This document shows, one piece after another, positions 1 to 64,000 of a DNA stretch of 64,000 nucleotides. The DNA is taken from the NCBI RefSeq assembly GCF_900142515.1, contig NZ_FRBC01000001.1:70115-134114 (forward strand), in the 5' to 3' direction. Position 1 is the stretch's first letter; each line of letters begins with the position of its first letter. A model generated the notes under the pieces. It had not been told where the DNA came from, made no database searches, and worked only from the letters and a program-made list of their open reading frames with translations. This stretch comes from Pseudoselenomonas ruminantium. Lineage in GTDB: Bacteria; Bacillota; Negativicutes; Selenomonadales; Selenomonadaceae. The translations under genes were made by a program, and so were the position numbers.

Positions 1-626
1 ACCTGCATGCGTGTGGTGCCGATTATGTGACGGTCTTTCAGGAGACTTACAATCTGGAGCAGTACGAGAAACTGCATCTCTTAGGCCATAAGCGGGTGTT
101 CCCCTATCGCTTTGCGGCGCAGGAGCGGGCCTTGCGTGGCGGTATGCGGGGGGTGGGTTTTTCGGCGCTTTTGGGATTGTCCGACTTCCGCAAGGACGCG
201 TTAGCCACGGCGCTCCATGTCTGGTATCTGCAGCGCCGCTATCCCTGGGCAGAATTTTCCCTGTCCTGCCCGAGGCTGCGACCTATCGTCAACAACGATA
301 AGATCACGCCGCAGGGCATAGGGGAGCGGGAACTCTGTCAGGTGCTTTGCGCCTACCGGATCTTCCTGCCCTTTGCCGGGATTACGGTTTCTTCCCGGGA
401 GACGGCCTCTTTCCGCAATGGCATTGCCAGGATCTGTGCCACGAAGATTTCTGCGGGGGTGTCCACAGGCATTGGCGATCATGAGGAAAAATATGATGGT
501 CATCAGGAAGGCAAGGCTGGTGATGAACAGTTTGCCATCGCTGACAGCCGCAGCATTACGGCCATGTATGCGGACATGAGCGGCGAGGGACTGCAGCCGG
601 TGCTCAATGATTATGTCTATGTGTGA
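1..626 (+). CDS. thiH: 2-iminoacetate synthase ThiH, C-terminal part
   Basis: ThiH is the radical SAM tyrosine lyase that makes dehydroglycine for the thiazole ring of thiamine. The gene is cut by the window edge; the reading frame is open from position 3 and ends at TGA 624-626, so about 207 residues are visible. The N-terminal radical SAM cluster motif lies outside. The visible part has the family features FQETY, YRFAAQERA, a GVGFSALLGL stretch, and the C-terminal SSRET and NDY motifs. It overlaps tenI by 20 bases and is followed by thiF, so it belongs to a thiazole-synthesis operon whose upstream genes (thiS and thiG would be expected) are not seen. Assignment rests on motif recognition and operon context. 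Confidence 0.9.
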   Translation, partial: LHACGADYVTVFQETYNLEQYEKLHLLGHKRVFPYRFAAQERALRGGMRGVGFSALLGLSDFRKDALATALHVWYLQRRYPWAEFSLSCPRLRPIVNNDKITPQGIGERELCQVLCAYRIFLPFAGITVSSRETASFRNGIARICATKISAGVSTGIGDHEEKYDGHQEGKAGDEQFAIADSRSITAMYADMSGEGLQPVLNDYVYV

Positions 627-1212
627 AAGAATGGATTGGAAAGATATTTTGGCGGTGACGAACCGAACGCTTTGTGCAGGGGATTTTTTGCCGCAGCTGG
701 ACAGGGTGGCCCGTGGCCAGCCCAAGGCTGTTATCCTGCGGGAGAAGGATCTGCCTGCGGAGGCTTATCGGGATTTGGCAGGTGAAGCGCAAGAGATCTG
801 TCGCCAGTATGCGGTGCCTTTGTATCTGCACAGTTTTTCGCAGGTGGCTGACGCGGTGTCTGCTGATGGCCTGCATATGCCGCTGCCGAAGTTGCGGCAG
901 CTAGCGGCAGACAGGCGGCAGGATTGGAAAGTCCTGGGGACTTCCTGTCATAGCGTGGAAGATGTGCAGGAAGCCGTGGCGTCAGGCTGCACCTATATTG
1001 TCGCCGGGCATATCTATGAAACGGACTGCAAGCAAGGTCTGCCGGGCAGGGGACTGGCTTTTTTGCAGGCGGCTTGTCAGGCAGCAGGTGATGTGCCGGT
1101 CTATGCCATTGGCGGCATCACGCCGGAGCGCCTGCCCGAGGTACTGGCAGCCGGGGCCGCAGGAGCTTGTGTGATGAGTGGCATGATGAAGGTTTCATCA
1201 TGGTGGAGGTAA
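607..1212 (+). CDS. tenI: Thiazole tautomerase TenI (ThiE-like fold)
   Basis: TenI belongs to the thiamine-phosphate synthase superfamily but aromatises the thiazole phosphate rather than joining the two thiamine halves. The 201-residue protein has ILREKDL near residue 41, DGLHM where ThiE has the pyrophosphate-binding DGVHLGQ, and AGHIYETDCK with a following GRG. That last block matches the TenI signature (GHxFETDCKxGLxGRG), not the GPxFxTxTK motif of ThiE. The C-terminal PVYAIGGI and phosphate-binding VMSG motifs are present. Candidate ATG starts are 607, 613, 619 and 631 and none has a clearly placed ribosome site, so the start is uncertain. It sits between thiH and thiF. ThiE activity is the main alternative. 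Confidence 0.78.
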   Translation: MIMSMCERMDWKDILAVTNRTLCAGDFLPQLDRVARGQPKAVILREKDLPAEAYRDLAGEAQEICRQYAVPLYLHSFSQVADAVSADGLHMPLPKLRQLAADRRQDWKVLGTSCHSVEDVQEAVASGCTYIVAGHIYETDCKQGLPGRGLAFLQAACQAAGDVPVYAIGGITPERLPEVLAAGAAGACVMSGMMKVSSWWR

Positions 1213-1216
1213 ACTT

Positions 1217-1960
1217 ATGGTTTTGGATCAGGAAGAACAGGAACGCTATGCGCGGCAGATCATGCTGCCGGATTTTGGCGAGGCAGGGCAGAAAAAGCTG
1301 CAAGATGCCCGGGTGCTGGTAATCGGCGCAGGGGGGCTGGGGTCTCCCGCTGCTTTTTATCTGGCTGCTGCCGGAATCGGCACGGTGGGGCTGGCGGATT
1401 TTGATCGGGTGGATCTGTCGAATCTGCAGCGGCAGCTGCTGCATACTACGGCGGATTTGGGGCGGCGCAAGATTGACAGCGGCAGGGAGAGCCTGCAGGC
1501 GTTGAATCCATCCCTGCAGGTGCCGTTGTATGATGAGCCTGTCACGCGGGCATCGCTGCTGTCTGTCCTGCAGAGCGAGTCTTATGATATGGTGGTGGAT
1601 GCAGTAGATGATCCGCTGACGAAATTTGCCATCAATGATGCCTGTGTGGAAATGCAGGTGCCATATGTTCATGGAGGAATCCTGAAATATCAAGGGCAAC
1701 TTATGACCTATGTACCCGGAAGCCCCTGCCTGCGCTGCCTGTTTCCGGAAGCTCCGGCGGGCCGTGGCGGGAAGAATGGCGTATTGGGGGCTGTGCCGGG
1801 GGTAATCGGCAGCCTGCAGGCCACGGAGGTCATAAAGTATCTGCTGGGGATAGGAGAACTTTTGACCGGACGATTGCTGACCTATGACTCCCTGAGCATG
1901 GCATTCCGCATGGTCAATATTCCCCAGCGCCCTCATTGTGCCTGCGGTAATCTGTCTTGA
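1217..1960 (+). CDS. thiF: ThiF/MoeB/HesA-family sulfur-carrier adenylyltransferase
   Basis: E1-like enzyme that adenylates the C-terminal glycine of a small sulfur carrier, here presumably ThiS, using ATP. The 247-residue protein has the nucleotide-binding GAGGLGSP motif (about residues 38-45), the DFDRVDLSNLQRQ block that contacts ATP, and two zinc-binding cysteine pairs, CLRC near residue 174 and CAC at the C-terminus. There is no rhodanese domain, so it is the short ThiF/MoeB type. GGAGG at 1205-1209 precedes ATG 1217. It is the last gene of the thiH-tenI-thiF run, which ends at the hairpin at 1998-2023. MoeB function cannot be excluded by sequence alone; the neighbours favour ThiF. Confidence 0.85.
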   Translation: MVLDQEEQERYARQIMLPDFGEAGQKKLQDARVLVIGAGGLGSPAAFYLAAAGIGTVGLADFDRVDLSNLQRQLLHTTADLGRRKIDSGRESLQALNPSLQVPLYDEPVTRASLLSVLQSESYDMVVDAVDDPLTKFAINDACVEMQVPYVHGGILKYQGQLMTYVPGSPCLRCLFPEAPAGRGGKNGVLGAVPGVIGSLQATEVIKYLLGIGELLTGRLLTYDSLSMAFRMVNIPQRPHCACGNLS

Positions 1961-1997
1961 CAGGAAAAATCTTCAATGCTAACATAAGCATAGGTAT

Positions 1998-2023
1998 AGC
2001 CTTCCCAAAAGGAGAAGGCTTTT
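1998..2023 (+). terminator. Rho-independent terminator after thiF
   Basis: Arms AGCCTTC (1998-2004) and GAAGGCT (2014-2020) with a T-run follow the thiazole operon. The hairpin lies close to cysE, so that gene needs its own promoter or readthrough. Confidence 0.7.
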
Positions 2024-2053
2024 CGTGTATGTTACATGGGTGAGGGGAACTTT

Positions 2054-2965
2054 ATGCAAGATATTATCGGTCAGGATATCAAAGACATTACGCAGGACAT
2101 ATTAGCAGATTATGACAAGAATCGCCATATTGATAAGCTGGATGTATTCAATCAGCCGGATACCAAGGTAATCTACGAGCTGATTCAGGAATTGACGCGG
2201 GTGGCTTATCCTGGCTATGTTAAGGACAAACATTATCGCATTTACGATATCCGCAACAACCTGTCCATGGTCATTGAGGATATTGCCTTCCGTCTGAACA
2301 AGCAGATTGCCATTGCCCTGCGTTATGGGAAGAAGCCGGATGATGAAACGCTGATGGCTACGCGGGAAGAAGCACAGCGGATAACCTTGGAGTTCTTGCG
2401 GCAGATTCCCAGAATCCGTGAATATCTGGCCACGGATGTGGAAGCGCTCTTTGACGGCGATCCGGCAGCAGAAAGTGCCGATGAGATCATCTTTGCCTAT
2501 CCCGGCCTTTATGCGGTGACGGTATTCCGCTTTGCCCATGCACTCTACAAGCTCAATGTACCGGTGATTCCTCGCATCATGACAGAACTGGCCCATAGCA
2601 AGACGGGGATCGATATCAACCCGGGGGCGACGATTGGCAAATATTTCATGATTGACCATGGTACAGGCATCGTCATTGGTGAAACCACGGAAATCGGCGA
2701 GCATGTGAAGGTCTATCAGGGCGTGACCCTGGGGGCGCTTTCGACTTCGGGCGGCCGCAAGCTTTTCAACAAGAAACGCCATCCGACCATCGAAGATAAT
2801 GTGACCATCTATTCCGGGGCGTCTATCCTGGGGGGCGATACGGTGATTGGCAAGGGCTCAGTCATTGGCGGCAATGTGTTCCTGACGCATTCGGTGCCGC
2901 CGGAAACCCGTGTGAGTGTCAAAAATCAGGAACTGCGCTATAATATGGGCAGCTGCGATATATGA
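2054..2965 (+). CDS. cysE: Serine O-acetyltransferase, EpsC type
   Basis: Acetylates L-serine with acetyl-CoA to O-acetylserine, the precursor for cysteine. The start is placed at ATG 2054 because GAGGGGA at 2041-2047 fits it; an in-frame ATG at 2036 lies before that site. The 303-residue protein has a long N-terminal helical region and a C-terminal left-handed beta-helix with hexapeptide repeats (INPGATIGKYFMIDHGTG and following). The catalytic His sits in the IDHGTG motif. The long N-terminus is typical of the EpsC form rather than the short Bacillus CysE. No cysK homologue or T-box is apparent next to it. It ends in a terminator at 3001-3042. Confidence 0.9.
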   Translation: MQDIIGQDIKDITQDILADYDKNRHIDKLDVFNQPDTKVIYELIQELTRVAYPGYVKDKHYRIYDIRNNLSMVIEDIAFRLNKQIAIALRYGKKPDDETLMATREEAQRITLEFLRQIPRIREYLATDVEALFDGDPAAESADEIIFAYPGLYAVTVFRFAHALYKLNVPVIPRIMTELAHSKTGIDINPGATIGKYFMIDHGTGIVIGETTEIGEHVKVYQGVTLGALSTSGGRKLFNKKRHPTIEDNVTIYSGASILGGDTVIGKGSVIGGNVFLTHSVPPETRVSVKNQELRYNMGSCDI

Positions 2966-3000
2966 ACTTTGGTTGATATATAAGGTTATATGGATGCTTA

Positions 3001-3042
3001 TTCCCGTTGAACGGTTATTTGACCTGTCAATGGGAATTTTTT
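3001..3042 (+). terminator. Terminator after cysE
   Basis: TTCCCGTTGA (3001-3010) pairs with TCAATGGGAA (3027-3036), with one G-T pair, followed by a run of six T. Confidence 0.75.
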
Positions 3043-3059
3043 ATTGCGCACAATTAAAT

Positions 3060-3095
3060 TCATCACTTTTAGGAAAAACTCATCACTTTTTGGGA
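3060..3095. repeat. Tandem 20-bp-period direct repeat
   Basis: TCATCACTTTT occurs at 3060 and again at 3080, both followed by a similar AGGAA/TGGGAA stretch. The 20-base period is about two helical turns, as in some operator pairs. It lies upstream of the decayed gene at 3345, so any regulatory role is speculative. Confidence 0.4.
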
Positions 3096-3263
3096 ATCTA
3101 TTGATTTTGGGGGAGGGGAATGGTAGATTGAGCACAGAGAGGTTCATATGTGGAAGGAGATCTTAGTGATGGGCATATCTGGGTCTGGAACGTGGATAAT
3201 GGCGGCTTTTTGCGCGTCTATAACGGTACTTCCTCCCACATACGATAGTCAATCTGAATGGAT

Positions 3264-3316
3264 AAACCGCAGCCGACTGTGCTATTAGGGCATGGCCTGA
3301 TGGCTGCGGTTTTTTT
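3264..3316 (+). terminator. Terminator within the decayed locus
   Basis: AAACCGCAGCC (3264-3274) pairs with GGCTGCGGTTT (3302-3312) and runs into T residues. Just before it an open frame on the + strand (about 3153-3249, in the GATCTTAGTGATGGG frame) ends with residues such as WVWNVDNGGFLRVYN, which may be the tail of a lost protein. I cannot name it. Confidence 0.7.
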
Positions 3317-3344
3317 GCGTGCAGAATTAGAGAGGAGGAGTACC

Positions 3345-3765
3345 ATGAAAGGACTTGGTGGAAAAAGGCGTCTGCGGCAGCTTACAGTGGCAATCGGTGT
3401 GGGGCTGATGGCCGGGGAGTTCAGTATACTGCCAACGGCGGAGGCGCGGGCTGGTATAGAATTACCCGTGCTGGCCCGTAACGCCAGACCCGGTCGAGCC
3501 GGACAATCCGACGCCGGACCAGCCGCAAGCAGAGGATTCGTCACGGAAGCAATGGTGGGGAATCGACGCGGGGCATGTGCGGGAGGAGAAATCCGCGGTG
3601 AACAGCATCACGCTGAAAGGCTGGGGCATAGGTGTGAATTATGCACATTCCGGGGATTATTTCCTGCGGCTTGACTATGCACGGAGAATCGGCTGGGATG
3701 ATAATCTGTTGCGGGAGGGCGAAAGCCGTCAGCGCATTTGGTTCCTGGCGGGCAAGGTGTTCTAA
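3345..3765 (+). pseudogene. Decayed secreted/outer-membrane protein (signal peptide plus barrel C-terminus)
   Basis: GAGGAGG at 3333-3339 precedes ATG 3345, which starts a convincing signal peptide: basic start MKGLGGKRRLRQ, hydrophobic core, then PTAEA. Soon afterwards the sensible frame changes. From about 3470 the +1 frame gives a proline-rich stretch (PVTPDPVEPDNPTP), then QWWGID and a run of alternating beta-strand residues ending IWFLAGKVF at 3765. A terminal Phe is typical of outer-membrane barrels, and the strand pattern resembles the end of two-partner-secretion transporters (ShlB/FhaC). The signal peptide and barrel end are thus in different frames, with most of the protein missing. 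I read it as an internally deleted, frameshifted remnant; family assignment is tentative. Confidence 0.5.
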
Positions 3766-3794
3766 GCTTCGCATCAGTTCTATCGATTAAGAGG

Positions 3795-3864
3795 CCCGGT
3801 AGCAGAGACTTTCCTGCGCTGAGACTGTTCAGAGCGCAGAGGAACGCATGATCTGCTATCGGGG
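3795..3864. repeat. Nested inverted repeat of unknown role
   Basis: An outer pair, CCCGGTAGCAGA (3795-3806) with TCTGCTATCGGGG (3852-3864), encloses an inner pair CTGCGCT/AGAGCGCAG. There is no T-run. It lies in the gap between the decayed gene and dhaL and could be a structured RNA or an old element. Confidence 0.4.
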
Positions 3865-3917
3865 TTATTGTGGGCAGGTTTCGTACATTTTCTTCCCATA
3901 TTTCTGTCAATTCACAC

Positions 3918-3945
3918 TTGCGCTTTGTACTCAGCGTGTTATAAT
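3918..3945 (+). promoter_or_regulatory. Sigma-70-type promoter for dhaL
   Basis: TTGCGC at 3918-3923 and a perfect TATAAT at 3940-3945 are spaced by 16 bases, about 90 bases before the dhaL start. Confidence 0.6.
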
Positions 3946-4034
3946 GGTTAGGTGTGTATTATGAACTCATTGTTTCCCCATCAATGAGTTTTTTAATTTT
4001 TATTCTAATTACTTATGCAAGGAGTATGTGTGTT

Positions 4035-4658
4035 ATGTCGAGAATTAAAGACGCCTTTGATGCCGTAGCTGAAGCGATTATCGCGCAGAAAGATTATTTA
4101 TCGGATATTGACGCCAAGGCCGGCGATGGCGACCATGGCCTGAATATGGCCCGCGGTTTCCGGGCTGCCAAGGAAGCACTGGACGAGATGGATGATACGA
4201 CGCAGATTGCCCCTGTGCTCAAGAAGATCGGCAAGAGCCTGATCCAGAATGTGGGCGGCGCTGCTGGCCCGCTCTATGGTGCGGCATTTGTCAAGGCCAG
4301 CGAGGCTTGCGACGGGGAAACCCGTATGAATATCCAGAGTTTCGAAAAGCTGTTGGCTGCTGCTATTACGGCTATTCAGGAACGGGGCCGTGCTGAGCAG
4401 GGGGATAAGACCATCCTGGATGCCCTGATTCCCATCCACGACTGCTTCCTGCCGGAAAATGTCGAGGACAAGAATCTCTTTGAAGTGCTGCAGGAAGCTT
4501 CCAAGGCTGCTGGTGATGGTGTGAACTACACCAAGGAAATCCCGGCAAAGAAAGGCCGTGCCAGCCTCGTAGGCGAGCGTAGCATTGGCGTGGAAGATCC
4601 GGGCGCTGTCAGCACCATGCTGATGTACCGTGCTCTGTATCAGTTCCTGAAGCGTTAA
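4035..4658 (+). CDS. dhaL: DhaL-type dihydroxyacetone kinase ADP-binding subunit (orphan)
   Basis: DhaL binds ADP and two magnesium ions and works with DhaK and the PTS protein DhaM to phosphorylate dihydroxyacetone. The start is ATG 4035 with AAGGAG at 4019-4024; an ATG at 4026 is too close to that site. The 207-residue all-helical protein carries the metal-binding aspartates in DAKAGDGDHG (Asp26, Asp31, Asp33) and the GGAAGPLYG nucleotide loop near residue 73. DhaK and DhaM are not in the window; the next gene is gltX after a short gap. It may therefore serve a kinase encoded elsewhere or another DAK2-like reaction. Confidence 0.82.
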   Translation: MSRIKDAFDAVAEAIIAQKDYLSDIDAKAGDGDHGLNMARGFRAAKEALDEMDDTTQIAPVLKKIGKSLIQNVGGAAGPLYGAAFVKASEACDGETRMNIQSFEKLLAAAITAIQERGRAEQGDKTILDALIPIHDCFLPENVEDKNLFEVLQEASKAAGDGVNYTKEIPAKKGRASLVGERSIGVEDPGAVSTMLMYRALYQFLKR

Positions 4659-4694
4659 GCTTTGTTATATGGTTATTTTTAGGAGGAAGTTTCA

Positions 4695-6149
4695 TTGAGT
4701 CAGAAGGTTCGTACCCGTTTCGCACCCAGCCCGACGGGATATATGCATATTGGCAATCTGCGCACGGCGCTCTATGGTTATCTCTACGCCAAAGCGCAGA
4801 AGGGTGATTTCATCCTGCGTATCGAGGATACCGACCGCACCCGTTATGTGGCGGACGCCGTGGATTTCATCAACCGCACTTTGGAAATGGCCCATATCGT
4901 GCCGGACGAAGGCCCGGATATCGGTGGTGACTGCGGCCCCTATGTGCAGAGTGAGCGCATGGATATCTACAAGAAGTATGCCGAAGAACTCGTGAAGACC
5001 GGCCATGCTTACTATTGCTTCTGTGATCCGGACGAAGATCATTCTGCTGGCGAATTCGGCGGCTATGACCGTACCTGCCGCGATCTCGATGCCGCTGTGA
5101 TTGAAGAACATCTGAAGAATGGCGATCCCTATGTCATCCGTCAGAAGATGCCGCTGGATGGTTCCACGACGTTCTTTGATGTGCTCCATGGCAATATCAC
5201 GATTCCGAATTCCGAATTGGAAGACCAGGTGCTGCTGAAGCGCGATGGCATGCCGACCTACAACTTCGCCAATGTCATCGATGACCATCTCATGAGCATC
5301 AGCCACATCATGCGTGGTGCAGAGTTCATCACCTCCACGCCGAAGTACATCCTGCTCTATGAAGCATATGGCTGGGAAGTGCCGACGTTTATCCATCTGG
5401 CACCGGTTATGGGCAAGAACGAAGACGGTTCCGTGTCCAAGCTGTCCAAGCGTCATGGTGCCACGAGCTTCGATGACCTCGTAAAACTCGGTTACCTGCC
5501 GGAAGCCATCACCAACTATGTGGCACTTCTGGGCTGGAACCCCAAGACTACCAATCAGGAAATCTTCTCCATGGAAGAACTGATTGCTCACTTCGGCCTC
5601 GATGGACTGTCCAAGTCCCCGGCTGTGTTCGACTATGACAAACTGGGCTGGATCAACGGCGAATACTTCAAGGCAATGACGGATGAAGAATTTGCTAAGC
5701 GCGCCCATGAGTTCGTGGCAGATCTGCCGGATTATCTCGAAACGAACTGGCAGACGGTGGCTGCCCTGCTGAAAACCCGCGTACAGCGTTTCAGCGATGT
5801 CAAGGATGAGATTGACTTCCTCGTGGAGATGCCGGAATTCGATGCGAACCTCTACAATAACAAGCGCAACAAGGTCAACCCGGAGAAGGCTGCAGAGTTG
5901 ATGCCGAAGCTCGTAGAGTTGCTGGAAAATGTCAGCGAAGCGGATTGGCATAATGACAGCCTCTATGCGAAACTCGAAGAATATATTGCTGCCCAGGAAC
6001 TCAAGAAGGGCCTTGTGATGTGGGTACTGCGCATTGGTGTAGCCGGCAAGTCCGTAACGCCGGGCGGCGCTACGGAAATCCTTTCCGTACTGGGAAAAGA
6101 AAATTCTTTGGCCCGCCTCAAAAAAAGCCTTGCCAACCTGACGGCATAG
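4695..6149 (+). CDS. gltX: Glutamyl-tRNA synthetase
   Basis: Class I aminoacyl-tRNA synthetase that charges tRNA-Glu. The start is TTG 4695, with AGGAGGAAG at 4681-4689. The 484-residue protein begins VRTRFAPSPTGYMHIG, with the class I HIGH-equivalent MHIG, and has the KMSKS-equivalent KLSKRHG near residue 250. The C-terminal anticodon-binding helical domain is complete. A promoter for the following tRNA genes lies inside its last codons (6130-6158), so the synthetase sits directly beside two of its own tRNA substrates. Whether it is the discriminating or a glutamine-accepting form cannot be read here. Confidence 0.96.
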   Translation: MSQKVRTRFAPSPTGYMHIGNLRTALYGYLYAKAQKGDFILRIEDTDRTRYVADAVDFINRTLEMAHIVPDEGPDIGGDCGPYVQSERMDIYKKYAEELVKTGHAYYCFCDPDEDHSAGEFGGYDRTCRDLDAAVIEEHLKNGDPYVIRQKMPLDGSTTFFDVLHGNITIPNSELEDQVLLKRDGMPTYNFANVIDDHLMSISHIMRGAEFITSTPKYILLYEAYGWEVPTFIHLAPVMGKNEDGSVSKLSKRHGATSFDDLVKLGYLPEAITNYVALLGWNPKTTNQEIFSMEELIAHFGLDGLSKSPAVFDYDKLGWINGEYFKAMTDEEFAKRAHEFVADLPDYLETNWQTVAALLKTRVQRFSDVKDEIDFLVEMPEFDANLYNNKRNKVNPEKAAELMPKLVELLENVSEADWHNDSLYAKLEEYIAAQELKKGLVMWVLRIGVAGKSVTPGGATEILSVLGKENSLARLKKSLANLTA

Positions 6150-6158
6150 TGCTATAAT
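6130..6158 (+). promoter_or_regulatory. Promoter of the tRNA-Glu pair
   Basis: TTGCCA (6130-6135) and TATAAT (6153-6158) are 17 bases apart, overlapping the end of gltX and 30 bases before the first tRNA. Confidence 0.7.
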
Positions 6159-6188
6159 AATTTGAGTCAGCAACAGTGAGTTGCAAAT

Positions 6189-6263
6189 GGCGCCTTCGTC
6201 AAGCGGTTAAGACACTGGCCTCTCACGCCAGGTTCACGGGTTCGAATCCCGTAGGCGTCACCA
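6189..6263 (+). tRNA. tRNA-Glu (anticodon CTC)
   Basis: A 75-nt cloverleaf with encoded CCA. The acceptor arms are GGCGCCT and AGGCGTC (one G-U pair); the anticodon stem CTGGC/GCCAG encloses loop CTCTCAC, so the anticodon is CTC; the T arm has GTTCGAATC. Confidence 0.96.
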
Positions 6264-6265
6264 TT

Positions 6266-6340
6266 GGCACCTTCGTCAAGCGGTTAAGACACCGGCCTCT
6301 CACGCCGGGTTCACGGGTTCGAATCCCGTAGGTGTCACCA
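6266..6340 (+). tRNA. tRNA-Glu (anticodon CTC), second copy
   Basis: Nearly identical to the preceding tRNA, two bases downstream, with encoded CCA. Acceptor arm GGCACCT/AGGTGTC and anticodon stem CCGGC/GCCGG carry compensating changes; the anticodon is again CTC. Confidence 0.96.
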
Positions 6341-6354
6341 ATAGGAAATTACAG

Positions 6355-6393
6355 GGACTGTGTAGGTCATACGTACTTACACAGTCCTTTTTT
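6355..6393 (+). terminator. Terminator of the tRNA-Glu transcript
   Basis: GGACTGTGTA (6355-6364) pairs with TACACAGTCC (6378-6387), followed by six T. Confidence 0.85.
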
Positions 6394-6420
6394 GCGACTG
6401 TGTAAAGATTATTCATATAT

Positions 6421-7020
6421 ATTGCAGTTTATCAATGCGAGTCTGAATAAAATTTGTTACAGCTCAGTGGGGCGGCGGTGGGAATACTTTTTCGCCGCTC
6501 CACTAAATGACCCGCCAGCAGAAGTACGAATCTTCCAGCTACCCGCGCCGGGCAGGCCAACGGCGCTCCAATCAACGAAGCTTCCAGCAAATGCTGTTTG
6601 CGGGCCAGCCTTCACTTCGTTCAGGCAGTCGTTCCGTCGGCGAAAAAGCATCCCCACCGCCACCCAAAGGTACGCATGTAAAGACAACTACGCCTTTGCT
6701 GTAAGGTGCAAACACATCGATGTTCTTGTCACAGGAGAACCGAGTTCGTGCCAATTGCCGGAATCGTGCCTTAGGGCGAACGGGGGAGTGCTTTTTCTGT
6801 GGGAGCGATCGTCTGAGCGCAGCGAAGACCGGCCCGACGCAGACAGCAGCTAAAGAGCACGCTGAAAAACGCGCCGCTGGCCTGCCCGGCGCAATCCAGC
6901 TAAACAGCTCTAACCTTACAGGGAGGGTCGTTTAGCGGAAACAGAAAAAGCACTCCCCCGTGAACCCCGACAGCGTATGAACGAGATACCTTCAGCACGA
7001 ACTCGTCAACAAACTGCAAT
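6421..7020. mobile_element. MITE-like element, long composite copy
   Basis: No protein gene is supported between 6341 and 7112. The stretch is bounded by a perfect 10-bp terminal inverted repeat, ATTGCAGTTT at 6421-6430 and AAACTGCAAT at 7011-7020. Roughly 6455-6651 and 6942-7020 match the shorter copy at 13058-13355 almost base for base. The extra middle (about 6652-6941) holds inverted pieces of the same element: 6871-6892 is the reverse complement, with one mismatch, of 6545-6566, and 6775-6800 reverse-complements about 6942-6967. It also has an internal hairpin with arms GCGGCG and CGCCGC. No transposase and no clear target duplication are seen. ORFs in it look spurious. Confidence 0.7.
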
Positions 7021-7112
7021 TTGTAAAACGGGGACAGTCTTTGAATTCTTTGCCTTAGGCAGGAAATCTCCCTTTGTTGATGGAATTGTATTTAGGAAGG
7101 GGAGGTGGCAGT

Positions 7113-8060
7113 GTGCCGGAGAAAATCAAACCGGAGTTATTGCAGTTTTTACAGCCTGGAGACTTGCCTTTGCAGATTCTCGTGGTGGAAAGTCTGGGCT
7201 ATCTGCCGCAGCTTAGGGAAATGTTTCCTTATGCCCGGCTCTTTGCGGTGACGGCGGACCGGGATGCTATGCTGGATTATCAGGATCTGGGCGTGGTGTT
7301 TGCAGAGCTCAATTATCTGGATGTGCCGTTACCGTATGAGCGGGAGTCTTTTGATTACATCATTTCGGATCTGACGCTGGAGCAGGCCGGCCATCCGCAG
7401 GATATTGCCGCAGGTTTTTCGCGCTTCCTCAAGGAAACGGGCAGTTTCCTGACCAGTTTCCGCAATATCCGCCATTGGAGCCAGCTGGAAGATTTGCTGG
7501 CAGGCCATTATTACAATGTGGTGGCGCGTCTTTTTGCGCGGCAGGAATTTGAACGGCTGCTCTATGCCTCCTATTATAAGATGGTATTTATGGAGCCGCA
7601 GAAGCGGCCCGCTGAGGAAAAAGTCCTGCAGAAACTGCTGCAGGCGGGCTTTGACAATGAGGGGGATGACCTCAATACGGAGTTCTATCTGGTGCGGGCT
7701 GATCGTTCCATGCCGGAGATGGCCCTGCTGAAATCCATGTACAGCAAGGCAGAGAGGCGGCAGCTATCCATCTATCTCCATCGGATCGAGTATAGTGTTC
7801 AGACGGCAGAATCATGTCAGCTTTTTTGGGCTCTTTATGAGCAGACAGGTTTCTTTGCCGATTACATGGCGGCGTTCATCAAACAGGCGGTATTCCATCC
7901 ACAAAGATTCTATCGGCAGCTGCTGGCGTATTCGCCGGATAGAGGGGATGAGATCGGCCGGATGCTGCAAGCAGCTTGGAATAATGTCACTTCGGCGGAG
8001 GAAGAGAAGATGTTGCAGGATCTGTGGCAGGAATGGCAGAAAGGAAATGGGCATGGATGA
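7113..8060 (+). CDS. Methyltransferase-like protein of flagellin-modification cluster
   Basis: Start GTG 7113 is chosen because AAGGGGAGGTGG at 7098-7109 lies just before it; an upstream in-frame ATG at 7074 falls close to the repeat element. The 315-residue protein has a Rossmann-like N-terminal half in which ESFDYIISDLTLEQAGHPQDI resembles the post-motif II region of class I SAM methyltransferases. The usual glycine-rich SAM loop is absent (VVESLGYLPQL), so catalysis is doubtful. The C-terminal half is helical and unrecognised. The gene overlaps the following glycosyltransferase by 8 bases and precedes fliB, which suggests a role in modifying flagellin or another surface protein. Function is inferred from context only. 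Confidence 0.6.
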   Translation: MPEKIKPELLQFLQPGDLPLQILVVESLGYLPQLREMFPYARLFAVTADRDAMLDYQDLGVVFAELNYLDVPLPYERESFDYIISDLTLEQAGHPQDIAAGFSRFLKETGSFLTSFRNIRHWSQLEDLLAGHYYNVVARLFARQEFERLLYASYYKMVFMEPQKRPAEEKVLQKLLQAGFDNEGDDLNTEFYLVRADRSMPEMALLKSMYSKAERRQLSIYLHRIEYSVQTAESCQLFWALYEQTGFFADYMAAFIKQAVFHPQRFYRQLLAYSPDRGDEIGRMLQAAWNNVTSAEEEKMLQDLWQEWQKGNGHG

Positions 8061-8733
8061 GTCTAAGATCGCTTTTATCACCTGTACCAACAGTGACGAT
8101 TGGTACAATGAATGCCGCCTGTATCTGGAAAGCCTGACGATTCCGGCAGGCATGACCGCTGAATTCATTCCTGTAAGGGGGGCGGCTTCCATGTGTGCCG
8201 GCTACAATCAGGGGATGGCGGCAACGGATGCGAAATACAAGGTCTATCTCCATCAGGACACCCTGGTGGTCAACAAGGATTTAGTACAAGATCTATTGCA
8301 TATATTTGCAGACCCGTCAATTGGTGCTGTCGGCGTAATCGGCTGCCGCAGCCTGCCTTATAGCGGGGTATGGTGGGATGGCCTGCGTACTTATGGGCGG
8401 GTGCTTCATGCCTGTGAGCCGGAAAGCGTGGTGGATTCCCACTGCCGGGAGCCGGAAGGCGCCTATCAGGAAGTGGAAGCGGTGGACGGGCTCTTTATCG
8501 CCACGCAATATGATATACGCTGGCGGGAGGATATCTTCACGGGCTGGCATCTTTACGATACCTCGATGTGCAAGGAAATGCAGCGGGCGGGTTATAAGGT
8601 TGTGGTGCCTAATCAGGAACAGGATTTCTGGTGCATCCACTGTCCCAAGGAAAAGCCGCTGGCCTATGAGTATAAAGGCTATCAGAAGGCCTTTATCCGG
8701 GAGTATGGGCGGGAACTGAATCCGGAGGTGTGA
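8053..8733 (+). CDS. Family 2-like glycosyltransferase
   Basis: Start ATG 8053 overlaps the preceding stop and has AAGGAAATGG just upstream. The 226-residue protein has features of a GT-A glycosyltransferase with a reduced family-2 fold: an N-terminal IAFITCTN strand, CAGYNQGM, then KYKVYLHQDT where the metal-binding acidic motif is expected, and GLFIATQYDIRW plus a DTSMCKEMQRAGYKV block typical of the acceptor half. No membrane segment is seen. It lies one base before fliB in a tight run and is a candidate for glycosylating flagellin or a cell-surface protein. Donor sugar and acceptor cannot be predicted. Confidence 0.75.
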   Translation: MDESKIAFITCTNSDDWYNECRLYLESLTIPAGMTAEFIPVRGAASMCAGYNQGMAATDAKYKVYLHQDTLVVNKDLVQDLLHIFADPSIGAVGVIGCRSLPYSGVWWDGLRTYGRVLHACEPESVVDSHCREPEGAYQEVEAVDGLFIATQYDIRWREDIFTGWHLYDTSMCKEMQRAGYKVVVPNQEQDFWCIHCPKEKPLAYEYKGYQKAFIREYGRELNPEV

Positions 8734-8734
8734 T

Positions 8735-9817
8735 ATGAGCAGGCAGGCAGAATTCACCTGTATAGAGCCTTCGTATCTGGAAAAGTTCACCTGCGATGGC
8801 AGCAAGTGCGGTTCTCTTTGCTGCTATGGCTGGCAGCAGATATTGGATGAGAAGGCGCTTTCCCGTTATCGTTCCCTGCCGGGGGACGAGGGGGAAAGGC
8901 TGCGGGCGGGGCTCGTTTATCTTGAGGAAGCTCAGGGATTTGGCTTCCGTCATGAGGATGACCACTGCGTTTTTTTGCGGACAGACGGACTCTGCGGTTT
9001 GCAGAAGAAATATGGGGCGGGAATGCTCACCGATGTCTGCGCTGAATATCCCCGCAAGACGCGGCTTTTTCCGCAGCAGGTGGTGGAGCGGGCTCTGTGC
9101 GTGACCTGTCCTGTGGCGGCGGAATTGATACTGTCATCTCCGGAACCGCTGGCTTTGGTACAGCGGCAGTTGATCTCTGACCGGCAGGATTATTTCCTGC
9201 CTGCAGGGGATGCAGAGGCCTTGAGGCAGCTGGCTTTTTTCGACTGGCAGCTGAAGGGCATGGAGATATTGCAGAAGCGGCAGCTTTCTCTGCCGGAGCG
9301 GCTGCAGGAGCTATTGCGGCTGCTGGCTCAGGCTGATACAGACCTGCCCTGGGGGCGGGATACAGAGGAAGCGGTTTGGCAGCCGTGGCCGCTGGCGCAG
9401 ACGTGTCGGTTCTTTCAGGACTTTGTGGCCGGGATCGAGGATGATACCAGGCAGACAGCAGTTTATCTGCTGCAGGCAGAAAAGTTGTCCGCACAGCATC
9501 TGGCACAGGGGGCGGTGGACGAATTGCTGCAGCAGAAGATTTTACAACCTTATGGCTATATGCTGGAGAATTATCTGGTCAATGAGTGGTTCAAGGAACT
9601 GTATCCTTGTGCGGTTTTGGGCACTTTTGCTTATAATGGCTTGTATTTTGTGGTACAATGGGAAATATGGCAGTTCCTGCTGTTGTTGGAACTGGAACAT
9701 GACGGGGAGCAGGAAACGGTGCCGCGCCTGATTCAGAAAACGGCGCAATGGCTGGCTTCCCGGTTGAATCATTATACGGCTGCCCGGGAGGTACTGATGG
9801 AACTCCTGCGGCCGTAA
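8735..9817 (+). CDS. fliB: Flagellin lysine-N-methylase FliB
   Basis: FliB methylates surface lysines of flagellin. The 360-residue protein begins with a cysteine-rich region, CIEPSYLEKFTCDGSKCGSLCC within the first 35 residues, followed by CVFL, GLCGL and LTDVCAEYPRK. These are the conserved cysteines of FliB/YkgJ-type proteins and probably bind an Fe-S cluster. The rest is helical and tryptophan-rich. GGAGGTG lies before ATG 8735, and the gene follows the glycosyltransferase with one base between. Beside glycosyltransferases it supports a flagellar-filament modification cluster, although no flagellin gene is in the window. Confidence 0.85.
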   Translation: MSRQAEFTCIEPSYLEKFTCDGSKCGSLCCYGWQQILDEKALSRYRSLPGDEGERLRAGLVYLEEAQGFGFRHEDDHCVFLRTDGLCGLQKKYGAGMLTDVCAEYPRKTRLFPQQVVERALCVTCPVAAELILSSPEPLALVQRQLISDRQDYFLPAGDAEALRQLAFFDWQLKGMEILQKRQLSLPERLQELLRLLAQADTDLPWGRDTEEAVWQPWPLAQTCRFFQDFVAGIEDDTRQTAVYLLQAEKLSAQHLAQGAVDELLQQKILQPYGYMLENYLVNEWFKELYPCAVLGTFAYNGLYFVVQWEIWQFLLLLELEHDGEQETVPRLIQKTAQWLASRLNHYTAAREVLMELLRP

Positions 9818-9907
9818 CAAAAAAGGCGGGGACAACTGCCTTATCTGCCCCAGCAGGGGAACAGTAGAATTTTGGGGAATATAGATCTTTTGGGAGTTAG
9901 TCTGTTT

Positions 9908-11626
9908 ATGGAGCATGATACGTTAAATTGGCTGAATTTAGCCGACAAGTTTGCCAGTGATGGCGACCTGAAGGGGATGCGGGCTTGTGCACGGGAACTT
10001 TGGGAAATCGATGCCGATAGCATGGATGGAGCGGCGGTGATGGCAGAAGCCGCACTTTATACGGGGGACAATGAAGAAGCCCGTGCTCTGCTGGATGAAA
10101 TCCTGCGCAAGAAACCGCATCATCTGCGGGGGCGGCTGGTGGCGGCAGGACTGGCGGCGGCGGAATTCCGTCTGGATGAGCAGATTCCGGAACTGGCCCG
10201 CTTGATTCAGGAGCTCGAACGCAAGCTTTGGGCGCTGACTCCCGATGAGCCGTATTATAAGATCGTGGCGTATCTGCTGCAAAAGGCGCGGGCCTGGCTG
10301 GCCGATGGCTATTATCTGGGAGCGCAGCCGGACAAGGCGGCGGAAATGATGCTGGCGTATAGCAAGCATGCGGAAAGCGATGAAGAAAAAGCATCTGCTT
10401 ACAGCAAGTTCCTCTTCATGCGCAACTATCGGGAACTGGGTTCTTTGGAAGGCCGGGATCTAGCGGCTAAATATGAACCACTGCTGAATGTCACGCCCTA
10501 TCTGCATGAACATGTCAGGAAGCTGCCGGACAAGAAGCTGCGTATCGGTTATATCTCACCGGATTTCCGGCAGCATGCCGTGGCGAATTTCGTCGCACCG
10601 CTCCTGAAGAATTTTGATAGCAGCCACTTTTCTGTTTATGTCTATTCGCTGGGGCAGAGAGACGAAGTGACCAAGCGGCTCATGGCATCACCGGTGGTTT
10701 GGCGGGATTTGCGGGGACGCAGCCCGCGGACGGCGGCGCGGCTTATCGCTGAAGATCAGATTGATATCCTCGTGGACCTTTCCGGACACAGCCAGAACAA
10801 TGCCATGCCCATCATGGCCCTGCGGCCGGCACCCGTACAGGTAGCGGGGATTGGCTATATGAATACCACGGGGCTTTCGACGGTAGATTATTTCCTGTCG
10901 GATGAGGTCTGCCTGCCTGTGGGAGATACAGCAGAACAGGGATTTACGGAAAAAATCCTGCGCCTGCCGCATTCCCATCTCTGCTATGTGCCGGGAGCTG
11001 TGCGGGAGATTCCCGCTGCCGGAACGGAAGCGCCCTGTCTCAAGAATGGCTATGTGACCTTTGGCTCCTTCAATAATCTGGCGAAAGTCACCGATGAGAC
11101 TTTGCTCCTATGGCGGGGGATTCTCGACCAGGTACGCAGCTCCAAGCTGGTGCTCAAGGGAAAATTGTGCAGCATTGATTCAGGCCGTGCCATTTTGCGC
11201 GATCGTCTCAAGCGCTTGAGCTTTGATTTGTCCAAGGTTGAGATGCGCCCTTATAGCCCCGATTATATGGAGCAGTACCGGGATATCGACATCGCCCTCG
11301 ACACCATGCCCTACAATGGCGGGTTGACCACCTGTGAGGCACTCTTCATGGGGGTTCCTGTGGTGAGTATCCGCGGGCGGCGGCACGGTTCCCGCTTCGG
11401 CGCATCCATTCTCGTGAATGCTGGTGTCAGGGAACTGGTGGTGGAGAACGACATCAACTATGTGCGCCGGGCGGTGCAGCTAGGCAACAGTCCGGAACTT
11501 ATCGGTGCCTATCATTCGGGGCTGCGCGCCAATATGCTCAAATCGCCGATTATGGATGTGAAAGGGTATATGGCTGAATTGGAACGTGGATATTGTGGGA
11601 TATGGCAAAATTTTTGCACAATATAA
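9908..11626 (+). CDS. TPR-containing GT41 (OGT/SPINDLY-like) glycosyltransferase
   Basis: Predicted O-GlcNAc-transferase-type enzyme that adds a sugar to Ser/Thr of proteins from a nucleotide sugar. ATG 9908 is preferred, with GGGAG at 9892-9896; a TTG at 9872 is an in-frame alternative. The 572-residue protein has N-terminal helical tetratricopeptide-like repeats (about residues 1-190), then the GT41 catalytic region: RIGYISPDFRQHAV, DILVDLSGHSQNNAM, RPAPVQVAGIGYMNTTG, and the C-terminal half with FGSFNNLAKVT and the UDP-binding DTMPYNGGLTTCEALFMGVPVV. These are classic OGT/SPY motifs. Following fliB and another glycosyltransferase, flagellin is the likely acceptor. Confidence 0.87.
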   Translation: MEHDTLNWLNLADKFASDGDLKGMRACARELWEIDADSMDGAAVMAEAALYTGDNEEARALLDEILRKKPHHLRGRLVAAGLAAAEFRLDEQIPELARLIQELERKLWALTPDEPYYKIVAYLLQKARAWLADGYYLGAQPDKAAEMMLAYSKHAESDEEKASAYSKFLFMRNYRELGSLEGRDLAAKYEPLLNVTPYLHEHVRKLPDKKLRIGYISPDFRQHAVANFVAPLLKNFDSSHFSVYVYSLGQRDEVTKRLMASPVVWRDLRGRSPRTAARLIAEDQIDILVDLSGHSQNNAMPIMALRPAPVQVAGIGYMNTTGLSTVDYFLSDEVCLPVGDTAEQGFTEKILRLPHSHLCYVPGAVREIPAAGTEAPCLKNGYVTFGSFNNLAKVTDETLLLWRGILDQVRSSKLVLKGKLCSIDSGRAILRDRLKRLSFDLSKVEMRPYSPDYMEQYRDIDIALDTMPYNGGLTTCEALFMGVPVVSIRGRRHGSRFGASILVNAGVRELVVENDINYVRRAVQLGNSPELIGAYHSGLRANMLKSPIMDVKGYMAELERGYCGIWQNFCTI

Positions 11627-11633
11627 AAAACAC

Positions 11634-11662
11634 TTGCTTTTTCGTCTAAAACAATATATAAT
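11634..11662 (+). promoter_or_regulatory. Promoter of the zinc-ribbon gene
   Basis: TTGCTT (11634-11639) and TATAAT (11657-11662) with a 17-base spacer, leaving a leader of about 100 bases. Confidence 0.65.
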
Positions 11663-11771
11663 AATATGCATGGACGTTCTTTTTCTTGGCGTAATCTACA
11701 AAACTAGGGGACTCAGGGATACAGGGACATCTAAATATTATTTTTCTTTTTTTAGGTAAGGGGATTATCGT

Positions 11772-12062
11772 ATGGCTTTTGAAGACAAGACTTTGGTATG
11801 CAAAGAGTGTGGGAAGGAATTCACGTTCACTGCTGGCGAACAGGAATTCTACGCTGAGAAGGGCTTTGAGAACGAGCCGGCACGTTGCCGCGACTGCCGT
11901 GACAAGCGCCGTCGCAGCCGTGATGGTGGCGAAGCACGCCAGATGTTCAAGGTGACTTGCGCTGAATGCGGCAAGGAAACGGAAGTTCCGTTTGAACCGA
12001 AGAACGACCGTCCGGTTTACTGCCGTGACTGCTTTAACAAAAAAAGAGGCGAAGCAATGTAA
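11772..12062 (+). CDS. Small double zinc-ribbon protein (CxxC-x17-CxxC)
   Basis: A 96-residue basic protein with two zinc ribbons. The first has CKEC near residue 11 and CRDC near 40; the second has CAEC and CRDC separated by exactly 17 residues. That spacing defines a known family of small zinc-ribbon proteins of uncertain function. The linker is rich in Arg/Lys (RDKRRRSRD), which suggests nucleic-acid binding. It has its own promoter at 11634-11662 and sits between glycosylation genes and an ABC transporter, with no clear functional link to either. Confidence 0.8.
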   Translation: MAFEDKTLVCKECGKEFTFTAGEQEFYAEKGFENEPARCRDCRDKRRRSRDGGEARQMFKVTCAECGKETEVPFEPKNDRPVYCRDCFNKKRGEAM

Positions 12063-12072
12063 TTTTTATACC

Positions 12073-12100
12073 TTGCGTAAATTTAGCAACGTGGTATAAT
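12073..12100 (+). promoter_or_regulatory. Promoter upstream of the solute-binding protein
   Basis: TTGCGT (12073-12078) and TATAAT (12095-12100), 16-base spacer, just past the zinc-ribbon stop. Its transcript would start near 12107 and almost at once enter the hairpin at 12120-12152. Confidence 0.65.
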
Positions 12101-12119
12101 TACATTGTGCGTGACGAGT

Positions 12120-12152
12120 GGAGTTTGAGCGAAACGCTCAAACTCCATTTTT
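12120..12152 (+). terminator. Strong hairpin with T-run (terminator or leader attenuator)
   Basis: A perfect 12-bp stem (12120-12131 with 12135-12146; arms GGAGTTTGAGCG and CGCTCAAACTCC), three-base loop, then ATTTTT. It may end the zinc-ribbon transcript, yet the only good promoter for the next gene lies upstream of it. Confidence 0.8.
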
Positions 12153-12191
12153 GTATCGTTGTAAATTTTATTTGAGAGTGGGGTTATTCTT

Positions 12192-12977
12192 ATGAAGATG
12201 AAAAAAGTTTTATCCCTCCTGGCAGCAGGTGCTTTTGCCGTGTTTGCCATGGCTGGCTGTGGCAGCGACAATGGTGCAGCTCCTGCCGGAGATAAGCAGG
12301 CGAAAGTCTTGAAGGTCGGTTCTTCTATCGACTTCCCGCCCTTTGAATTCCAGGATGAAGGTCAGAAGGAATATCAGGGCTTTGATATGGACCTGATCCG
12401 CGCTATCGGCAAGGAAATGGGCCGCGAGGTGGAAATCCAGAATCTTGGCTTTGATGGCTTGATTCCGGCTCTGCAGGGCAAGAGTGTGGATGTAGTCATT
12501 TCCGGTATGACCATCAATGACGATCGCAAGCAGAACGTGCTGTTCTCTGAGCCGTATTATCAGTCTGGCCTGACCATGGTCGTGCGTGAAGATGAACAGG
12601 CCATCAAGACGTTCGCTGACCTCAAGGGCAAGAAAGTGGCTGTGCAGATTGGCACCACCAGTGCTGCAGAGGTCAAGAAGCTCGACGGTGTAGAGGTCAA
12701 GGAACTCAACACGCCGGCTGACTGCTTCATGGAACTCAAGGCCAAAGGCGTTGATGCAGTAGTAAACGACCGTCCGGTCAATGACTACTTCATCACGAAG
12801 AATGCTGCTCAGGGCGTGAAGACGCTGGAAGAGAAACTGACGGCTGAGGATTACGGCATTGCCATCAACAAGGATAATGCTGAGCTGCAGAAGGAAGTCA
12901 ATGCCGCACTCAAGAAACTCAAGGAAAATGGCGAATACGACAAGATCTTCGCAAAATGGTTCGGCGAAAAGAAATAA
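12192..12977 (+). CDS. Polar amino-acid ABC transporter substrate-binding lipoprotein
   Basis: Periplasmic or membrane-anchored receptor of a PAAT-family importer. The 261-residue protein has a lysine-rich signal peptide with a lipobox ending AMAGC (Cys near residue 24), then the family-3 solute-binding fold: VGSSIDFPPFEF, GFDMDLI, VDVVISGMTINDDRK and LKGKKVAVQIGTTS. GAGAGTGGGG precedes ATG 12192. Its permease and ATPase partners are at 13437 and 14089, but a terminator and a mobile-element copy now lie between them. The exact amino acid cannot be predicted. Confidence 0.92.
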   Translation: MKMKKVLSLLAAGAFAVFAMAGCGSDNGAAPAGDKQAKVLKVGSSIDFPPFEFQDEGQKEYQGFDMDLIRAIGKEMGREVEIQNLGFDGLIPALQGKSVDVVISGMTINDDRKQNVLFSEPYYQSGLTMVVREDEQAIKTFADLKGKKVAVQIGTTSAAEVKKLDGVEVKELNTPADCFMELKAKGVDAVVNDRPVNDYFITKNAAQGVKTLEEKLTAEDYGIAINKDNAELQKEVNAALKKLKENGEYDKIFAKWFGEKK

Positions 12978-13019
12978 ATAAAAATGATCAGGGACTGTGA
13001 GATAACCCTGAAAGCCAAA

Positions 13020-13050
13020 AGTCCGCTGATGGAAGTTTCAGCGGGCTTTT
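13020..13050 (+). terminator. Terminator after the binding-protein gene
   Basis: AGTCCGCTGA (13020-13029) pairs with TCAGCGGGCT (13038-13047), one G-T pair, followed by TTTT. Confidence 0.8.
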
Positions 13051-13057
13051 ATTATAG

Positions 13058-13355
13058 ATTGTAGTTTGTTGGTGCGAGCTGGAACGCAATTTGTTACAGA
13101 GCAGTGGGGCGGCGGTGGGAATACTTTTTCGCCGCTCCACTAAATGACCCGCCAGCAGAAGTACGAATCTTCCAGCTACCTGCGCCGGGCAGGCCAACGG
13201 CGCTCCAATCAACGAAGCTTCCAGCAAATGCTGTTTGCGGGCCAGCCTTCACTTCGTTCAGGCAGTCGTTCCGTCGGTGAAAAAGCACTCCCCCGTGAAC
13301 CCCTGTTGCGTATGAACGGGATAGTTTCAGCACGAACTAAACGACAAACTGCAAT
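13058..13355. mobile_element. MITE-like element, short copy
   Basis: A 298-bp copy of the element at 6421-7020, lacking that copy's middle part. Ends are ATTGTAGTTT (13058-13067) and AAACTGCAAT (13346-13355), a 10-bp terminal inverted repeat with one mismatch. The left 200 bp are nearly identical to the other copy. It fills most of the 459-bp gap between the binding-protein gene and its permease; no protein gene is supported in it. Confidence 0.7.
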
Positions 13356-13367
13356 TTATTTTACAGG

Positions 13368-13396
13368 TTGACACTTTTAATGGATTATTCTATAAT
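13368..13396 (+). promoter_or_regulatory. Consensus promoter for the permease-ATPase pair
   Basis: Perfect TTGACA (13368-13373) and TATAAT (13391-13396) with the ideal 17-base spacer, starting 13 bases outside the right end of the element. Confidence 0.85.
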
Positions 13397-13436
13397 TATA
13401 CATGTTTGATGAATAAATATAAGCAGGGTGAGAGAT

Positions 13437-14102
13437 ATGGATTTTAATTTTGACTTGGTTGTGCAGTCGTTCCCCTTGCTCCTGTTGGGGGCAGGGATTA
13501 CCATCAAGATCACGGCATTGTCCGTGGCTGTGGGTATCATCATTGGTCTGTTCATGGGCATTGCTCGGATTGGCCGCATCCGGATTTTCCGCTGGATTGC
13601 CGCAGTGTATGTGGATTTCTTCCGCGGGACACCGCTTTTGATTCAGATTTTCCTCGTCTACTTTGCCCTGCCGCTTCTGACCGGCCAGCGCAGCGATCCC
13701 TATGTGGCGGCTATCAGTGCCTGCGGTTTGAACTCTGGTGCCTATGTGGCGGAAATCTTCCGTTCCGGCATCCAGTCCATCGACAAGGGGCAGATGGAGG
13801 CGGGACGTTCGCTGGGCATGACCTGGGTACAGACCATGCGCTATATCGTGGTACCGCAGGCCTTCAAGCGGGTCATTCCTCAGCTGGGCAATGAGTTCAT
13901 CGCTTTGCTCAAGGATTCTTCGCTGGTATCCGTTATCGGCTTTGAGGAACTCACCCGCCGGGGGCAGCTGATTATCGCCAAGACCTATGCGTCGGTGGAA
14001 ATCTGGACCTGCGTGGCCATTATCTATCTCATTATGACTTTGACCATTTCCCGCTTTGTGGCATTCTTGGAGTGGAGGTTTGCAAAAGATGATCGTCATT
14101 GA
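13437..14102 (+). CDS. Polar amino-acid ABC transporter permease
   Basis: Inner-membrane subunit of a His/Glu/Gln/Arg-type importer. From ATG 13437 the 221-residue protein has about five membrane segments, the [12 protein letters not shown] block typical of PAAT permeases, and an EAA loop ([26 protein letters not shown]) that contacts the ATPase. An in-frame GTG at 13428 is an alternative start. It overlaps the ATPase gene by 14 bases. Transcription probably starts at the consensus promoter at 13368-13396, separating it from the binding-protein gene upstream. Confidence 0.93.
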
Positions 14103-14808
14103 AAATTTACATAAATCCTTTGGGAAGGTGGAAGTCCTCAAAGGTGTCAATCTCCATATCAAACCGCAGGAAGTCGTGGCATTGATTGGCCCGTCCGGTT
14201 CCGGCAAGAGCACGCTGCTGCGGTGCATGAACTATCTGGAGGAACCCACCAGCGGCAAGGTCACGGTGGCGGGTACGCCACTGGATGGCGAGGCCAATAT
14301 CAACAAGGTGCGTGAAGAAGTAGGCATGGTGTTCCAGCGCTTCAACCTGTTCCCGCACATGACGGTTCTCGAAAACATCATGTTGGCCCCGCTGAAGGTC
14401 AAGAAAGCTGACAAGGAAGCGGCCAAGAAGAAAGCGGAGGAGCTTTTGGCAAGGGTTGGCCTGGCGGATAAGGCCGGCAGCTATCCCAGCCAGTTGTCCG
14501 GCGGCCAGCAGCAGCGTGTGGCTATCGCCCGGGCCCTGGCTATGGAACCGAAGGTCATGCTGTTTGACGAACCGACTTCAGCACTGGACCCGGAGATGGT
14601 CGGCGAAGTCCTCGATGTCATGCGTTCGCTGGCGAAAGAGGGCATGACCATGGCGATTGTCACCCACGAGATGGGCTTTGCCCGCGAAGTCGCTGACCGG
14701 GTGCTCTTCATTGATGGTGGCGGCATCCTGGAACAGGGAACGCCGGAGGAACTCTTCGAGCATCCCCAGCAGGAGCGCACCAGGAATTTCCTCTCGAAGG
14801 TCCTGTAA
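14089..14808 (+). CDS. Polar amino-acid ABC transporter ATP-binding protein
   Basis: ATPase that drives the importer. The start is ATG 14089, preceded by GGAGG at 14074-14078 and overlapping the permease end. The 239-residue protein has Walker [11 protein letters not shown]-loop [13 protein letters not shown], signature [15 protein letters not shown], Walker [15 protein letters not shown] and the switch His in VTHEMGFA. All catalytic positions are intact. A CCTCCCC/GGGGAGG hairpin without a T-run follows the stop at about 14811-14828. Confidence 0.95.
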
Positions 14809-14881
14809 AGCCTCCCCTTCGGGGGAGGTGATGCGCAGCTTCGGAAGGGGCAGATGCAGCAGGAGCGATTGTGTACATTTG

Positions 14882-14935
14882 TATACATGTATAAGAAAAC
14901 ATTGACAATTCAATAAGTAACAATTATAATTGTTA
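14882..14935 (+). promoter_or_regulatory. Cold-shock gene promoter with two palindromes
   Basis: TTGACA (14902-14907) and TATAAT (14925-14930) are 17 bases apart. A perfect 18-bp palindrome (14918-14935; half-site TAACAATTA) covers the -10 box, and a perfect 12-bp palindrome TATACATGTATA (14882-14893) lies just before the -35 box. Both are placed like operators. The leader also has a GCCGCG/CGCGGC hairpin (14940-14962). Confidence 0.75.
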
Positions 14936-14989
14936 ATAGGCCGCGAGGAAATTTTACGCGGCATGTTTTTAGCAACAGGAGGAATCTCA

Positions 14990-15190
14990 ATGGTCGGTAA
15001 AGTTAAATGGTTCAGCGCTGAAAAAGGTTATGGCTTCATTGCCCGCGAGGATGGGGACGATGTATTCGTACATTTTTCCGCAATCAATGACGAAGGTTTC
15101 AAGACCCTGAACGAAGGTCAGGAAGTTGAATTCGAAATCGTGGAAGGTGCCCGCGGCCCGCAGGCTTCCAACGTAGTGAAAACGGCATAA
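14990..15190 (+). CDS. Cold-shock domain protein
   Basis: A 66-residue single-domain cold-shock protein, an RNA/ssDNA-binding beta barrel. It has [12 protein letters not shown] (RNP1) and DVFVHFSAI (RNP2) and ends typically at NVVKTA. AGGAGG at 14977-14982 fixes ATG 14990. The leader is about 50 bases with a GC-rich hairpin that could act in temperature control. Downstream lies a strong terminator, so it is monocistronic. Confidence 0.96.
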
Positions 15191-15209
15191 TTTTTATTAT
15201 CGTGCATAT

Positions 15210-15236
15210 AGCCTCCCTTATAGGGAGGCTTTTTTT
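15210..15236 (+). terminator. Terminator after the cold-shock gene
   Basis: AGCCTCCC and GGGAGGCT arms around a short loop, then seven T. Confidence 0.9.
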
Positions 15237-15356
15237 ATAAAAAAAAGAAGGGTTTTTGTGTTGGGCGGCGAATACTAAAAATATAAACAACCTAAGTTGC
15301 TATTTTTTACCACAGCAAAATAAGTCTGTGGCAGCATAAGAAAGGGGATGTGTCAT

Positions 15357-15899
15357 ATGGCAACATTCACTGTAAGAGGCAAGAACATCGAGATCACTCC
15401 TTCCCTGCGTGAGTACGTGGAGAAGCGCGTGGGCAAGGTCACCAAGTATTTTGAAAAGGTTGGTGAGATTACTGTCCTTCTTACCGTGTCCAAAGGACGT
15501 CACATCGTGGAGGTTACGGTTCCCGTGCAGAATGGCATTCTGCTGCGCGGTGAAGAGGCCACGATGGATATGTACACGTCGATTGACTTAGTGGTAGAGA
15601 AACTGGAACGCCAGATCCATAAACAGAAAACGAAACTGGCCCGTCGTTTCCGCGGTGGCGGTTTCAAGGCTGAGGCACTGAAGACTCCTGCGGTGGAAGG
15701 CCCTGCCGATGATGAGGAATATCAGGTAGTCAAGACCAAGAAATTCGTGGTCAAGCCCATGGATGTGCAGGAAGCTATCATGCAGATGAACCTCCTGAAT
15801 CACAACTTCTTCGTCTTCCGCAATTCGGAGACTGAGGATGTGCAGGTTGTATATAAACGTACCGATGGGAATTACGGGTTGATTGAGTCCGGTAATTGA
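15357..15899 (+). CDS. hpf: Long-form ribosome hibernation promoting factor
   Basis: Binds 30S subunits and dimerises 70S ribosomes into inactive 100S particles in stationary phase. ATG 15357 is chosen; an ATG nine bases earlier has no room for the AAGGGG site. The 180-residue protein has the N-terminal S30AE domain (TVRGKNIEITPSLREYVEKR) and, after a linker near residue 105, the C-terminal dimerisation domain (VVKTKKFVVKPMDVQEAIMQMNLLNHNFFVFRN) that marks the long form. The leader has a CCACAG/CTGTGG hairpin (15310-15331). It ends in a hairpin at 15909-15953. Confidence 0.95.
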   Translation: MATFTVRGKNIEITPSLREYVEKRVGKVTKYFEKVGEITVLLTVSKGRHIVEVTVPVQNGILLRGEEATMDMYTSIDLVVEKLERQIHKQKTKLARRFRGGGFKAEALKTPAVEGPADDEEYQVVKTKKFVVKPMDVQEAIMQMNLLNHNFFVFRNSETEDVQVVYKRTDGNYGLIESGN

Positions 15900-15908
15900 A
15901 TAAGCAAA

Positions 15909-15953
15909 GGGGCTGTTGCATGAGTGCGTTAGCACTTATGCACAGTCCACTTT
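15909..15953 (+). terminator. Terminator after hpf, member of a recurrent hairpin family
   Basis: Starts GGGGCTGTTGCA and folds with the downstream GCACTTATGCACAGTCC arm (one mismatch, G-T pairs), followed by a run of T. The core resembles the hairpins at 17141, 21809 and 62504. Confidence 0.65.
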
Positions 15954-16061
15954 TTCGTTTACAGTTCTTCAAATACATTAAAACCAAAAATTGGGTCAAA
16001 AAAAGAGCACAAGATACCAGACGGTCTAAAAATCGTCATTTCTTGTGCTCTTTAATTTTGC

Positions 16062-17080
16062 TCAGGCAACGTTATCCACAGGGAAAAGATGCTGGTCAAA
16101 TCTGCCTGACTGAATTTTGCAGTGCAGCTTTTGCATATTGTAAGCTATTGCCAGAAGCATTGTCTCAACCAGTACATTTCCTGTGCCACGGCTAAGAAAC
16201 CTGCGGAAGGTCATGTCGGCCTTCATCATTGCAAAGGCTCCTTCTGCCTGGATGCTCCGGTTTACCCGCAGCTGGATTCCCTCTTTTGAGCTTATGCGTT
16301 CAAGATCTTCTTGACGTTGGCGCAGGAACCTTTTGGAAACCTCGAAGTGTTTGGTTCTCTCTTCCAGCGGCGTTTTGCAATGGTTTTCATGGATTTTCAA
16401 TGGGCAGCTGCTGCAATCCTCGCAGCTGTACCGGGTCACCCTGCTTTGGAAGCCTGTCCTGCTTTTGCGGATGAATTCATTTGTAGCAGTCAGTTTCCTT
16501 CCCTGGGCACAGAGGTACACATCCTCGTCTGCCAGATAGGCCATGTTCTCTTTGCGGCCGATGTCTTTCTGCCATTTTCTGGTCTTGCACTTCTCATAGT
16601 TGTTGGGCTTGATGAAGGAACGCTGCCCATTCGTTTCAAGGTAAAGGTAATTCTCTTCGCTCTCATATCCGGCATCGGCAACCACGTTGAGGTAAAGGCG
16701 GTGGATATGCTCTTCCATGTCCTGCAGGAAAGGAATGAGCGTGGTGGTGTCTGTCGGCTGTGGTCCGACTGTTGCCCATGTTATGAATTCAGAATCTGTG
16801 CCGCACTGGATGTTGTAGGCCGGCTTGAGCTGACCGTTTTTCATGGCATCTTCCTTCATGCGCATGAAAGTGGCATCAGTATCTGTCTTGGCGTCGCCAG
16901 ATTACGATCTATTCGTTGATAGGTCTTCTCCAGTGATGTTATATCCATACCTCCAATACAGTAGCGAAGCAGGCGGACGGGGTCATCTTTGCCAATCTGA
17001 AATTCAAGATTAAAAGGAAGGGATACTTGATAACTCCCTCCGAAAGACGTATAATCTTTCTGTGAATTTAGTTTGTGCAT
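16062..17080 (-). pseudogene. IS1182-type transposase with large internal deletion
   Basis: DDE transposase remnant. Reading the minus strand, the N-terminal part starts at 17080 (MHKLNSQKDYTSFGG) and runs to LATPRQ. The sequence then jumps, in another frame, to TDTDATFMRMKEDAMKNGQL, which belongs far downstream in complete IS1182-family proteins, and continues to the end at 16062 with the cysteine cluster CEDCSSCPL and the EGAFAMMKADM block. The join lies near 16880-16895 and removes the middle of the protein, including part of the catalytic core. The end at about 16004-16055 is a long hairpin (AAAGAGCACAAGA/TCTTGTGCTCTTT) that should terminate its transcript. True insertion-sequence ends are not clear, since the obvious flanking inverted sequences belong to terminator hairpins. 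Confidence 0.85.
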
Positions 17081-17097
17081 ACCTAAATTCTACACTT

Positions 17098-17133
17098 AAT
17101 CCCGAGGCATTCAAGCCCCGGGATTGTTTTTTT
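17098..17133 (+). terminator. Plus-strand terminator beside the transposase start
   Basis: AATCCCGAGG (17098-17107) with CCCCGGGATT (17116-17125) and seven T. It would block plus-strand transcription before the NRPS region. Confidence 0.75.
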
Positions 17134-17140
17134 GCATGCG

Positions 17141-17185
17141 AAAAGGAGCTGCTGCACGTTGATTACGTGCAACAGCCCCTTTTTT
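17141..17185 (+). repeat. 45-bp hairpin repeat, left copy bracketing the NRPS cassette
   Basis: Identical to 21809-21853. The arms contain CTGCACGT and ACGTGCA around TGATT, with two A-C mismatches in a 15-bp stem, then TTTTTT, so it is also a plausible terminator. Between here and the NRPS start (17186-17351) there is a G-run/C-run pair and GGAGG, but no convincing promoter. Confidence 0.85.
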
Positions 17186-17351
17186 AGTTATGAAATTAGG
17201 GCGTGTTGATGGTAAGTTCGTTGCCAGAGGGGGGATTTTTTCGGGGATGTCAGGCAGGAGGGAAAGGCTGTCCTGTAGGCAGGAAAAAGCCCCCCCTTTG
17301 GTGAATTATTCGAAGTAAGAAGGTACGCATATAGACGGAGGATAATTCTTT

Positions 17352-20300
17352 ATGGCAAAAAGCACCTTGGAAAAGATGGGGCCTGCCGCTTCTGCGGCTT
17401 TGGCGGCCCAGGAAAGATTCAACGATACAGCCAGCAGCTTTCCCTTTGTGCCCGTGTCTCTGCAGATCCACCGCCAGGCGGAAGCGCATCCTGACCAGGT
17501 GGCGGTTATTGCGGCGGGGCGCAGGCTGACCTATGGGGAGCTGGACCGCAGGTCAAATATTCTGGCCAATTTCCTGCTGGAAAGGCTGGGCCGGGGCGGG
17601 GCTAAGGCCTGCCGGGACATGATCGTGGGGGTGGCTTTGGAGCGCACGGAGCTGGCCTATGTGGCAGAGCAGGGCATCCTGAAGGCGGGGGCGGCTTTCC
17701 TGCCTTTCGTGACCTCCTATCCTGATGAGCGCATCAAATATTGCCTGCAGGATGCAGGGGCCTCCCTGCTGCTTACTTCCCGGGCCCTCAAGGATGCCCG
17801 GCCGGGACTGGCGGGGGATTATGAAATCCTGGCGGTGGAGGAGCTGCTGGCAGCTGGCGACGACAGCTATCCCGGGCAGGTGGAGATAGGCCGGGAGGAC
17901 CTGGCCTATGTCATCTATACCTCCGGCTCCACCGGCAAGCCCAAGGGTGTCATGATTGAGCAGGGGAACCTGGCCAATTATGTGCAGCGGGATGAAAAAT
18001 CCATCGAAATCATGCACTATGCCCGGCCCGGGCGCATTGCCCTGGCCATGGCGGCTTTTTCCTTTGACGTTTCCGTGGTGGAGGAATTCGTGCCCCTGAG
18101 CAATGGCTGTACCGTCTGCCTGGCCACTGAGGCGGAGATACAGGACCCCTTCCTGCTGTCTGCCGCCATGCAGGAGCATCAGGTCAATGGCCTCACCTGC
18201 ACTCCCACTTTCCTGCTCAGCGTGCTGAATATTCCCGAATGCAGGGAAGCCTTGCAAGGGGTGGATTTCTATGATATCGGGGCCGAGGCTTTTCCTGCCG
18301 GGCTCTTTGGCAAGCTGCGGGAGCTGCGGCCCGACAGCGTGATCCTGAACGTCTACGGCCCCACGGAATGCACCATGGGCTGCGCCGCGTCCCTGATGGA
18401 GTCGGAAGGGGAAATCGTGGTAGGCGGCCCCATCGTGAATACGAAGTTCTATGTCATGAGCCCCCAGGGAGACTTCCTGCCCATCGGTGAAAAGGGAGAG
18501 CTGATTATCTGCGGGGACTGCGTGGGGCGGGGCTATATCAACCTGCCGGACAAGACAGCCAAGGCCTTTTTCACTTTGGAGGGGCTCCGGGCCTATCACA
18601 GCGGGGACCTGGCTTCCTGGACGGAGGCGGGCACCATCCGCATTCATGGCCGCATTGACAATCAGGTGAAACTGCGTGGCTTCCGCATCGAGCTGGACGA
18701 GATCGAGAAGGTGATGGCGGAATATCCCCAGGTGGATACCTGCGCCGTGAAGGTACTGCAGAGGGCGGGCATGTCCGATTACCTGGCGGGGTACTATACT
18801 TCAACGGAAGAAATCAGCCAGGAGGCTCTGCTGGCCTTCATGAAGGAACGGCTGCCGGAGTACATGCTGCCTGCCGCCCTGCTGCGGCTGGAGCAGATGC
18901 CCCAGACCGTCAATGGCAAGATTGACAGGAAAGAGCTGCCTTCCGTGGAGCCGGTGCAGGCCAGGACGGCCTATGTGGCTCCCCGCAATGACAACGAAAG
19001 ATATATCAGTGCCGCCTTTGCCCAGGTGCTGCGCCTGGAGGAGGGCTCTGTGGGCTGTGAGGATGATTTCTTCCAACTGGGGGGAGATTCCCTTTCGGCC
19101 ATGCTGCTGGTTTCCCGGCTCAGCCAGAAGGGCATCTCCAGCGCAGACGTGTTTTCCCTGCGTACTGTGGAGCGGCTGGCGGCCCTGCTGGAGGAGCGGG
19201 GGGAGGCAGAGTCTCTGGAGGAAATCGATGACCGGGAGAGACTCAGGCCTCACCGGCTGTCCCCCATGCAGGTGGAAATGCTGGACAACCAGTTTGCCAA
19301 GGTCAAGTCCACCATGTTCAACAATATGTCCTACCTCTTCCGCTTTCCCAAGGAAACTGACCCCGAAAGACTGCGCCAGGCGGTGAATGAGGCCATAGGC
19401 AATCATCCGGCCCTAGCCATGACCATCGGCTTCAACGATGACAATGAGCTGGTGCAGACCTATACTCCTGACATCCTTTCCGAAGTGCAGTACGAATACA
19501 TGAGCGATTTGGAAATCATCAGGCTGGCCCGGGGGCTGGTGCAACCCTTTGAGCTCTTCAATGCGCCCCTGCTGCGGTTGCGCCTCTTCCGCTCCCCCAA
19601 GTACACCTATATGTTCTTTGACGTGCACCATCTGGCCATGGACGGCTCTTCCCTGGGGCTGGTGCTGGCGGATATCACCAGGGCCTATCGGGGAGAGAGC
19701 CTGCCCCGTGACTACTACTGTGCCTATCTGGCCGCCGAGGAAAAGCTCTGCAACTCCCCCCAGTATGAGGAGGACAAGGAATATTTCCTCAAGGCCTACG
19801 GAGGCTTTGACTGGTGCAGCATTCCGGAGCCTGACCAGAGGGAGTCCCTGAAGCTGGAGGCACGGCAGCGCCGGGTGCAGCTGCCCTTTGATGAGGAGGA
19901 TCTGGTGGAGGCCGAGGAGCGCTGGCATGCCTCCCGCAGCGTCATGGCCATCGGCGCCGCCCTGCAGGCCCTACATGAGTTCACCGGCCGCAGGTACATT
20001 ATGTCCAACTGGATTTTCAACAACCGTCTGGGCAGCTATGCCGCCAATTCCGTGGGTATGCTGATTAAGAACCTGCCCGTGGGGGTGGATATGGAGAAGG
20101 CAAAGGATACCGGGGAACTGCTGGCGGAGGTGAAGCGCCAGGTCACCGAGGGCATTGCCCATTCCAGCTACGACTACTTCGTAGCCAAGGACAGGCCCTT
20201 TTTGGATGACCCCATGGAGGTGAACTACCAGTTGAATATCAATGCCGATGATCTGGCAGAGCTAAAACCCTTCTACCTGCCTCTGGACAATCAGTACTGT

Positions 20301-20462
20301 GCCCCCGGGGCCAGGCTGGAGCTGGAGTTTTTGGAGAACGACAACAACTCCGGCTGCTTTGAGTCAGAGTTTGAGTGGGCGGGCAATATCTTCACTACGG
20401 AAAAAATCGTGGCCTTCCACAACCTGTATATGGAAAAGTTCATCGAGATTGTGCATGGCTGA
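17352..20462 (+). CDS. Single-module non-ribosomal peptide synthetase (A-T-C)
   Basis: Activates an amino acid as adenylate, loads it on a carrier domain and offers it to a condensation domain. Domain order in 1036 residues: adenylation (about 30-535) with YTSGSTGKPKG at 189-199, NVYGPTE, YHSGDLA, QVKLRGFRIELDEIE and NGKIDRKEL; thiolation (about 545-625) with FFQLGGDSLS, phosphopantetheine Ser580; condensation (about 640-1036) with the catalytic HHLAMDG at 759-765. There is no thioesterase or reductase. My manual reading of the A-pocket is D-V-V-T-D-G-V-M-G-K; I do not recognise a substrate. GGAGGATAA precedes ATG 17352. Coding is visibly more GC-rich than neighbours, and a MATE exporter follows after 9 bases, suggesting product export. 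Horizontal acquisition is inferred. Confidence 0.92.
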   Translation: MAKSTLEKMGPAASAALAAQERFNDTASSFPFVPVSLQIHRQAEAHPDQVAVIAAGRRLTYGELDRRSNILANFLLERLGRGGAKACRDMIVGVALERTELAYVAEQGILKAGAAFLPFVTSYPDERIKYCLQDAGASLLLTSRALKDARPGLAGDYEILAVEELLAAGDDSYPGQVEIGREDLAYVIYTSGSTGKPKGVMIEQGNLANYVQRDEKSIEIMHYARPGRIALAMAAFSFDVSVVEEFVPLSNGCTVCLATEAEIQDPFLLSAAMQEHQVNGLTCTPTFLLSVLNIPECREALQGVDFYDIGAEAFPAGLFGKLRELRPDSVILNVYGPTECTMGCAASLMESEGEIVVGGPIVNTKFYVMSPQGDFLPIGEKGELIICGDCVGRGYINLPDKTAKAFFTLEGLRAYHSGDLASWTEAGTIRIHGRIDNQVKLRGFRIELDEIEKVMAEYPQVDTCAVKVLQRAGMSDYLAGYYTSTEEISQEALLAFMKERLPEYMLPAALLRLEQMPQTVNGKIDRKELPSVEPVQARTAYVAPRNDNERYISAAFAQVLRLEEGSVGCEDDFFQLGGDSLSAMLLVSRLSQKGISSADVFSLRTVERLAALLEERGEAESLEEIDDRERLRPHRLSPMQVEMLDNQFAKVKSTMFNNMSYLFRFPKETDPERLRQAVNEAIGNHPALAMTIGFNDDNELVQTYTPDILSEVQYEYMSDLEIIRLARGLVQPFELFNAPLLRLRLFRSPKYTYMFFDVHHLAMDGSSLGLVLADITRAYRGESLPRDYYCAYLAAEEKLCNSPQYEEDKEYFLKAYGGFDWCSIPEPDQRESLKLEARQRRVQLPFDEEDLVEAEERWHASRSVMAIGAALQALHEFTGRRYIMSNWIFNNRLGSYAANSVGMLIKNLPVGVDMEKAKDTGELLAEVKRQVTEGIAHSSYDYFVAKDRPFLDDPMEVNYQLNINADDLAELKPFYLPLDNQYCAPGARLELEFLENDNNSGCFESEFEWAGNIFTTEKIVAFHNLYMEKFIEIVHG

Positions 20463-20471
20463 GGAGTATTT

Positions 20472-21806
20472 ATGGAAATCAAGCTATCTGACCATTTCAC
20501 CTGCAAGAGGCTTCTGCTGTTCGCCGCCCCTACCATCGGCACAGTGGTTATCGCCATCACCTATGATGTGATTGACGGTTATTTCGTGTCCAATTTTATA
20601 GGCAAGACGGCTTTTGCCGCCGTCAATGTCATCTATCCCTTTCAGCTGATGCTGTCGGTGGTGGGCTATATGTTTGGCACCGGGGGCAGCGCCCTCATCG
20701 CCGCCCAGCAGGGCAAGGGGGATGAGGAGGGGGCCAACCGCTTCTTCACCATGATAGTCAAGTTCGCCCTGATGACAGGGGCGGTCATGGCCCTGCTGGG
20801 CTGTCTCTTCCTGCCGGAAATAGGCGCTCTGATAGGAGCCACGCCGGAAATCATGGAGTACGGCCTGCCCTATGGCCGCACCCTCTTCCTCTTCCTGCCG
20901 GTGATGATTGTGGGCTATGCCTTCCAGAGCCTGCTGATTACCGCCGAAAGACCCCAGTTTGGCCTCTACCTTTCCGTGGCCAATATGCTCAGCAACATCA
21001 TCTTTGACTACCTCTTCATCGTGGTGCTGGAGGGAGGCATGGTGGGGGCGGCCATCGCCACCGGCATCGGCGCCTGCCTGAACGGCCTGGTGCCCATGTG
21101 CTACTTTGCCCGGCCCAACAGCAGCTCCCTGCGCTTCGTTAGCTGCGGCATGGAAATCAAGCCCCTGCTGGGAGCCTGTTACAATGGCCTGTCGGAAATG
21201 GTGGAAGATATGTCCACCTCCCTGATTTTCGTCTTCTACAATTACCAGCTCCTGAGGCTGGCGGGGGAAAACGGGGTGGCGGCCTTCGGGGTGGTCATCT
21301 TTGTGGAGGGCTTCTTCACCGCGGTCTTCTGCGGCCTGGCCTTGCAGGCCAATTCCATCGTGGGCTACCATTTCGGCGCGGCCAACTTCACGGAGCTGAA
21401 AAGCCTGCTGAAAAAGGGCATTATGCTGAATTTGGGTTTCGGCTTGCTGATGTTTGTCCTGGCACGGTTTTCCGCGTCTGTCATTGCCGGCCTCTATGTG
21501 GGCTATGATGCGGAGGTTTGCGCCATGGCAGAGGAGGCCCTGCAGATTTATGCCCTGGCCTTTATCCTGCAGGGGTTCAATATCTACGCTTCCGCCTATT
21601 TCACCGGCCTGAACAACGGCAAGATTTCGGCCCTCATCGCCTTTGCCCGCACCTTCCTGGTGCAGACCGCCGCCATTTTCCTGCTGCCCATGCTCCTGGG
21701 CACCGCCGGCCTATGGCTGGCCCAGGCCACCGCCGAACTGGTGTCAGCCCTGCTGGCCGCTGCGCTGCTCTACGCCTGCCGCAGGGAGTATTGCGGGGAG
21801 GGGTGA
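20472..21806 (+). CDS. MATE-family efflux transporter
   Basis: Twelve-helix cation-coupled multidrug/toxin exporter of the MATE (DinF/NorM-like) type. The 444-residue protein begins MEIKLSDHFTCKRLLLFAAPTIGTVV and shows the two-fold repeat of six membrane segments, with GGSALIAAQQGKGD in the first half and the matching FGAANFTELK in the second. GAGGAG precedes ATG 20472, nine bases after the NRPS stop, so the two are translationally close and very probably one transcript. High GC and codon use match the NRPS. It likely exports the NRPS product or confers self-protection. The 45-bp repeat begins three bases after the stop. Confidence 0.93.
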   Translation: MEIKLSDHFTCKRLLLFAAPTIGTVVIAITYDVIDGYFVSNFIGKTAFAAVNVIYPFQLMLSVVGYMFGTGGSALIAAQQGKGDEEGANRFFTMIVKFALMTGAVMALLGCLFLPEIGALIGATPEIMEYGLPYGRTLFLFLPVMIVGYAFQSLLITAERPQFGLYLSVANMLSNIIFDYLFIVVLEGGMVGAAIATGIGACLNGLVPMCYFARPNSSSLRFVSCGMEIKPLLGACYNGLSEMVEDMSTSLIFVFYNYQLLRLAGENGVAAFGVVIFVEGFFTAVFCGLALQANSIVGYHFGAANFTELKSLLKKGIMLNLGFGLLMFVLARFSASVIAGLYVGYDAEVCAMAEEALQIYALAFILQGFNIYASAYFTGLNNGKISALIAFARTFLVQTAAIFLLPMLLGTAGLWLAQATAELVSALLAAALLYACRREYCGEG

Positions 21807-21808
21807 GA

Positions 21809-21853
21809 AAAAGGAGCTGCTGCACGTTGATTACGTGCAACAGCCCCTTTTTT
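21809..21853 (+). repeat. 45-bp hairpin repeat, right copy; also terminator
   Basis: Base-for-base identical to 17141-17185, directly after the MATE stop codon, with a six-T run. It is placed as the terminator of the NRPS-MATE transcript. Confidence 0.88.
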
Positions 21854-22074
21854 ATGTCCGGGCAGGATCATATCCGTTGCAAATGGATTGATGGGGAAAG
21901 GTTTTGTCTGCTTCAATAGTATTGCGAAGGAATCAATCGCGTCTATTGTATGAATAAATCGTTTTTAGAAAATTTTCATCTTTTAAAGGATTTGCTGTTT
22001 TGATGTAGAAGTAACAACACACGGAGATTTATGGATTTAAGGAAATGTAAAATACTAAAGAGAGGATGGTAGGT

Positions 22075-24054
22075 ATGGGGATCAGGCAGAAGTTTTCCGT
22101 CCTGGCCGGTATGGTTGGTTTGCTGATGGCAGTGGTATCCATTATCGGTTTTTACACGGCGGATAAGAATCTGGAACAGGCCGTGGAGCAGGAGCTTACT
22201 GCAACTATGGGTGATGCAGCATCCCAGATGGACGGCTGGCTGCAGGCTAAGGGGGCGTCCGCGCAGCATGCAGCTGATCTGATGACGGAGTTCAATGGTG
22301 ATGAAACCCGGCTCAAAAGCATTGCCTCTCTGGCTATTGGTGCTTCGGATGGGGAAATCCTGGATCTGAATGTCGGCATGGAAGATGGTTATTTCGCTTC
22401 TTATCGTACGCAGAACAAGAGCACAGGAACTTTAGACCCCCGTACGCGCCCCTGGTATAATGATGCCAAGAAGGCTGGCAAGATGAGCTTCACGGATCCT
22501 TATGTGGACAAGAATACGGGCAAGATGGTCGTGTCAGCAGTGGCACCGTTCAAGAAGGATGGTCAATTCTATGGTGCCATCTGTACGGATATTGACATGG
22601 CCGTTGTGGATGCACAGGTGGATAAGCTGAAATACCATGGTGAAGCAGGTATGGCTGCTGTAGCCGATAAGAATGGCGTGGTCCTGGGGATTGGAACAGA
22701 TGAACAGATTGGTTCCAAATTTCAGGATCTGCCTGGTGTAGGCAGTCATTTCGATGAAATGCAGCAAAAGGGCAAGGGCGTATTCGTCTTTGATAGTCCA
22801 CGTGATGGCAAGATGATCTGCGGTTATACGATCGTTCCCAGCACTGGCTGGATTTTCGCTATGAGTGTGCCTTATGATTATGTATTCTCGTCTGTGACGA
22901 CTTTGAAGATCGGATATGGTATCCTGACGGTAGTCGGTCTGATCCTGGTGTTGGGCGTATGTTTCAAAGTGGCTGCGGACATTACCAATCCGATTGTGGC
23001 ATTGGAAGGTAATGCCCGGGAGATGGCCAAGGGGAATCTGCGTCAGGAGAAACTGCCCGTTACGTCCCGGGATGAGATCGGCTCTCTTACGCAGGCTTTC
23101 AATACCATGAGTGAGAACCTGAGCAACCTGATCCGCCAGATGGCTACGACCTCGGAACAGGTGGCAGCATCTTCGGAAGAACTTACTGCCAATACCCAGC
23201 AGTCGGCAGAGGCAGCTGTGCATGTGGCGGAAACTGTGGGCGAAGTCAGCGGCAATGTGGCTCAGCAGTTGGGCGATATCGAACATGCCAAGAGCAGCGT
23301 GGGCGGTGTCTATAATGATATTGCCAATGTGGCAACCAAAGCCCGGCATATCACCACGGCTTCCCAACAGACGGCGGAAGCGGCAAAGAAGGGCGCCGGG
23401 CTGATGGAAGAGGCCATCAGCAAGATGGGAGCCATCGAGCAGAGCGTGCTTTCGTCTTCGGAAGTCGTGAAGACCTTAGGGGAGAGTTCCCAGCAGATTG
23501 GGCAGATCGTGGAGGCGATTTCCTCCATTGCCCAGCAGACCAACCTGCTGTCCCTCAATGCCGCCATCGAGGCAGCCCGTGCCGGTGAACAGGGCCGGGG
23601 GTTTGCGGTAGTAGCAGAGGAAGTCCGTAAATTGGCGGCTGAATCCCAGGAATCGGCAGAGCAGATCAAGGAGCGCATTGCCTCCATCCAGAATGAGACT
23701 GCCCGGGCGGTGGATTCCATGCAGAGCGGCACGCAGGAAGTTACCCTGGGAACCAAGGCTATCCGGGATGTAGGGGAACAATTTGAAGATATCATGAGCA
23801 AGGTGGACGATATCAATACCCAGATTGGGGAAATCAGCAATGCTGTTTCTCAGGTTTCTACAGGTGCTGAACAGATTGTGACGGCAGTGGAGGCTATCGA
23901 CAGCATAACGCAGAAAACTGCGGACAGCATGCAGACCATTTCTTCGGCAACGGAAGAACAGTCCGCTTCCAATGAAGAAATCGCCGCCGCTTCACAGGCC
24001 TTGGCCAATATGGCTGGGAAGATGCAGGAAGCCGTGTCCAGATTCAGCGTATAA
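22075..24054 (+). CDS. Methyl-accepting chemotaxis protein with dCache sensor
   Basis: Transmembrane chemoreceptor controlling CheA. ATG 22075 is preferred over 22066, which abuts the GAGAGG site. In 659 residues: TM1 (about 10-28), a periplasmic double-Cache region (about 30-285), TM2 (about 290-310), HAMP (about 312-365) and a long cytoplasmic signalling coiled coil with the tip [17 protein letters not shown]. The sensor holds [14 protein letters not shown] and CTDIDM, matching the arginine-tryptophan-tyrosine and aspartate pattern known for amino-acid-binding dCache_1 domains, so an amino-acid ligand is a reasonable guess. No CheR-tethering pentapeptide is present. Seventy bases separate it from the next receptor without a terminator. 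Confidence 0.93.
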
Positions 24055-24123
24055 ACAAGTCCTGTTCCGCGAATCGAATCATATCGGCAGGGATGCATAA
24101 TAAAGTTGGAAGGAGAGAAGATC

Positions 24124-25854
24124 ATGGGATTCATCAGAAACATCAGTGTTGCCCAAAAACTGGCATGTATCGGCGTGCTGGCTTTCATTGCCACGCTGAT
24201 TGTGGGCTGGGTTGGTTATACTTCAATCAGGGCAGCCCGAGCGGATATGGAAGAGCTTTACAATGAAGATACCATGAGCATCTACTATTGTTCTCAGGTA
24301 CGCTACAACACCCGTTATTCGCAGATTCAGGCCAGTCTCCAGCCGTATACCAATAAGCCGGAATACCGTCAGGAGCGGGTGACGAAATTCAATGCGGCCA
24401 TTGCCGAAGCGGAAGATTTCATGCAGAAGTATGAAGCGCTGCATGCCAAACATCCGAAAAGGGCAGAGATGGCGGCCAAGGTGCGCAAGGACTTTGATGC
24501 TTACAAGGCTAATGCCGCTCAGCTTTTGCAGATGAATGCCTATGAAAGCGAAGATGATTTAGCCCCAATGATGTTCTATCAGGAAAAGGTCATGCCGCTG
24601 GCCGTGGCCATGTCTGGTGACCTGGAAGCTGTCCAGGGCAGAAGTCTCGAAGATGCCAAAAAAGGACTGGATAAGGGCGAAGAAGATATGAACAGTGCGG
24701 TTTTCCGCATGGTGGTTACCTGTGCCGTCATCATCGTGGTGCTGACACTGGCTATTGCCTTTGTGACCAAGCAGATCACAGGACCGCTGCAGCTGGTTAT
24801 CCGGGTCTGCGAGAAACTTTCCAAGGGCGATTTCCGTACTGGCGGAATGATTGGCACTGTGGAACGTGGGGATGAATTCGGCCGCATGGAAGCTGCGGTC
24901 CGCGATATGCGCATCACGGTCAACAATCTGATCAAGAAGGTCATCACCTCCACCGAACAGCTGGCGGCGTCTTCGCAGGAGCTTACGGCCACGGCACATC
25001 AGTCGGCACTGGCTTCTGAGCAGGTGGCCCAGCGTGTGACGAGCTCTGCCGGTGCTGTCATCGAACAGCAGAAGGATGTGGAGGAGGCCATGGAGTCCAT
25101 CGATAACACCATGAACTCCATCAGCAACCTTAATCAGACCGCTGGTGAAGTCACGGCCAATGTCACGGAATCCCATAAACAGGCACAGGATGGCAGCAGT
25201 GCCATTGGCAGTGCTGTGGATAAGATTGTCAGTGTCGAGTCGATCGTCAACAGTTCTACTGCTACGGTGGATAAGCTGGGGCAGCGTTCGCAGGAAATCG
25301 GCCAGATTGTGGAGACCATTTCCGGTATCGCTGACCAGACGAATCTGCTGGCTCTCAACGCCGCTATCGAAGCAGCCCGTGCCGGCGAGCATGGCCGCGG
25401 CTTTGCTGTTGTAGCTGATGAAGTGCGGAAGCTGGCCGAAGAGTCCCAGAATGCGGCTAAGCGCATTACAGACTTGATTGGAGCAATTCAGAATGATACC
25501 ACGGATGCGGTCAACTCCATGCAGAGGGGCAATGCCGCCGTCAAGGAAGGTACCGAATCCGTCAGCCAGCTCAAGGCGGCCTTTGATAAGATCCTGGAGG
25601 CTTCTGATGCTGTGGCGGATAAGGCTCATGGTATGAGCGGCGATTTGAAAGTGGTATCGGACGATACAGAAAATGTCCGCAATCGTTCCAGCAAGATTTC
25701 CGAGAACAGCCGCCGGGTGGCTGCCGATATGGAAAGCGTATCCGCCGCCGCCGAAGAACAGTCCGCTGCGGCCGAAGAAATCGCCTCGGCAAGTGAGGCG
25801 TTGGCCCAGCTGGCGCATGGCCTGCAAACGGCTGTGGGCGAGTTCAAGGTGTGA
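24124..25854 (+). CDS. Methyl-accepting chemotaxis protein, four-helix-bundle sensor
   Basis: The start is ATG 24124, after GGAAGGAGAG; an upstream in-frame ATG at 24106 precedes that site. The 576-residue receptor has TM1 near residues 12-32, a helical periplasmic domain (about 35-190) of the 4HB_MCP type with no Cache motifs, TM2 near 195-220, HAMP, and a signalling domain with tip [20 protein letters not shown]. It is probably co-transcribed with the preceding receptor; both end at the terminator at 25903-25938. Ligand unknown. Confidence 0.93.
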
Positions 25855-25902
25855 TTTTCAGGGACTTTGATAAGTCAATAGGTGGATAAGGTGAATGCAG
25901 GG

Positions 25903-25938
25903 CGGGCGGTTGAAAAGTCAGCCGCCTGCTTTATTTTG
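25903..25938 (+). terminator. Terminator after the second chemoreceptor
   Basis: GCGGGCGGTTGA (25903-25914) pairs with TCAGCCGCCTGC (25919-25930), then TTTATTTT. Confidence 0.8.
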
Positions 25939-26016
25939 AAAAGCAGATTGATATGTGGGAGAAGGCAGCGGAAAAAGGGATAATGCTGCTGAAATCAGGA
26001 AGGGAAGTGCTGTCTT

Positions 26017-27735
26017 ATGCAATGGATGGATAATCTGAAGGTGCCAGTAAAATTGGGATTGATGGTGGCCGTAGGAATCATCGGCATGCTGTTGATTGGC
26101 TGGTCGGCCTATAGTGCGCTGAGCAAGGCACAGCGTGATATGACTTTTATGTATGCCACATCATTGACTGGTATGGAGCGTGCCCAGGAGGCCCGTTTCC
26201 AGATTCGCCGTGCCCATGCGCTGGCGGTAGAAATGATGACCTCGGATGAGATGGATTTCCTGAAGAAAACCAAGGGAACCTATGACGAAGCGGTCAAGAA
26301 TGCTGATAAGGCTGTAGCCGATTATGCGGCCATCAAGGAGGACAACCCCAAGATCATTGAAATGACCAAGGCCATTCAGACGGATTGGGAAAGTTTGAAG
26401 AAAGAGAATGCCGTGGTTGTTCAGTATACGTTAGAGCTCAAGAATGCCGAAGCTTTCCAGCATACGCAGACTAAGTCCGTGCCGGTTATGCTGCGCCTGA
26501 CCAAGACGCTGGATGAGCTCAATGAAGTAGAACATCAGCGGGCAGAAACACTGGACAAGCAGAATGATGCTGATACAGCCGCCGCTATCCGCGATATGCT
26601 GCTGGAATGTGTGATTGTGCTGGTGGTTTTGGTGGTGGTCAGCTATATTGTGATGAAGGGGGTTATGGCGCCGATTGAGATGATGATTGCGGGCTGCCGG
26701 AAAATGAAGGACGGCGACTTCCGCATTACGGCCAATCCGGTACAGCGCGGGGATGAGTTCGGCATTGTGGCAGATGCCTTCTTCCAGATGCGCAAGACTA
26801 TCGGTGAACTCATGCAGACCACCAATGAAAGCGCCCAGCAACTGGCGGCTTCGTCAGAAGAACTCACGGCCAGCGCCCATCAGGCAGCGCAGGCGGCAGG
26901 TTCGGTGGCGCAATCGGTGGGGCAGGCTTCCCATGCCGTGACGGAACAGGGCAATTTTGTCAGTGAGGCCGGCGAGGCCATCAAAGAGCAGAACAGTTCG
27001 CTGGAAACCCTGAACAAGACGGCGGATGATGTGGTCAGCTATGCGGGCCATGCCAACAGCAGGGCTACGGAGGGCGGACGCAATGTCAATGCCGCTGTGG
27101 AGCAGATCATCAGCGTGGAAAAGATTGTCAATGGTTCTGCTGTGACGGTGGACAAGCTGGGCCAGAGTTCCCAGGAAATCGGTCAGATTGTGGAAACCAT
27201 CTCCGGTATTGCCAATCAGACAAATCTGTTGGCCCTCAATGCCGCCATCGAGGCTGCACGGGCTGGCGAACATGGCCGCGGTTTTGCCGTGGTGGCTGAC
27301 GAGGTGCGCAAGCTGGCGGAGGAATCCCAGAATGCCGCCCAGCGAATCACGACTCTGATTAGCGGCATCCAGAAGGATACAGCCGAAGCGGTGTCCTCGA
27401 TGAAATCCGGCAGTGAGGCCGTGCAGGCCGGTTCTCGGGCGGTTTCCGAATTGCGGGATACCTTTGCCCAGATCGAAGAAGCAACCAACGGTGTAGCGGA
27501 GCGGGCGCGGCTTATGCTGGAAGAACTGCGGGTAGTGGCGGCGGAAGCCAATAGCATCGATGCGAAGACGAAGAGCATTGCCGACAATGGCAAGCTGATT
27601 TCCAGCGAGATGGCCAGTGTGTCAGCAGCTTCGGAGGAGCAGTCCGCTTCGGCAGAAGAGATTGCTTCGGCCAGCGAATCCCTGGCACAGTTGGCACAGG
27701 AACTGCAAAACTCCCTGGAGCGTTTCGAATATTAA
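26017..27735 (+). CDS. Methyl-accepting chemotaxis protein, four-helix-bundle sensor
   Basis: A 572-residue chemoreceptor with AGGAAGGG before ATG 26017. TM1 lies near residues 9-30, the periplasmic part (about 32-190) is helical and charged, TM2 near 193-215 ([15 protein letters not shown]), then HAMP and a signalling domain with tip [20 protein letters not shown]. Its cytoplasmic part closely resembles that of the preceding receptor while the sensors differ, as expected after duplication and sensor divergence. It forms its own unit, separated by terminators on both sides. Confidence 0.93.
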
Positions 27736-27749
27736 GGTGTGAATGAATA

Positions 27750-27789
27750 AAAAAAGCTGGAGGCTGATTGTATACAGCCTCCAGCTTTT
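27750..27789. terminator. Bidirectional terminator between convergent genes
   Basis: AGCTGGAGGCTG (27755-27766) and CAGCCTCCAGCT (27775-27786), flanked by A-run and T-run, serve the chemoreceptor on the plus strand and the kinase fusion on the minus strand. Confidence 0.88.
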
Positions 27790-27795
27790 CTCTGT

Positions 27796-30309
27796 TCATA
27801 TCATATTGGCGGTTTCCTGTTCCATATGGATGGGGACGATGGATTGCTTGGCCAGTGGCAGGGTCAGTGCAATCATGATTTCTGTCCCCTCTTTCGGTTC
27901 CGAGACGATGTTGAGGGAACCCTGGAAGAGTTCAATCAGATGTTTGGTGATGGCCAGACCGCGTTCCGGACTCTGGCTCTGGAACAATTGCTCCCAATCG
28001 CTGTCGTGCAGGAGCTTTTCACGGATCTCCGGAGGCATGGCGGCATCGGAATTGTGGATTCGCAGTTCATAGTCGGCATAGAGCTGGAAGTGTTGGTAGC
28101 TGTCCTCTGCCGTTTCCTTATGGTAGGCGAAGCCCTTCTGGGCCAGCGTGACAGCGATGCTGCCGCCCACAGGCGTGAATATGTACGCAAGGCTGATGAG
28201 GTTCAGCAGGATGCGCTGCAAGCGGTTCTTATCGCAGTATACATAAGGATTTTCCAGTTCTTCGGTATAGACCATGAAGCTGATATTCTTGTCCTGCATC
28301 TGTTCGGTGAAGATATCCTTGACCTGTTTCAGGTTGTAGCGGATATCTGTAGGTACGGGATAAAGCTTCAGCTTATTGCTCTGGATGCGGTCTACGTTTT
28401 CCATTTCCCGGACCAGATGAAGGAAGTAGTGACTGATGGAATCCGTATGCAAGATTCCCTGATAGAGACCGTTCAGGGCATCATGGGGACAGCGGCCGGC
28501 TTTGTCCTTGTAGTCTTCGCCGTTTTCCCGGGCAAGTTTCACATAGCTCATGATAGCATCCATGGTCAAGCCGATGTCGTGTGTCATATTCGAAAGATAT
28601 GCACCACGGGTGCGGCTGGCCAGCTGCTGGGCGGCAACGACTTTATTCATCGCGTGTTCCCGTTTGCGCATGGTGGTGAATATATCAGCCATGAAGAGCA
28701 GGATCAGCATGATGAGTACGATCTGGATGGTGCTGTTATGGTTGAGGATCTCATGGATGGGGGCATAGCCGCCCATATGGGCAAGGGGAATCTTGGTGAT
28801 GATGACCTGCCGCAGCCAGAGAGCCGTGGAGAAGAAGTTCAGGAACAGAAGGATGGTGCATAGCGAGAAGGACTTGCCGAAGCGTTCCTGCTTGTCGTGT
28901 TTGAAGACATACCAGTAATAGATCAGCCCCAGGATGCTCCAGACGGCCAGCAGCAGATAGGATTCGGTTTCCAGTGTGCTGCCTAAGAGCAGGTCGGGGA
29001 CGATAGGGCAGAAGAAAAAGAACAGGGAGAGCAAAAGGCCTGCAATACCCATGAACATGCCGGCGGAATCGTTCTCTGACCGGGCAGTCCGATAGCGGCA
29101 AAGTGATACATAAGCATAGGCAATGGAACCGCTGATGGTGATGGCATCCACCAGCCAGACAATGGCGGTGCGACCTAAGAAAGGAATGGGCAGGGATACC
29201 AGAAGTATCAGGAATACTGCCTTGCGGGGAGTGCCGTCCTCTGCCTGGGTGGCAAAGACAGCGGGCAGGAGGTCATCTTTGGCCATGGACTGAAGCAGAA
29301 AGGAGCAGCCACGGTAGAGTCCATTGATACCGGTGAAGATGCCTGCTAAAACGGTTGCGGCTAATAGTGCCATGCCGCCGGGGCCTAAAAGGGCATCGAC
29401 ACCGTGGAAGACTGGCAGGGCATCGAAGCCCTGCAGATGGCTCAGGGAGGTGATGTATTCATGCCAGGTAGCAAATTCTGCGGGGCTGCCCATGACCGCA
29501 ATGGCAATGGGCAGACTGTAAGCCAGGAAGGTGGCGATGACAGCAATGATGATGATGGGGAAGGTGTGCTGGATGGGGAACCGGAATTCCTCACCGCCGT
29601 GAGTGACGGATTCAAAGCCAAAGAACATCCAGGGGGCCACCATCAGCATGCTGAAAATCTGTAAAAAAGGCGTGCCGCCGATATCCGGGTCAAAAGCCGG
29701 ATAGAAGCTGGCATGACGGGGGCTCATGGCCAGTACGCCGCTGAAGAGCAGCAGGATGCCGAAGAAGAGCAGCAGGGCCAGCATGGTGTTGACAGGCCGT
29801 TTGGCCTTGCCTGCAAAGGCAGAGAACAGGCCAAAGGCAATGAGCAACAGCCAGGTGGTGAGGATTTCTCCGGCGTAGACATCGAAGCCGGCTAGTTTAT
29901 AGTGGAACCCCCATTGAAGTACCCCGCCAAAGTAGAAGCGTACGAGCACAACCACGGCGGTGGCGTTGGCCCAGATGATGGAAAGGTAAGTGACGATGAG
30001 CGCCCAGGCTGCTAAGAATGCATGGTCATGACCCATTACTTCCCGCACATAGGCGAAGAACCCGCCGTTGTCCCGATATTTCTGCGCCAGCTTGCAGAAG
30101 TTGGCACCGATGACCAGCATGGCAATGCTGCCCAAAGCGATGGCAAGGATGCTGCCCACGGGACCTGCATGGGGCAGAAAGAGATTGCCTGGCATCATGA
30201 ATGCCCCCCAGCCCACGGCACAGCCGAAGGACAGGCCCCAGACATTCAGGGGGGAGAGCAGGCGGACATTGGCCTTTTCGGCAGTTTCTGTATCTTTGCT
30301 CGTATTCAT
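27796..30309 (-). CDS. APC-type permease fused to degenerate histidine kinase (fusion 1)
   Basis: An 837-residue hybrid. Residues 1 to about 550 form a polytopic membrane domain resembling amino-acid/polyamine permeases, with the unwound first-helix motif GWGAFMMPGNLF and some 12 or more hydrophobic segments. Residues from about 570 resemble a histidine kinase: H-box LSNMTHDIGLTMDAI (His577), N-box and G-boxes. The ATP-binding core is altered: the key N-box Asn is Leu (LLNLISLA, residue 707), the G1 Asp-x-Gly is NSD (753-755), and the glycine-rich G2 is PERGLAI. It is probably a pseudokinase that keeps its phospho-accepting His. It starts 12 bases after fusion 2, so they are co-transcribed. 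Whether it transports or only senses is unknown. Confidence 0.85.
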   Translation of the reverse strand: MNTSKDTETAEKANVRLLSPLNVWGLSFGCAVGWGAFMMPGNLFLPHAGPVGSILAIALGSIAMLVIGANFCKLAQKYRDNGGFFAYVREVMGHDHAFLAAWALIVTYLSIIWANATAVVVLVRFYFGGVLQWGFHYKLAGFDVYAGEILTTWLLLIAFGLFSAFAGKAKRPVNTMLALLLFFGILLLFSGVLAMSPRHASFYPAFDPDIGGTPFLQIFSMLMVAPWMFFGFESVTHGGEEFRFPIQHTFPIIIIAVIATFLAYSLPIAIAVMGSPAEFATWHEYITSLSHLQGFDALPVFHGVDALLGPGGMALLAATVLAGIFTGINGLYRGCSFLLQSMAKDDLLPAVFATQAEDGTPRKAVFLILLVSLPIPFLGRTAIVWLVDAITISGSIAYAYVSLCRYRTARSENDSAGMFMGIAGLLLSLFFFFCPIVPDLLLGSTLETESYLLLAVWSILGLIYYWYVFKHDKQERFGKSFSLCTILLFLNFFSTALWLRQVIITKIPLAHMGGYAPIHEILNHNSTIQIVLIMLILLFMADIFTTMRKREHAMNKVVAAQQLASRTRGAYLSNMTHDIGLTMDAIMSYVKLARENGEDYKDKAGRCPHDALNGLYQGILHTDSISHYFLHLVREMENVDRIQSNKLKLYPVPTDIRYNLKQVKDIFTEQMQDKNISFMVYTEELENPYVYCDKNRLQRILLNLISLAYIFTPVGGSIAVTLAQKGFAYHKETAEDSYQHFQLYADYELRIHNSDAAMPPEIREKLLHDSDWEQLFQSQSPERGLAITKHLIELFQGSLNIVSEPKEGTEIMIALTLPLAKQSIVPIHMEQETANMI

Positions 30310-30321
30310 ATGGATTCTCCT

Positions 30322-32784
30322 TTATCCCTCGGTCAAAGGTTCGGCACTGGCCGTTTCCAGACCTGTGTCTGCCAGCGGCAGTGACAAGGTCACCACGATG
30401 TCCTTGCCGATGTCCTGTCCGGTGCTGCTGACCTTGATGGTTCCTTTGAGCAGGCTGACCAGTCCCTTGGCGATGCATAACCCGCCCAGACCGGTGCTGT
30501 CAATCTCGAAGGGTTCTTGTATATGAGTGATGATATCCGGCGGGATATTGGCGCCTGAGTCATTGATGTGGAGCTCATACACGGCACCGGGAACTTCTTG
30601 TCCCTGATAGGTGACGGTGGCAGGGCTGGTTTCCAGCAGTGTCACCATGACGCCGCCGCCATAGGGGGTGAATTCGCAGGCGTTGCTGACCAGATTGATG
30701 AGGATGCGCTCCAGGCGCTGTTCGTCACAAATGACAGTGGGGTGGGGCAGTTCGATGGGATAGACTTCGAAAAAGATATTCTTGGCCTGCATTTCCAGTG
30801 CGAAGATATCCTTGATATGCTGCAGGGTGTGCCGCCAGTCCATCGGGGCAAAGTCCAGGGGAATCCTGTCTTTGCTCGTGCCTATGCTCATATTGCGCTG
30901 ATCCAGCATGCTGCCAATCAGGTGCATGAGATACTGGCTGTGGCTGTCCAGCTGCCCAAGACAGTTGGATAAGCGGTCGGGAATGCGATGGGGGCAGCTG
31001 TCCACATCACAGGCAGAGCAGATGGTGCAGTTTTCCAGCGAATGATGGACAGAGAGCTGCGCTGCTTCCATGGGAATGCGGATGTCATGTGCCAGATTGC
31101 GCAGGTAGGTGTTCTGTGCATGGTTGATTTCATGCTGCCTTTGCAAGGTCTGTGTCATTTTCCGTTCCCGCCGTTTCAGTGTGATGAAGATATTGGTCAT
31201 CAGCAGCAGGATGATCATGAGCATCACCATCTGCACCACGCTGTCTGCAGCCAGCACATTGTAACTGGACGCAGAATTGCTGGACACGGATTCACGCAGG
31301 CGCTGTTCCATGACTTGCCGTAACCAGAGACTGGTGGAGAAGAAGTTCAGGAAGAGGATCATGATGCACATGGATGTGCTGTGACCAAAGCGGTCATGGT
31401 TGTCGTATTTGAAAACATACCAATAATAGATGAAGCCCAGGATGCTCCAGACTGACAGCATCAGATAGGATTCTGTGTCCAGTGACCCGCCTAAGAGCAG
31501 GTCAGGGATCAGGGGGCAGAAAAAGAACAGGCAGGAGATGAAGATGCCGATGATGCCTAAGTACCTGTCCAGTGGGCGGCCTTCTTTTTGCGCCAGCTTA
31601 TAGGCACAATAGGAGGCGTAGCCATAGGCGACAGAACCTACGACCGTGATGATGTCGCAGAGCCAGACGATGGAAACCCGCCCCAGGAAGGGAATCAGCA
31701 GGGAAATGAACATCACAAAGATGATGGCATGACGGGGCGTTTCGTCAGCGGCACGCTGCTTGAACCAGACAGGCAGGACCTCGCATCTGGCCATGAAATG
31801 CAGCAGACGTCCGCAGGTGCGGTAAAGTCCCATGAGGCTGGTGATGATGGCGCAGTCGATGGATACGCAGAGAAAGAGCAGTCCTTCTCTGCCGAAAACG
31901 GCATGCACGCTATGGAATACCGGCAGTCCGGCAAGTCCCTCAAGATGGGGGCGCTGGGCGATATAGGTAGTCCAGGAGGCGTATTCCGGCGGGATGGACA
32001 TGATGGCCATGGCCGCCAGCAGGATATAGATAAGTCCACCGCTGAGCACGGCTGCGATGACAATGGGAAAGAGTCTTTTGCTGGAAAAATCAAAATCATC
32101 GCAGGCATGGGTGACGGCCTCAAAGCCGAAGAACATCCAGGGAGCCAGCATCACCATGCTGAAGACCTGCATGGCAGGATTGGTATAGGATTGGAAGGCT
32201 GGCGTGAATACACTGGTACCTACTTGACGGAACATGGCTATGAACAGGATGAGGACGGACAGGAAAAAAACGACAGCACAAAGCGTATTCAGGTATCTGG
32301 CGACCTTGCCGCTATAGCAGGCGAACAGGCCGAAGATGATGATGACCAGCCAGGTGGCCAGCACCTCGCCAAAGTAAATGTCAAAACCGGCAATGGTGTA
32401 GAGGTAGCCCCAGGAGAGCCAATCTCCGTGCAGGAAACGGAATAGGAGCACATTGGCGGTAGCATTGGCCCAGAGGATGGAAAGATAGGCAATCAGCAGG
32501 ATCCAGGCAGCCAGGAAGGCGTGATCATGGCCGATGATATTGCGGACATAGGCGACGATACCGCCATCGTCAGGGTATTTTTCTGCCAGCCGGCAGAAAT
32601 TGGCGCCGATGATAAGCAGCAGTGCCGTACTGATCCCCATGGCGAGTATGGTGCCCAAAGGGCCTGCCGTAGGAATGAAGAGATTGGCTGGCACCATGAA
32701 AGCACCCCAGCCCACAGCGCAACCCAGGGAAAGGGCCCAGATGTGGAGTGGGGAGAACAGGTTCATCCGTGTGTTGTTATCCAT
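30322..32784 (-). CDS. APC-type permease fused to histidine kinase (fusion 2)
   Basis: An 820-residue paralogue of fusion 1. The N-terminal ~540 residues are an APC-like permease domain (GWGAFMVPANLF in helix 1). The kinase part has H-box LRNLAHDIRIPMEA (His566), an intact N-box ILINLVSNACEF (Asn701), G1 NDSGANIP (Asp742) and G2 TGLGGLCIAKGL, so it should bind ATP. Between the dimerisation helices is CTICSACDVDSC (Cys586, 589, 592, 597), a cluster that could bind metal or sense redox; fusion 1 lacks it. GGAAGGAG lies before ATG 32784. A response regulator with a good acceptor Asp is not adjacent. Substrate sensing coupled to signalling is the likely role, by analogy with transporter-kinase hybrids such as CbrA. 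Confidence 0.87.
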   Translation of the reverse strand: MDNNTRMNLFSPLHIWALSLGCAVGWGAFMVPANLFIPTAGPLGTILAMGISTALLLIIGANFCRLAEKYPDDGGIVAYVRNIIGHDHAFLAAWILLIAYLSILWANATANVLLFRFLHGDWLSWGYLYTIAGFDIYFGEVLATWLVIIIFGLFACYSGKVARYLNTLCAVVFFLSVLILFIAMFRQVGTSVFTPAFQSYTNPAMQVFSMVMLAPWMFFGFEAVTHACDDFDFSSKRLFPIVIAAVLSGGLIYILLAAMAIMSIPPEYASWTTYIAQRPHLEGLAGLPVFHSVHAVFGREGLLFLCVSIDCAIITSLMGLYRTCGRLLHFMARCEVLPVWFKQRAADETPRHAIIFVMFISLLIPFLGRVSIVWLCDIITVVGSVAYGYASYCAYKLAQKEGRPLDRYLGIIGIFISCLFFFCPLIPDLLLGGSLDTESYLMLSVWSILGFIYYWYVFKYDNHDRFGHSTSMCIMILFLNFFSTSLWLRQVMEQRLRESVSSNSASSYNVLAADSVVQMVMLMIILLLMTNIFITLKRRERKMTQTLQRQHEINHAQNTYLRNLAHDIRIPMEAAQLSVHHSLENCTICSACDVDSCPHRIPDRLSNCLGQLDSHSQYLMHLIGSMLDQRNMSIGTSKDRIPLDFAPMDWRHTLQHIKDIFALEMQAKNIFFEVYPIELPHPTVICDEQRLERILINLVSNACEFTPYGGGVMVTLLETSPATVTYQGQEVPGAVYELHINDSGANIPPDIITHIQEPFEIDSTGLGGLCIAKGLVSLLKGTIKVSSTGQDIGKDIVVTLSLPLADTGLETASAEPLTEG

Positions 32785-32880
32785 ATATAACGCTCCTTCC
32801 AGTTGTTTGAGCTGACAGGCAAATAGTATTTGTTGGATAATTTCGCCTTTTGCGATAAGAATTCCTTCTATAGGGGAAAT

Positions 32881-32906
32881 AAAAAAGCCTCCCCTGAGGG
32901 GGAGGA
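32881..32906 (-). terminator. Terminator after cheB (minus strand)
   Basis: On the minus strand CCTCCCC and GGGGAGG flank a short loop before a six-T run, separating cheB from the kinase fusions. Confidence 0.85.
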
Positions 32907-32914
32907 ATAATGGT

Positions 32915-34036
32915 TTATCGTACTATCTTATATATGGCATGGGGAATGCTCAAGAGCGGCAGCTGCTGCTGTACGGCACCCAGTTCGAAGGCGGCTTTGG
33001 GCATGCCATAGACGGTGCTGCTGGCGGCATCCTGTCCGATGGTGGGGGAACCGAGATTGCGCATCTTCAGGAGGCCTGCGGCGCCGTCCTTGCCGATGCC
33101 TGTAAGGATGATGCCCATCGCGTGATTGCCGGCCACATCGGCTACGCTGTCAAAGAGCACATCAACAGACGGGCACACGCTGTGGACAGGCGGCCCGGGC
33201 TTGCATTCGAGCATATAGCGGGTGCCCATACGGCTGAGCGTCATATGCTTGGCACCCGGCGCGATATAGACATGGTTGGGCAGCACGATATCACCGCTGA
33301 CGGCTTCCTTGACCGTCAGGCTGCTCTCGGTATTCAGGCGTTCAGAGAAGAGACGGCTGAACATCGGCGGGATGTGTTGGACAATGACGATGCCCGGCAG
33401 CGGCGGTTCCAGACGGGTGATGATGGCGGACAATGCCTCGGTGCCACCCGTGGAAGCTCCTATGGCAATGAGGTCGATATGGGCCGCGTTAGGCGGAACA
33501 TTGATCATCGGTTCGATGGGAGACAGGGCCGGTTTGGGCGGCGGTGGTGGCTGCACTGGTTTGGAAGCCCGCCAGATTTCCTTGGTCACCACGGCGCCGC
33601 CGCCGATGTCACCATGAGACCAGGCCGTAGTGGGAGCAGAGTCCTTGGTCTGGGAAACCAGCAGAGTGCGCATGAGATTGTCCAGGAATGGCTCCATAGG
33701 CTGCCCGACAGATGGTTTTTTCAAATAGTGGGACGCACCGAGAATCTTGGCTGCCTTTTCCCCGCTTTCCAGAATGCCATAGGTGATGATTGGCACTTCT
33801 GAGTATTTCTTGGCAAGCAGGGGCAGGAACTTTTCCTGATTGACCAGCAGAGAGCCCAAAGCGAAGTTCAGCACGATGATGTTGGGCTTGAATACCGCCA
33901 TCTTGTTCAAGGCCTCAACGGGTTGGGCGGCGTGTTCCACAAGACTGCCCGCTGGGAGCCTTGTGTTAAGTTCCTGCACCAGGGTGTTTTGAAACGTTAT
34001 GGAGTTGTCAATCGCAAACACCCGTAAGTTCCGCAT
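32915..34036 (-). CDS. cheB: CheB-type methylesterase with non-phosphorylatable receiver
   Basis: CheB removes methyl groups from chemoreceptors. The 373-residue protein has a receiver-like N-terminal domain (1-120), a proline-rich linker (PVQPPPPPKPALSP, about 160-173) and a methylesterase domain with the catalytic triad Ser195 (IGASTGG), His221 (VQHIPP) and Asp317 (GIGKDG). In the receiver the phospho-acceptor Asp is Asn57 (IIVLNFAL) and the acidic pair is reduced to IDNS, although the conserved Lys before Pro is kept. The enzyme is therefore expected to be insensitive to CheA phosphorylation, or regulated otherwise. It lies among four chemoreceptors, with no cheR in the window. It is not co-transcribed with the fusions because of the terminator between. 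Confidence 0.9.
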   Translation of the reverse strand: MRNLRVFAIDNSITFQNTLVQELNTRLPAGSLVEHAAQPVEALNKMAVFKPNIIVLNFALGSLLVNQEKFLPLLAKKYSEVPIITYGILESGEKAAKILGASHYLKKPSVGQPMEPFLDNLMRTLLVSQTKDSAPTTAWSHGDIGGGAVVTKEIWRASKPVQPPPPPKPALSPIEPMINVPPNAAHIDLIAIGASTGGTEALSAIITRLEPPLPGIVIVQHIPPMFSRLFSERLNTESSLTVKEAVSGDIVLPNHVYIAPGAKHMTLSRMGTRYMLECKPGPPVHSVCPSVDVLFDSVADVAGNHAMGIILTGIGKDGAAGLLKMRNLGSPTIGQDAASSTVYGMPKAAFELGAVQQQLPLLSIPHAIYKIVR

Positions 34037-34136
34037 ATCTTCCTCCGCCCATAAAGATGGTAATTACTCTTATCTGTCCCTTATTCCACCATTGTATCAT
34101 AAAATCCTGCTTGCAGGTAGCCAATTTTGCGTATCA

Positions 34137-34165
34137 TTGACTTATGCAGGCTTCTTTGTTAATAT
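34137..34165 (+). promoter_or_regulatory. Probable secA promoter
   Basis: TTGACT (34137-34142) and TAATAT (34160-34165), 17-base spacer, about 40 bases before the secA start. Confidence 0.5.
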
Positions 34166-34205
34166 TGATAAGTGAGTTTAAATTTAATGTTAGGAGTGAT
34201 TTTGT

Positions 34206-36812
34206 TTGCTGGGATTTCTCAAAAGATTCTTAGGCGACAATAACGATAAAGAGATTGCCCGTTATCGCGAGGTTGTCGAAAAAATCAATGCCTTAGAGCC
34301 GCAGATGGCAAATTTGACCGACGACAAACTGGTGGGGTATACGGGAAAATTCAAAGAGCGTCTGGCTGCTGGTGAAACGCTGGATGACCTGCTGCCGGAG
34401 GCTTTTGCCGTTGTGCGCGAGGCTTCCCGCCGCACGTTGGGCATGCGTCACTTCGATGTGCAGATGATTGGTGGCATGTGCCTGCACGAAGGCCGCATTG
34501 CCGAGATGCGCACTGGTGAAGGTAAGACCCTTGTCGCCACGCTGCCGGTATATCTGAATGCCTTGACCGGTAAGGGTGTCCATGTCATCACGGTCAATGA
34601 CTATCTGGCCCGCCGTGACAGTGAGGAAATGGGGCGTCTGTACCGCTTCCTGGGGCTGACTGTCGGTCTGGTCATCCATGATATGGATTTCCCGGAACGC
34701 AAATACGCTTATAGCTGTGACGTGACTTTTGGTACCAACAACGAGTTTGGTTTTGACTACCTGCGTGACAACATGGTCATCTATCCTGACCAGATGGTAC
34801 AGCGGGAACTGAACTTTGCCATCGTCGATGAGGTGGACTCCATCCTGATTGATGAAGCCCGTACACCGCTCATCATCTCCGGTCCGGGAGCCAAGTCCAC
34901 GGATATGTATGCAACCATGGCCCGTGCAGTAGCCACCCTCAAAGAGGGCGTGGACTACACGGTGGACGAAAAGCAGAAGACTGTGGCTCCGGCGGATGAG
35001 GTGGTTCCCAAGATTGAAAAGATGCTGGGTATCACGAATCTCTATGCTCCGGAAAACATCGAACTGTCCCACTGCTTCACGGCTGCGTTGCGTGCCAAGG
35101 CACTCATGAAGCGTGACCGAGATTATGTTGTACGTGATGATGAAGTCATCATCGTCGATGAATTCACAGGCCGCCTCATGGAAGGCCGCCGTTATTCCGA
35201 TGGCCTGCATCAGGCTATTGAGGCCAAGGAAGGCGTGAAGATCCAGCGCGAATCACAGACGCTGGCTACGATCACGTTCCAGAACTACTTCCGCATGTAC
35301 AATAAGCTGGCTGGTATGACCGGTACGGCCAAGACGGAAGAAGACGAGTTCCTGAAGATCTACAACCTGCCGGTCATCGTGGTGCCGACCAACAAGCCGG
35401 TGCAGCGCGTGGACTATCCGGACCTCATCTACAAGAACAAGGCGGCCAAGTATCGTGCCGTAGGCAAGTTCGTCAAAGAACTGCATGAGAAGGGGCAGCC
35501 GGTGCTGATTGGTACCACGTCCATCACGCAGTCGGAAGAACTCAGCAATGTGCTGAAGAAGAACGGTATTCCTCATAGCGTGCTGAATGCCAAGTTCCAT
35601 GAGAAAGAAGCTGAGATCATCGCCGATGCCGGCCAGAAGGGCGCTGTGACCATCGCCACCAATATGGCAGGCCGTGGTACGGATATCAAGCTGGGTGAGG
35701 GTGTGCCGGAATTGGGCGGCCTGTTCATCGTGGGCACGGAGCGCCATGAATCCCGCCGCATCGACAACCAGCTGCGCGGCCGTTCCGGCCGTCAGGGTGA
35801 CCCGGGGGCATCCCGCTTCTTCCTGTCCCTCGAAGATGACCTGCTGCGTCTCTTCGCTTCTGACCGCATTGCGGGCATGATGGACAAGCTGGGCATGGAA
35901 GAGGATGAGCCGATTGAGCATCGCATCATCACCAATTCCATCGAGCACGCGCAGAAGAAGGTCGAGGCCCGTAACTTCGATATCCGCAAGCACGTGCTGG
36001 AATATGATGATGTCATGAATCAGCAGCGCGAAGTCATGTACGGCGAGCGCCGCAAGATCCTCCTGGGTGAGAACCTGCGCGAGAACATCATGGGCATGGT
36101 GAACCATATCATCAAGGATGAGATGAACCAGTATGCCAATGAACAGCTTTATCCGGAAGAATGGCAGCTTGATGGCCTGATTGAAGATGCTGAGAAAATC
36201 TATGCCCCGGCAGGCCTCCTGAAGAAGGAAGAACTCGTGGAACTCAGCCGTGACGAGCTCAAGGAGAAACTGGAAAAGACAGCCGAAGATGGCTATCATC
36301 AGCGCGAACTGCTCTTCGGGGAAGAGAATATGCGTGAACTCGAAAAGGTCGTTATGCTCCGCGTGGTGGACAGCAAGTGGATGGAACATCTCGACCACAT
36401 GGATATGCTCCGCGACGGCATCAACCTGCGTGCTTATGGCCAGCGCAATCCGCTGGTGGAATATAAGATTGAAGCCCTCGACATGTTCGAGGAGATGGAA
36501 GGCGCCATCATGGACCAGATTGCTTCCCTGATGTATCACGTGAGCATCGTGACGCCGGAACAGCAGGCGGCAGAAGAAGCCGGCGAACCGGTAGAAGCCA
36601 GCGTGACCCAGAAGCAGAAGCTGGAAGAGACCATCAAGCAGCAGCGCTCCCAGCTCTCTGACCATCTGAATACGGCCCAGGCCAGCCACGGTGATGAAGT
36701 CAGCACGGCTACGGCCAAGAAAGCTCCTGCGGCAGACAAGGTTGGCCGCAACGATCCCTGCCCTTGCGGCAGCGGCAAGAAGTACAAGAACTGCTGCGGA
36801 CGGAACAAATAA
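34206..36812 (+). CDS. secA: Preprotein translocase ATPase SecA
   Basis: Motor of Sec-dependent protein export. The start is TTG 34206 with AGGAG at 34193-34197, giving [16 protein letters not shown]. The 868-residue protein has Walker A TGEGKT near residue 104, Walker [14 protein letters not shown] near 210, the preprotein cross-linking domain, the second nucleotide fold with [10 protein letters not shown], and the C-terminal zinc finger [13 protein letters not shown] that binds SecB and phospholipid. Length is standard. prfB follows after 14 bases, the conserved secA-prfB arrangement of many Firmicutes. Confidence 0.98.
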
Positions 36813-36826
36813 GAAAGGTGTAAAGA

Positions 36827-37933
36827 ATGCTTGAAGATTTAAAACCCCGGTTGGGCGAACTGAAGGAAAAGCTTGACCATATGGGCGAAGCTTTGGAAAT
36901 TCCCCGCAAGGAAGAAAAGATCGCCGAGCTGGAATACAAGATGGGCGAACCCACGTTCTGGGATGATGCAGAGGCTGCTCAGAAACTCAATCAGGAACTG
37001 GCAGACCTGAAATCTGGTGTGGATAAGTACAAAGCCCTTGTGACAAAGCATGAAGATGCAGAAACCCTGCTGGAAATGGGGCTTGAAGAAGATGATCCCA
37101 GCATGGAGGATGATGTCAAGGCTGAGCTGGACGAGGTTGCTGAAGGCCTTGAAGCCCTGCAGCTTGAAGTGCTGCTCTCCGGGCCTTATGATGCCAACAA
37201 CGCCATCCTGACGCTGCATGCCGGTGCGGGCGGAACGGAAGCCCAGGACTGGACGCAGATGCTCCTGCGCATGTATGGCCGCTGGGCTGAGCGCCACGGC
37301 TTCACCGTGGAGACAGCAGACCTGCTGCCCGGTGATGAAGCAGGCGTCAAATCCGCTACCCTCTTCATCAAGGGTCATAATGCCTATGGCTTCCTGAAAT
37401 CGGAAAAGGGCGTGCATCGTCTGGTGCGCATCTCGCCCTTCGATGCCAATGCCCGCCGTCATACGTCTTTCTCGGCCTGCGATATCATGCCGGAAATCGA
37501 TGACGCAGTGGAAGTGGATATCAACATGGCCGATGTGCGTGTGGATACCTATCGTGCTTCCGGTGCTGGTGGTCAGCACATCAACAAGACTTCTTCGGCA
37601 GTGCGCATGACACATGAACCGACCGGTATCGTGGTACAGTGCCAGAACGAGCGCTCTCAGCTTCAGAACCGTGAGCAGTGCATGAAGATGCTCCGCGCCA
37701 AGCTCTTTGAGCTGGAAATGGAGAAAAAGGAAGCCGAATTGGCCAAGCTCGAAGGTGATCAGCAGAATATCGAATGGGGCAGCCAGATCCGCTCCTATGT
37801 ATTCCAGCCCTATACCATGGTCAAGGATCATCGTACGAGCCAGGAAACCGGCAACGTGCAGGCTGTGATGGATGGCGATATCGATCCCTTCATCCGGGCA
37901 TTTTTGGCGGCTAAGGCAAATCATGAAATCTAA
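36827..37933 (+). CDS. prfB: Peptide chain release factor 2, without programmed frameshift
   Basis: RF2 reads UGA and UAA stop codons. The 368-residue protein has the SPF recognition tripeptide (VRISPFDAN), the hydrolysis motif GAGGQHINK, and the conserved GAGGTEAQDW block. Translation from ATG 36827 is continuous through the N-terminal helices, so the autoregulatory in-frame UGA and +1 shift found in E. coli and many bacteria is absent. AAAGGTG lies before the start, directly behind secA. Confidence 0.96.
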   Translation: MLEDLKPRLGELKEKLDHMGEALEIPRKEEKIAELEYKMGEPTFWDDAEAAQKLNQELADLKSGVDKYKALVTKHEDAETLLEMGLEEDDPSMEDDVKAELDEVAEGLEALQLEVLLSGPYDANNAILTLHAGAGGTEAQDWTQMLLRMYGRWAERHGFTVETADLLPGDEAGVKSATLFIKGHNAYGFLKSEKGVHRLVRISPFDANARRHTSFSACDIMPEIDDAVEVDINMADVRVDTYRASGAGGQHINKTSSAVRMTHEPTGIVVQCQNERSQLQNREQCMKMLRAKLFELEMEKKEAELAKLEGDQQNIEWGSQIRSYVFQPYTMVKDHRTSQETGNVQAVMDGDIDPFIRAFLAAKANHEI

Positions 37934-37957
37934 GCAGTGAAGATATGTCATTGAGAG

Positions 37958-37985
37958 AGCCTTCCCCAATGGGGAAGGCTTTTTT
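37958..37985 (+). terminator. Terminator after prfB
   Basis: AGCCTTCCCC (37958-37967) and GGGGAAGGCT (37971-37980), three-base loop, five T. Confidence 0.9.
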
Positions 37986-38008
37986 CACAGTATGGGGAGG
38001 CACTGATT

Positions 38009-38704
38009 TTGCGAAAAGGCTTGACTATTGCAGGTGCTTTATTCATAATAATAATCGTGTTTAGTGAGACGGTGCTGCCGTGGCTGGCGCGGGAGACTTT
38101 GCAGACTCGTCTGAGCGAACGCCTGGCCACCCATGATGCGCAGGTATCCGTGGACAGCCATCCGGGAATCCTGCTGGGGCTGGGTGTGGTGCAGCATGTT
38201 CATGGCGTGGCCCATCAGGCCAAGGTGGGACAGGTCTATTTTCGGGAAATCAGCCTGGCCGGGGAAAATGTACGCCTCAATGTGACTGATTTGCTGACTG
38301 CTGGCAAGGTAGCGATGAAATCTGCCGACAAACTTACCCTGACCGGTTATCTCGATGAGGAGAATCTGCGGGAAGTCATTGCCCGTAAGCTGGACAAGGT
38401 GGAAAATGTGCAAGTGGCCATTGCGGCAGCAGGTATCACAGTGACGGCGAATACTAAGCTTTTTGGCCGGACTGTGGACATCGAAATGGAAGGAAATGTG
38501 GTGGAAGAAGGTGGTTCCCTGTATTTCCAGATGACGCATCTAGCCATGAAGAACAGCCGTTTTGGCACAGCAAAGCTTAATGAGATGTTCGGCAATATTC
38601 AGCTGGCAGCACCGGGTCGGCTCCCGATGGGGATGCAGTTTCAGGAAGTCCGGCAGACACAAGGTGCGATTATCATTACAGCTGGCTTAGATAATGTGGA
38701 ATAA
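38009..38704 (+). CDS. DUF2993 (LmeA-like) membrane-anchored protein
   Basis: Start TTG 38009 with GGGGAGG at 37994-38000. The 231-residue protein has an N-terminal hydrophobic anchor (about 5-25), then a mostly beta region typical of DUF2993. Members of that family include mycobacterial LmeA, a phospholipid-binding protein of envelope biogenesis. A lipid-related role is likely but not shown. It is followed after 15 bases by a DUF5693 gene and csaB, so it belongs to a cell-envelope operon. Confidence 0.75.
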   Translation: MRKGLTIAGALFIIIIVFSETVLPWLARETLQTRLSERLATHDAQVSVDSHPGILLGLGVVQHVHGVAHQAKVGQVYFREISLAGENVRLNVTDLLTAGKVAMKSADKLTLTGYLDEENLREVIARKLDKVENVQVAIAAAGITVTANTKLFGRTVDIEMEGNVVEEGGSLYFQMTHLAMKNSRFGTAKLNEMFGNIQLAAPGRLPMGMQFQEVRQTQGAIIITAGLDNVE

Positions 38705-38719
38705 GGTGGAAGAAGAATA

Positions 38720-40777
38720 ATGAAGGTTTTTAGCTACAACCGGGGATTGGTGCTGGTAATCATTATTGGCTTAGTGGCCGCGCTGACCATCGGTTTTGCC
38801 CGTCATGGGGTGGAACAAAACAATCGTCAGGTGGATATGGCGATTGACTATGAAGGTCTGCTGGAACTGGCAGAACGAGAAGGCCTGCCTGCTGATGAGG
38901 TGCTGGCCAAGGCTAAGGAAACTGGCATCACTTCGCTGGCGGTATACGATACCACCTTCAAGAAACTCAATGCCAATGGCAAGGCTACGGCCATTGCCGG
39001 TAGTGAGATACTGGCCAATTACCATAGCGGTGCACTGTCTGATCCCATGTGGCGGCAGCTGGTGGCTGAGGGCAAAATCCTTGGCAACGAGGTCTATATT
39101 GTCGGACATGATGCCCGCACCTGGAAAGAACTCAAGGAAGATGTACCTCGCCGCTTGGGCAGTGAGCGGGTGCAGCTCCTGCAGGTAGGCACGGAAGAAG
39201 TGATGGCAGTAAAAGCCCATTACGAATCCTTCCTCAAGATGAATATCGGCATGCCCACGGATGAGATGGAAGCTGTCAACAAAGCTGGCTTCTATGTACT
39301 GGCACGTCCCAGCAATTATGAGAACTGCCAGAATGATGATGTAGAGGCTGTTTTCCAGCGGTTGAAAGATTATAAGGTTTCGGAAATCGTCTTCTCCGGT
39401 TCGCAGACGCTGGGGGCTAACAAGGCTTTGCAGGCTACGATTGATGAGATGAAGAAGCGGGACATGACCCTGGGCCTGATTGAAGGTGTAACGCAGCTGC
39501 AGTTCTACAAGCAGGATGGCATGGAAGAGATTGCCAAAGGACTGGGGTATGATAAGATTGCCCGTGTATATTCCATTCCCAAGGACGAACAGCCGAAACT
39601 GAAGATTGCTACGGCAGTGGAACGCTGGTCCAATACGGACGAGGAACGCAATATCCGCGTGAACCTGTTGCGGATTTATGATAAATCTTCACCGAATATG
39701 AGTCTTTTGGAAACGAATCTGAAATATTTCCAGGATACCCATGATATCCTGGTGTCTCATGGCTATACCATCGGCCCTGCTGGCACATTTGCTTCCTTCT
39801 ATCCCAGCAAAGTCCTGCGGGCATTGGTCATGGCAGGCGTAGCCGCTGCTGCTGTTCTCTATCTGAGCCTTGTGATTCCGGCGCTGAATGTTTCCGTGAA
39901 GAAACAGTGGCTGTTGTTTGCCGTTCTGGCATTGTGTGCGGCGGTGCCGGTGCTGATGGGGAATGGCGGTAAGATCCGGGTGCTGGCAGCGCTGGCCAGT
40001 GCCAACCTGTTCCCCGCGATTGCGGTCATCTTCCAGCTGGACAGGATCCGCTATCTGCGGGATAAGATGACATTGGGCTTTGGCAAGATGCTGGTTACAG
40101 GCGTGCTGGCCCTCTTTGTCACGGGTGCCCTTTCCTATATCGGTGCCGCTTATCTGTCCGCGTCTTTGGCCGATACGGAATATCTGTTGGAATTCCAGAT
40201 CTTCCGGGGCATCAAGCTGACCTTCGTGCTGCCGTTGATTCTGGTAGGCATTGCCTTCCTGCAGCGCTTTGATGTATTCGATGGCCGCATGGATGACACG
40301 GAAGGCGTCATGAACCAGATGAAGAAGATTCTGGACATGCCGGTGAAGATCAAGACTTTGTTTGTGATGTTTTTGGTGCTTGTTGCCGGCGTAGTCTTTG
40401 TGGCCCGCAGCGGTCATACTTCCGGCATGCCGGTATCGGCAACGGAACTCAAGTTCCGCGCTTTCCTGGAGCAGGCTTTCTATGCCCGTCCCCGCACCAA
40501 GGAACTCATGATTGGCCATCCGGCCTTCATGCTGGCGGTTATGGCTTTCTGGCGGAAATGGCCGACGATGATTTTCTTTGGACTGGTGCTGATAGCTACC
40601 ATTGGTCAGGGTTCTATGGTTGAGACTTTCGCCCATATGCGCACGCCGGTCTATATGTCCTTCATGCGTGGCATTGGCGGAATCGTTTTGGGTGCAGGCA
40701 TTGGTGCTATTGCCATGATGCTGGTACAGCTGTGGCAGACTGTTATTTCACGAGCAAAGGAGCGTAAGGCAGCGTAA
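38720..40777 (+). CDS. DUF5693 family membrane protein
   Basis: A 685-residue protein with one N-terminal membrane segment (about 10-28), a soluble domain of about 340 residues (YEGLLELAEREGLPADEVLAKAKETG onward, resembling a TIM-barrel-like region) and a C-terminal block of roughly eight membrane helices. This layout matches DUF5693, which commonly sits beside csaB in Firmicutes. Its stop overlaps the csaB start (TAATG), implying coupled translation. The neighbour suggests a part in building or exporting the secondary cell-wall polymer; no catalytic motif is recognised. Confidence 0.8.
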   Translation: MKVFSYNRGLVLVIIIGLVAALTIGFARHGVEQNNRQVDMAIDYEGLLELAEREGLPADEVLAKAKETGITSLAVYDTTFKKLNANGKATAIAGSEILANYHSGALSDPMWRQLVAEGKILGNEVYIVGHDARTWKELKEDVPRRLGSERVQLLQVGTEEVMAVKAHYESFLKMNIGMPTDEMEAVNKAGFYVLARPSNYENCQNDDVEAVFQRLKDYKVSEIVFSGSQTLGANKALQATIDEMKKRDMTLGLIEGVTQLQFYKQDGMEEIAKGLGYDKIARVYSIPKDEQPKLKIATAVERWSNTDEERNIRVNLLRIYDKSSPNMSLLETNLKYFQDTHDILVSHGYTIGPAGTFASFYPSKVLRALVMAGVAAAAVLYLSLVIPALNVSVKKQWLLFAVLALCAAVPVLMGNGGKIRVLAALASANLFPAIAVIFQLDRIRYLRDKMTLGFGKMLVTGVLALFVTGALSYIGAAYLSASLADTEYLLEFQIFRGIKLTFVLPLILVGIAFLQRFDVFDGRMDDTEGVMNQMKKILDMPVKIKTLFVMFLVLVAGVVFVARSGHTSGMPVSATELKFRAFLEQAFYARPRTKELMIGHPAFMLAVMAFWRKWPTMIFFGLVLIATIGQGSMVETFAHMRTPVYMSFMRGIGGIVLGAGIGAIAMMLVQLWQTVISRAKERKAA

Positions 40778-41868
40778 TGAGCAGAATCGTCGTATCGGGA
40801 TACTATGGCTCGAAAAATGCCGGGGATGAGGCTATGCTGGCCGCTATGTTGGAAGTCCTCGGTGATCTCGACCCCAAATTACATATTACGGTGATTTCTG
40901 CCGACCCGGAGGATACGAAAAAACGTCATGGGGTGGATGCTATTTCCTGGCTGGGATTTCCAGCCATCATCAAGGAGCTTCGTCAGGCTGACCTCCTGAT
41001 CAGTGGCGGTGGTAGCCTTCTGCAAAATGTCACCAGCCGCCGCAGTCTCTATTATTATATGGTCATCATCATGTTGGCTCACTTTTTGGGTACGAAAGTC
41101 ATGCTTTATGCGCAGGGAATAGGGCCTATTATTGGGCGCCTGGCTCGATGGGCCATGGGGTACCTGGGCAATCATGTCGATCTGATCACAGTCCGTGATG
41201 AAGGGTCGCTGAGAGAACTGGCCCGTCTGGGCATCCATAAAACCATCATTGAATGCACAGCAGATCCGGTGCTGGCAATTCATCCTGTAGGCCGGGAGGC
41301 CGGCCGCGCTATCTTCAAGGCCTATCATGCAGATGGGGCAAAGCCGGTGCTGGGCATATCTGTACGAGAATGGCAGGGCTGGCGTCATTATAAAGAAGTG
41401 CTGGCTCAGGTTTCAGATATGGTAGTGCGGGAGCTGGGGGCAAGGGTTGTCTTCATCCCCATGCAGTTCCCGGATGATGTCAAGGCGGCACAGGCTATTG
41501 CTGCTTTGACCAAAGAAGAATGTACGGTCCTCAAAGATGAGTACACCACTAGTGAGTTCCTGTCATTGGTCGGAAATATGGACCTCATGCTGGGGATTCG
41601 CCTGCATGCGTTGATTTTTGCCGGTGTTATGGGAGTCCCCATGTTGGGAATATCTTACGATCCCAAGATCGATCGGTTCCTGGCATCCATCGGTGAGGAG
41701 CCGGTGGGGAATCTTAGAGATGTATCTGCTGAAGAACTTATGGCGGAAATCCGCCGCAAGTGGAATGACAAGCAGACCTTCCGCCAGAAGAATGGTGAAT
41801 TGTTGGCGGAACTTCGGGATTTAGCCGCCCATAATGCGGAATTGGCCGTGAATCTGGCCCATAAATAA
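40777..41868 (+). CDS. csaB: Polysaccharide pyruvyl transferase CsaB
   Basis: Adds ketal-linked pyruvate from PEP to cell-wall polysaccharide, creating the ligand for SLH-domain proteins. The 363-residue protein has VVSGYYGSKNAGDEAML at the N-terminus, DLLISGGGSLLQN, LYAQGIGPI and the C-terminal GIRLHALIFAGVMGVP motif, all typical of CsaB. The start overlaps the preceding stop. In Negativicutes, SLH-bearing outer-membrane proteins tether the outer membrane to the wall, so this operon (DUF2993, DUF5693, csaB) fits outer-membrane anchoring. Confidence 0.93.
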   Translation: MSRIVVSGYYGSKNAGDEAMLAAMLEVLGDLDPKLHITVISADPEDTKKRHGVDAISWLGFPAIIKELRQADLLISGGGSLLQNVTSRRSLYYYMVIIMLAHFLGTKVMLYAQGIGPIIGRLARWAMGYLGNHVDLITVRDEGSLRELARLGIHKTIIECTADPVLAIHPVGREAGRAIFKAYHADGAKPVLGISVREWQGWRHYKEVLAQVSDMVVRELGARVVFIPMQFPDDVKAAQAIAALTKEECTVLKDEYTTSEFLSLVGNMDLMLGIRLHALIFAGVMGVPMLGISYDPKIDRFLASIGEEPVGNLRDVSAEELMAEIRRKWNDKQTFRQKNGELLAELRDLAAHNAELAVNLAHK

Positions 41869-41931
41869 TTTCTTCATATTAATGAAATATTGCGGTAAAG
41901 TCCGCCTGAGCAAGCCTTAGGCGCAGCAAAG

Positions 41932-41966
41932 ACCGCCTTCCTGAGAAAAGGAAGGCGGTTTCTTTT
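41932..41966 (+). terminator. Terminator after csaB
   Basis: ACCGCCTTCC (41932-41941) and GGAAGGCGGT (41950-41959), then TTCTTTT. Confidence 0.85.
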
Positions 41967-42129
41967 ATGTTGTAAAAAAATACAAATAAATGTCGTTTTC
42001 GGGTAGGTTTTTATAGTGCAAAAGTCCTAAATATGTGATATGGTAAGGAAGCGTTTGGGAAAACGAAAGATGTAAGTAAGAATCGAGCGGCCGTCGGGAA
42101 ACGGCCAACGTAGAAAGGCAAGTGAGGAA

Positions 42130-43836
42130 ATGAGATTGAAGGACATTCGGATTGGGGCTAAGATTTTGTTGTTGGTGATAATTGGCCTGTTGGGCATGGC
42201 TATCATCAGCTTTTCGGGATATGATGCAATGAGTGATGCTGGTGACGATATGGACAATATGTTCAATCGCAAGCTCAAAGCTATGCGTATGTTGGGAAAT
42301 GAAATCAATTACATGCGCATGATTCAGGTGCGTATTGTCAAACATATCCTTGATCCTAAAGATGCTCAGATCAAGGCTTCTATCCAGGAAGCCATAAACA
42401 GTTATGAAGAAACCTGGCCTAAGTACAAGGAGTTGGGAATGCGGGCGGATAACGCTGCGGCAGAAATCCCCAATACAGAAAAGCTTTGGGCCGATTACAA
42501 GCTGGGCATTTTGGAAGCGCAGAGCCTGGCAGATGCCGGTAAAACGCAGGAAGCCTGGGCCTATTATAAAGGCGTGGAAGCTGGTGTCACCCAGGACCTG
42601 CTCAGGAGTCTGATTGCGTTGGAAAAGGTTGCCAACGACAATGCGGAGCAGTTGAATGAAGATGTGATGAATGAGAATGCGCATGAGATGTATATGATGA
42701 TCGTGACGACTCTGGTGTGTTTCTTGTTGTTGGGAGGAATTGCCTACTTCATCATCCGGGATATCATGACGACTCTGGAGGGGATGGTGCAGGAATGCAA
42801 TCGCATGAAAGATGGGGACTTCAGACTTAATTATAACTATGAACCCCGTGGTGATGAACTGGGGCAGATGGAAGCAGCATTGCAGGGGATGCGTAAGGAA
42901 CTCAATGATCTGATGCGCAAGGTCAGTGAATCCTCTGAACAGCTGGCGGCTTCTTCGGAAGAACTTACTGCCAGTGCTGGTCAGGCTGCTCAGGCCGCTA
43001 CTCAGGTAGCACAGTCCGCATCTGAAGTGGTGGAATCTGTGGAACATCAGCAGCAGGCTGTGATGAACAGCAATGAGGCTGTGCAGAGCGCAGAAGCCTC
43101 TATTGAGGAAATCCGCCAGAAATCGGCTCAGGTTGAAGAAAATTCCTCTATGGTCGCTAAGCGTGCAGAGGACGGGAATCAGTCCATTGATGCATCTGTC
43201 CGCCAGATCAAGGATGTAGAGGAAACCGTTACGGCTTCGGCCAAGATGGTAGACCGCTTAGGCGAACGTTCCAAACAAATTGGTGAGATTGTTGATACCA
43301 TGACGGGAATTGCTGAACAGACCAACCTGTTGGCCCTTAACGCGGCAATTGAAGCTGCCCGTGCCGGTGAGCATGGCCGCGGCTTTACGGTAGTGGCTGA
43401 GGAAGTAGGGAAACTGGCGCAGGAGTCTAAGGAATCTGCTGAAAAGATTGCTGGCCTGATAAAGGAAATTCAGGCAGACACGGAAAATGCGGTATCTGCT
43501 ATGCGCTCCGGCAAAGCTGCTGTGGTGGAAGGTGCTCATAGCGTAGAGTCCCTGCGTACTATGTTTGAAGAGATCAATCAGCTGGTGATCGGGGTATCCG
43601 GTGAAATCAGCCATGTGACGGATGCTATCCATGCAACGGCTGATGCCACCAATGATATCGCTGCTGATATGAATGAAATCAACAGCTACAGTGGTAAGGT
43701 AGCCAGTGAAATGCAAGCCGTATCTGCTGCCACTGAAGAACAGTCTGCTTCTGCAGAAGAGATCGCTTCTGCCAGTGATGCGCTGGCTTCGTTGGCACAG
43801 AGCCAGCAGGCAGCCCTGTCGCATTTCAGATTCTAA
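42130..43836 (+). CDS. Methyl-accepting chemotaxis protein with variant signalling tip
   Basis: A 568-residue chemoreceptor with GTGAGGAA before ATG 42130. TM1 lies near residues 11-31, the helical periplasmic domain (about 33-190) carries conserved charged residues and is of four-helix type, TM2 near 193-214, then HAMP and the signalling coiled coil. At the hairpin tip it reads [20 protein letters not shown], so the usual RGFAVVA(D/E)EVRKLA has Ala to Thr and Arg to Gly changes that the other three receptors lack. This could alter contact with CheA/CheW. Ligand unknown. Confidence 0.92.
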
Positions 43837-43847
43837 ATAAGATAACA

Positions 43848-43890
43848 AACGGGTCACTTTCCGTGAAGGGAAGGTGACCCGTTCTTTTTA
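43848..43890. terminator. Bidirectional terminator between chemoreceptor and deoR
   Basis: AACGGGTCAC and GTGACCCGTT arms with a CTTTTTA tail, between convergent genes; it touches the deoR stop. Confidence 0.85.
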
Positions 43891-44640
43891 TGGTGTGCCC
43901 ACTGGATAGATATGGATTCCCTGGGCATGCAGCTGGGTTATGATATCGTTGCTGGCCAGATCATCTGTGTAGAGCGCACTGACCTTGTCGAAGGGCAGTA
44001 ATTTCACAGTACCGTGGGTTTTGAATTTGCTGGATTCCGTCAGCACGATGGTCTGCTCAGCACGTTCTGCCATCGAGCGTGCTGCTTCAGCACGCATCAA
44101 ATCATTAGACATGAAGCCTAATTCGTTCAAGCCATCTGTGCCGACGAAGAACTTGCTTACGTAAAAATCCCGTACACAGCTGCGGATCATAGGGCCTACC
44201 ATAACCTGGGACTCTTTTTGATATTCGCCTCCAAGCAGGATTACCCGAACCTGATTGTATTTGCGGATATAATCTGCAATGAAAGCTGAGTTGGTAATGA
44301 TGGTCACATCCCGGCGGTTAGCGGCTATTTCTTCAGCCAGCAGGGCACAGCAGCTGCCGGACTCAATCATGATGGTCTCCCCATTGTGCACACTCTCCGC
44401 AGCCCGGCGGGCAATGCGCAGCTTTGCCTCATAATTGAAGGACAGATGATTGCCCACATCATCACTGGTGGTCAGTCGGGCATAGCCATGCTCACGGCGC
44501 AGCAGGCCCTTTTTCTCCAATATATTCAGATCCTTGCGGATGGTCACCTCGGAAACATCCAAAGCCCTGGCCAGCTCCGTCACCGCAATGCGGTTATGCT
44601 GATTGACCAGGCTCAGAAGCTTGCTATGGCGAATATGCAT
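43888..44640 (-). CDS. DeoR/GlpR-family transcriptional regulator
   Basis: Sugar-phosphate-responsive repressor. The 250-residue protein has an N-terminal DeoR winged helix (RIAVTELARALDVSEVTIRKDLNILEKKGLL, about 17-48) and a C-terminal DeoRC ligand domain with IMIESGSCCALLAEEI, ITNS, LLGGEY and the GTDGLNELGFM block typical of sugar-phosphate binding. It is transcribed alone on the minus strand from the promoter at 44672-44699; no sugar-catabolic gene adjoins it, so the target is unknown. Confidence 0.9.
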   Translation of the reverse strand: MHIRHSKLLSLVNQHNRIAVTELARALDVSEVTIRKDLNILEKKGLLRREHGYARLTTSDDVGNHLSFNYEAKLRIARRAAESVHNGETIMIESGSCCALLAEEIAANRRDVTIITNSAFIADYIRKYNQVRVILLGGEYQKESQVMVGPMIRSCVRDFYVSKFFVGTDGLNELGFMSNDLMRAEAARSMAERAEQTIVLTESSKFKTHGTVKLLPFDKVSALYTDDLASNDIITQLHAQGIHIYPVGTP

Positions 44641-44671
44641 AAAATCATCCCCTGTCGTGTTCTTTAAGGTA

Positions 44672-44699
44672 AGTATATCATAATCGGCAGGTATTTCAA
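44672..44699 (-). promoter_or_regulatory. Promoter of the deoR-type gene
   Basis: On the minus strand TTGAAA (44694-44699) and TATACT (44672-44677) with a 16-base spacer. Confidence 0.6.
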
Positions 44700-44718
44700 A
44701 TGAAAGAAGAAAGGCAAC

Positions 44719-44748
44719 AAAAAAACCGCCCTTGCGGACGGCTTTTTT
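44719..44748 (-). terminator. Terminator after rpsT (minus strand)
   Basis: Minus-strand stem CCGTCC/GGGCGG (one mismatch), followed by a T-run. Confidence 0.75.
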
Positions 44749-44766
44749 CTATCTCATCTGAGAAAA

Positions 44767-45033
44767 TTACTTAGCGAGTGCGTTCACTTTGCGAGCCAGA
44801 CGGGACTTTTTGCGAGCTGCACAGTTCTTGTGGAACACGTGGTTAGCTGCAGCCATGTCGATAGTCTTGCAAGCAGCCGTGAGGAGGGATTTAGCTTCTT
44901 CAGCATTTCCAGCCTCAACAGCGTCGAGAACACGACGGGAAGCAGTGCGTACACGGGACTTCTCAGCAGCGTTCTTCGCACGGCGCTTAGCGTCAGATTT
45001 TACACTAAGAATAGATGCTTTAATATTCGGCAA
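44767..45033 (-). CDS. rpsT: 30S ribosomal protein S20
   Basis: Binds 16S rRNA in the small subunit. The start is TTG at 45033, with the GAGGGGGGTG site at 45040-45049; upstream in-frame codons precede it. The 88-residue lysine/arginine-rich helical protein begins PNIKASILSVKSDAKRRAKNA, a classic S20 start, and ends ARKVNALAK. A non-AUG start is usual for rpsT in other bacteria and often lowers expression. It is divergent from lepA. Confidence 0.96.
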   Translation of the reverse strand: MPNIKASILSVKSDAKRRAKNAAEKSRVRTASRRVLDAVEAGNAEEAKSLLTAACKTIDMAAANHVFHKNCAARKKSRLARKVNALAK

Positions 45034-45069
45034 GTAGTTCACCCCCCTCAAATGATTCGTTACCTAGCT

Positions 45070-45098
45070 ATTTTAGCACGCCCTTATCTAAAAAGCAA
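45070..45098 (-). promoter_or_regulatory. rpsT promoter
   Basis: Minus strand TTGCTT (45093-45098) and TAAAAT (45070-45075), 17-base spacer. Confidence 0.65.
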
Positions 45099-45128
45099 TA
45101 GTTTTTTGCTCTGTGCCGACTATATTTC

Positions 45129-45158
45129 TTGCAGGGGAGGGGGAAAATGCGTTATAAT
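45129..45158 (+). promoter_or_regulatory. lepA promoter
   Basis: TTGCAG (45129-45134) and TATAAT (45153-45158), 18-base spacer, divergent to the rpsT promoter. Confidence 0.6.
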
Positions 45159-45196
45159 GGCTAGTATATGGAAAGAAGTGCGAAAGGAAAATGACC

Positions 45197-46993
45197 ATGC
45201 AGAACAAGAATATCCGCAATTTCTCGATCATTGCCCATATCGACCATGGCAAATCCACCATTGCGGACCGCTTGATAGAATATACCGGTACGCTGACGCA
45301 GCGCGAAATGGAAGCGCAGGTTCTCGATAATATGGACCTGGAGCGGGAACGCGGCATCACCATCAAGGCTCAGACCGTGCGCCTTGATTACAAGGGCAAG
45401 GATGGGGAGATGTATCAGCTCAACCTCATCGACACCCCGGGCCATGTGGACTTCACCTATGAGGTTTCCCGCAGTCTGGCGGCCTGTGAAGGGGCGCTCC
45501 TTGTCGTGGATGCGGCGCAGGGCGTAGAGGCCCAGACTTTGGCCAATGTCTATATGGCCCTTGAAAATGATCTGGAAATCGTGCCGGTCATCAATAAGAT
45601 CGATCTGCCCAGCGCAGATCCCGACCGCGTGAAGGAAGAGATCGAGAACTCCATCGGCCTTGATGCCACGGATGCGGTTTTGGCTTCAGCTAAGACAGGC
45701 ATTGGTATCGAAGAGATTCTCGATGCCATCGTCGAACGGATTCCGGCACCGGAAGGAGACGAGAATGCCCCCCTGCAGGCATTGATCTTTGACTCCTTCT
45801 TTGATTCCTACAAAGGCGTTATCGCCCATGTGCGCGTCAAGCAGGGGAAAATCAAGAAGGGCATGCGCCTCAAGATGATGGCAACAGGCAAGACCTTTGA
45901 AGTCACGGATGTGGGCTGCTTCAAGCCCCAGCCCGTGGATGTGGGTGAGCTCAATATGGGCGAAGTTGGCTTTGTGGCAGGCTCCCTGAAAGATGTCCGC
46001 GATGTGCGGGTGGGTGATACCATCACGTTTGCTGATAAGCCGGCGGCAGAGCCGCTGCCCGGTTACCGTGGCGTGACGCCGATGGTTTACTGTGGTCTTT
46101 ACCCGGTGGAAAGTTCTGATTATGACAACCTCAAGGACGCGCTGGAAAAGATGCAGATCAATGATGCAGCGCTGGTCTTCGAGCCGGAAACCTCTGTGGC
46201 TTTGGGCTTTGGTTTCCGTTGCGGCTTCCTGGGGCTCCTGCATATGGATGTCATCCAGGAGCGTCTGGAACGCGAATACCATCTGAAGCTCATCACCACG
46301 GCACCTTCGGTTATCTACCATGTGTTCAAGACGGATGGTTCGGTGCTCAATGTCAGCAATCCGGCGGAACTGCCGCCGCAGACGGAAATCGAGCATATCG
46401 AAGAACCTTTCGTGAAAGCGACGGTAATCGTGCCCAATGATTTCGTGGGTGCCGTCATGGAGATTTCGCAGGACAAGCGCGGTGTGTTCAAGAACATGGA
46501 TTATCTCGACACCAACCGTGTCATGATCACGTATCATATCCCGCTCAATGAGATCATCTTTGACTATTTTGACCGTTTGAAATCTGCGACCAAGGGTTAT
46601 GCTTCGCTGGATTATGAGCTGGCCGATTATCAGGAGTCCAAGCTCGTGAAGGTGGATATCCTGCTGAACGGCGATCCCGTGGATGCGCTCTCGACCATCG
46701 TGCATAAGGACAGAGCCCAGAGCCGTGGCCGTCAGCTGGCGTCCAAGCTCAAGGAAATCATCCCGCAGCAGATGTTTGAGATTCCCATCCAGGCAGCCAT
46801 CGGCTCCAAGGTCATCGCCCGTGAGAACGTCCGGGCACGGCGCAAGGACGTTCTCGCCAAGTGCTACGGTGGCGATATCTCCCGTAAGCGCAAGCTGCTG
46901 GAGAAGCAGAAGGAAGGCAAGAAGCGCATGAAGGCAGTTGGCTCGGTGGAAGTGCCGCAGGAAGCCTTTATGGCCATCTTGAAGATTGACTGA
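45197..46993 (+). CDS. lepA: Elongation factor 4 (LepA)
   Basis: Ribosome-associated GTPase implicated in 30S assembly and translocation. ATG 45197 is preferred because AAGGA at 45184-45188 leaves proper spacing; ATG 45191 is too close. The 598-residue protein has G1 [10 protein letters not shown]3 DTPGH, G4 NKID, and the LepA-specific C-terminal domain ending [21 protein letters not shown]. hemW follows after 20 bases, the classical lepA-hemW order of Gram-positive relatives. Confidence 0.97.
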
Positions 46994-47013
46994 TTATATA
47001 AGGAAGTAATAAG

Positions 47014-48153
47014 ATGCAATGGGGAGTTTATATCCATATTCCCTTTTGCCGGCAAAAATGTTTCTATTGTGACTTTCCCTCCTATGCTGGGAAGGAAAGC
47101 CTGATGGAAGCTTATGTGGAAGCCCTGTGTCAACAGATTGAGATACAGGGCTTTTCTTATCGGCAAAAGTGGGGCACGCCTGCGACAATCTATATTGGCG
47201 GAGGCACGCCAACCGCACTGCCACAGGAAGGTATGGCAAAGGTTTTGCAGGCTGTGGCGGAATATATTGGCAAAGATATAGATGAATTCACGGTGGAATG
47301 CAATCCCGGCACGGTGGACGAAGGATATCTGCAGCTGCTGAAGAAACAGGGGGTGAATCGGCTGAGCTTTGGTGTGCAGAGTTTCAGCGATAAGCTGCTG
47401 AAAAAAATCGGTCGGATTCATACCGGAGAAGAAGCCTGCACGGTGGTGCGCATGGCACAGAAGGCGGGGTTTGCCAATATCAGCGTGGATCTGATGTATG
47501 GCCTGCCTGGGCAAAGCTTGTCTGATTTGCAGGAAAGTGTAGGGCAGGCTGATGAATTGGCCGTACGGCATCTTTCCATATATGGCTTGCAACTGGAGGA
47601 AGGCACGGCTTTTGCCCGTATGGCAGAGATGGGCAAACTGAATTTGCCGTCAGAGGATGAGGCTGAGGCCATGTATGATTATATGACCCATAGATTGCCG
47701 GAACTGGGGTATCAACGTTATGAGGTATCCAATTTTGCGCCCAAGGGGTTCGAGAGCCGCCATAATCTGAGCTATTGGCATGATGTTCCCTATCTGGGGC
47801 TGGGAGCAGCAGCGCACTCTTATCTGGATGGGAAGCGCTATGCTGCGGTGACGGATTTGGCGGCCTATATTGCCGGCATAAGGCAGAACCATGAAATCTG
47901 GCAGATGGAGGAAGAAGCTACCAGAGAACATGCCATGGAAGAGTTTGCTTTTTTGGCCTTGCGGACAGCAGAGGGGCTTTCCGGCAGGGCATTTGCAGAT
48001 AAATTCAAGACTTCCCTGCATGCTGTATATGGGAAAAGCATGGCGAAAATGTCAGAGCAGGGGTTGCTGTCTGTTGATGAAAATGGATGCCGTCTGACGG
48101 AAAAAGGTTTTAAATACGGCAATGTGGTTTTTGAAGCATTTATTTTCGATTGA
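47014..48153 (+). CDS. hemW: Radical SAM heme chaperone HemW
   Basis: Radical SAM protein related to HemN that binds heme and delivers it to respiratory enzymes rather than oxidising coproporphyrinogen. The 379-residue protein begins GVYIHIPFCRQKCFYCDF, with the cluster cysteines in CxxxCxxC (Cys12, 16, 19), then GGGTPTAL and the HemW-type C-terminal domain. AAGGAAG precedes ATG 47014. It lacks the extended N-terminus of HemN. A TATAAT at 48184-48189 after it probably starts the next transcript. Confidence 0.9.
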   Translation: MQWGVYIHIPFCRQKCFYCDFPSYAGKESLMEAYVEALCQQIEIQGFSYRQKWGTPATIYIGGGTPTALPQEGMAKVLQAVAEYIGKDIDEFTVECNPGTVDEGYLQLLKKQGVNRLSFGVQSFSDKLLKKIGRIHTGEEACTVVRMAQKAGFANISVDLMYGLPGQSLSDLQESVGQADELAVRHLSIYGLQLEEGTAFARMAEMGKLNLPSEDEAEAMYDYMTHRLPELGYQRYEVSNFAPKGFESRHNLSYWHDVPYLGLGAAAHSYLDGKRYAAVTDLAAYIAGIRQNHEIWQMEEEATREHAMEEFAFLALRTAEGLSGRAFADKFKTSLHAVYGKSMAKMSEQGLLSVDENGCRLTEKGFKYGNVVFEAFIFD

Positions 48154-48235
48154 TTAACGGTGGCAAAATTGGAATTTTGGGGTTATAATGGTTAGGTATT
48201 AGGGAAGAAAGAATTTTTATTGGGGGCGCTGAAGG

Positions 48236-49162
48236 GTGAATAAAGAAGGCTTGACTAAAATCGTGGGGGTCTTGTTGGGGGCAGTGGTATTAGGTTCGGC
48301 GGCAGGTATTGCCTGGCAGTCGAAGGTGAAGGCGTTAGATCAGCCGGCGGCAGTAACGGAAACCGCTGGCAGCACGGCAGGGGAAGAGCCGGGCGTAGAA
48401 TCGGATGCCTATACGCTGGCAAAAGGGGATTACAGCAATCTTACTTATGATAATATTAGCCTGGACAAGCCTGTTTATGACCGTTATACGTTAAAGCAAC
48501 GTCAGGAAAAGGGCTTGCCGACCATGCTGCCGGCTTTACCGCGTTATACGGCAGAGAAGGTGGCTTATCTGACTTTTGATGACGGGCCTGATGCCAAAAA
48601 TACGCCGGCTATCCTGGATGTGTTGAAGGCATATGGGATTCATGGCACCTTCTATGTATTGGGAAGCATGGCAGAGGAAAATCCGGATGTGCTCAAACGG
48701 ATTTTTGCGGAAGGACATGCGATTGGCAATCATAGTTATGACCATGATTATCGCCGGCTCTATGCCAATAAGGAAAATTTCATTGCGGAAATGGAACAGA
48801 CGGATGATGTGATCATGAATATCCTGGGGGTACGTCCTTTTATCATCCGTGCTCCCGGCGGTACGGTGGGAATGTTTTCCGGGGATTATTATGATGCATT
48901 GAACCTTTTGGGGTATGTGGAGCATGACTGGAATGTGCTCACCGAAGATGCGACTCCCAAGCATCCTAATGCTGCCCAGCAGATTGGCTATGTGGATAGG
49001 CGGACGCAGGGACATCTCAAGGATAATATGGCATTGGTACTCATGCACTGCAACGGTGGCAAGGAGGAAACGGTGCGGGCTCTGCCGGGGATCATCGAGA
49101 ATCTTAAGGCAAAGGGATACCGCTTTGGCGTGGTAACGCCCATAACTCCCCAGCCCTGGTGA
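48236..49162 (+). CDS. Secreted polysaccharide deacetylase (NodB family)
   Basis: Predicted to remove N-acetyl groups from a cell-envelope polysaccharide or peptidoglycan. The 308-residue protein starts at GTG 48236, has an N-terminal membrane anchor (about 8-27), a linker of about 70 residues, and a NodB domain with catalytic motifs TFDDGP (about 116), GNHSYDH (His metal ligands), RAPGG, and a C-terminal VLMHCNGG. All expected metal ligands are present. The next gene, a serine hydrolase of cell-wall type, follows after 18 bases, suggesting a wall-remodelling pair. Confidence 0.87.
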   Translation: MNKEGLTKIVGVLLGAVVLGSAAGIAWQSKVKALDQPAAVTETAGSTAGEEPGVESDAYTLAKGDYSNLTYDNISLDKPVYDRYTLKQRQEKGLPTMLPALPRYTAEKVAYLTFDDGPDAKNTPAILDVLKAYGIHGTFYVLGSMAEENPDVLKRIFAEGHAIGNHSYDHDYRRLYANKENFIAEMEQTDDVIMNILGVRPFIIRAPGGTVGMFSGDYYDALNLLGYVEHDWNVLTEDATPKHPNAAQQIGYVDRRTQGHLKDNMALVLMHCNGGKEETVRALPGIIENLKAKGYRFGVVTPITPQPW

Positions 49163-49180
49163 TGTTTTAGGTAACTGATA

Positions 49181-50143
49181 ATGAAAAGGAAGGTTCGGGA
49201 CTCCGTGACGTTCAAGCGGATATTTACATTTTTCTGTGTGGTAGTTGTTCTCGAGGTTGGTGGCATTGTATCTGCGGCTTTGTGGATGCAGCATGACGAG
49301 GGGGGCCTGGCTGCACAGGCAGCTGCTACCCCGCAGAAGAAAAATTTCATACGTGTTGATCGGGCGGCTGATGAAGCAGACTTGCAGGCGAATACTGCCC
49401 GTATCATTGGTGACAGTGTGAATCAGATGTCTGTTTATTTCTTGCGTCCGGATCGGGAAATGGAACCTTTTCTTTACAACCAGCGGCAATTGTCACCGGC
49501 CAGTATCATCAAGCTTTTTGTCATGGCGAAAACCATGCAGGATGTTCATGATGGCAAACTGAACCTGACGGATAAGATCACAATCCGGAAAAAGGATGTG
49601 GTAGGTGGTGCCGGTGTCCTTACCTGGTATGATGCCGGCCAGCAGCGCACGGTATTGCAGCTGCTGACGGTGATGATAACCGATAGTGACAATACGGCGA
49701 CGAACCTCCTGATTGACCGGCTGGGGGGCATGAAGAGCATCAATCAATATCTGGCGCAGTACGGCTATACGGATACCGTGCTCGCCCATAAGATGATGAT
49801 CGGCAATGGCGGGCGGAAGAATCTTTCTTCCGTGCGGGATCTGGGCCATTTGCTGACGAGGCTTTATTATCATCAGCTGGTGGGGCCTGAGGAAGACGAA
49901 ATCATGCTGGATATCCTGAAACAGCAGCATGATAAGGAGTGCTTGGGGTCTGCTCTGCCAGAGTATGTGATTGCGCATAAGACTGGTGAAGTTACCGGCG
50001 TTTATGCCGATGGCGGCGTTTTCTTCGGTCAGAATGAGGATTTCATTCTGGTTATCCTGAACAATGGGACAGAAGGCCGGGTGGATACTATCGACAAAAT
50101 GCAGAAACTGGCGAAGTATTATGCAAGTACGATCGAGAACTGA
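49181..50143 (+). CDS. Serine hydrolase of the class A beta-lactamase fold, without the deacylating Glu
   Basis: A 320-residue protein with an N-terminal membrane anchor (about 12-32) and a penicillin-recognising serine-enzyme domain: SxxK as SIIK (Ser108), SDN (Ser169) and KTG (Lys267). The omega-loop ExxLN of true class A beta-lactamases, expected about 35-40 residues after SDN, is not seen (AHKMMIGNGGRKNL instead). It is therefore more likely a DD-peptidase-like or structural wall hydrolase than a resistance enzyme. It follows the deacetylase gene closely. Confidence 0.8.
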   Translation: MKRKVRDSVTFKRIFTFFCVVVVLEVGGIVSAALWMQHDEGGLAAQAAATPQKKNFIRVDRAADEADLQANTARIIGDSVNQMSVYFLRPDREMEPFLYNQRQLSPASIIKLFVMAKTMQDVHDGKLNLTDKITIRKKDVVGGAGVLTWYDAGQQRTVLQLLTVMITDSDNTATNLLIDRLGGMKSINQYLAQYGYTDTVLAHKMMIGNGGRKNLSSVRDLGHLLTRLYYHQLVGPEEDEIMLDILKQQHDKECLGSALPEYVIAHKTGEVTGVYADGGVFFGQNEDFILVILNNGTEGRVDTIDKMQKLAKYYASTIEN

Positions 50144-50146
50144 AAT

Positions 50147-50175
50147 TTGACATAACAAATCTTCTGTGATAAAAT
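50147..50175 (+). promoter_or_regulatory. tRNA-Leu promoter
   Basis: Perfect TTGACA (50147-50152) and TAAAAT (50170-50175), 17-base spacer, 13 bases before the tRNA. Confidence 0.75.
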
Positions 50176-50188
50176 GTTTCTTGTTTTT

Positions 50189-50273
50189 GCGGATGTGGCG
50201 GAACTGGCAGACGCGCTGGATTTAGGATCCAGTGCCGCAAGGCGTATGGGTTCGACCCCCTTCATCCGCACCA
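50189..50273 (+). tRNA. tRNA-Leu (anticodon TAG)
   Basis: An 85-nt class II tRNA with a long variable arm and encoded CCA. Acceptor arms GCGGATG/CATCCGC; anticodon stem CTGGA/TCCAG with loop TTTAGGA, so anticodon TAG reads CUA. Confidence 0.95.
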
Positions 50274-50285
50274 CTTGATATTTTG

Positions 50286-50312
50286 GCGGCAGCTGGTTGG
50301 CTGCCGCTTTTT
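50286..50312 (+). terminator. Terminator after tRNA-Leu
   Basis: GCGGCAGC (50286-50293) and GCTGCCGC (50300-50307), then five T. Confidence 0.88.
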
Positions 50313-50321
50313 AGTGCGTGG

Positions 50322-50524
50322 CTGGCGAAGCGTGGAGTACTCCTGCCGCTGCGCTGAGACATTAAGCTAAAATAGTTTTTGCCCTTTGATTAAGCGGAAA
50401 ATGCCTAAACTCACTGCGTTCAAACAGTAGGCCTTTTCCGCTTAGTTTATAGGTGGAGCAAAAACTATTTCTTAACGCTTAATGTCAAACGCTCCACTTG
50501 CAGAAGTACTCCGCCATTCGTCAG
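50322..50524. repeat. 203-bp near-palindromic element downstream of tRNA-Leu
   Basis: The gap 50274-50625 holds no gene. Most of it is one long imperfect inverted repeat. CTGGCGAAGCGTGGAGTACT (50322-50341) matches the reverse complement of 50505-50524; further in, GACATTAAGC pairs with GCTTAATGTC, AAATAGTTTTTGC with GCAAAAACTATTT, and AAGCGGAAAATGCCT with AGGCCTTTTCCGCTT near the centre. It could be a hairpin-forming mobile element or a structured RNA. No second copy is apparent in this window. Confidence 0.75.
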
Positions 50525-50555
50525 AAGCTAAACTTTCATAACCAAGTAAGTATCA

Positions 50556-50583
50556 TTGACATGCCCCCCCTGAGTGATAGAAT
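50556..50583 (+). promoter_or_regulatory. Promoter of the AT-rich hypothetical gene
   Basis: TTGACA (50556-50561) and TAGAAT (50578-50583), 16-base spacer. Confidence 0.6.
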
Positions 50584-50625
50584 GTACGTGTGTACGGGAA
50601 TGTGAGGTCGGAGAGGAGAATCGAA

Positions 50626-51453
50626 ATGCAAAAGAAATGGCTATGGAGCGTTATGGTATGCGTTCTTTGTGTGGCATGTCTGTTTGGGAACTGCGGGGCG
50701 GCAGAAAAAAATGAGAATTGGGTAAAAATGACTTGGACTCCGAAGCTTGAATTTTTTTTAGATGCATCTGCAATTAAAGCCACGGAATATAATGGGCGTA
50801 AATATTTGGATATAAAAACAAAGGCAGTAGTTTTTAAGAATAATAAAACGATAGCTGAATGGCACGTGCTAATAGATATAGCACAGGGAAAAGTTGCAAC
50901 ATTGAAATTTAAGAAACGTCACGAGGAGGCAAATTCTTGTGATGTTTCAACAGCAATGAGTAATCTTAGAGACATTGATTATATAGATGAACGTATATTG
51001 GAGAGGATAACAAGTGTATGTCCTGCAGTGGTTGATGACATTATGGCTTATAATCACGATAGCAGTTTGCGTTCGCCTATCGGTAATGCTGTATTCTTCA
51101 TTACTAGAAATACAAGCGGTGTAGGTGGGGCTTATCAGATGTTGTCGGAAGATGGGCTTATGGGGATAACTTTTGATTATAAGCCAGAGTCAAATTTGCT
51201 CGTATTGTATGATTTGAATGAGGCAACTCCTTATTCTAGCCAGCGCTATTATGATACTCCTAAGTTCTTTGTACCATGGGACCATATGAAACGTAATAGT
51301 GCAGATATGCATGATGCCTGGAATGGCGAATATGAAAGAAATTGGGGTACAGATGTATTTGAAAAGGTGGATAATCAAGGTACTTCTATTTTCAAATGGG
51401 AAACTGATGCCTTGTTGACTTTTCTGCGTACCAGAGCGTGGAAGCATCTGTAA
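50626..51453 (+). CDS. Secreted protein of unknown function, AT-rich gene
   Basis: ATG 50626 is chosen, with GGAGAGGAG just upstream. The 275-residue product has a clear signal peptide (MQKKWLWSVMVCVLCVACLF, then CGAA) and probably a periplasmic or secreted mature chain. Cysteines in the signal region do not form a convincing lipobox. The mature part starts with a beta-rich segment (WVKMTWTPKLEFFLDASAIKA, YLDIKTKAVVF, AEWHVLIDI) resembling small periplasmic domains in Negativicutes; I recognise no catalytic motif. The gene is visibly more AT-rich than its neighbours and sits beside the 203-bp palindrome, which points to acquisition. Function unknown. Confidence 0.72.
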   Translation: MQKKWLWSVMVCVLCVACLFGNCGAAEKNENWVKMTWTPKLEFFLDASAIKATEYNGRKYLDIKTKAVVFKNNKTIAEWHVLIDIAQGKVATLKFKKRHEEANSCDVSTAMSNLRDIDYIDERILERITSVCPAVVDDIMAYNHDSSLRSPIGNAVFFITRNTSGVGGAYQMLSEDGLMGITFDYKPESNLLVLYDLNEATPYSSQRYYDTPKFFVPWDHMKRNSADMHDAWNGEYERNWGTDVFEKVDNQGTSIFKWETDALLTFLRTRAWKHL

Positions 51454-51488
51454 TAAGTTGGAATGGTTGTAAACGTCTCAGATGAACA

Positions 51489-51521
51489 GAGCACCGAGAA
51501 GCTGTGTGCTTCTCGGTGCTC
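51489..51521 (+). terminator. Perfect hairpin after the hypothetical gene
   Basis: GAGCACCGAGAAGC (51489-51502) and its exact complement (51508-51521) with a 5-base loop; no T-run follows, so termination efficiency is uncertain. Confidence 0.6.
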
Positions 51522-51546
51522 CTTATGTATAACGGGGGAGAAAATA

Positions 51547-51575
51547 TTGACTTATTGTCTCCTATCGGTTACAAT
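51547..51575 (+). promoter_or_regulatory. glmS promoter
   Basis: TTGACT (51547-51552) and TACAAT (51570-51575), 17-base spacer; leader of about 270 bases. Confidence 0.65.
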
Positions 51576-51664
51576 AAACAGGTGCTTTGTTAAGAAAAGC
51601 ACATAGTAAGAAGAAATCCAGAAAAGAATAGTCCTGTTGTTCTGGTGTATGAAAAGGACGTAAG

Positions 51665-51830
51665 TTCTAGCGCAAGTTCCTCAAGGCGGAGCGTATGCTT
51701 TGAGGAAGACGAGGAGAAGGTTGTCGAAACGTCAGCGGATGCCTTCCGGTTAGCTCAGCCGATAGAACCTGATGAAAGACCCATTGTGAGGTGGGGGACA
51801 AGTCAGGGGAGAGCGCAGCAGGATAGTACA
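51665..51830 (+). ncRNA. glmS ribozyme (GlcN6P-activated self-cleaving riboswitch)
   Basis: Cis-acting RNA that cleaves the glmS mRNA when glucosamine-6-phosphate binds. Recognised from the cleavage-site context TCTAGCGCAAG, with predicted cleavage between A51669 and G51670, and the conserved core GACGAGGAGAAGGTTGTCGA followed by CAGCGGATGCCTTCCGG. The 3' part AGAACCTGATGAAAGACCC and the G-rich pseudoknot region complete the fold. It is directly upstream of glmS (51854), as in Firmicutes. Boundaries are approximate. Confidence 0.93.
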
Positions 51831-51853
51831 ACAATTTCATAGGAGGTACTATT

Positions 51854-53683
51854 ATGTGTGGTATCGTAGGTTATGTCGGTGACAAAGAGGCAGCAGGCTT
51901 CCTGCTCGAAGGTCTGGCCAAATTGGAGTATCGTGGTTATGACTCCGCTGGTATTGCTGTCTTTGACGGAGCGAAGATCGGCGTGGAGAAGAGCGTAGGC
52001 AGACTCGCAGCTCTGCGCGACAAGCTCAAAGGTCATGAGCTCAAGGGCACGATGGGTATCGGTCATACCCGTTGGGCAACCCATGGCCGTCCGTCTGACA
52101 AGAACTCCCATCCCCATACGGATTGCTCCGGGGATTTCGTGGTAGTTCACAACGGCATCATCGAAAACTACCTGTCTCTGAAGGAAGACCTGATCGAGAA
52201 AGGTCATAACTTCAAGTCCGAGACGGATACGGAAGTAGTGGCTCATCTGCTCGAAGAAGTCTACAACGGTGATTTCGTGGCTTCTGTCCGCGAAGTGCTG
52301 CGCCGGATTGAAGGCTCTTACTCGCTGGTGTTTATGAGCAGCAAGCATCCGGGCACGTTGATTGCGACCAAGCAGGACAACCCGTTGGTCATCGGTGTGG
52401 GCGAAGGTGAGAACTTCATCGCTTCCGATATCCCCGCGATCATCCAGCGCACCCGCCGCACTTACATCCTGAACGATGGCGAACTGGCTGTACTCACGAA
52501 GGACAGCATCAAGATTTCCAACCGTCAGGGCGAGCCTGTGACCAAGAAGATCTTCGAGGTCAACTGGAATGCGGAAGCTGCCGAAAAGGGTGGCTATGAG
52601 CACTTCATGCTCAAGGAAATCCATGAACAGCCGAAGGCTGTGCGTGACACCATGAGCCAGCGCATCTCCAAGGATGGCAAGTCCATCGTGATGGACGAGC
52701 TCAAATGGGATGCGGACTATCTGAACTCCTTCAACAAGATTTATATCGTGGCCTGCGGCACGGCTTATCATGCTGGCATGGTGGGCAAGTACTATATCGA
52801 GAAACTGGCTCGCACGGTGGTGGAAGTGGACGTTGCTTCCGAATTCCGTTATCGTGAACCCATCGTGGATGAGAACACGCTGTTCATCGCAGTTTCCCAG
52901 TCCGGCGAAACCAGTGATACGCTGGCAGCCATGAAAGAATCCAAGCGTCTCGGTGCCAAGACTCTGGCCATCACTAATGTGGTTGGTTCTTCCATCGCCC
53001 GCGAAGCGGATCAGGTGCTCTACACCTGGGCTGGCCCGGAAATCGCTGTGGCTTCCACGAAGGCTTACACGACGCAGATCGTGCTGTTCTTCATGTTGGC
53101 CCTCTACATGGCTGAAATCAAGAAGACGGTTGCGGCTGAACGCGTGGCAGAGCTTATCGCACAGCTCCAGAAGATTCCGGCGCAGATCAGCGAAACGCTG
53201 TCTGATGTGGAACCGCTGAAGACCTTTGCGAAACGTTATGGCTTCAATGATGATGTGTTCTACATTGGCCGTGGCCTTGACTATCATGTGGCACTGGAAG
53301 GTTCTTTGAAACTCAAGGAAATCTCCTATATCCATGCCGAGGCTTATGCTGCCGGTGAACTCAAGCATGGTACGCTGGCTCTGATCGTGGAAGGCGTGCC
53401 GGTCATCGCTCTGGCTACCCAGAAGAGTGTCTATGAAAAGACTCTTTCCAACATCAAGGAAGTCAAGGCGCGTGATGCCGTGGTTATCGGTATCGCTACC
53501 GAAGGTGACGAGGAACTGGAAAAATATGTTGACCATGTGATGAAGGTTCCCGAGACGGATGAGCTGGTTATCCCCATCCTCACCGTTGTTCCGTTGCAGC
53601 TGCTGGCATATTATGCCGCCATTACCCGTGGCTGCGATGTGGATAAACCCCGTAACCTTGCAAAATCTGTTACAGTTGAATAA
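51854..53683 (+). CDS. glmS: Glutamine--fructose-6-phosphate aminotransferase
   Basis: Makes glucosamine-6-phosphate from fructose-6-phosphate and glutamine, the first step to UDP-GlcNAc. The 609-residue protein starts MCGIVGYVG, so Cys2 becomes the N-terminal glutaminase nucleophile, with THGRPSDKNSHPH in the glutaminase domain. The C-terminal half has two SIS domains (SQSGETSDT, STKAYTTQ) and ends KPRNLAKSVTVE. AGGAGG precedes ATG 51854. The ribozyme upstream gives feedback control by the product. Confidence 0.98.
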   Translation: MCGIVGYVGDKEAAGFLLEGLAKLEYRGYDSAGIAVFDGAKIGVEKSVGRLAALRDKLKGHELKGTMGIGHTRWATHGRPSDKNSHPHTDCSGDFVVVHNGIIENYLSLKEDLIEKGHNFKSETDTEVVAHLLEEVYNGDFVASVREVLRRIEGSYSLVFMSSKHPGTLIATKQDNPLVIGVGEGENFIASDIPAIIQRTRRTYILNDGELAVLTKDSIKISNRQGEPVTKKIFEVNWNAEAAEKGGYEHFMLKEIHEQPKAVRDTMSQRISKDGKSIVMDELKWDADYLNSFNKIYIVACGTAYHAGMVGKYYIEKLARTVVEVDVASEFRYREPIVDENTLFIAVSQSGETSDTLAAMKESKRLGAKTLAITNVVGSSIAREADQVLYTWAGPEIAVASTKAYTTQIVLFFMLALYMAEIKKTVAAERVAELIAQLQKIPAQISETLSDVEPLKTFAKRYGFNDDVFYIGRGLDYHVALEGSLKLKEISYIHAEAYAAGELKHGTLALIVEGVPVIALATQKSVYEKTLSNIKEVKARDAVVIGIATEGDEELEKYVDHVMKVPETDELVIPILTVVPLQLLAYYAAITRGCDVDKPRNLAKSVTVE

Positions 53684-53697
53684 TTTGTTTGTCAGAA

Positions 53698-53738
53698 TTG
53701 GCCAATCAGGTGAAAGCCTGATTGGCCAATTCTTTATT
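53698..53738 (+). terminator. Terminator after glmS
   Basis: TTGGCCAATCAGG and CCTGATTGGCCAA arms, six-base loop, then TTCTTTATTTTT. Confidence 0.88.
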
Positions 53739-53779
53739 TTTGTCCATTTTTGTCCGGGACAGGATTGAATGTCTTTGAC

Positions 53780-53849
53780 TTGTGTAAAATTGGAATAAAC
53801 CTTATAATAAAACCATCGAAACAAGAGGAAAGGTAAATCGGTTTCGATG
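53780..53849 (+). promoter_or_regulatory. mtl operon promoter and inverted-repeat operator
   Basis: TTGTGT (53780-53785) and TATAAT (53803-53808) with a 17-base spacer. Just downstream CATCGAAAC (53814-53822) and GTTTCGATG (53841-53849) form a perfect 9-bp inverted repeat centred 27 bases apart, placed either as an operator or as a leader hairpin. Confidence 0.55.
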
Positions 53850-53882
53850 CGCTTCTGAGTGATCATAGGAGGCAAAGTGAAG

Positions 53883-55988
53883 ATGAATCTGCGTGAGCGA
53901 ACGACAGCAATACTTAAAATGCTGACCGAAGGGAAATCCGGTGGGCAGAGTGCGGCAGAACTGGCAGAGAAGCTGGGGGTCAGCACGAAGACGGTTTCCC
54001 GGGAACTGCCAGCCGTGGCAGAAGCACTGAAATCATACGGCCTGAACCTGAACAAAAAGAAGGGGACAGGTTATCATATTGACGGCGGTGCCGAGGCCAA
54101 GGCTTCGCTCAAGGAATTTTTGGGGCAGGTGAATGACAGGACTTTTTCTCCGGAGGAGCGGCGCTCGATTATCGTGAGCCAGCTGCTTCCCAATCAAGAG
54201 CCGGTAAAGCTCTTTGCTCTCGCCTCACTCTTAGGCGTGACCGATGGCACCATCAGCAACGACTTGGACAAATTGGAAGGCTGGTTTAAGGGACATGGGC
54301 TGAAACTTGTCCGCAAGCCGGGGCTGGGTGTCTATATCGAGGGCCGGGAACAGGATATCCGGCAGGCAATCGTAACGTATATTTATGAACATGTAGGTGA
54401 GGCACAGCTCTTGCAGCTGGTGCAGGCGAATCTCACAGAAGATGAGCAGGCAGCAGACAAGGCTTCCTCATACCTACTGGAACTGGTAGATAAAGAAATC
54501 ATCCAGCGTTTGGAACGCTTGATCCGCCAGACCGAAAAGGGTCTGAAGGAAAAACTTTCCGACCAGGCATTTGTGGGGCTGTTGGTGCATCTGGCACTGG
54601 CAGTACAGCGTATCCGCCGTCATGAGCCCATCAACCTGGCGCTGGAAGTGCTGCAGGAATTGCAGCAAAAACGGGAATTTGCATTGGCAAGGGAGCTGGG
54701 GAAGCGAATAGCGCAGGAATTTGCCATTGAAATCAATACGGCAGAAACAGGCTATATCGCCATGCATATCCTGGGAGCCCGCAGCCGTTACCAGCCGCAG
54801 GGCATGCCCGCATCACTGGACAATTTCCATTTGGTGCGCATGGCCAAGGCGATCATGGGCGCGGCAGAGCGGCTCAGTGGTCAGAAATTATATCGCAATT
54901 CTGCTTTGCTGACGGGGCTGGTCAATCATTTGGGCCCGTCCATCAGCAGGCTGAAAATGGGGATGCCGATTCGCAATCCCCTGCTGGGAGAGATGAATCA
55001 GGAGTATCCGGAACTGATGCAGCTGGCGGCTGGTTCGGTGAAGGAAATTGAGCAGGAATTGGAAGTCGTTTTCCCGGAAGAGGAAATCGCTTACATCGCC
55101 ATGCATCTCGGGGCGGCGCTCAATGATACCCAGACGCTCAAAAAGCTGGAGCGGCGGGTCATCGTGGCCTGTCCTACGGGCATGGGGACGAGCCGCCTGC
55201 TGGCCAGCCGTCTGCGGCAGATGTATGATAACCTTATCGTCCATGATATGGTATCGACATTGCAGCTCACGCCAGAATACTTCGCCAGCCACGAGGCTGA
55301 TTTCATCATTGCCACCGTGCCGGTCCGGCATATGCCGCTGCCGGTGGTGGTGGTAAGCGCGCTGCTGAGTCCTGACGATCAGGAAAAGATTGATGCCCTG
55401 CTGGATGCGAGTGGGGAAAAAGTGGTGGAGAGTCAGCCGCAGGCGGTCCGGAAGCTTCCCTTTGTGGAGGCCCTGCGCATCATGACTGCTTATGAGCAGA
55501 GCATCCTTACCCTGCTGGATGGTTTCTTCTTCGTGGAAGATGCAGAGTCCATGACGGTGCAGGGGGTTGCCCGGTTGGCGGGCAGGCAGATCAGCGGCGA
55601 CAAGGCCGTGGCGGCGTCTATCACCCGGGACTTGCTGGCCCGGGAAGACAAGGGGAGCACGGCAGTCAGCGGCAATCATATGATACTCCTGCACTGCCGC
55701 AGCCAGCAGGTAAAGAGCATTCACTTTGGCATTGTGCATATGGGAGAATTCTTCTTCTATCCCGCTGAACCGACGGAGCGGATCCGCACGGCGGCGGTGA
55801 TGGTGGCACCGAAGGAATGCAGTGCGTATGAATTAGAGACAATTGGTTATATATCCGCCATCCTTTTGGAGCGGTGGGGCTTTATCGAAGTGTTGCATGA
55901 AGGGAACAAGCGGCTGATTCACGAGGAATTGGTCCGCATATTCCAGGAATTTCATGCCAAGAAATACAAGGAATTGATGGAGGGGTAA
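53883..55988 (+). CDS. mtlR: MtlR-type PRD-containing mannitol operon activator
   Basis: PTS-controlled transcription activator of mannitol genes. The start is uncertain: ATG 53883 has AGGAGG 11 bases away, and an in-frame GTG 53877 is closer. The ~701-residue protein has an N-terminal helix-turn-helix (LAEKLGVSTKTVSRELPAV), two PTS regulation domains (about 190-410), an EIIB-Gat-like domain with VIVACPTGMGTSRLL and a C-terminal EIIA-Mtl-like domain from about residue 530. The EIIB-like Cys is preserved. It lies directly before mtlA (3-base gap), so it is transcribed with the genes it controls. Activity is expected to follow phosphorylation by HPr and EII proteins. Confidence 0.9.
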   Translation: MNLRERTTAILKMLTEGKSGGQSAAELAEKLGVSTKTVSRELPAVAEALKSYGLNLNKKKGTGYHIDGGAEAKASLKEFLGQVNDRTFSPEERRSIIVSQLLPNQEPVKLFALASLLGVTDGTISNDLDKLEGWFKGHGLKLVRKPGLGVYIEGREQDIRQAIVTYIYEHVGEAQLLQLVQANLTEDEQAADKASSYLLELVDKEIIQRLERLIRQTEKGLKEKLSDQAFVGLLVHLALAVQRIRRHEPINLALEVLQELQQKREFALARELGKRIAQEFAIEINTAETGYIAMHILGARSRYQPQGMPASLDNFHLVRMAKAIMGAAERLSGQKLYRNSALLTGLVNHLGPSISRLKMGMPIRNPLLGEMNQEYPELMQLAAGSVKEIEQELEVVFPEEEIAYIAMHLGAALNDTQTLKKLERRVIVACPTGMGTSRLLASRLRQMYDNLIVHDMVSTLQLTPEYFASHEADFIIATVPVRHMPLPVVVVSALLSPDDQEKIDALLDASGEKVVESQPQAVRKLPFVEALRIMTAYEQSILTLLDGFFFVEDAESMTVQGVARLAGRQISGDKAVAASITRDLLAREDKGSTAVSGNHMILLHCRSQQVKSIHFGIVHMGEFFFYPAEPTERIRTAAVMVAPKECSAYELETIGYISAILLERWGFIEVLHEGNKRLIHEELVRIFQEFHAKKYKELMEG

Positions 55989-55991
55989 TCC

Positions 55992-57890
55992 ATGAGTACA
56001 GCGACAGCTTCTGCCAAGGGCTTCAACTTTCAGGAAGCCATGCAGAAATTTGGCCGGTTCTTGTCCGGCATGGTTCTGCCGAATATCGGGGCGTTCATCG
56101 CCTGGGGCCTGTTAACGGCACTCTTTATACCCACGGGCTGGCTGCCCAATGAATACCTGGCACAGGTCGGCGGCCCCATGAGCAAATGGCTGATTCCCTT
56201 GCTCCTGGGCTATAGCGGCGGTGCAGCCATCTACAGCCATCGCGGCGGCGTATTGGGGGCTATCGCGACTTCCGGCGTTATCGCCGGTGCCGATATTCCC
56301 ATGTTCCTGGGCGCCATGATTATGGGCCCGCTGGCCGGCTACCTGATCAAGAAGTTTGACAAGGCCATTGAAAATGCCATTCCGACGGGCTTTGAGATGC
56401 TGATCAACAACTTCTCGGCAGGCATCATGGGCGGTATCCTCGCCGTGCTGGCCTATGTGGGCGTAGGCCCCGTGGTACTCGCCGCCAACGGCGTGCTGCG
56501 GGCTGGTGTGGAAGGCATTGTGGCCGTAGGGCTGTTGCCACTGGCTTCCATCATCATCGAACCGGCGAAGATCTTGTTCCTGAACAATGCCATCAATCAT
56601 GGTGTGCTCTCGCCGCTGGGAATCCAGCAGGCAGAGGAATTTGGCAAATCCATGTTCTTCCTGCTTGAAGCAAATCCGGGCCCCGGTCTTGGCGTGCTGC
56701 TGGCTTACTGGTTCTTCGGCAAGGGGATGGCAAAAGATTCCACACCTGGTGCCATGATTATCCATCTCTTAGGCGGTATCCATGAAATCTATTTCCCCTA
56801 TGTACTCATGAAGCCGGTACTCCTGATTGCCGTGATTGCTGGCGGCATGGCAGGTGTAGCCACGCTGCAGCTGTTTGACGGCGGCCTGATTGCCCCGTCT
56901 TCTCCGGGGTCCATCCTCGCTGTGCTGGCCATGACGCCGAAAGGTGCCTTTATCGCCAATATGGCTGACTTCCTCGTAGCCACGGTGGTTTCCTGTGCGG
57001 TAGCTTCTGTATTCGTGAAGGTTTCCGCCAGTGAAGAGAGCGGTGAATCCCTGGCTGAGGCCAAGGAAGCTATGCAGCAGCGCAAGCAGCGCGGTCAGCT
57101 GGCCGTAAGTGCCGTACATATCAGCGGCAGTGAACTCAGGAATATCGTTTATGCCTGCGATGCGGGCATGGGCTCCAGTGCTTTGGGCGCCGCCAGCCTG
57201 CGCAAGAAACTGCGGGCGGCAGGTTACACGGAAATCTCCGTCACCAATGCAGCCATCGGCAATATCCCAAAAGAGGCACAGATTGTGGTCACTCATGAGA
57301 AGCTGGCACAGAGAGCCATTGAAGACTCTCCGCAAGCTGAACATATCCTCGTGCGCAACTTCACCCAGAATGATGTCTATGAACAGATCATCGAGCGCCT
57401 GTCCGCCAATAAAATGGATGGCGTGATGGCCGCTGGGCAGACCGGTTCCCGGGAAAAGCATGTGCTCGACCTTAGCAATATCCAGCTGGGGCTCAAGAGC
57501 GTCAGCAAGGAAGATGCCATCACCGCCGCTGGCAGGGCGCTGGTTCAGGCAGGTTTCGTGGAGGAAAGCTATATCGACGGTATGCTCAAGCGCGAAGCCG
57601 ATATCAGCACCTATGTGGGCAAGGGCATTGCCATTCCCCATGGTGAAGCCGCCGTCAAGGATTCCATCCGCCAGTCCGGTATCGTGGTGCTCCAGTATCC
57701 GGAAGGCATCAAGTTTGGCAAGGAAACGGCCCATATCCTCGTGGGTATTGCGGGCAAGGATAACGACCATCTCTCCATTCTGGCCAATATTGCAGCCACC
57801 ATGGATGAATGCAGTGATGAGGAGCTGGAACAGCTCTACAAGACAAAAGACGCAAATGTTCTCTACGAGCGCTTTGCGTTGGCAAACTGA
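55992..57890 (+). CDS. mtlA: PTS mannitol transporter EIICBA
   Basis: Imports and phosphorylates mannitol to mannitol-1-phosphate. The 632-residue single-chain enzyme has an EIIC membrane domain (about 20-340, with GGIHEIYFPYV), an EIIB domain with active Cys389 (YACDAGMGSSALGA) and an EIIA domain with His550 (GIAIPHGEA). The full CBA fusion is of the E. coli type rather than the split form. It follows mtlR by 3 bases. A strong hairpin at 57905-57955 separates it from mtlD. Confidence 0.97.
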   Translation: MSTATASAKGFNFQEAMQKFGRFLSGMVLPNIGAFIAWGLLTALFIPTGWLPNEYLAQVGGPMSKWLIPLLLGYSGGAAIYSHRGGVLGAIATSGVIAGADIPMFLGAMIMGPLAGYLIKKFDKAIENAIPTGFEMLINNFSAGIMGGILAVLAYVGVGPVVLAANGVLRAGVEGIVAVGLLPLASIIIEPAKILFLNNAINHGVLSPLGIQQAEEFGKSMFFLLEANPGPGLGVLLAYWFFGKGMAKDSTPGAMIIHLLGGIHEIYFPYVLMKPVLLIAVIAGGMAGVATLQLFDGGLIAPSSPGSILAVLAMTPKGAFIANMADFLVATVVSCAVASVFVKVSASEESGESLAEAKEAMQQRKQRGQLAVSAVHISGSELRNIVYACDAGMGSSALGAASLRKKLRAAGYTEISVTNAAIGNIPKEAQIVVTHEKLAQRAIEDSPQAEHILVRNFTQNDVYEQIIERLSANKMDGVMAAGQTGSREKHVLDLSNIQLGLKSVSKEDAITAAGRALVQAGFVEESYIDGMLKREADISTYVGKGIAIPHGEAAVKDSIRQSGIVVLQYPEGIKFGKETAHILVGIAGKDNDHLSILANIAATMDECSDEELEQLYKTKDANVLYERFALAN

Positions 57891-57904
57891 CAGATAAATA
57901 AACA

Positions 57905-57955
57905 TGTCCCTTTTCCTGGCAGGAGTCTATCCTGCGGAAAAGGGACAATTTTTTT
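57905..57955 (+). terminator. Hairpin terminator inside the mtlA-mtlD intergenic region
   Basis: TGTCCCTTTTCC (from 57905) pairs with GGAAAAGGGACA (57936-57947), with additional CTGGCAGG/CCTG pairing, followed by an eight-base T-run. Confidence 0.85.
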
Positions 57956-57978
57956 GACGGATTTTGGAGGTAAATATC

Positions 57979-59124
57979 ATGAAAAAGGCAATTCATTTTG
58001 GTGCAGGTAATATCGGCAGAGGTTTTATCGGGGAACTTTTAGTCCGTTCTGGTTATGAGGTAACCTTCGTTGACGTGAATAAGGAACTGGTGGATCTCAT
58101 CAATGAGCGCCGCGCTTACGATATCAAGATTGTGGGCGACCAACCGGAAATCATCCATGTGGAACATGTGCGGGCCATCAATAGCGCCGAGCATCCGGAA
58201 GAACTCATCAAGGCCATTGGCGAAGCCGATATCATCACCACGGCCATCGGCCCTAATATCCTGAAATTCATTGCCCCGAACCTGGCCGCAGGCCTGGCAG
58301 AAAGGGTTAAGCATAACCGGCAGCCCCTCAATGTCATCGCCTGCGAGAACATGGTGGGCGGCTCCACGGTGCTCAAAGGTTTTGTGGAGGAAAATCTGCC
58401 CGAGGAAGCCAAAGAGGCTGTGGCCCATTATATCGGCTTCCCCGATGCGGCTGTAGACCGGATCGTGCCCCTGCAGAAAAACGATGATCCCCTGCTCGTA
58501 CAGGTGGAACCCTACGCTGAATGGGATGCCAATGTGACGCAGGCCAAGGGCGAACCGCCGCAGATTGAAGGCCTCACCTGGGTGGAGAACCTCGAAGCTT
58601 ATATCGAGCGCAAACTCTTCACCGTCAATACGGGCCATGCGTCCATTGCCTATCTGGCCTATCGCAAGGGCATCAAGGATATCTACAGCGCTATGCAGGA
58701 CAAGAGCATCGTGGATATGGCAAGAAAGGTTTGGCAGGAAACCGGTGACCTGCTCGTGCGCAAATTTGGTTTTGATCCGCAGAAGCATGAGGAATACATC
58801 AAGACCACCGAGAATCGCTTCCGCAATCCGCATCTGAGCGACGAAGTAACGCGCGTGGCCCGTGGCCCCAAGCGCAAATTAGGCGCGAAGGACAGACTCG
58901 TAAGCCCGGCATCCCAGCTGCTGGCCCAGGGACAGAAACCTGCGGCCCTCGCCACCGTCATCGGTGCCGCTTTCCATTTCGACTACGCCGGTGACAAAGA
59001 AGCGCAGGAAGTGCAGGATACCATCCAGGAAAAAGGCCTGCATAAGACCATCCTGAACTACACTCAGATTCCCGAAGAATCCGAACTCTTCCGCATGGTG
59101 GAGAATAAGACAGCGGGATTCTGA
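57979..59124 (+). CDS. mtlD: Mannitol-1-phosphate 5-dehydrogenase
   Basis: Oxidises mannitol-1-phosphate to fructose-6-phosphate with NAD. The start is ATG 57979 with GGAGG at 57966-57970. The 381-residue protein has the NAD-binding FGAGNIGRGFIG, the conserved ENMVGG, NTGHASIAYLAYRKG with the catalytic Lys helix, and a typical C-terminus. No promoter is visible between the terminator at 57905-57955 and this gene, so it depends on readthrough from mtlR-mtlA. A hairpin without a strong T-run follows. Confidence 0.97.
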   Translation: MKKAIHFGAGNIGRGFIGELLVRSGYEVTFVDVNKELVDLINERRAYDIKIVGDQPEIIHVEHVRAINSAEHPEELIKAIGEADIITTAIGPNILKFIAPNLAAGLAERVKHNRQPLNVIACENMVGGSTVLKGFVEENLPEEAKEAVAHYIGFPDAAVDRIVPLQKNDDPLLVQVEPYAEWDANVTQAKGEPPQIEGLTWVENLEAYIERKLFTVNTGHASIAYLAYRKGIKDIYSAMQDKSIVDMARKVWQETGDLLVRKFGFDPQKHEEYIKTTENRFRNPHLSDEVTRVARGPKRKLGAKDRLVSPASQLLAQGQKPAALATVIGAAFHFDYAGDKEAQEVQDTIQEKGLHKTILNYTQIPEESELFRMVENKTAGF

Positions 59125-59166
59125 ACGCATACAACAGGCCGGGACGGGCTTAGTGAAATCTGGAAG

Positions 59167-59206
59167 AAATCCCCCTCTATGCTGAACTGATGGCAGAGGG
59201 GGATTT
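59167..59206 (+). terminator. Hairpin after mtlD
   Basis: AAATCCCCCTCT (59167-59178) pairs exactly with AGAGGGGGATTT (59195-59206); only a short T stretch follows, so it may act on both strands or weakly. Confidence 0.6.
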
Positions 59207-59248
59207 CTATGCAAATTGCATGGATAAAGTTCTCCGCTTTCGTGCATC

Positions 59249-59277
59249 TTGTGCTGGGCGGGGACTTTTTGTATAAT
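59249..59277 (+). promoter_or_regulatory. glf promoter
   Basis: TTGTGC (59249-59254) and TATAAT (59272-59277), 17-base spacer. Confidence 0.6.
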
Positions 59278-59318
59278 TAGGTCTGTCAATGTGAGCTTTT
59301 TATGGAGGTAGATGGGTT

Positions 59319-60413
59319 ATGTACGATTATCTGATCGTAGGCAGTGGCTTGTTTGGTGCAGTATTCGCTCATGAGGCCAGGAAGGCAGGCAAGTCTGTGC
59401 TGGTGATTGAACGCCGGAACCATGTTGGTGGCAATATCTATTGCGAAGAGAAGGATGGGATCAATATCCATAAGTATGGTGCCCATATTTTTCATACATC
59501 CTATAAAGATGTGTGGGAGTATGTGAACCAGTTTGTGGAGTTCAATAATTATGTGAATTCTCCTGTTGCGAATTATAAGGGAGAGCTTTACAATCTGCCG
59601 TTCAATATGAATACTTTTGCCAAGCTCTGGGGGATTGTAACGCCGGCAGAGGCTGCGGCGAAGATTGCAGAACAGCGCACGGCCATCAAGGGTGAGCCGC
59701 AGAATCTGGAGGAGCAGGCAATCTCTTTGGTTGGTACGGATATTTATACGAAGTTGATCAAGGGCTATACAGAAAAGCAGTGGGGGCGCAGCTGCACGGA
59801 ACTGCCTGCCTTCATCATCAAGCGTCTGCCGGTACGCTATACCTTTGATAACAACTATTTCAATGATCGTTATCAGGGCATTCCTGTTGGTGGCTACAAT
59901 AAGCTCATTGATGCCCTCTTGGATGGTATCGAGGTGCGGACAGGTGTGGATTATAATGAAGTTCGTGCAGAGTATGAAGGTATCGCTCATAAAGTAGTCT
60001 ACACCGGCCCTGTGGATGCTTACTTTGATTACAAGCTGGGACAGTTGGAGTACCGCGGCCTGCGCTTTGAGACGGAGCGTCTGGAAGAAGTGAACCATCA
60101 GGGCGTGGCGGTTATGAATTATACGGAACGGGAAGTTCCTTATACCCGCGTGATCGAACATAAGCATTTTGAATTCGGCACCCAGCCGGTTACCTATGTG
60201 ACGAAGGAATATCCTGCTGACTGGCAGCCGGGAGAAGAAGCTTACTATCCGGTCAATAATGAACGCAATCAGGCGCTCTATCAGCAGTATGCAGCGTTGG
60301 CCGCAAAGGAAGAGAATATCATCTTTGGCGGGCGGCTGGCTGAATATAAATATTATGATATGGATGATGTCATCAAGAGTGCTTTGACCTGTGCGGCACA
60401 GGAGCTGCAATAA
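59319..60413 (+). CDS. glf: UDP-galactopyranose mutase
   Basis: Flavoenzyme converting UDP-galactopyranose to UDP-galactofuranose for surface polysaccharide. The 364-residue protein has the FAD-binding IVGSGLFGAVFA and VIERRNHVGGNIY near the N-terminus, KYGAHIFHTS, the substrate-binding RVPV-type segment replaced by RLPVRYTFDNNYFND, and the C-terminal GRLAEYKYYDMDD. GGAGGT precedes ATG 59319. It stands alone, with its own promoter and no adjacent galactofuranosyltransferase. Confidence 0.96.
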   Translation: MYDYLIVGSGLFGAVFAHEARKAGKSVLVIERRNHVGGNIYCEEKDGINIHKYGAHIFHTSYKDVWEYVNQFVEFNNYVNSPVANYKGELYNLPFNMNTFAKLWGIVTPAEAAAKIAEQRTAIKGEPQNLEEQAISLVGTDIYTKLIKGYTEKQWGRSCTELPAFIIKRLPVRYTFDNNYFNDRYQGIPVGGYNKLIDALLDGIEVRTGVDYNEVRAEYEGIAHKVVYTGPVDAYFDYKLGQLEYRGLRFETERLEEVNHQGVAVMNYTEREVPYTRVIEHKHFEFGTQPVTYVTKEYPADWQPGEEAYYPVNNERNQALYQQYAALAAKEENIIFGGRLAEYKYYDMDDVIKSALTCAAQELQ

Positions 60414-60449
60414 GGCGGAGGACGGCGTATCTGAGGATTAGCACCTGAT

Positions 60450-60479
60450 TTGACAGGAACCTCCTAAATGTGTTATAAT
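60450..60479 (+). promoter_or_regulatory. rnpB promoter
   Basis: Perfect TTGACA (60450-60455) and TATAAT (60474-60479), 18-base spacer, 15 bases before the RNase P RNA. Confidence 0.8.
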
Positions 60480-60493
60480 CACTTCCGTTGAAG

Positions 60494-60862
60494 TAAGTTG
60501 TCAAGACAATCGCGGCTGGCGCTTGACGCCAGATGAGGAAAGTCCGGGCTCCATAGGGCAGTGTGCTGGATAACGTCCAGCGAGGGTGACCTTAGGGATA
60601 GTGCCATAGAGATTTAGACCGCCAGATTTTCTGGTAAGGGTGGAAAGGTGCGGTAAGAGCGCACCAGCGGTCAGGTGACTGGCCGGCTTGGGTAAACCCC
60701 ACACGGAGCAAGACCAAATAGGGAAGGGATGATGCGGCCCGCGGAACCTTCCGGGTTGAGTCGCTTGAGCCGGCAGGCAACTGCCGTGCCTAGATAAATG
60801 ATTGTCGCCATCACATCTGTGATTGGAACAAAACTCGGCTTATTGATTGCTTATTCAACTTA
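60494..60862 (+). ncRNA. rnpB: RNase P RNA, class A
   Basis: Catalytic RNA that matures tRNA 5' ends. Recognised from the conserved GAGGAAAGTCCGGGCTCC near the 5' end, GGGTAAACCCCACACGGAGC in the centre, GAGTCGCTTGAGCC and the 3' ACAAAACTCGGCTTATT. Helix P1 pairs TAAGTTG (60494-60500) with CAACTTA (60856-60862). Length about 369 nt. Confidence 0.96.
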
Positions 60863-60875
60863 AATGGAAATAGGT

Positions 60876-60901
60876 TGGCTGTCGTAATGACAGCCACTTT
60901 T
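60876..60901 (+). terminator. rnpB terminator
   Basis: TGGCTGTC (60876-60883) and GACAGCCA (60889-60896), then CTTTT. Confidence 0.8.
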
Positions 60902-60984
60902 CATGTCAGCATGAATTCTGAAAAGAAACTGAAAATTATTTAGAGTTATACAGAATTTCGTGTTGTTAAAAAATATTTGCAGGA

Positions 60985-61014
60985 TTGCGGCATTTTATGT
61001 CGTATATCTATAAA
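60985..61014 (+). promoter_or_regulatory. Promoter of the riboswitch-controlled hydrolase gene
   Basis: TTGCGG (60985-60990) and TATAAA (61009-61014), 18-base spacer, just before the riboswitch. Confidence 0.55.
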
Positions 61015-61034
61015 TGGGTGTAAAAAAGAACATA

Positions 61035-61170
61035 GGATTAAGCTGAATCCAGCCCAGGAGCGGGGGAACCAGGTTTTTGGGGCGAACGTCAGATTGTGCT
61101 GATCTTGCAGTACAAGTAATGAAGCGGGTGGTCTTCTCTACCCGAGCCCGGCAGCTAACCTCGTAAGCGA
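61035..61170 (+). ncRNA. c-di-AMP (ydaO/yuaA) riboswitch
   Basis: Recognised from the family blocks GATTAAGCTGAATCCAGCCC, GGAGCGGGGGAACCAGG with GGGGCGAAC, and the 3' block CCCGAGCCCGGCAGCTAACC followed by TCGTAAGC. It lies 20 bases before a wall hydrolase, a usual target of this class. Ligand binding normally turns expression off. A separate expression platform is not obvious; GAGAGAGGAG lies just after the aptamer. Limits approximate. Confidence 0.9.
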
Positions 61171-61191
61171 ACAGAGAGAGGAGTTGGCTTT

Positions 61192-61854
61192 TTGTTTAAA
61201 AAAGCAACAAAGCGTGTATTTGCGCTGTCCATGATCCTTATGTCCATGTTTTCTGTGTGTAATGCATCTGCATTCCGCGTAGGAGATCAGGGCACAGAGG
61301 TGGCTGAGATCCAGGGACAATTGGTCCGTCTTGGCTACGATGTATCGGCAGATGGGGACTTCGGTCCGGCCACGGCTGAGGCAGTCAAGGTATTCCAGTC
61401 TTCCCATGGGATGGCTGCAGATGGACAGGTAGGGCCGTCCACTTATACGGCACTTCTCGGCAAATCCATGCCGGTGGTTTCCCATGGCGGCAACTACATT
61501 AACCGTACGATCATTTCCGAATCCATGCAGTATCTTGGTGTGCCGTATGTATTCGGTGGTACCAGTCCCAGCGGTTTTGACTGCTCTGGCTACGTACAGT
61601 ACGTGTTTGCTCATGCTGGTGTTCATCTGCCGCGCACGGCCGATGTGCAGTATGAGGTAGGTTCGCCGGTTGGTGAAATGATGCCAGGGGATTTAGTATT
61701 CTTTTCGACGTATTGCCCGGGTGTGTCTCATGTAGGCATCTATCTTGGCGATCGTCAGTTTATTCATGCGTCCTCCAGTCAGGGAGTCAGCGTAGCATCT
61801 TTGGACAGCTCTTATTGGAGCAATTGCTATGTTGGTGCCCGCCGGGTGATGTGA
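61192..61854 (+). CDS. NlpC/P60 cell-wall hydrolase with peptidoglycan-binding domain
   Basis: Secreted D,L-endopeptidase of peptidoglycan. The start is TTG 61192, after GAGAGAGGAG. The 220-residue protein has a signal peptide ending near CNASA, a peptidoglycan-binding_1 domain (about 32-95; VAEIQGQLVRLGY, DGDFGPATAEAVKVFQ), and an NlpC/P60 domain with catalytic Cys131 (FDCSGY), His180 (VSHVGIYLG) and His192 (FIHASS). It sits behind the c-di-AMP riboswitch, so its level should follow cell-wall and osmotic status. A terminator at 61866-61892 ends the unit. Confidence 0.95.
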   Translation: MFKKATKRVFALSMILMSMFSVCNASAFRVGDQGTEVAEIQGQLVRLGYDVSADGDFGPATAEAVKVFQSSHGMAADGQVGPSTYTALLGKSMPVVSHGGNYINRTIISESMQYLGVPYVFGGTSPSGFDCSGYVQYVFAHAGVHLPRTADVQYEVGSPVGEMMPGDLVFFSTYCPGVSHVGIYLGDRQFIHASSSQGVSVASLDSSYWSNCYVGARRVM

Positions 61855-61865
61855 TGACGTTTTGT

Positions 61866-61892
61866 GGAGAGGCGGAGCCTCTCCTATTTTTC
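61866..61892 (+). terminator. Terminator after the NlpC/P60 gene
   Basis: GGAGAGGC (61866-61873) and GCCTCTCC (61877-61884), three-base loop, TATTTTT. Confidence 0.85.
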
Positions 61893-61929
61893 TTGCTATG
61901 ATTTCATAGCAGCTCAAGGGGGATCAATT

Positions 61930-62007
61930 ATGGGGGACTTATTTTTGGCTGTGCTTGTTTTCCTGGTTTGTGCCTATGCTGGCTGGGAAGAAATGTTTAG
62001 CGATTGA
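61930..62007 (+). CDS. Possible 25-residue membrane peptide
   Basis: A short frame with AAGGGGGAT directly before ATG 61930 encodes MGDLFLAVLVFLVCAYAGWE plus EMFSD: one hydrophobic stretch with an acidic tail. It follows the terminator at 61866-61892 and a small GCTATGA/TCATAGC hairpin. The good ribosome site and transmembrane character support it; nothing else does. It may be chance. Confidence 0.35.
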   Translation: MGDLFLAVLVFLVCAYAGWEEMFSD

Positions 62008-62123
62008 CGATTAAAATTTATTATAATAGCAGGAAATTGTCGTGGTTTAGCGAAATACACAAGAAAGACCCTGTAATCAGTCTACAGGCAAAGCTGGATT
62101 ATATGTGATAGGAGTTGACCACA

Positions 62124-62486
62124 ATGGCAAAAGTGAGAATTCTCAACATGATGTTCTACGGTTTCCATGGCGTTTATGAATATGAACGCGAGCAGGGGCA
62201 GAAATTCTACATTGATGTGGAAATCGAAACCAAAGACGATAAGCTCGTAGAGACGGATGAGCTGAAAGATGGTGTTGATACGGCGGCTGTCTATGATATC
62301 GTCCGGGATATCACAGAGAATAAACGCTATACTATGCTGGGTACTTTGTCTGCTGCTATCGGCGATAAGCTGCTGGCGAAATATCCGCATTTCAAGACGG
62401 CGATGGCTCGCATCCGCAAACCATCGGTGCCGATTTCCGGCCCGATGGATTATGTCGAGGTAGAAGTGGTTCGTCATCAGAAATAA
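62124..62486 (+). CDS. folB: Dihydroneopterin aldolase
   Basis: Converts dihydroneopterin to 6-hydroxymethyl-dihydropterin in folate synthesis. ATG 62124 is preferred, with AGGAG at 62110-62114; a TTG at 62115 is possible. The 120-residue protein has FYGFHGVYEYEREQGQKF with the conserved catalytic Glu, and RIRKPSVPISGPMDYVEV with the active Lys. A consensus TATAAT lies at 62022-62027 but has no well-placed -35 box. It is followed by a terminator and stands apart from other folate genes. Confidence 0.93.
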   Translation: MAKVRILNMMFYGFHGVYEYEREQGQKFYIDVEIETKDDKLVETDELKDGVDTAAVYDIVRDITENKRYTMLGTLSAAIGDKLLAKYPHFKTAMARIRKPSVPISGPMDYVEVEVVRHQK

Positions 62487-62503
62487 TCACATACGCGAAG
62501 ACA

Positions 62504-62537
62504 GGGCTGTTGCATATTATTATGCAACAGCCCTTTT
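62504..62537 (+). terminator. Terminator after folB, recurrent hairpin family
   Basis: Perfect 13-bp stem, GGGCTGTTGCATA (62504-62516) with TATGCAACAGCCC (62521-62533), then TTTT. Shares the core with hairpins at 15909, 17141 and 21809. Confidence 0.92.
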
Positions 62538-62663
62538 CAAATTATTGTCGGATTTAGAGGTTTTTTTATTTTTTTGACGAATATTTTTCATAATCGGGTA
62601 GTCATATGAAGCCTTATGGAATACAGATCCTCTGAGAAGTGTGCATAGTGAGGGGGAATCTTG

Positions 62664-63755
62664 TTGAGAAAGATACTCATATTGGTGGGACTGGTCTTTG
62701 CCGCAGCAATCACAGGCATCTTTCTGAGCAAAGACAGTTGGACGGAGACGGACGTTACTGCTAAAACCACAAAGGTGGGCCTGCTCCTGAGCGGGAATCA
62801 TGATGACAGGAGCTATTGTCAGTCTCATTATGAAGCCATAAAATCCTTGCAGGATGACCTGAACCTGAACATCATCTGCCGGGAGAATGTCCCTAACGCA
62901 TGTTATGCAACGATTGTCGAATTGGTTCAACGGGAAGGCTGCGAAATCATCGTGGGGGCTTCTTTTGATTATGGCAGTGATATGAAGAAAGCGGCAAACG
63001 CCTTTCAGAATGTCTATTTCCTGCATGCGGGCGGCTTGGACAGGAAGGGAAATCTATCCACTTATTTTGGCCGGATGTATCAGGCACGGTATCTGTCCGG
63101 CATTGTCGCAGGGATGGAGTCCAAAACAGGCAGGATCGGTTATGTGGCAGCCTTTCCCATTGTCCAGGTCATTCGGGGAATCAATGCTTTCACCTTAGGG
63201 GCGCGCAGTGTTCGCCCTGATGCGCAGGTGTATGTGCGTTATTGCGGTTCCTGGACGGAAGATCTGCCGGCTGAGCGTGAAAGTCAGGCTCTGCTGGATA
63301 ATCATCCCATTGATGTGCTGGCCATGCACACCAATTCTCTGGCACCGAATTGGGTGGCGGAGAGAAGAGGCATATATTCCATTGGCTATAACTGGGACAA
63401 TCGGGATATGTTTTCGGATAAATACCTGACGGCCAGCGCATGGGATTGGAGCGGATATTACCGCCAGCAGATATTGGCGTGTCTGACGGGAAAATTCTAT
63501 GGAAGCAACCAATGGATTGCCATGGAAGATGGTGTCATAAAATTGGCCGATTATTCCCCGCAGGTCAGTGAGCAGACAAAAGAAGTGGTCAGAGCCGCAC
63601 AGGAACGGCTTCGGAGCCGGGAGTTTGACGTGTTTTATGGACCAATCCGGGATAACCAGGGCAGGCTCCGCGTGGAAGCGGGGGAAGCGATGTCAGATGG
63701 AGCGATGCTGAATGCATTGGACTGGTATGTGGAGGGCGTTTCTGTTGAACAGTAG
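62664..63755 (+). CDS. BMP-family (PnrA-like) substrate-binding protein, membrane-anchored
   Basis: Resembles the purine-nucleoside/BMP periplasmic binding proteins of ABC importers. TTG 62664 is preferred over TTG 62661, with AGGGGGA at 62651-62657. The ~363-residue protein has an N-terminal membrane segment (about 4-22) and no lipobox Cys, then VGLLLSGNHDDRSYCQSHYEA, EIIVGASFDYGSDM, FGRMYQARYLSGIVAGM and GIYSIGYNWDN, the layout of BMP proteins. A non-lipoprotein anchor is unusual for this family in low-GC relatives. It overlaps the next gene, which is similar, by 11 bases. Confidence 0.8.
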   Translation: MRKILILVGLVFAAAITGIFLSKDSWTETDVTAKTTKVGLLLSGNHDDRSYCQSHYEAIKSLQDDLNLNIICRENVPNACYATIVELVQREGCEIIVGASFDYGSDMKKAANAFQNVYFLHAGGLDRKGNLSTYFGRMYQARYLSGIVAGMESKTGRIGYVAAFPIVQVIRGINAFTLGARSVRPDAQVYVRYCGSWTEDLPAERESQALLDNHPIDVLAMHTNSLAPNWVAERRGIYSIGYNWDNRDMFSDKYLTASAWDWSGYYRQQILACLTGKFYGSNQWIAMEDGVIKLADYSPQVSEQTKEVVRAAQERLRSREFDVFYGPIRDNQGRLRVEAGEAMSDGAMLNALDWYVEGVSVEQ

Positions 63756-64000
63756 AGCATGGAAACAGAGTAGGATTCCCCTGCTGCTGGTGGCGTTCAT
63801 GGTCATGGCTATCATTGGCGTGATCCAGAGCTTCCGGCTGCCCAGTGAGGAGCGTCAGGTTACTGTCGGCGTGATCCTGGCCAGTTCGCTGGCCGATAGA
63901 GGCTGGAATGAAGGCCATTACAGCAGTCTGCTGCATGCCTGTCAGGGGCACGGCTGCAGGCTTATCCTGCGTGAATTTGTGCCGGAAAAGCAAAGTGAGC
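63745..64000 (+). CDS. Second BMP-like protein, cut by window end
   Basis: TTG 63745 has GGAGGGC at 63731-63737 and the frame stays open to the window edge (about 85 residues visible). It begins with a membrane segment (IPLLLVAFMVMAIIGVI) and then QVTVGVILASSLADRGWNEGHYSSLLHAC, matching the start of the preceding BMP-like protein (KVGLLLSGNHDDRSYCQSHYEA). Probably a tandem paralogue; the rest, perhaps including a signalling domain, lies outside. The tight overlap suggests a shared operon and function. Confidence 0.7.
   Translation, partial: MNSRAWKQSRIPLLLVAFMVMAIIGVIQSFRLPSEERQVTVGVILASSLADRGWNEGHYSSLLHACQGHGCRLILREFVPEKQSE

What the first reader, a model, noticed from the sequence alone, without database searches (positions are those of the whole stretch)
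27796..32784. Tandem fusions of an APC-type permease to a histidine kinase
Two paralogous genes each join a full amino-acid-permease-like membrane domain (about 540 residues) to a kinase domain. CbrA shows that transporter-kinase hybrids exist with an SLC5-type module, but an APC-type module duplicated in tandem is one I cannot place in a described system. It may couple uptake or binding of an amino acid/amine to gene control or motility, given four chemoreceptors and a CheB nearby.
Basis: partly seen in the sequence, partly recalled or inferred. Interest (0 to 1): 0.78.

Follow-up and report, generated by a model that had tools for sequence, protein, structure and literature searches.

The report
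Amino-acid-permease sensors fused to kinases
Rumen bacteria of the Selenomonas group carry a side-by-side pair of membrane proteins that look like amino-acid transporters turned into sensors, each joined by one long helix to a partly worn-down signalling kinase and encoded next to a chemotaxis enzyme whose usual on-switch residue has been replaced.

Summary
Window 27796-30309(-) (P1, 837 aa) and 30322-32784(-) (P2, 820 aa) each join an APC-fold membrane domain to a DHp/CA kinase region. AlphaFold gives an AdiC-like fold (Z 40, P2) and an unbroken helix from the last membrane segment through the H-box His in both. The APC module plus a TM13-TM14 hairpin belongs to a larger sensor-like family, undescribed in the papers seen: matching frames of 680 aa or more in 82 of 350 genomes of the class, elsewhere fused to HK-REC, GGDEF or GGDEF-REC-EAL; nine stand-alone relatives form a separate clade. 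In 24 tandem proteins the receiver and H+4 Thr are gone and the G2 box is altered. In CheB-linked pairs P1 also loses the N-box Asn (8 of 8) and mostly the G1 Asp (6 of 8), yet stays under purifying selection. That CheB lies directly upstream in 15 of 15 informative loci; in 14 of 14 scored, the receiver Asp is Asn. Most likely: a heteromeric APC 'transceptor' (P2 the less damaged kinase, P1 a pseudokinase) feeding chemotaxis. Architecture is predicted; ligand, heteromer and output are inferred. New variant of a known kind (cf. CbrA, Ks-Amt5).

The parts
30322..32784 (-). P2: APC-fold membrane domain + TM13/14 hairpin + DHp/CA (upstream and less degenerate member of the pair)
31375..32784 (-). 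P2 APC core, residues 1-470; fusion-only conserved residues D87, W105, A106, E222
30865..31374 (-). P2 TM13-hairpin-TM14 running as one helix (508-591) into DHp; H-box His566 at 31087-31089
   Evidence: W487 in 39 of 39 fusions and 0 of 9 stand-alone proteins, most of which end before it
30325..30864 (-). P2 CA domain: both N-box Asn and G1 Asp kept, G2 box altered (STGLGGL for GTGLG), G1-to-G2 stretch 4-8 residues shorter than in APC-HK-REC relatives
27796..30309 (-). P1: paralogue of P2 with the same architecture and a pseudokinase-like CA domain
28870..30309 (-). P1 APC core, residues 1-480
28375..28869 (-). P1 TM13/14 and DHp (helix 515-598); H-box His577 at 28579-28581
27799..28374 (-). 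P1 CA domain: N-box second Asn replaced by Leu, G1 Asp by Asn, no G2 box; dN/dS 0.08-0.18 in four comparisons
32915..34036 (-). CheB-like gene upstream on the same strand (130 bp gap): receiver with Asn57 (33866-33868) in place of the phospho-Asp; methylesterase motifs kept; paralogue of a canonical CheB elsewhere in the genome
26017..27735 (+). 4HB-type chemoreceptor, convergent with P1 (associated)
24106..25854 (+). 4HB-type chemoreceptor; its relatives lie convergent to P1 in 9 of 11 other loci (in L123 behind a relative of 26017-27735), Anaerovibrio included (associated)
22066..24054 (+). dCache-type chemoreceptor at the edge of the block; also beside the CheB in two loci that lack the pair (associated)

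Best explanation
P1 and P2 are sensory transceptors. An APC (AdiC/CAT-type) transporter fold serves as a ligand receptor, probably for a cationic amino acid or amine. Ligand-driven movement of the APC core is passed through an added TM13-TM14 hairpin and one continuous helix to the DHp domain (architecture: predicted in both models; movement: inferred). The tandem pair works as a heteromer: P2 keeps most residues for ATP binding and supplies what kinase activity remains, while P1 keeps its phospho-acceptor His but not the ATP-binding residues and acts as a pseudokinase partner or phospho-acceptor (inferred from residues). The output is motility control through the neighbouring chemotaxis genes, above all the CheB with a non-phosphorylatable receiver, which would have to be controlled by contact or expression level, not by phosphorylation (inferred from linkage and residues).
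For: Fold and helix continuity. The same APC+TM13/14 module occurs on HK-REC, GGDEF and GGDEF-REC-EAL outputs, with nine stand-alone APC proteins on the other side of a branch supported 100/100; that is how sensor domains behave. Fusion-only conserved residues in TM3 (W105-A106, next to a shared N107) and TM6 (E222; Asp in 8 of 9 stand-alone relatives), and in the hairpin region. H-box His and H+1 Asp kept in 34 of 34 while other motifs change in a lineage-specific pattern. Every domain of P1, P2 and CheB under purifying selection, dN/dS 0.02-0.19 outside the CheB linker. CheB directly upstream in 15 of 15 informative loci and MCP convergent downstream in 9 of 11 besides the window (the loci are not all independent). 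Receiver Asp to Asn in 14 of 14 pair-linked CheBs scored. CheB, P2 and P1 3-18 bp apart or overlapping, by first in-frame start, in the Anaerovibrio loci. Nearest solved sequences are cationic amino acid transporters.
Against: No experiment. Ligand, transport ability, dimer partner and CheB contact are untested. P1 still scores above the Pfam HATPase_c cut-off (37.4 against 26.4 bits), so its ATP site may not be dead. Window P2 keeps a shifted TGLG. The CheB paralogue also occurs without the pair (empty sites L134, L136). The five pairs outside the CheB-linked group have no CheB beside them. P2 does not group with the upstream member of those pairs (p-AU 0.0057). In Anaerovibrio a hybrid kinase with its own receiver lies beside or near the pair (L050 by Pfam; L045, L046, L048 by similarity), so a phosphotransfer partner may exist there. 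Two of 11 loci have no MCP beside P1.
Confidence: 0.47

Rival explanations
1. A conventional transceptor two-component system in the manner of CbrA: P2 is an active kinase, P1 a co-sensor, and phosphate goes to another response regulator that controls amino-acid metabolism. The CheB and MCPs are just neighbours.
For: P2 keeps His, both N-box Asn and G1 Asp, and a shifted TGLG, and scores well above the HATPase_c cut-off. The CheB occurs without the pair. The APC-HK-REC relatives scored look catalytically intact and lie in unrelated neighbourhoods. In Anaerovibrio a receiver-bearing hybrid kinase lies close by.
Against: Full GTGLG absent in 24 of 24 tandem proteins and G1-to-G2 stretch shortened in 8 of 8 P2. 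The only receiver gene seen directly beside the pair in the Selenomonas loci is the CheB with Asn. The CheB-P2-P1 order holds in two genera.
Confidence: 0.3
2. P1 and P2 are working amino-acid transporters, and the kinase remnant is only an oligomerisation or regulatory tail.
For: APC fold complete (Z 40 to AdiC); GWGAF (TM1) and PWxFxGFE-like (TM6) motifs kept; the CA domain is less conserved than the APC core in 7 of 8 comparisons.
Against: H-box His and Asp kept in 34 of 34; the same APC module carries kinase and cyclase domains elsewhere; fusion-specific residues in TM3 and TM6 set it apart from stand-alone relatives.
Confidence: 0.15
3. A decaying relic of APC-HK-REC kinases on the way to pseudogenes.
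For: Stepwise motif loss; patchy presence (9 of 21 other genomes of the genus at E<=1e-60); G1-G2 region partly deleted in two Anaerovibrio P1 rows (L045, L046); one P2 split in two frames (L049).
Against: dN/dS 0.03-0.19 in every domain of P1 and P2, CA domains included; apart from contig-edge fragments and L049, the frames are open.
Confidence: 0.04

Closest known systems
CbrA / CrbS / RpuS (SLC5-STAC histidine kinases)
   Same: A membrane transporter domain and a histidine kinase in one chain; proposed transport-linked signalling (PMC13022988 abstract and passages; PMC9100948 passages). The SLC5/SSS family is counted as a member of the wider APC superfamily (PMC3924187, passages).
   Different: SLC5 rather than AA_permease family; the STAC and PAS domains between membrane part and kinase are not seen here, where one helix runs straight into DHp; no tandem pair or pseudokinase member in the passages read.
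Ks-Amt5 (ammonium sensor histidine kinase)
   Same: A transporter fold repurposed as sensor and joined to DHp/CA without a HAMP-type transducer; binding drives kinase activity while transport is lost (PMC5764959, abstract and passages).
   Different: Amt trimer, one gene, phosphorylation shown. Here APC fold, an added hairpin, a pair, and eroded kinase motifs.
Sensor kinase-MFS fusion family (TC 2.A.1.34) and SSS-sensor kinase proteins of Myxococcus xanthus
   Same: Transporter-type membrane domains with sensor kinase domains, two of them called probably non-transporting (PMC3924187, passages).
   Different: MFS or SSS, not AA_permease; no APC-family fusion is mentioned in the passages seen.
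Ssy1 (yeast SPS amino-acid sensor)
   Different: Eukaryotic; signals through Ptr3/Ssy5, not through a fused kinase.
AdiC, GkApcT and CAT1-type APC transporters
   Same: Fold and nearest solved structures/sequences of the membrane part.
   Different: No fused signalling domain; identity 13-18% in the structural alignments.
DivL and other pseudo-histidine kinases
   Same: A kinase-like protein repurposed or lacking a function but kept in signalling (PMC4211667 start of abstract in listing; PMC12632262 passages).
   Different: DivL is recalled to lack the phospho-acceptor His; P1 keeps the His and lacks the ATP-binding residues.
CheB
   Same: Receiver plus methylesterase with Ser/His/Asp motifs (triad assignment recalled).
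   Different: Phospho-Asp replaced by Asn; the genome has a separate canonical CheB in a cluster that by eye holds flagellar and chemotaxis genes.

Membership tests
SLC5/STAC histidine kinases (CbrA family) | SLC5 (SSS) transporter domain | tested here: not met
   Pfam gives AA_permease families and no SSS hit up to E=1
SLC5/STAC histidine kinases (CbrA family) | STAC domain between transporter and kinase | tested here: inconclusive
   None among Pfam hits up to E=1, but whether this Pfam copy holds a STAC model was not checked; the predicted helix 508-591 runs from the last membrane segment through the H-box without a domain between
APC superfamily (AA_permease) | APC fold and sequence profile | tested here: met
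APC superfamily (AA_permease) | Transport activity | not testable with these tools
   The TM5 Lys recalled from ApcT/GkApcT is hydrophobic here and in the stand-alone relatives alike, so it does not discriminate
HisKA-type histidine kinase | Phospho-acceptor His with following acidic residue | tested here: met
   34 of 34 rows, both window proteins included; the HisKA profile itself is sub-threshold in P2 and not listed in P1
HisKA-type histidine kinase | N, G1 and G2 boxes of the CA domain (P2) | tested here: inconclusive
   N and G1 kept; G2 altered (STGLGGL), G1-to-G2 stretch shortened; HATPase_c above cut-off
HisKA-type histidine kinase | N, G1 and G2 boxes of the CA domain (P1) | tested here: not met
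   N-box Asn 0 of 8, G1 Asp 2 of 8 (not the window), no GTGLG or remnant; HATPase_c profile still above cut-off
APC-HK-REC hybrid kinases (relatives found here) | C-terminal receiver domain | tested here: not met
   No Response_reg hit in P1 or P2; present in L019, L021, L098 and L121
CheB | Methylesterase domain and catalytic motifs | tested here: met
CheB | Phosphorylatable receiver Asp | tested here: not met
   Asn in 14 of 14 pair-linked and 28 of 29 non-canonical rows scored; Ser in L144
Ks-Amt5-type ammonium sensor kinase | Amt domain | tested here: not met
   No Amt family among Pfam hits up to E=1

The most novel reading that the evidence does not exclude
A phosphorylation-free branch of chemotaxis: a heteromeric APC transceptor built from a damaged kinase and a pseudokinase senses amino acids or amines and switches, by direct contact, a CheB that can no longer be phosphorylated, so that nutrient binding at a transporter fold resets receptor methylation. 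It would be the extreme member of an undescribed APC sensor family that plugs one input module into kinases, diguanylate cyclases and phosphodiesterases.
Probability: 0.2. Interest if true: 0.87.

Novelty: new variant of a known kind. Interest (0 to 1): 0.68.

Why it matters
Bacterial transporter-kinase 'transceptors' in the papers read are of SLC5/SSS, Amt and MFS type. An APC-family input module that keeps one membrane design while swapping outputs (HK, HK-REC, GGDEF, GGDEF-REC-EAL), with stand-alone relatives still alive, gives a comparative series for asking how a transporter becomes a receptor; fusion-only residues already point to where the change may sit. The tandem pair adds a graded series from intact to pseudokinase, and a CheB family with Asn at the phosphorylation site, which makes phosphorylation-independent signalling in chemotaxis directly testable.

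Tried and rejected
Pseudogene decay: made unlikely by dN/dS. One duplication giving both members of all pairs: P2 plus the upstream member of the CheB-less pairs as one clade is rejected (p-AU 0.0057), while P1 groups with the downstream member; long branches are in play. Two separate origins of the GGDEF fusions: drawn so in the tree, but one origin is not excluded (p-AU 0.279). TM5 lysine as a sign of lost transport: uninformative. Substrate by sequence: only a lean to cationic amino acids; AdiC leads the structural list, but many APC chains follow within a few Z units. Foldseek matches the kinase part (HK853 and others); the VIA-align rows cover residues 5-470 for the most part, so the kinase part was barely tested there. 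Literature. I saw listings (all rows; 25 of 102; 15 of 17; 12 of 537; none found) and passages of eight papers. None of what I saw describes an APC-family kinase or GGDEF fusion, or a CheB with Asn. Most subscription papers are absent from that library; Korycinski 2015 (STAC) was seen only as a reference.

The full GTGLG is absent from 24 of 24, but remnants stay in 7: a shifted TGLG in 2 P2 rows, window included, and GxG[LMI]xI in 5 rows of the CheB-less pairs. The draft also overlooked receiver-bearing hybrid kinases near the Anaerovibrio pairs. For these I moved the best explanation from 0.50 to 0.47, the first rival from 0.27 to 0.30 and the novel case from 0.22 to 0.20. Two notebook figures (15 CheB rows; 29 of 30) are superseded by 14 and 28 of 29.

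Rows dropped or not scored: 15 of 18 fetched regions gave a CheB row (L145, L147 and L149 gave none because my ORF picker kept longer overlapping frames). In-19 contig-edge fragments show gaps and were not counted; the motif counts come (34 full-length rows chosen from those fetched). L038's CheB was hidden by an overlapping frame and recovered. The CheB-upstream count leaves out L043 (contig starts there) and L055 (P2 cut). The MCP count leaves out L039, L040, L043, L047 and L056 (too little sequence after P1). L047/L048 and L055/L056 come from near relatives or one genome. Genome searches scored only some first-look candidates per genome (up to 4, 3), so copy numbers are lower bounds.
Full report
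WHAT IS THERE. The window lies in a 3.1-Mb genome whose nearest named relatives are Selenomonas ruminantium, class Negativicutes. Two genes on the minus strand, P2 (30322-32784, 820 aa) then P1 (27796-30309, 837 aa), 12 bp apart, are 46-47% identical and are each other's only full-length match in the genome; other matches cover the kinase part alone. Pfam puts AA_permease families in the N-terminal half and HATPase_c in the C-terminal part of both. HisKA is sub-threshold in P2 and not listed for P1.

STRUCTURE. AlphaFold2 gives P2 mean pLDDT 80.2 on a 29-row alignment and P1 80.7 on 32 rows. In P2 residues 5-470 align to AdiC (3ob6_A) at Z 40, rmsd 3.0 over 422 residues, 14% identity; Foldseek also returns HK853-type kinases for the C-terminal part. 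After the APC core come two more membrane-type helices. The second continues as one helix (508-591 in P2, 515-598 in P1) through the H-box His (566 and 577). Both are monomer predictions.

A LARGER FAMILY. A profile of the APC+TM13/14 part (alignment A2) matched 87 of 350 genomes of the class at E<=1e-60, own genome included; 82 of these have at least one matching open frame of 680 aa or more, 78 in family f1 and 4 in f15 (my count from its table; domains were checked only in those named below). In a sample of 398 genomes of the phylum, 10 matched; of the seven beyond the window's own family only one (G592, 963 aa) is of fusion length, the rest being frames of 411-532 aa. By Pfam the fusions carry HK-REC (L019, L021, L098, L121), GGDEF (L098 twice, L107 twice) or GGDEF and REC and EAL (L101, 1470 aa, two GGDEF stretches). 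In a 48-row tree of the N-terminal 600 residues the nine stand-alone APC proteins fall on one side of a branch (100/100) and the 39 fusions on the other. P1 (8 rows) and P2 (8 rows) are each one clade (100/100). P1 is sister to the downstream members of the CheB-less pairs (95/93). P2 does not join their upstream members (p-AU 0.0057).

FUSION-SPECIFIC RESIDUES. Across 39 fusions and 9 stand-alone relatives, D87, W105, A106, D461, G467 and W487 are invariant in the fusions and absent from every stand-alone protein (most of which have gaps at the last three or lie at their end); E222 is Glu in 38 of 39 fusions and Asp in 8 of 9 stand-alone ones. W105-A106 sit in TM3 beside N107, which both groups share; E222 is in the TM6 motif PWxFxGFE. 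By recalled AdiC numbering these lie near N101 and E208 of its substrate site; that mapping was not computed here. D461, G467 and W487 belong to the junction and hairpin region.

KINASE EROSION. From 34 full-length proteins: H-box His and next Asp 34 of 34. H+4 Thr 10 of 10 in HK-REC, 0 of 24 in tandem proteins (recalled as a residue needed for HisKA phosphatase activity). Full GTGLG (G2 box) 10 of 10 versus 0 of 24, with remnants in 7 of the 24: TGLG in the window P2 and L038, GxG[LMI]xI in 5 of 8 rows of the CheB-less pairs, none in P1. Second N-box Asn 26 of 26 outside P1, 0 of 8 in P1. G1 Asp 26 of 26 outside P1, 2 of 8 in P1. The G1-to-G2 stretch is 30-32 residues in P2 against 36-38 in HK-REC and CheB-less pairs. 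So the receiver and H+4 Thr went, and G2 changed, in all tandem proteins scored, and P1's ATP site went further only in the CheB-linked lineage. Nei-Gojobori dN/dS between close relatives (four pairs each) is 0.08-0.18 for the P1 CA domain, 0.04-0.19 for P2 CA, and 0.03-0.15 for APC core and TM13-DHp of P1, so these are maintained proteins. Against a dead P1: its HATPase_c score is still above the Pfam cut-off.

THE CheB NEXT DOOR. A CheB-like gene lies directly upstream of P2 in the window and in all 14 other CheB-lineage loci with upstream sequence (L038-L042, L044-L050, L056, L123), and in 0 of 5 other pairs (L051-L054, L092). In the window the gap to P2 is 130 bp; in the Anaerovibrio loci the three genes lie 3-18 bp apart or overlap, by first in-frame start. 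Its catalytic motifs are kept, but the receiver Asp is Asn in 14 of 14 pair-linked rows and in 28 of 29 non-canonical rows in all; one (L144) has Ser. The genome has a second, canonical CheB (DDS... TMDVNMP) in what by eye is a flagellar/chemotaxis cluster. Against a strict link: CheB-like genes matched in 56 of 189 family genomes at E<=1e-70 (canonical ones may be among them), several of the 15 scored lie without the pair, and two syntenic sites (L134; L136 with secA) have the MCP and CheB but no pair between them. An MCP lies convergent to P1 in 9 of 11 loci with enough sequence besides the window. L045 and L050 instead have a hybrid kinase beside P1; L046 and L048 have both. The L050 copy carries an SBP_bac_3 domain and a receiver; the others were seen by similarity only.

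INTERPRETATION. Modular reuse, fusion-specific core residues, helix continuity and selection point to a sensor whose input is an APC fold. Nearest solved sequences are CAT-type cationic amino acid transporters, hence the guess at a cationic amino acid or amine. The division of damage between P1 and P2 suggests a heteromer in which P2 retains most ATP-site residues and P1 does not; trans-phosphorylation of P1 by P2, or a purely conformational pair, both fit. Linkage to CheB and MCPs suggests chemotaxis as output. The Asn receiver speaks against ordinary phosphotransfer to this CheB, leaving contact, expression level or another target. These last steps are inference.

KNOWN SYSTEMS. CbrA (PMC13022988, abstract and passages), RpuS/CrbS (PMC9100948, passages), Ks-Amt5 (PMC5764959, abstract and passages) and the MFS- and SSS-type sensor kinase fusions named in PMC3924187 (passages) show that transporter-kinase fusions exist; none is of the AA_permease family or a tandem pseudokinase pair in what I read. 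PMC3924187 counts SSS (SLC5) within the wider APC superfamily, so the present proteins differ from CbrA at family, not superfamily, level. PMC11109136 (passages) shows another transporter-like membrane fold (5TMR) with modular outputs. Pseudo-receivers and pseudo-histidine kinases are reviewed in PMC12632262 (passages; the term CheB does not occur in its main text). Passages of the c-di-GMP sensing review PMC8846402 and of the Megasphaera genome paper PMC3832451 mention no such fusion. Hence 'new variant of a known kind', with a bolder reading kept in the section on the most novel reading.

Noticed in passing
L101:1574-5986 (-); L098:904-5596 (+); L107:2956-9160 (+): The same APC module fused to GGDEF, REC and EAL in one protein (1470 aa) and, as neighbouring genes, to GGDEF; in L098 the two APC-GGDEF genes sit beside an APC-HK-REC gene.
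   Followed up: partly
L134:7795-8907 (-); L136:6892-7992 (-); L148:6200-7339 (-); L151:6353-7483 (-): A CheB paralogue with Asn (once Ser) at the receiver phosphorylation site in other genomes of the family, also without the APC pair; in L148 beside an HK-REC kinase (Pfam) and in L151 beside a frame similar to one (blastp only).
   Followed up: partly
L045:7021-10002 (-); L046:9077-12091 (-); L048:9016-11997 (-); L050:14070-17069 (-): Beside or near the pair in Anaerovibrio: a hybrid kinase of about 1000 aa; the L050 copy carries SBP_bac_3 (amino-acid-binding type), HisKA, HATPase_c and a receiver (the others by similarity only).
   Followed up: partly
window 23127-27000 against L123: The MCP stretch is 94-100% identical in DNA to a relative whose adjoining P1-P2-CheB-secA stretch is mostly 76-91% identical, which suggests recent exchange of the MCP block.
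   Followed up: partly
L092:1985-3940 (+); L052:952-2853 (-): Flagellin-like genes near two of the CheB-less pairs (about 50 bp and 6 kb), another hint of motility; in L051, L054 and L092 a CstA-like gene lies on the upstream side of the pair (names by eye).
   Followed up: no
window 17352-21806 (+): A 1036-aa protein that looks like an NRPS-type adenylation/condensation enzyme, followed by a MATE-like exporter (by eye).
   Followed up: no
L105:746-6923 (+); L021:2-4365 (+): APC-HK-REC gene directly downstream of what looks like an RND-type efflux pump gene (by eye).
   Followed up: no
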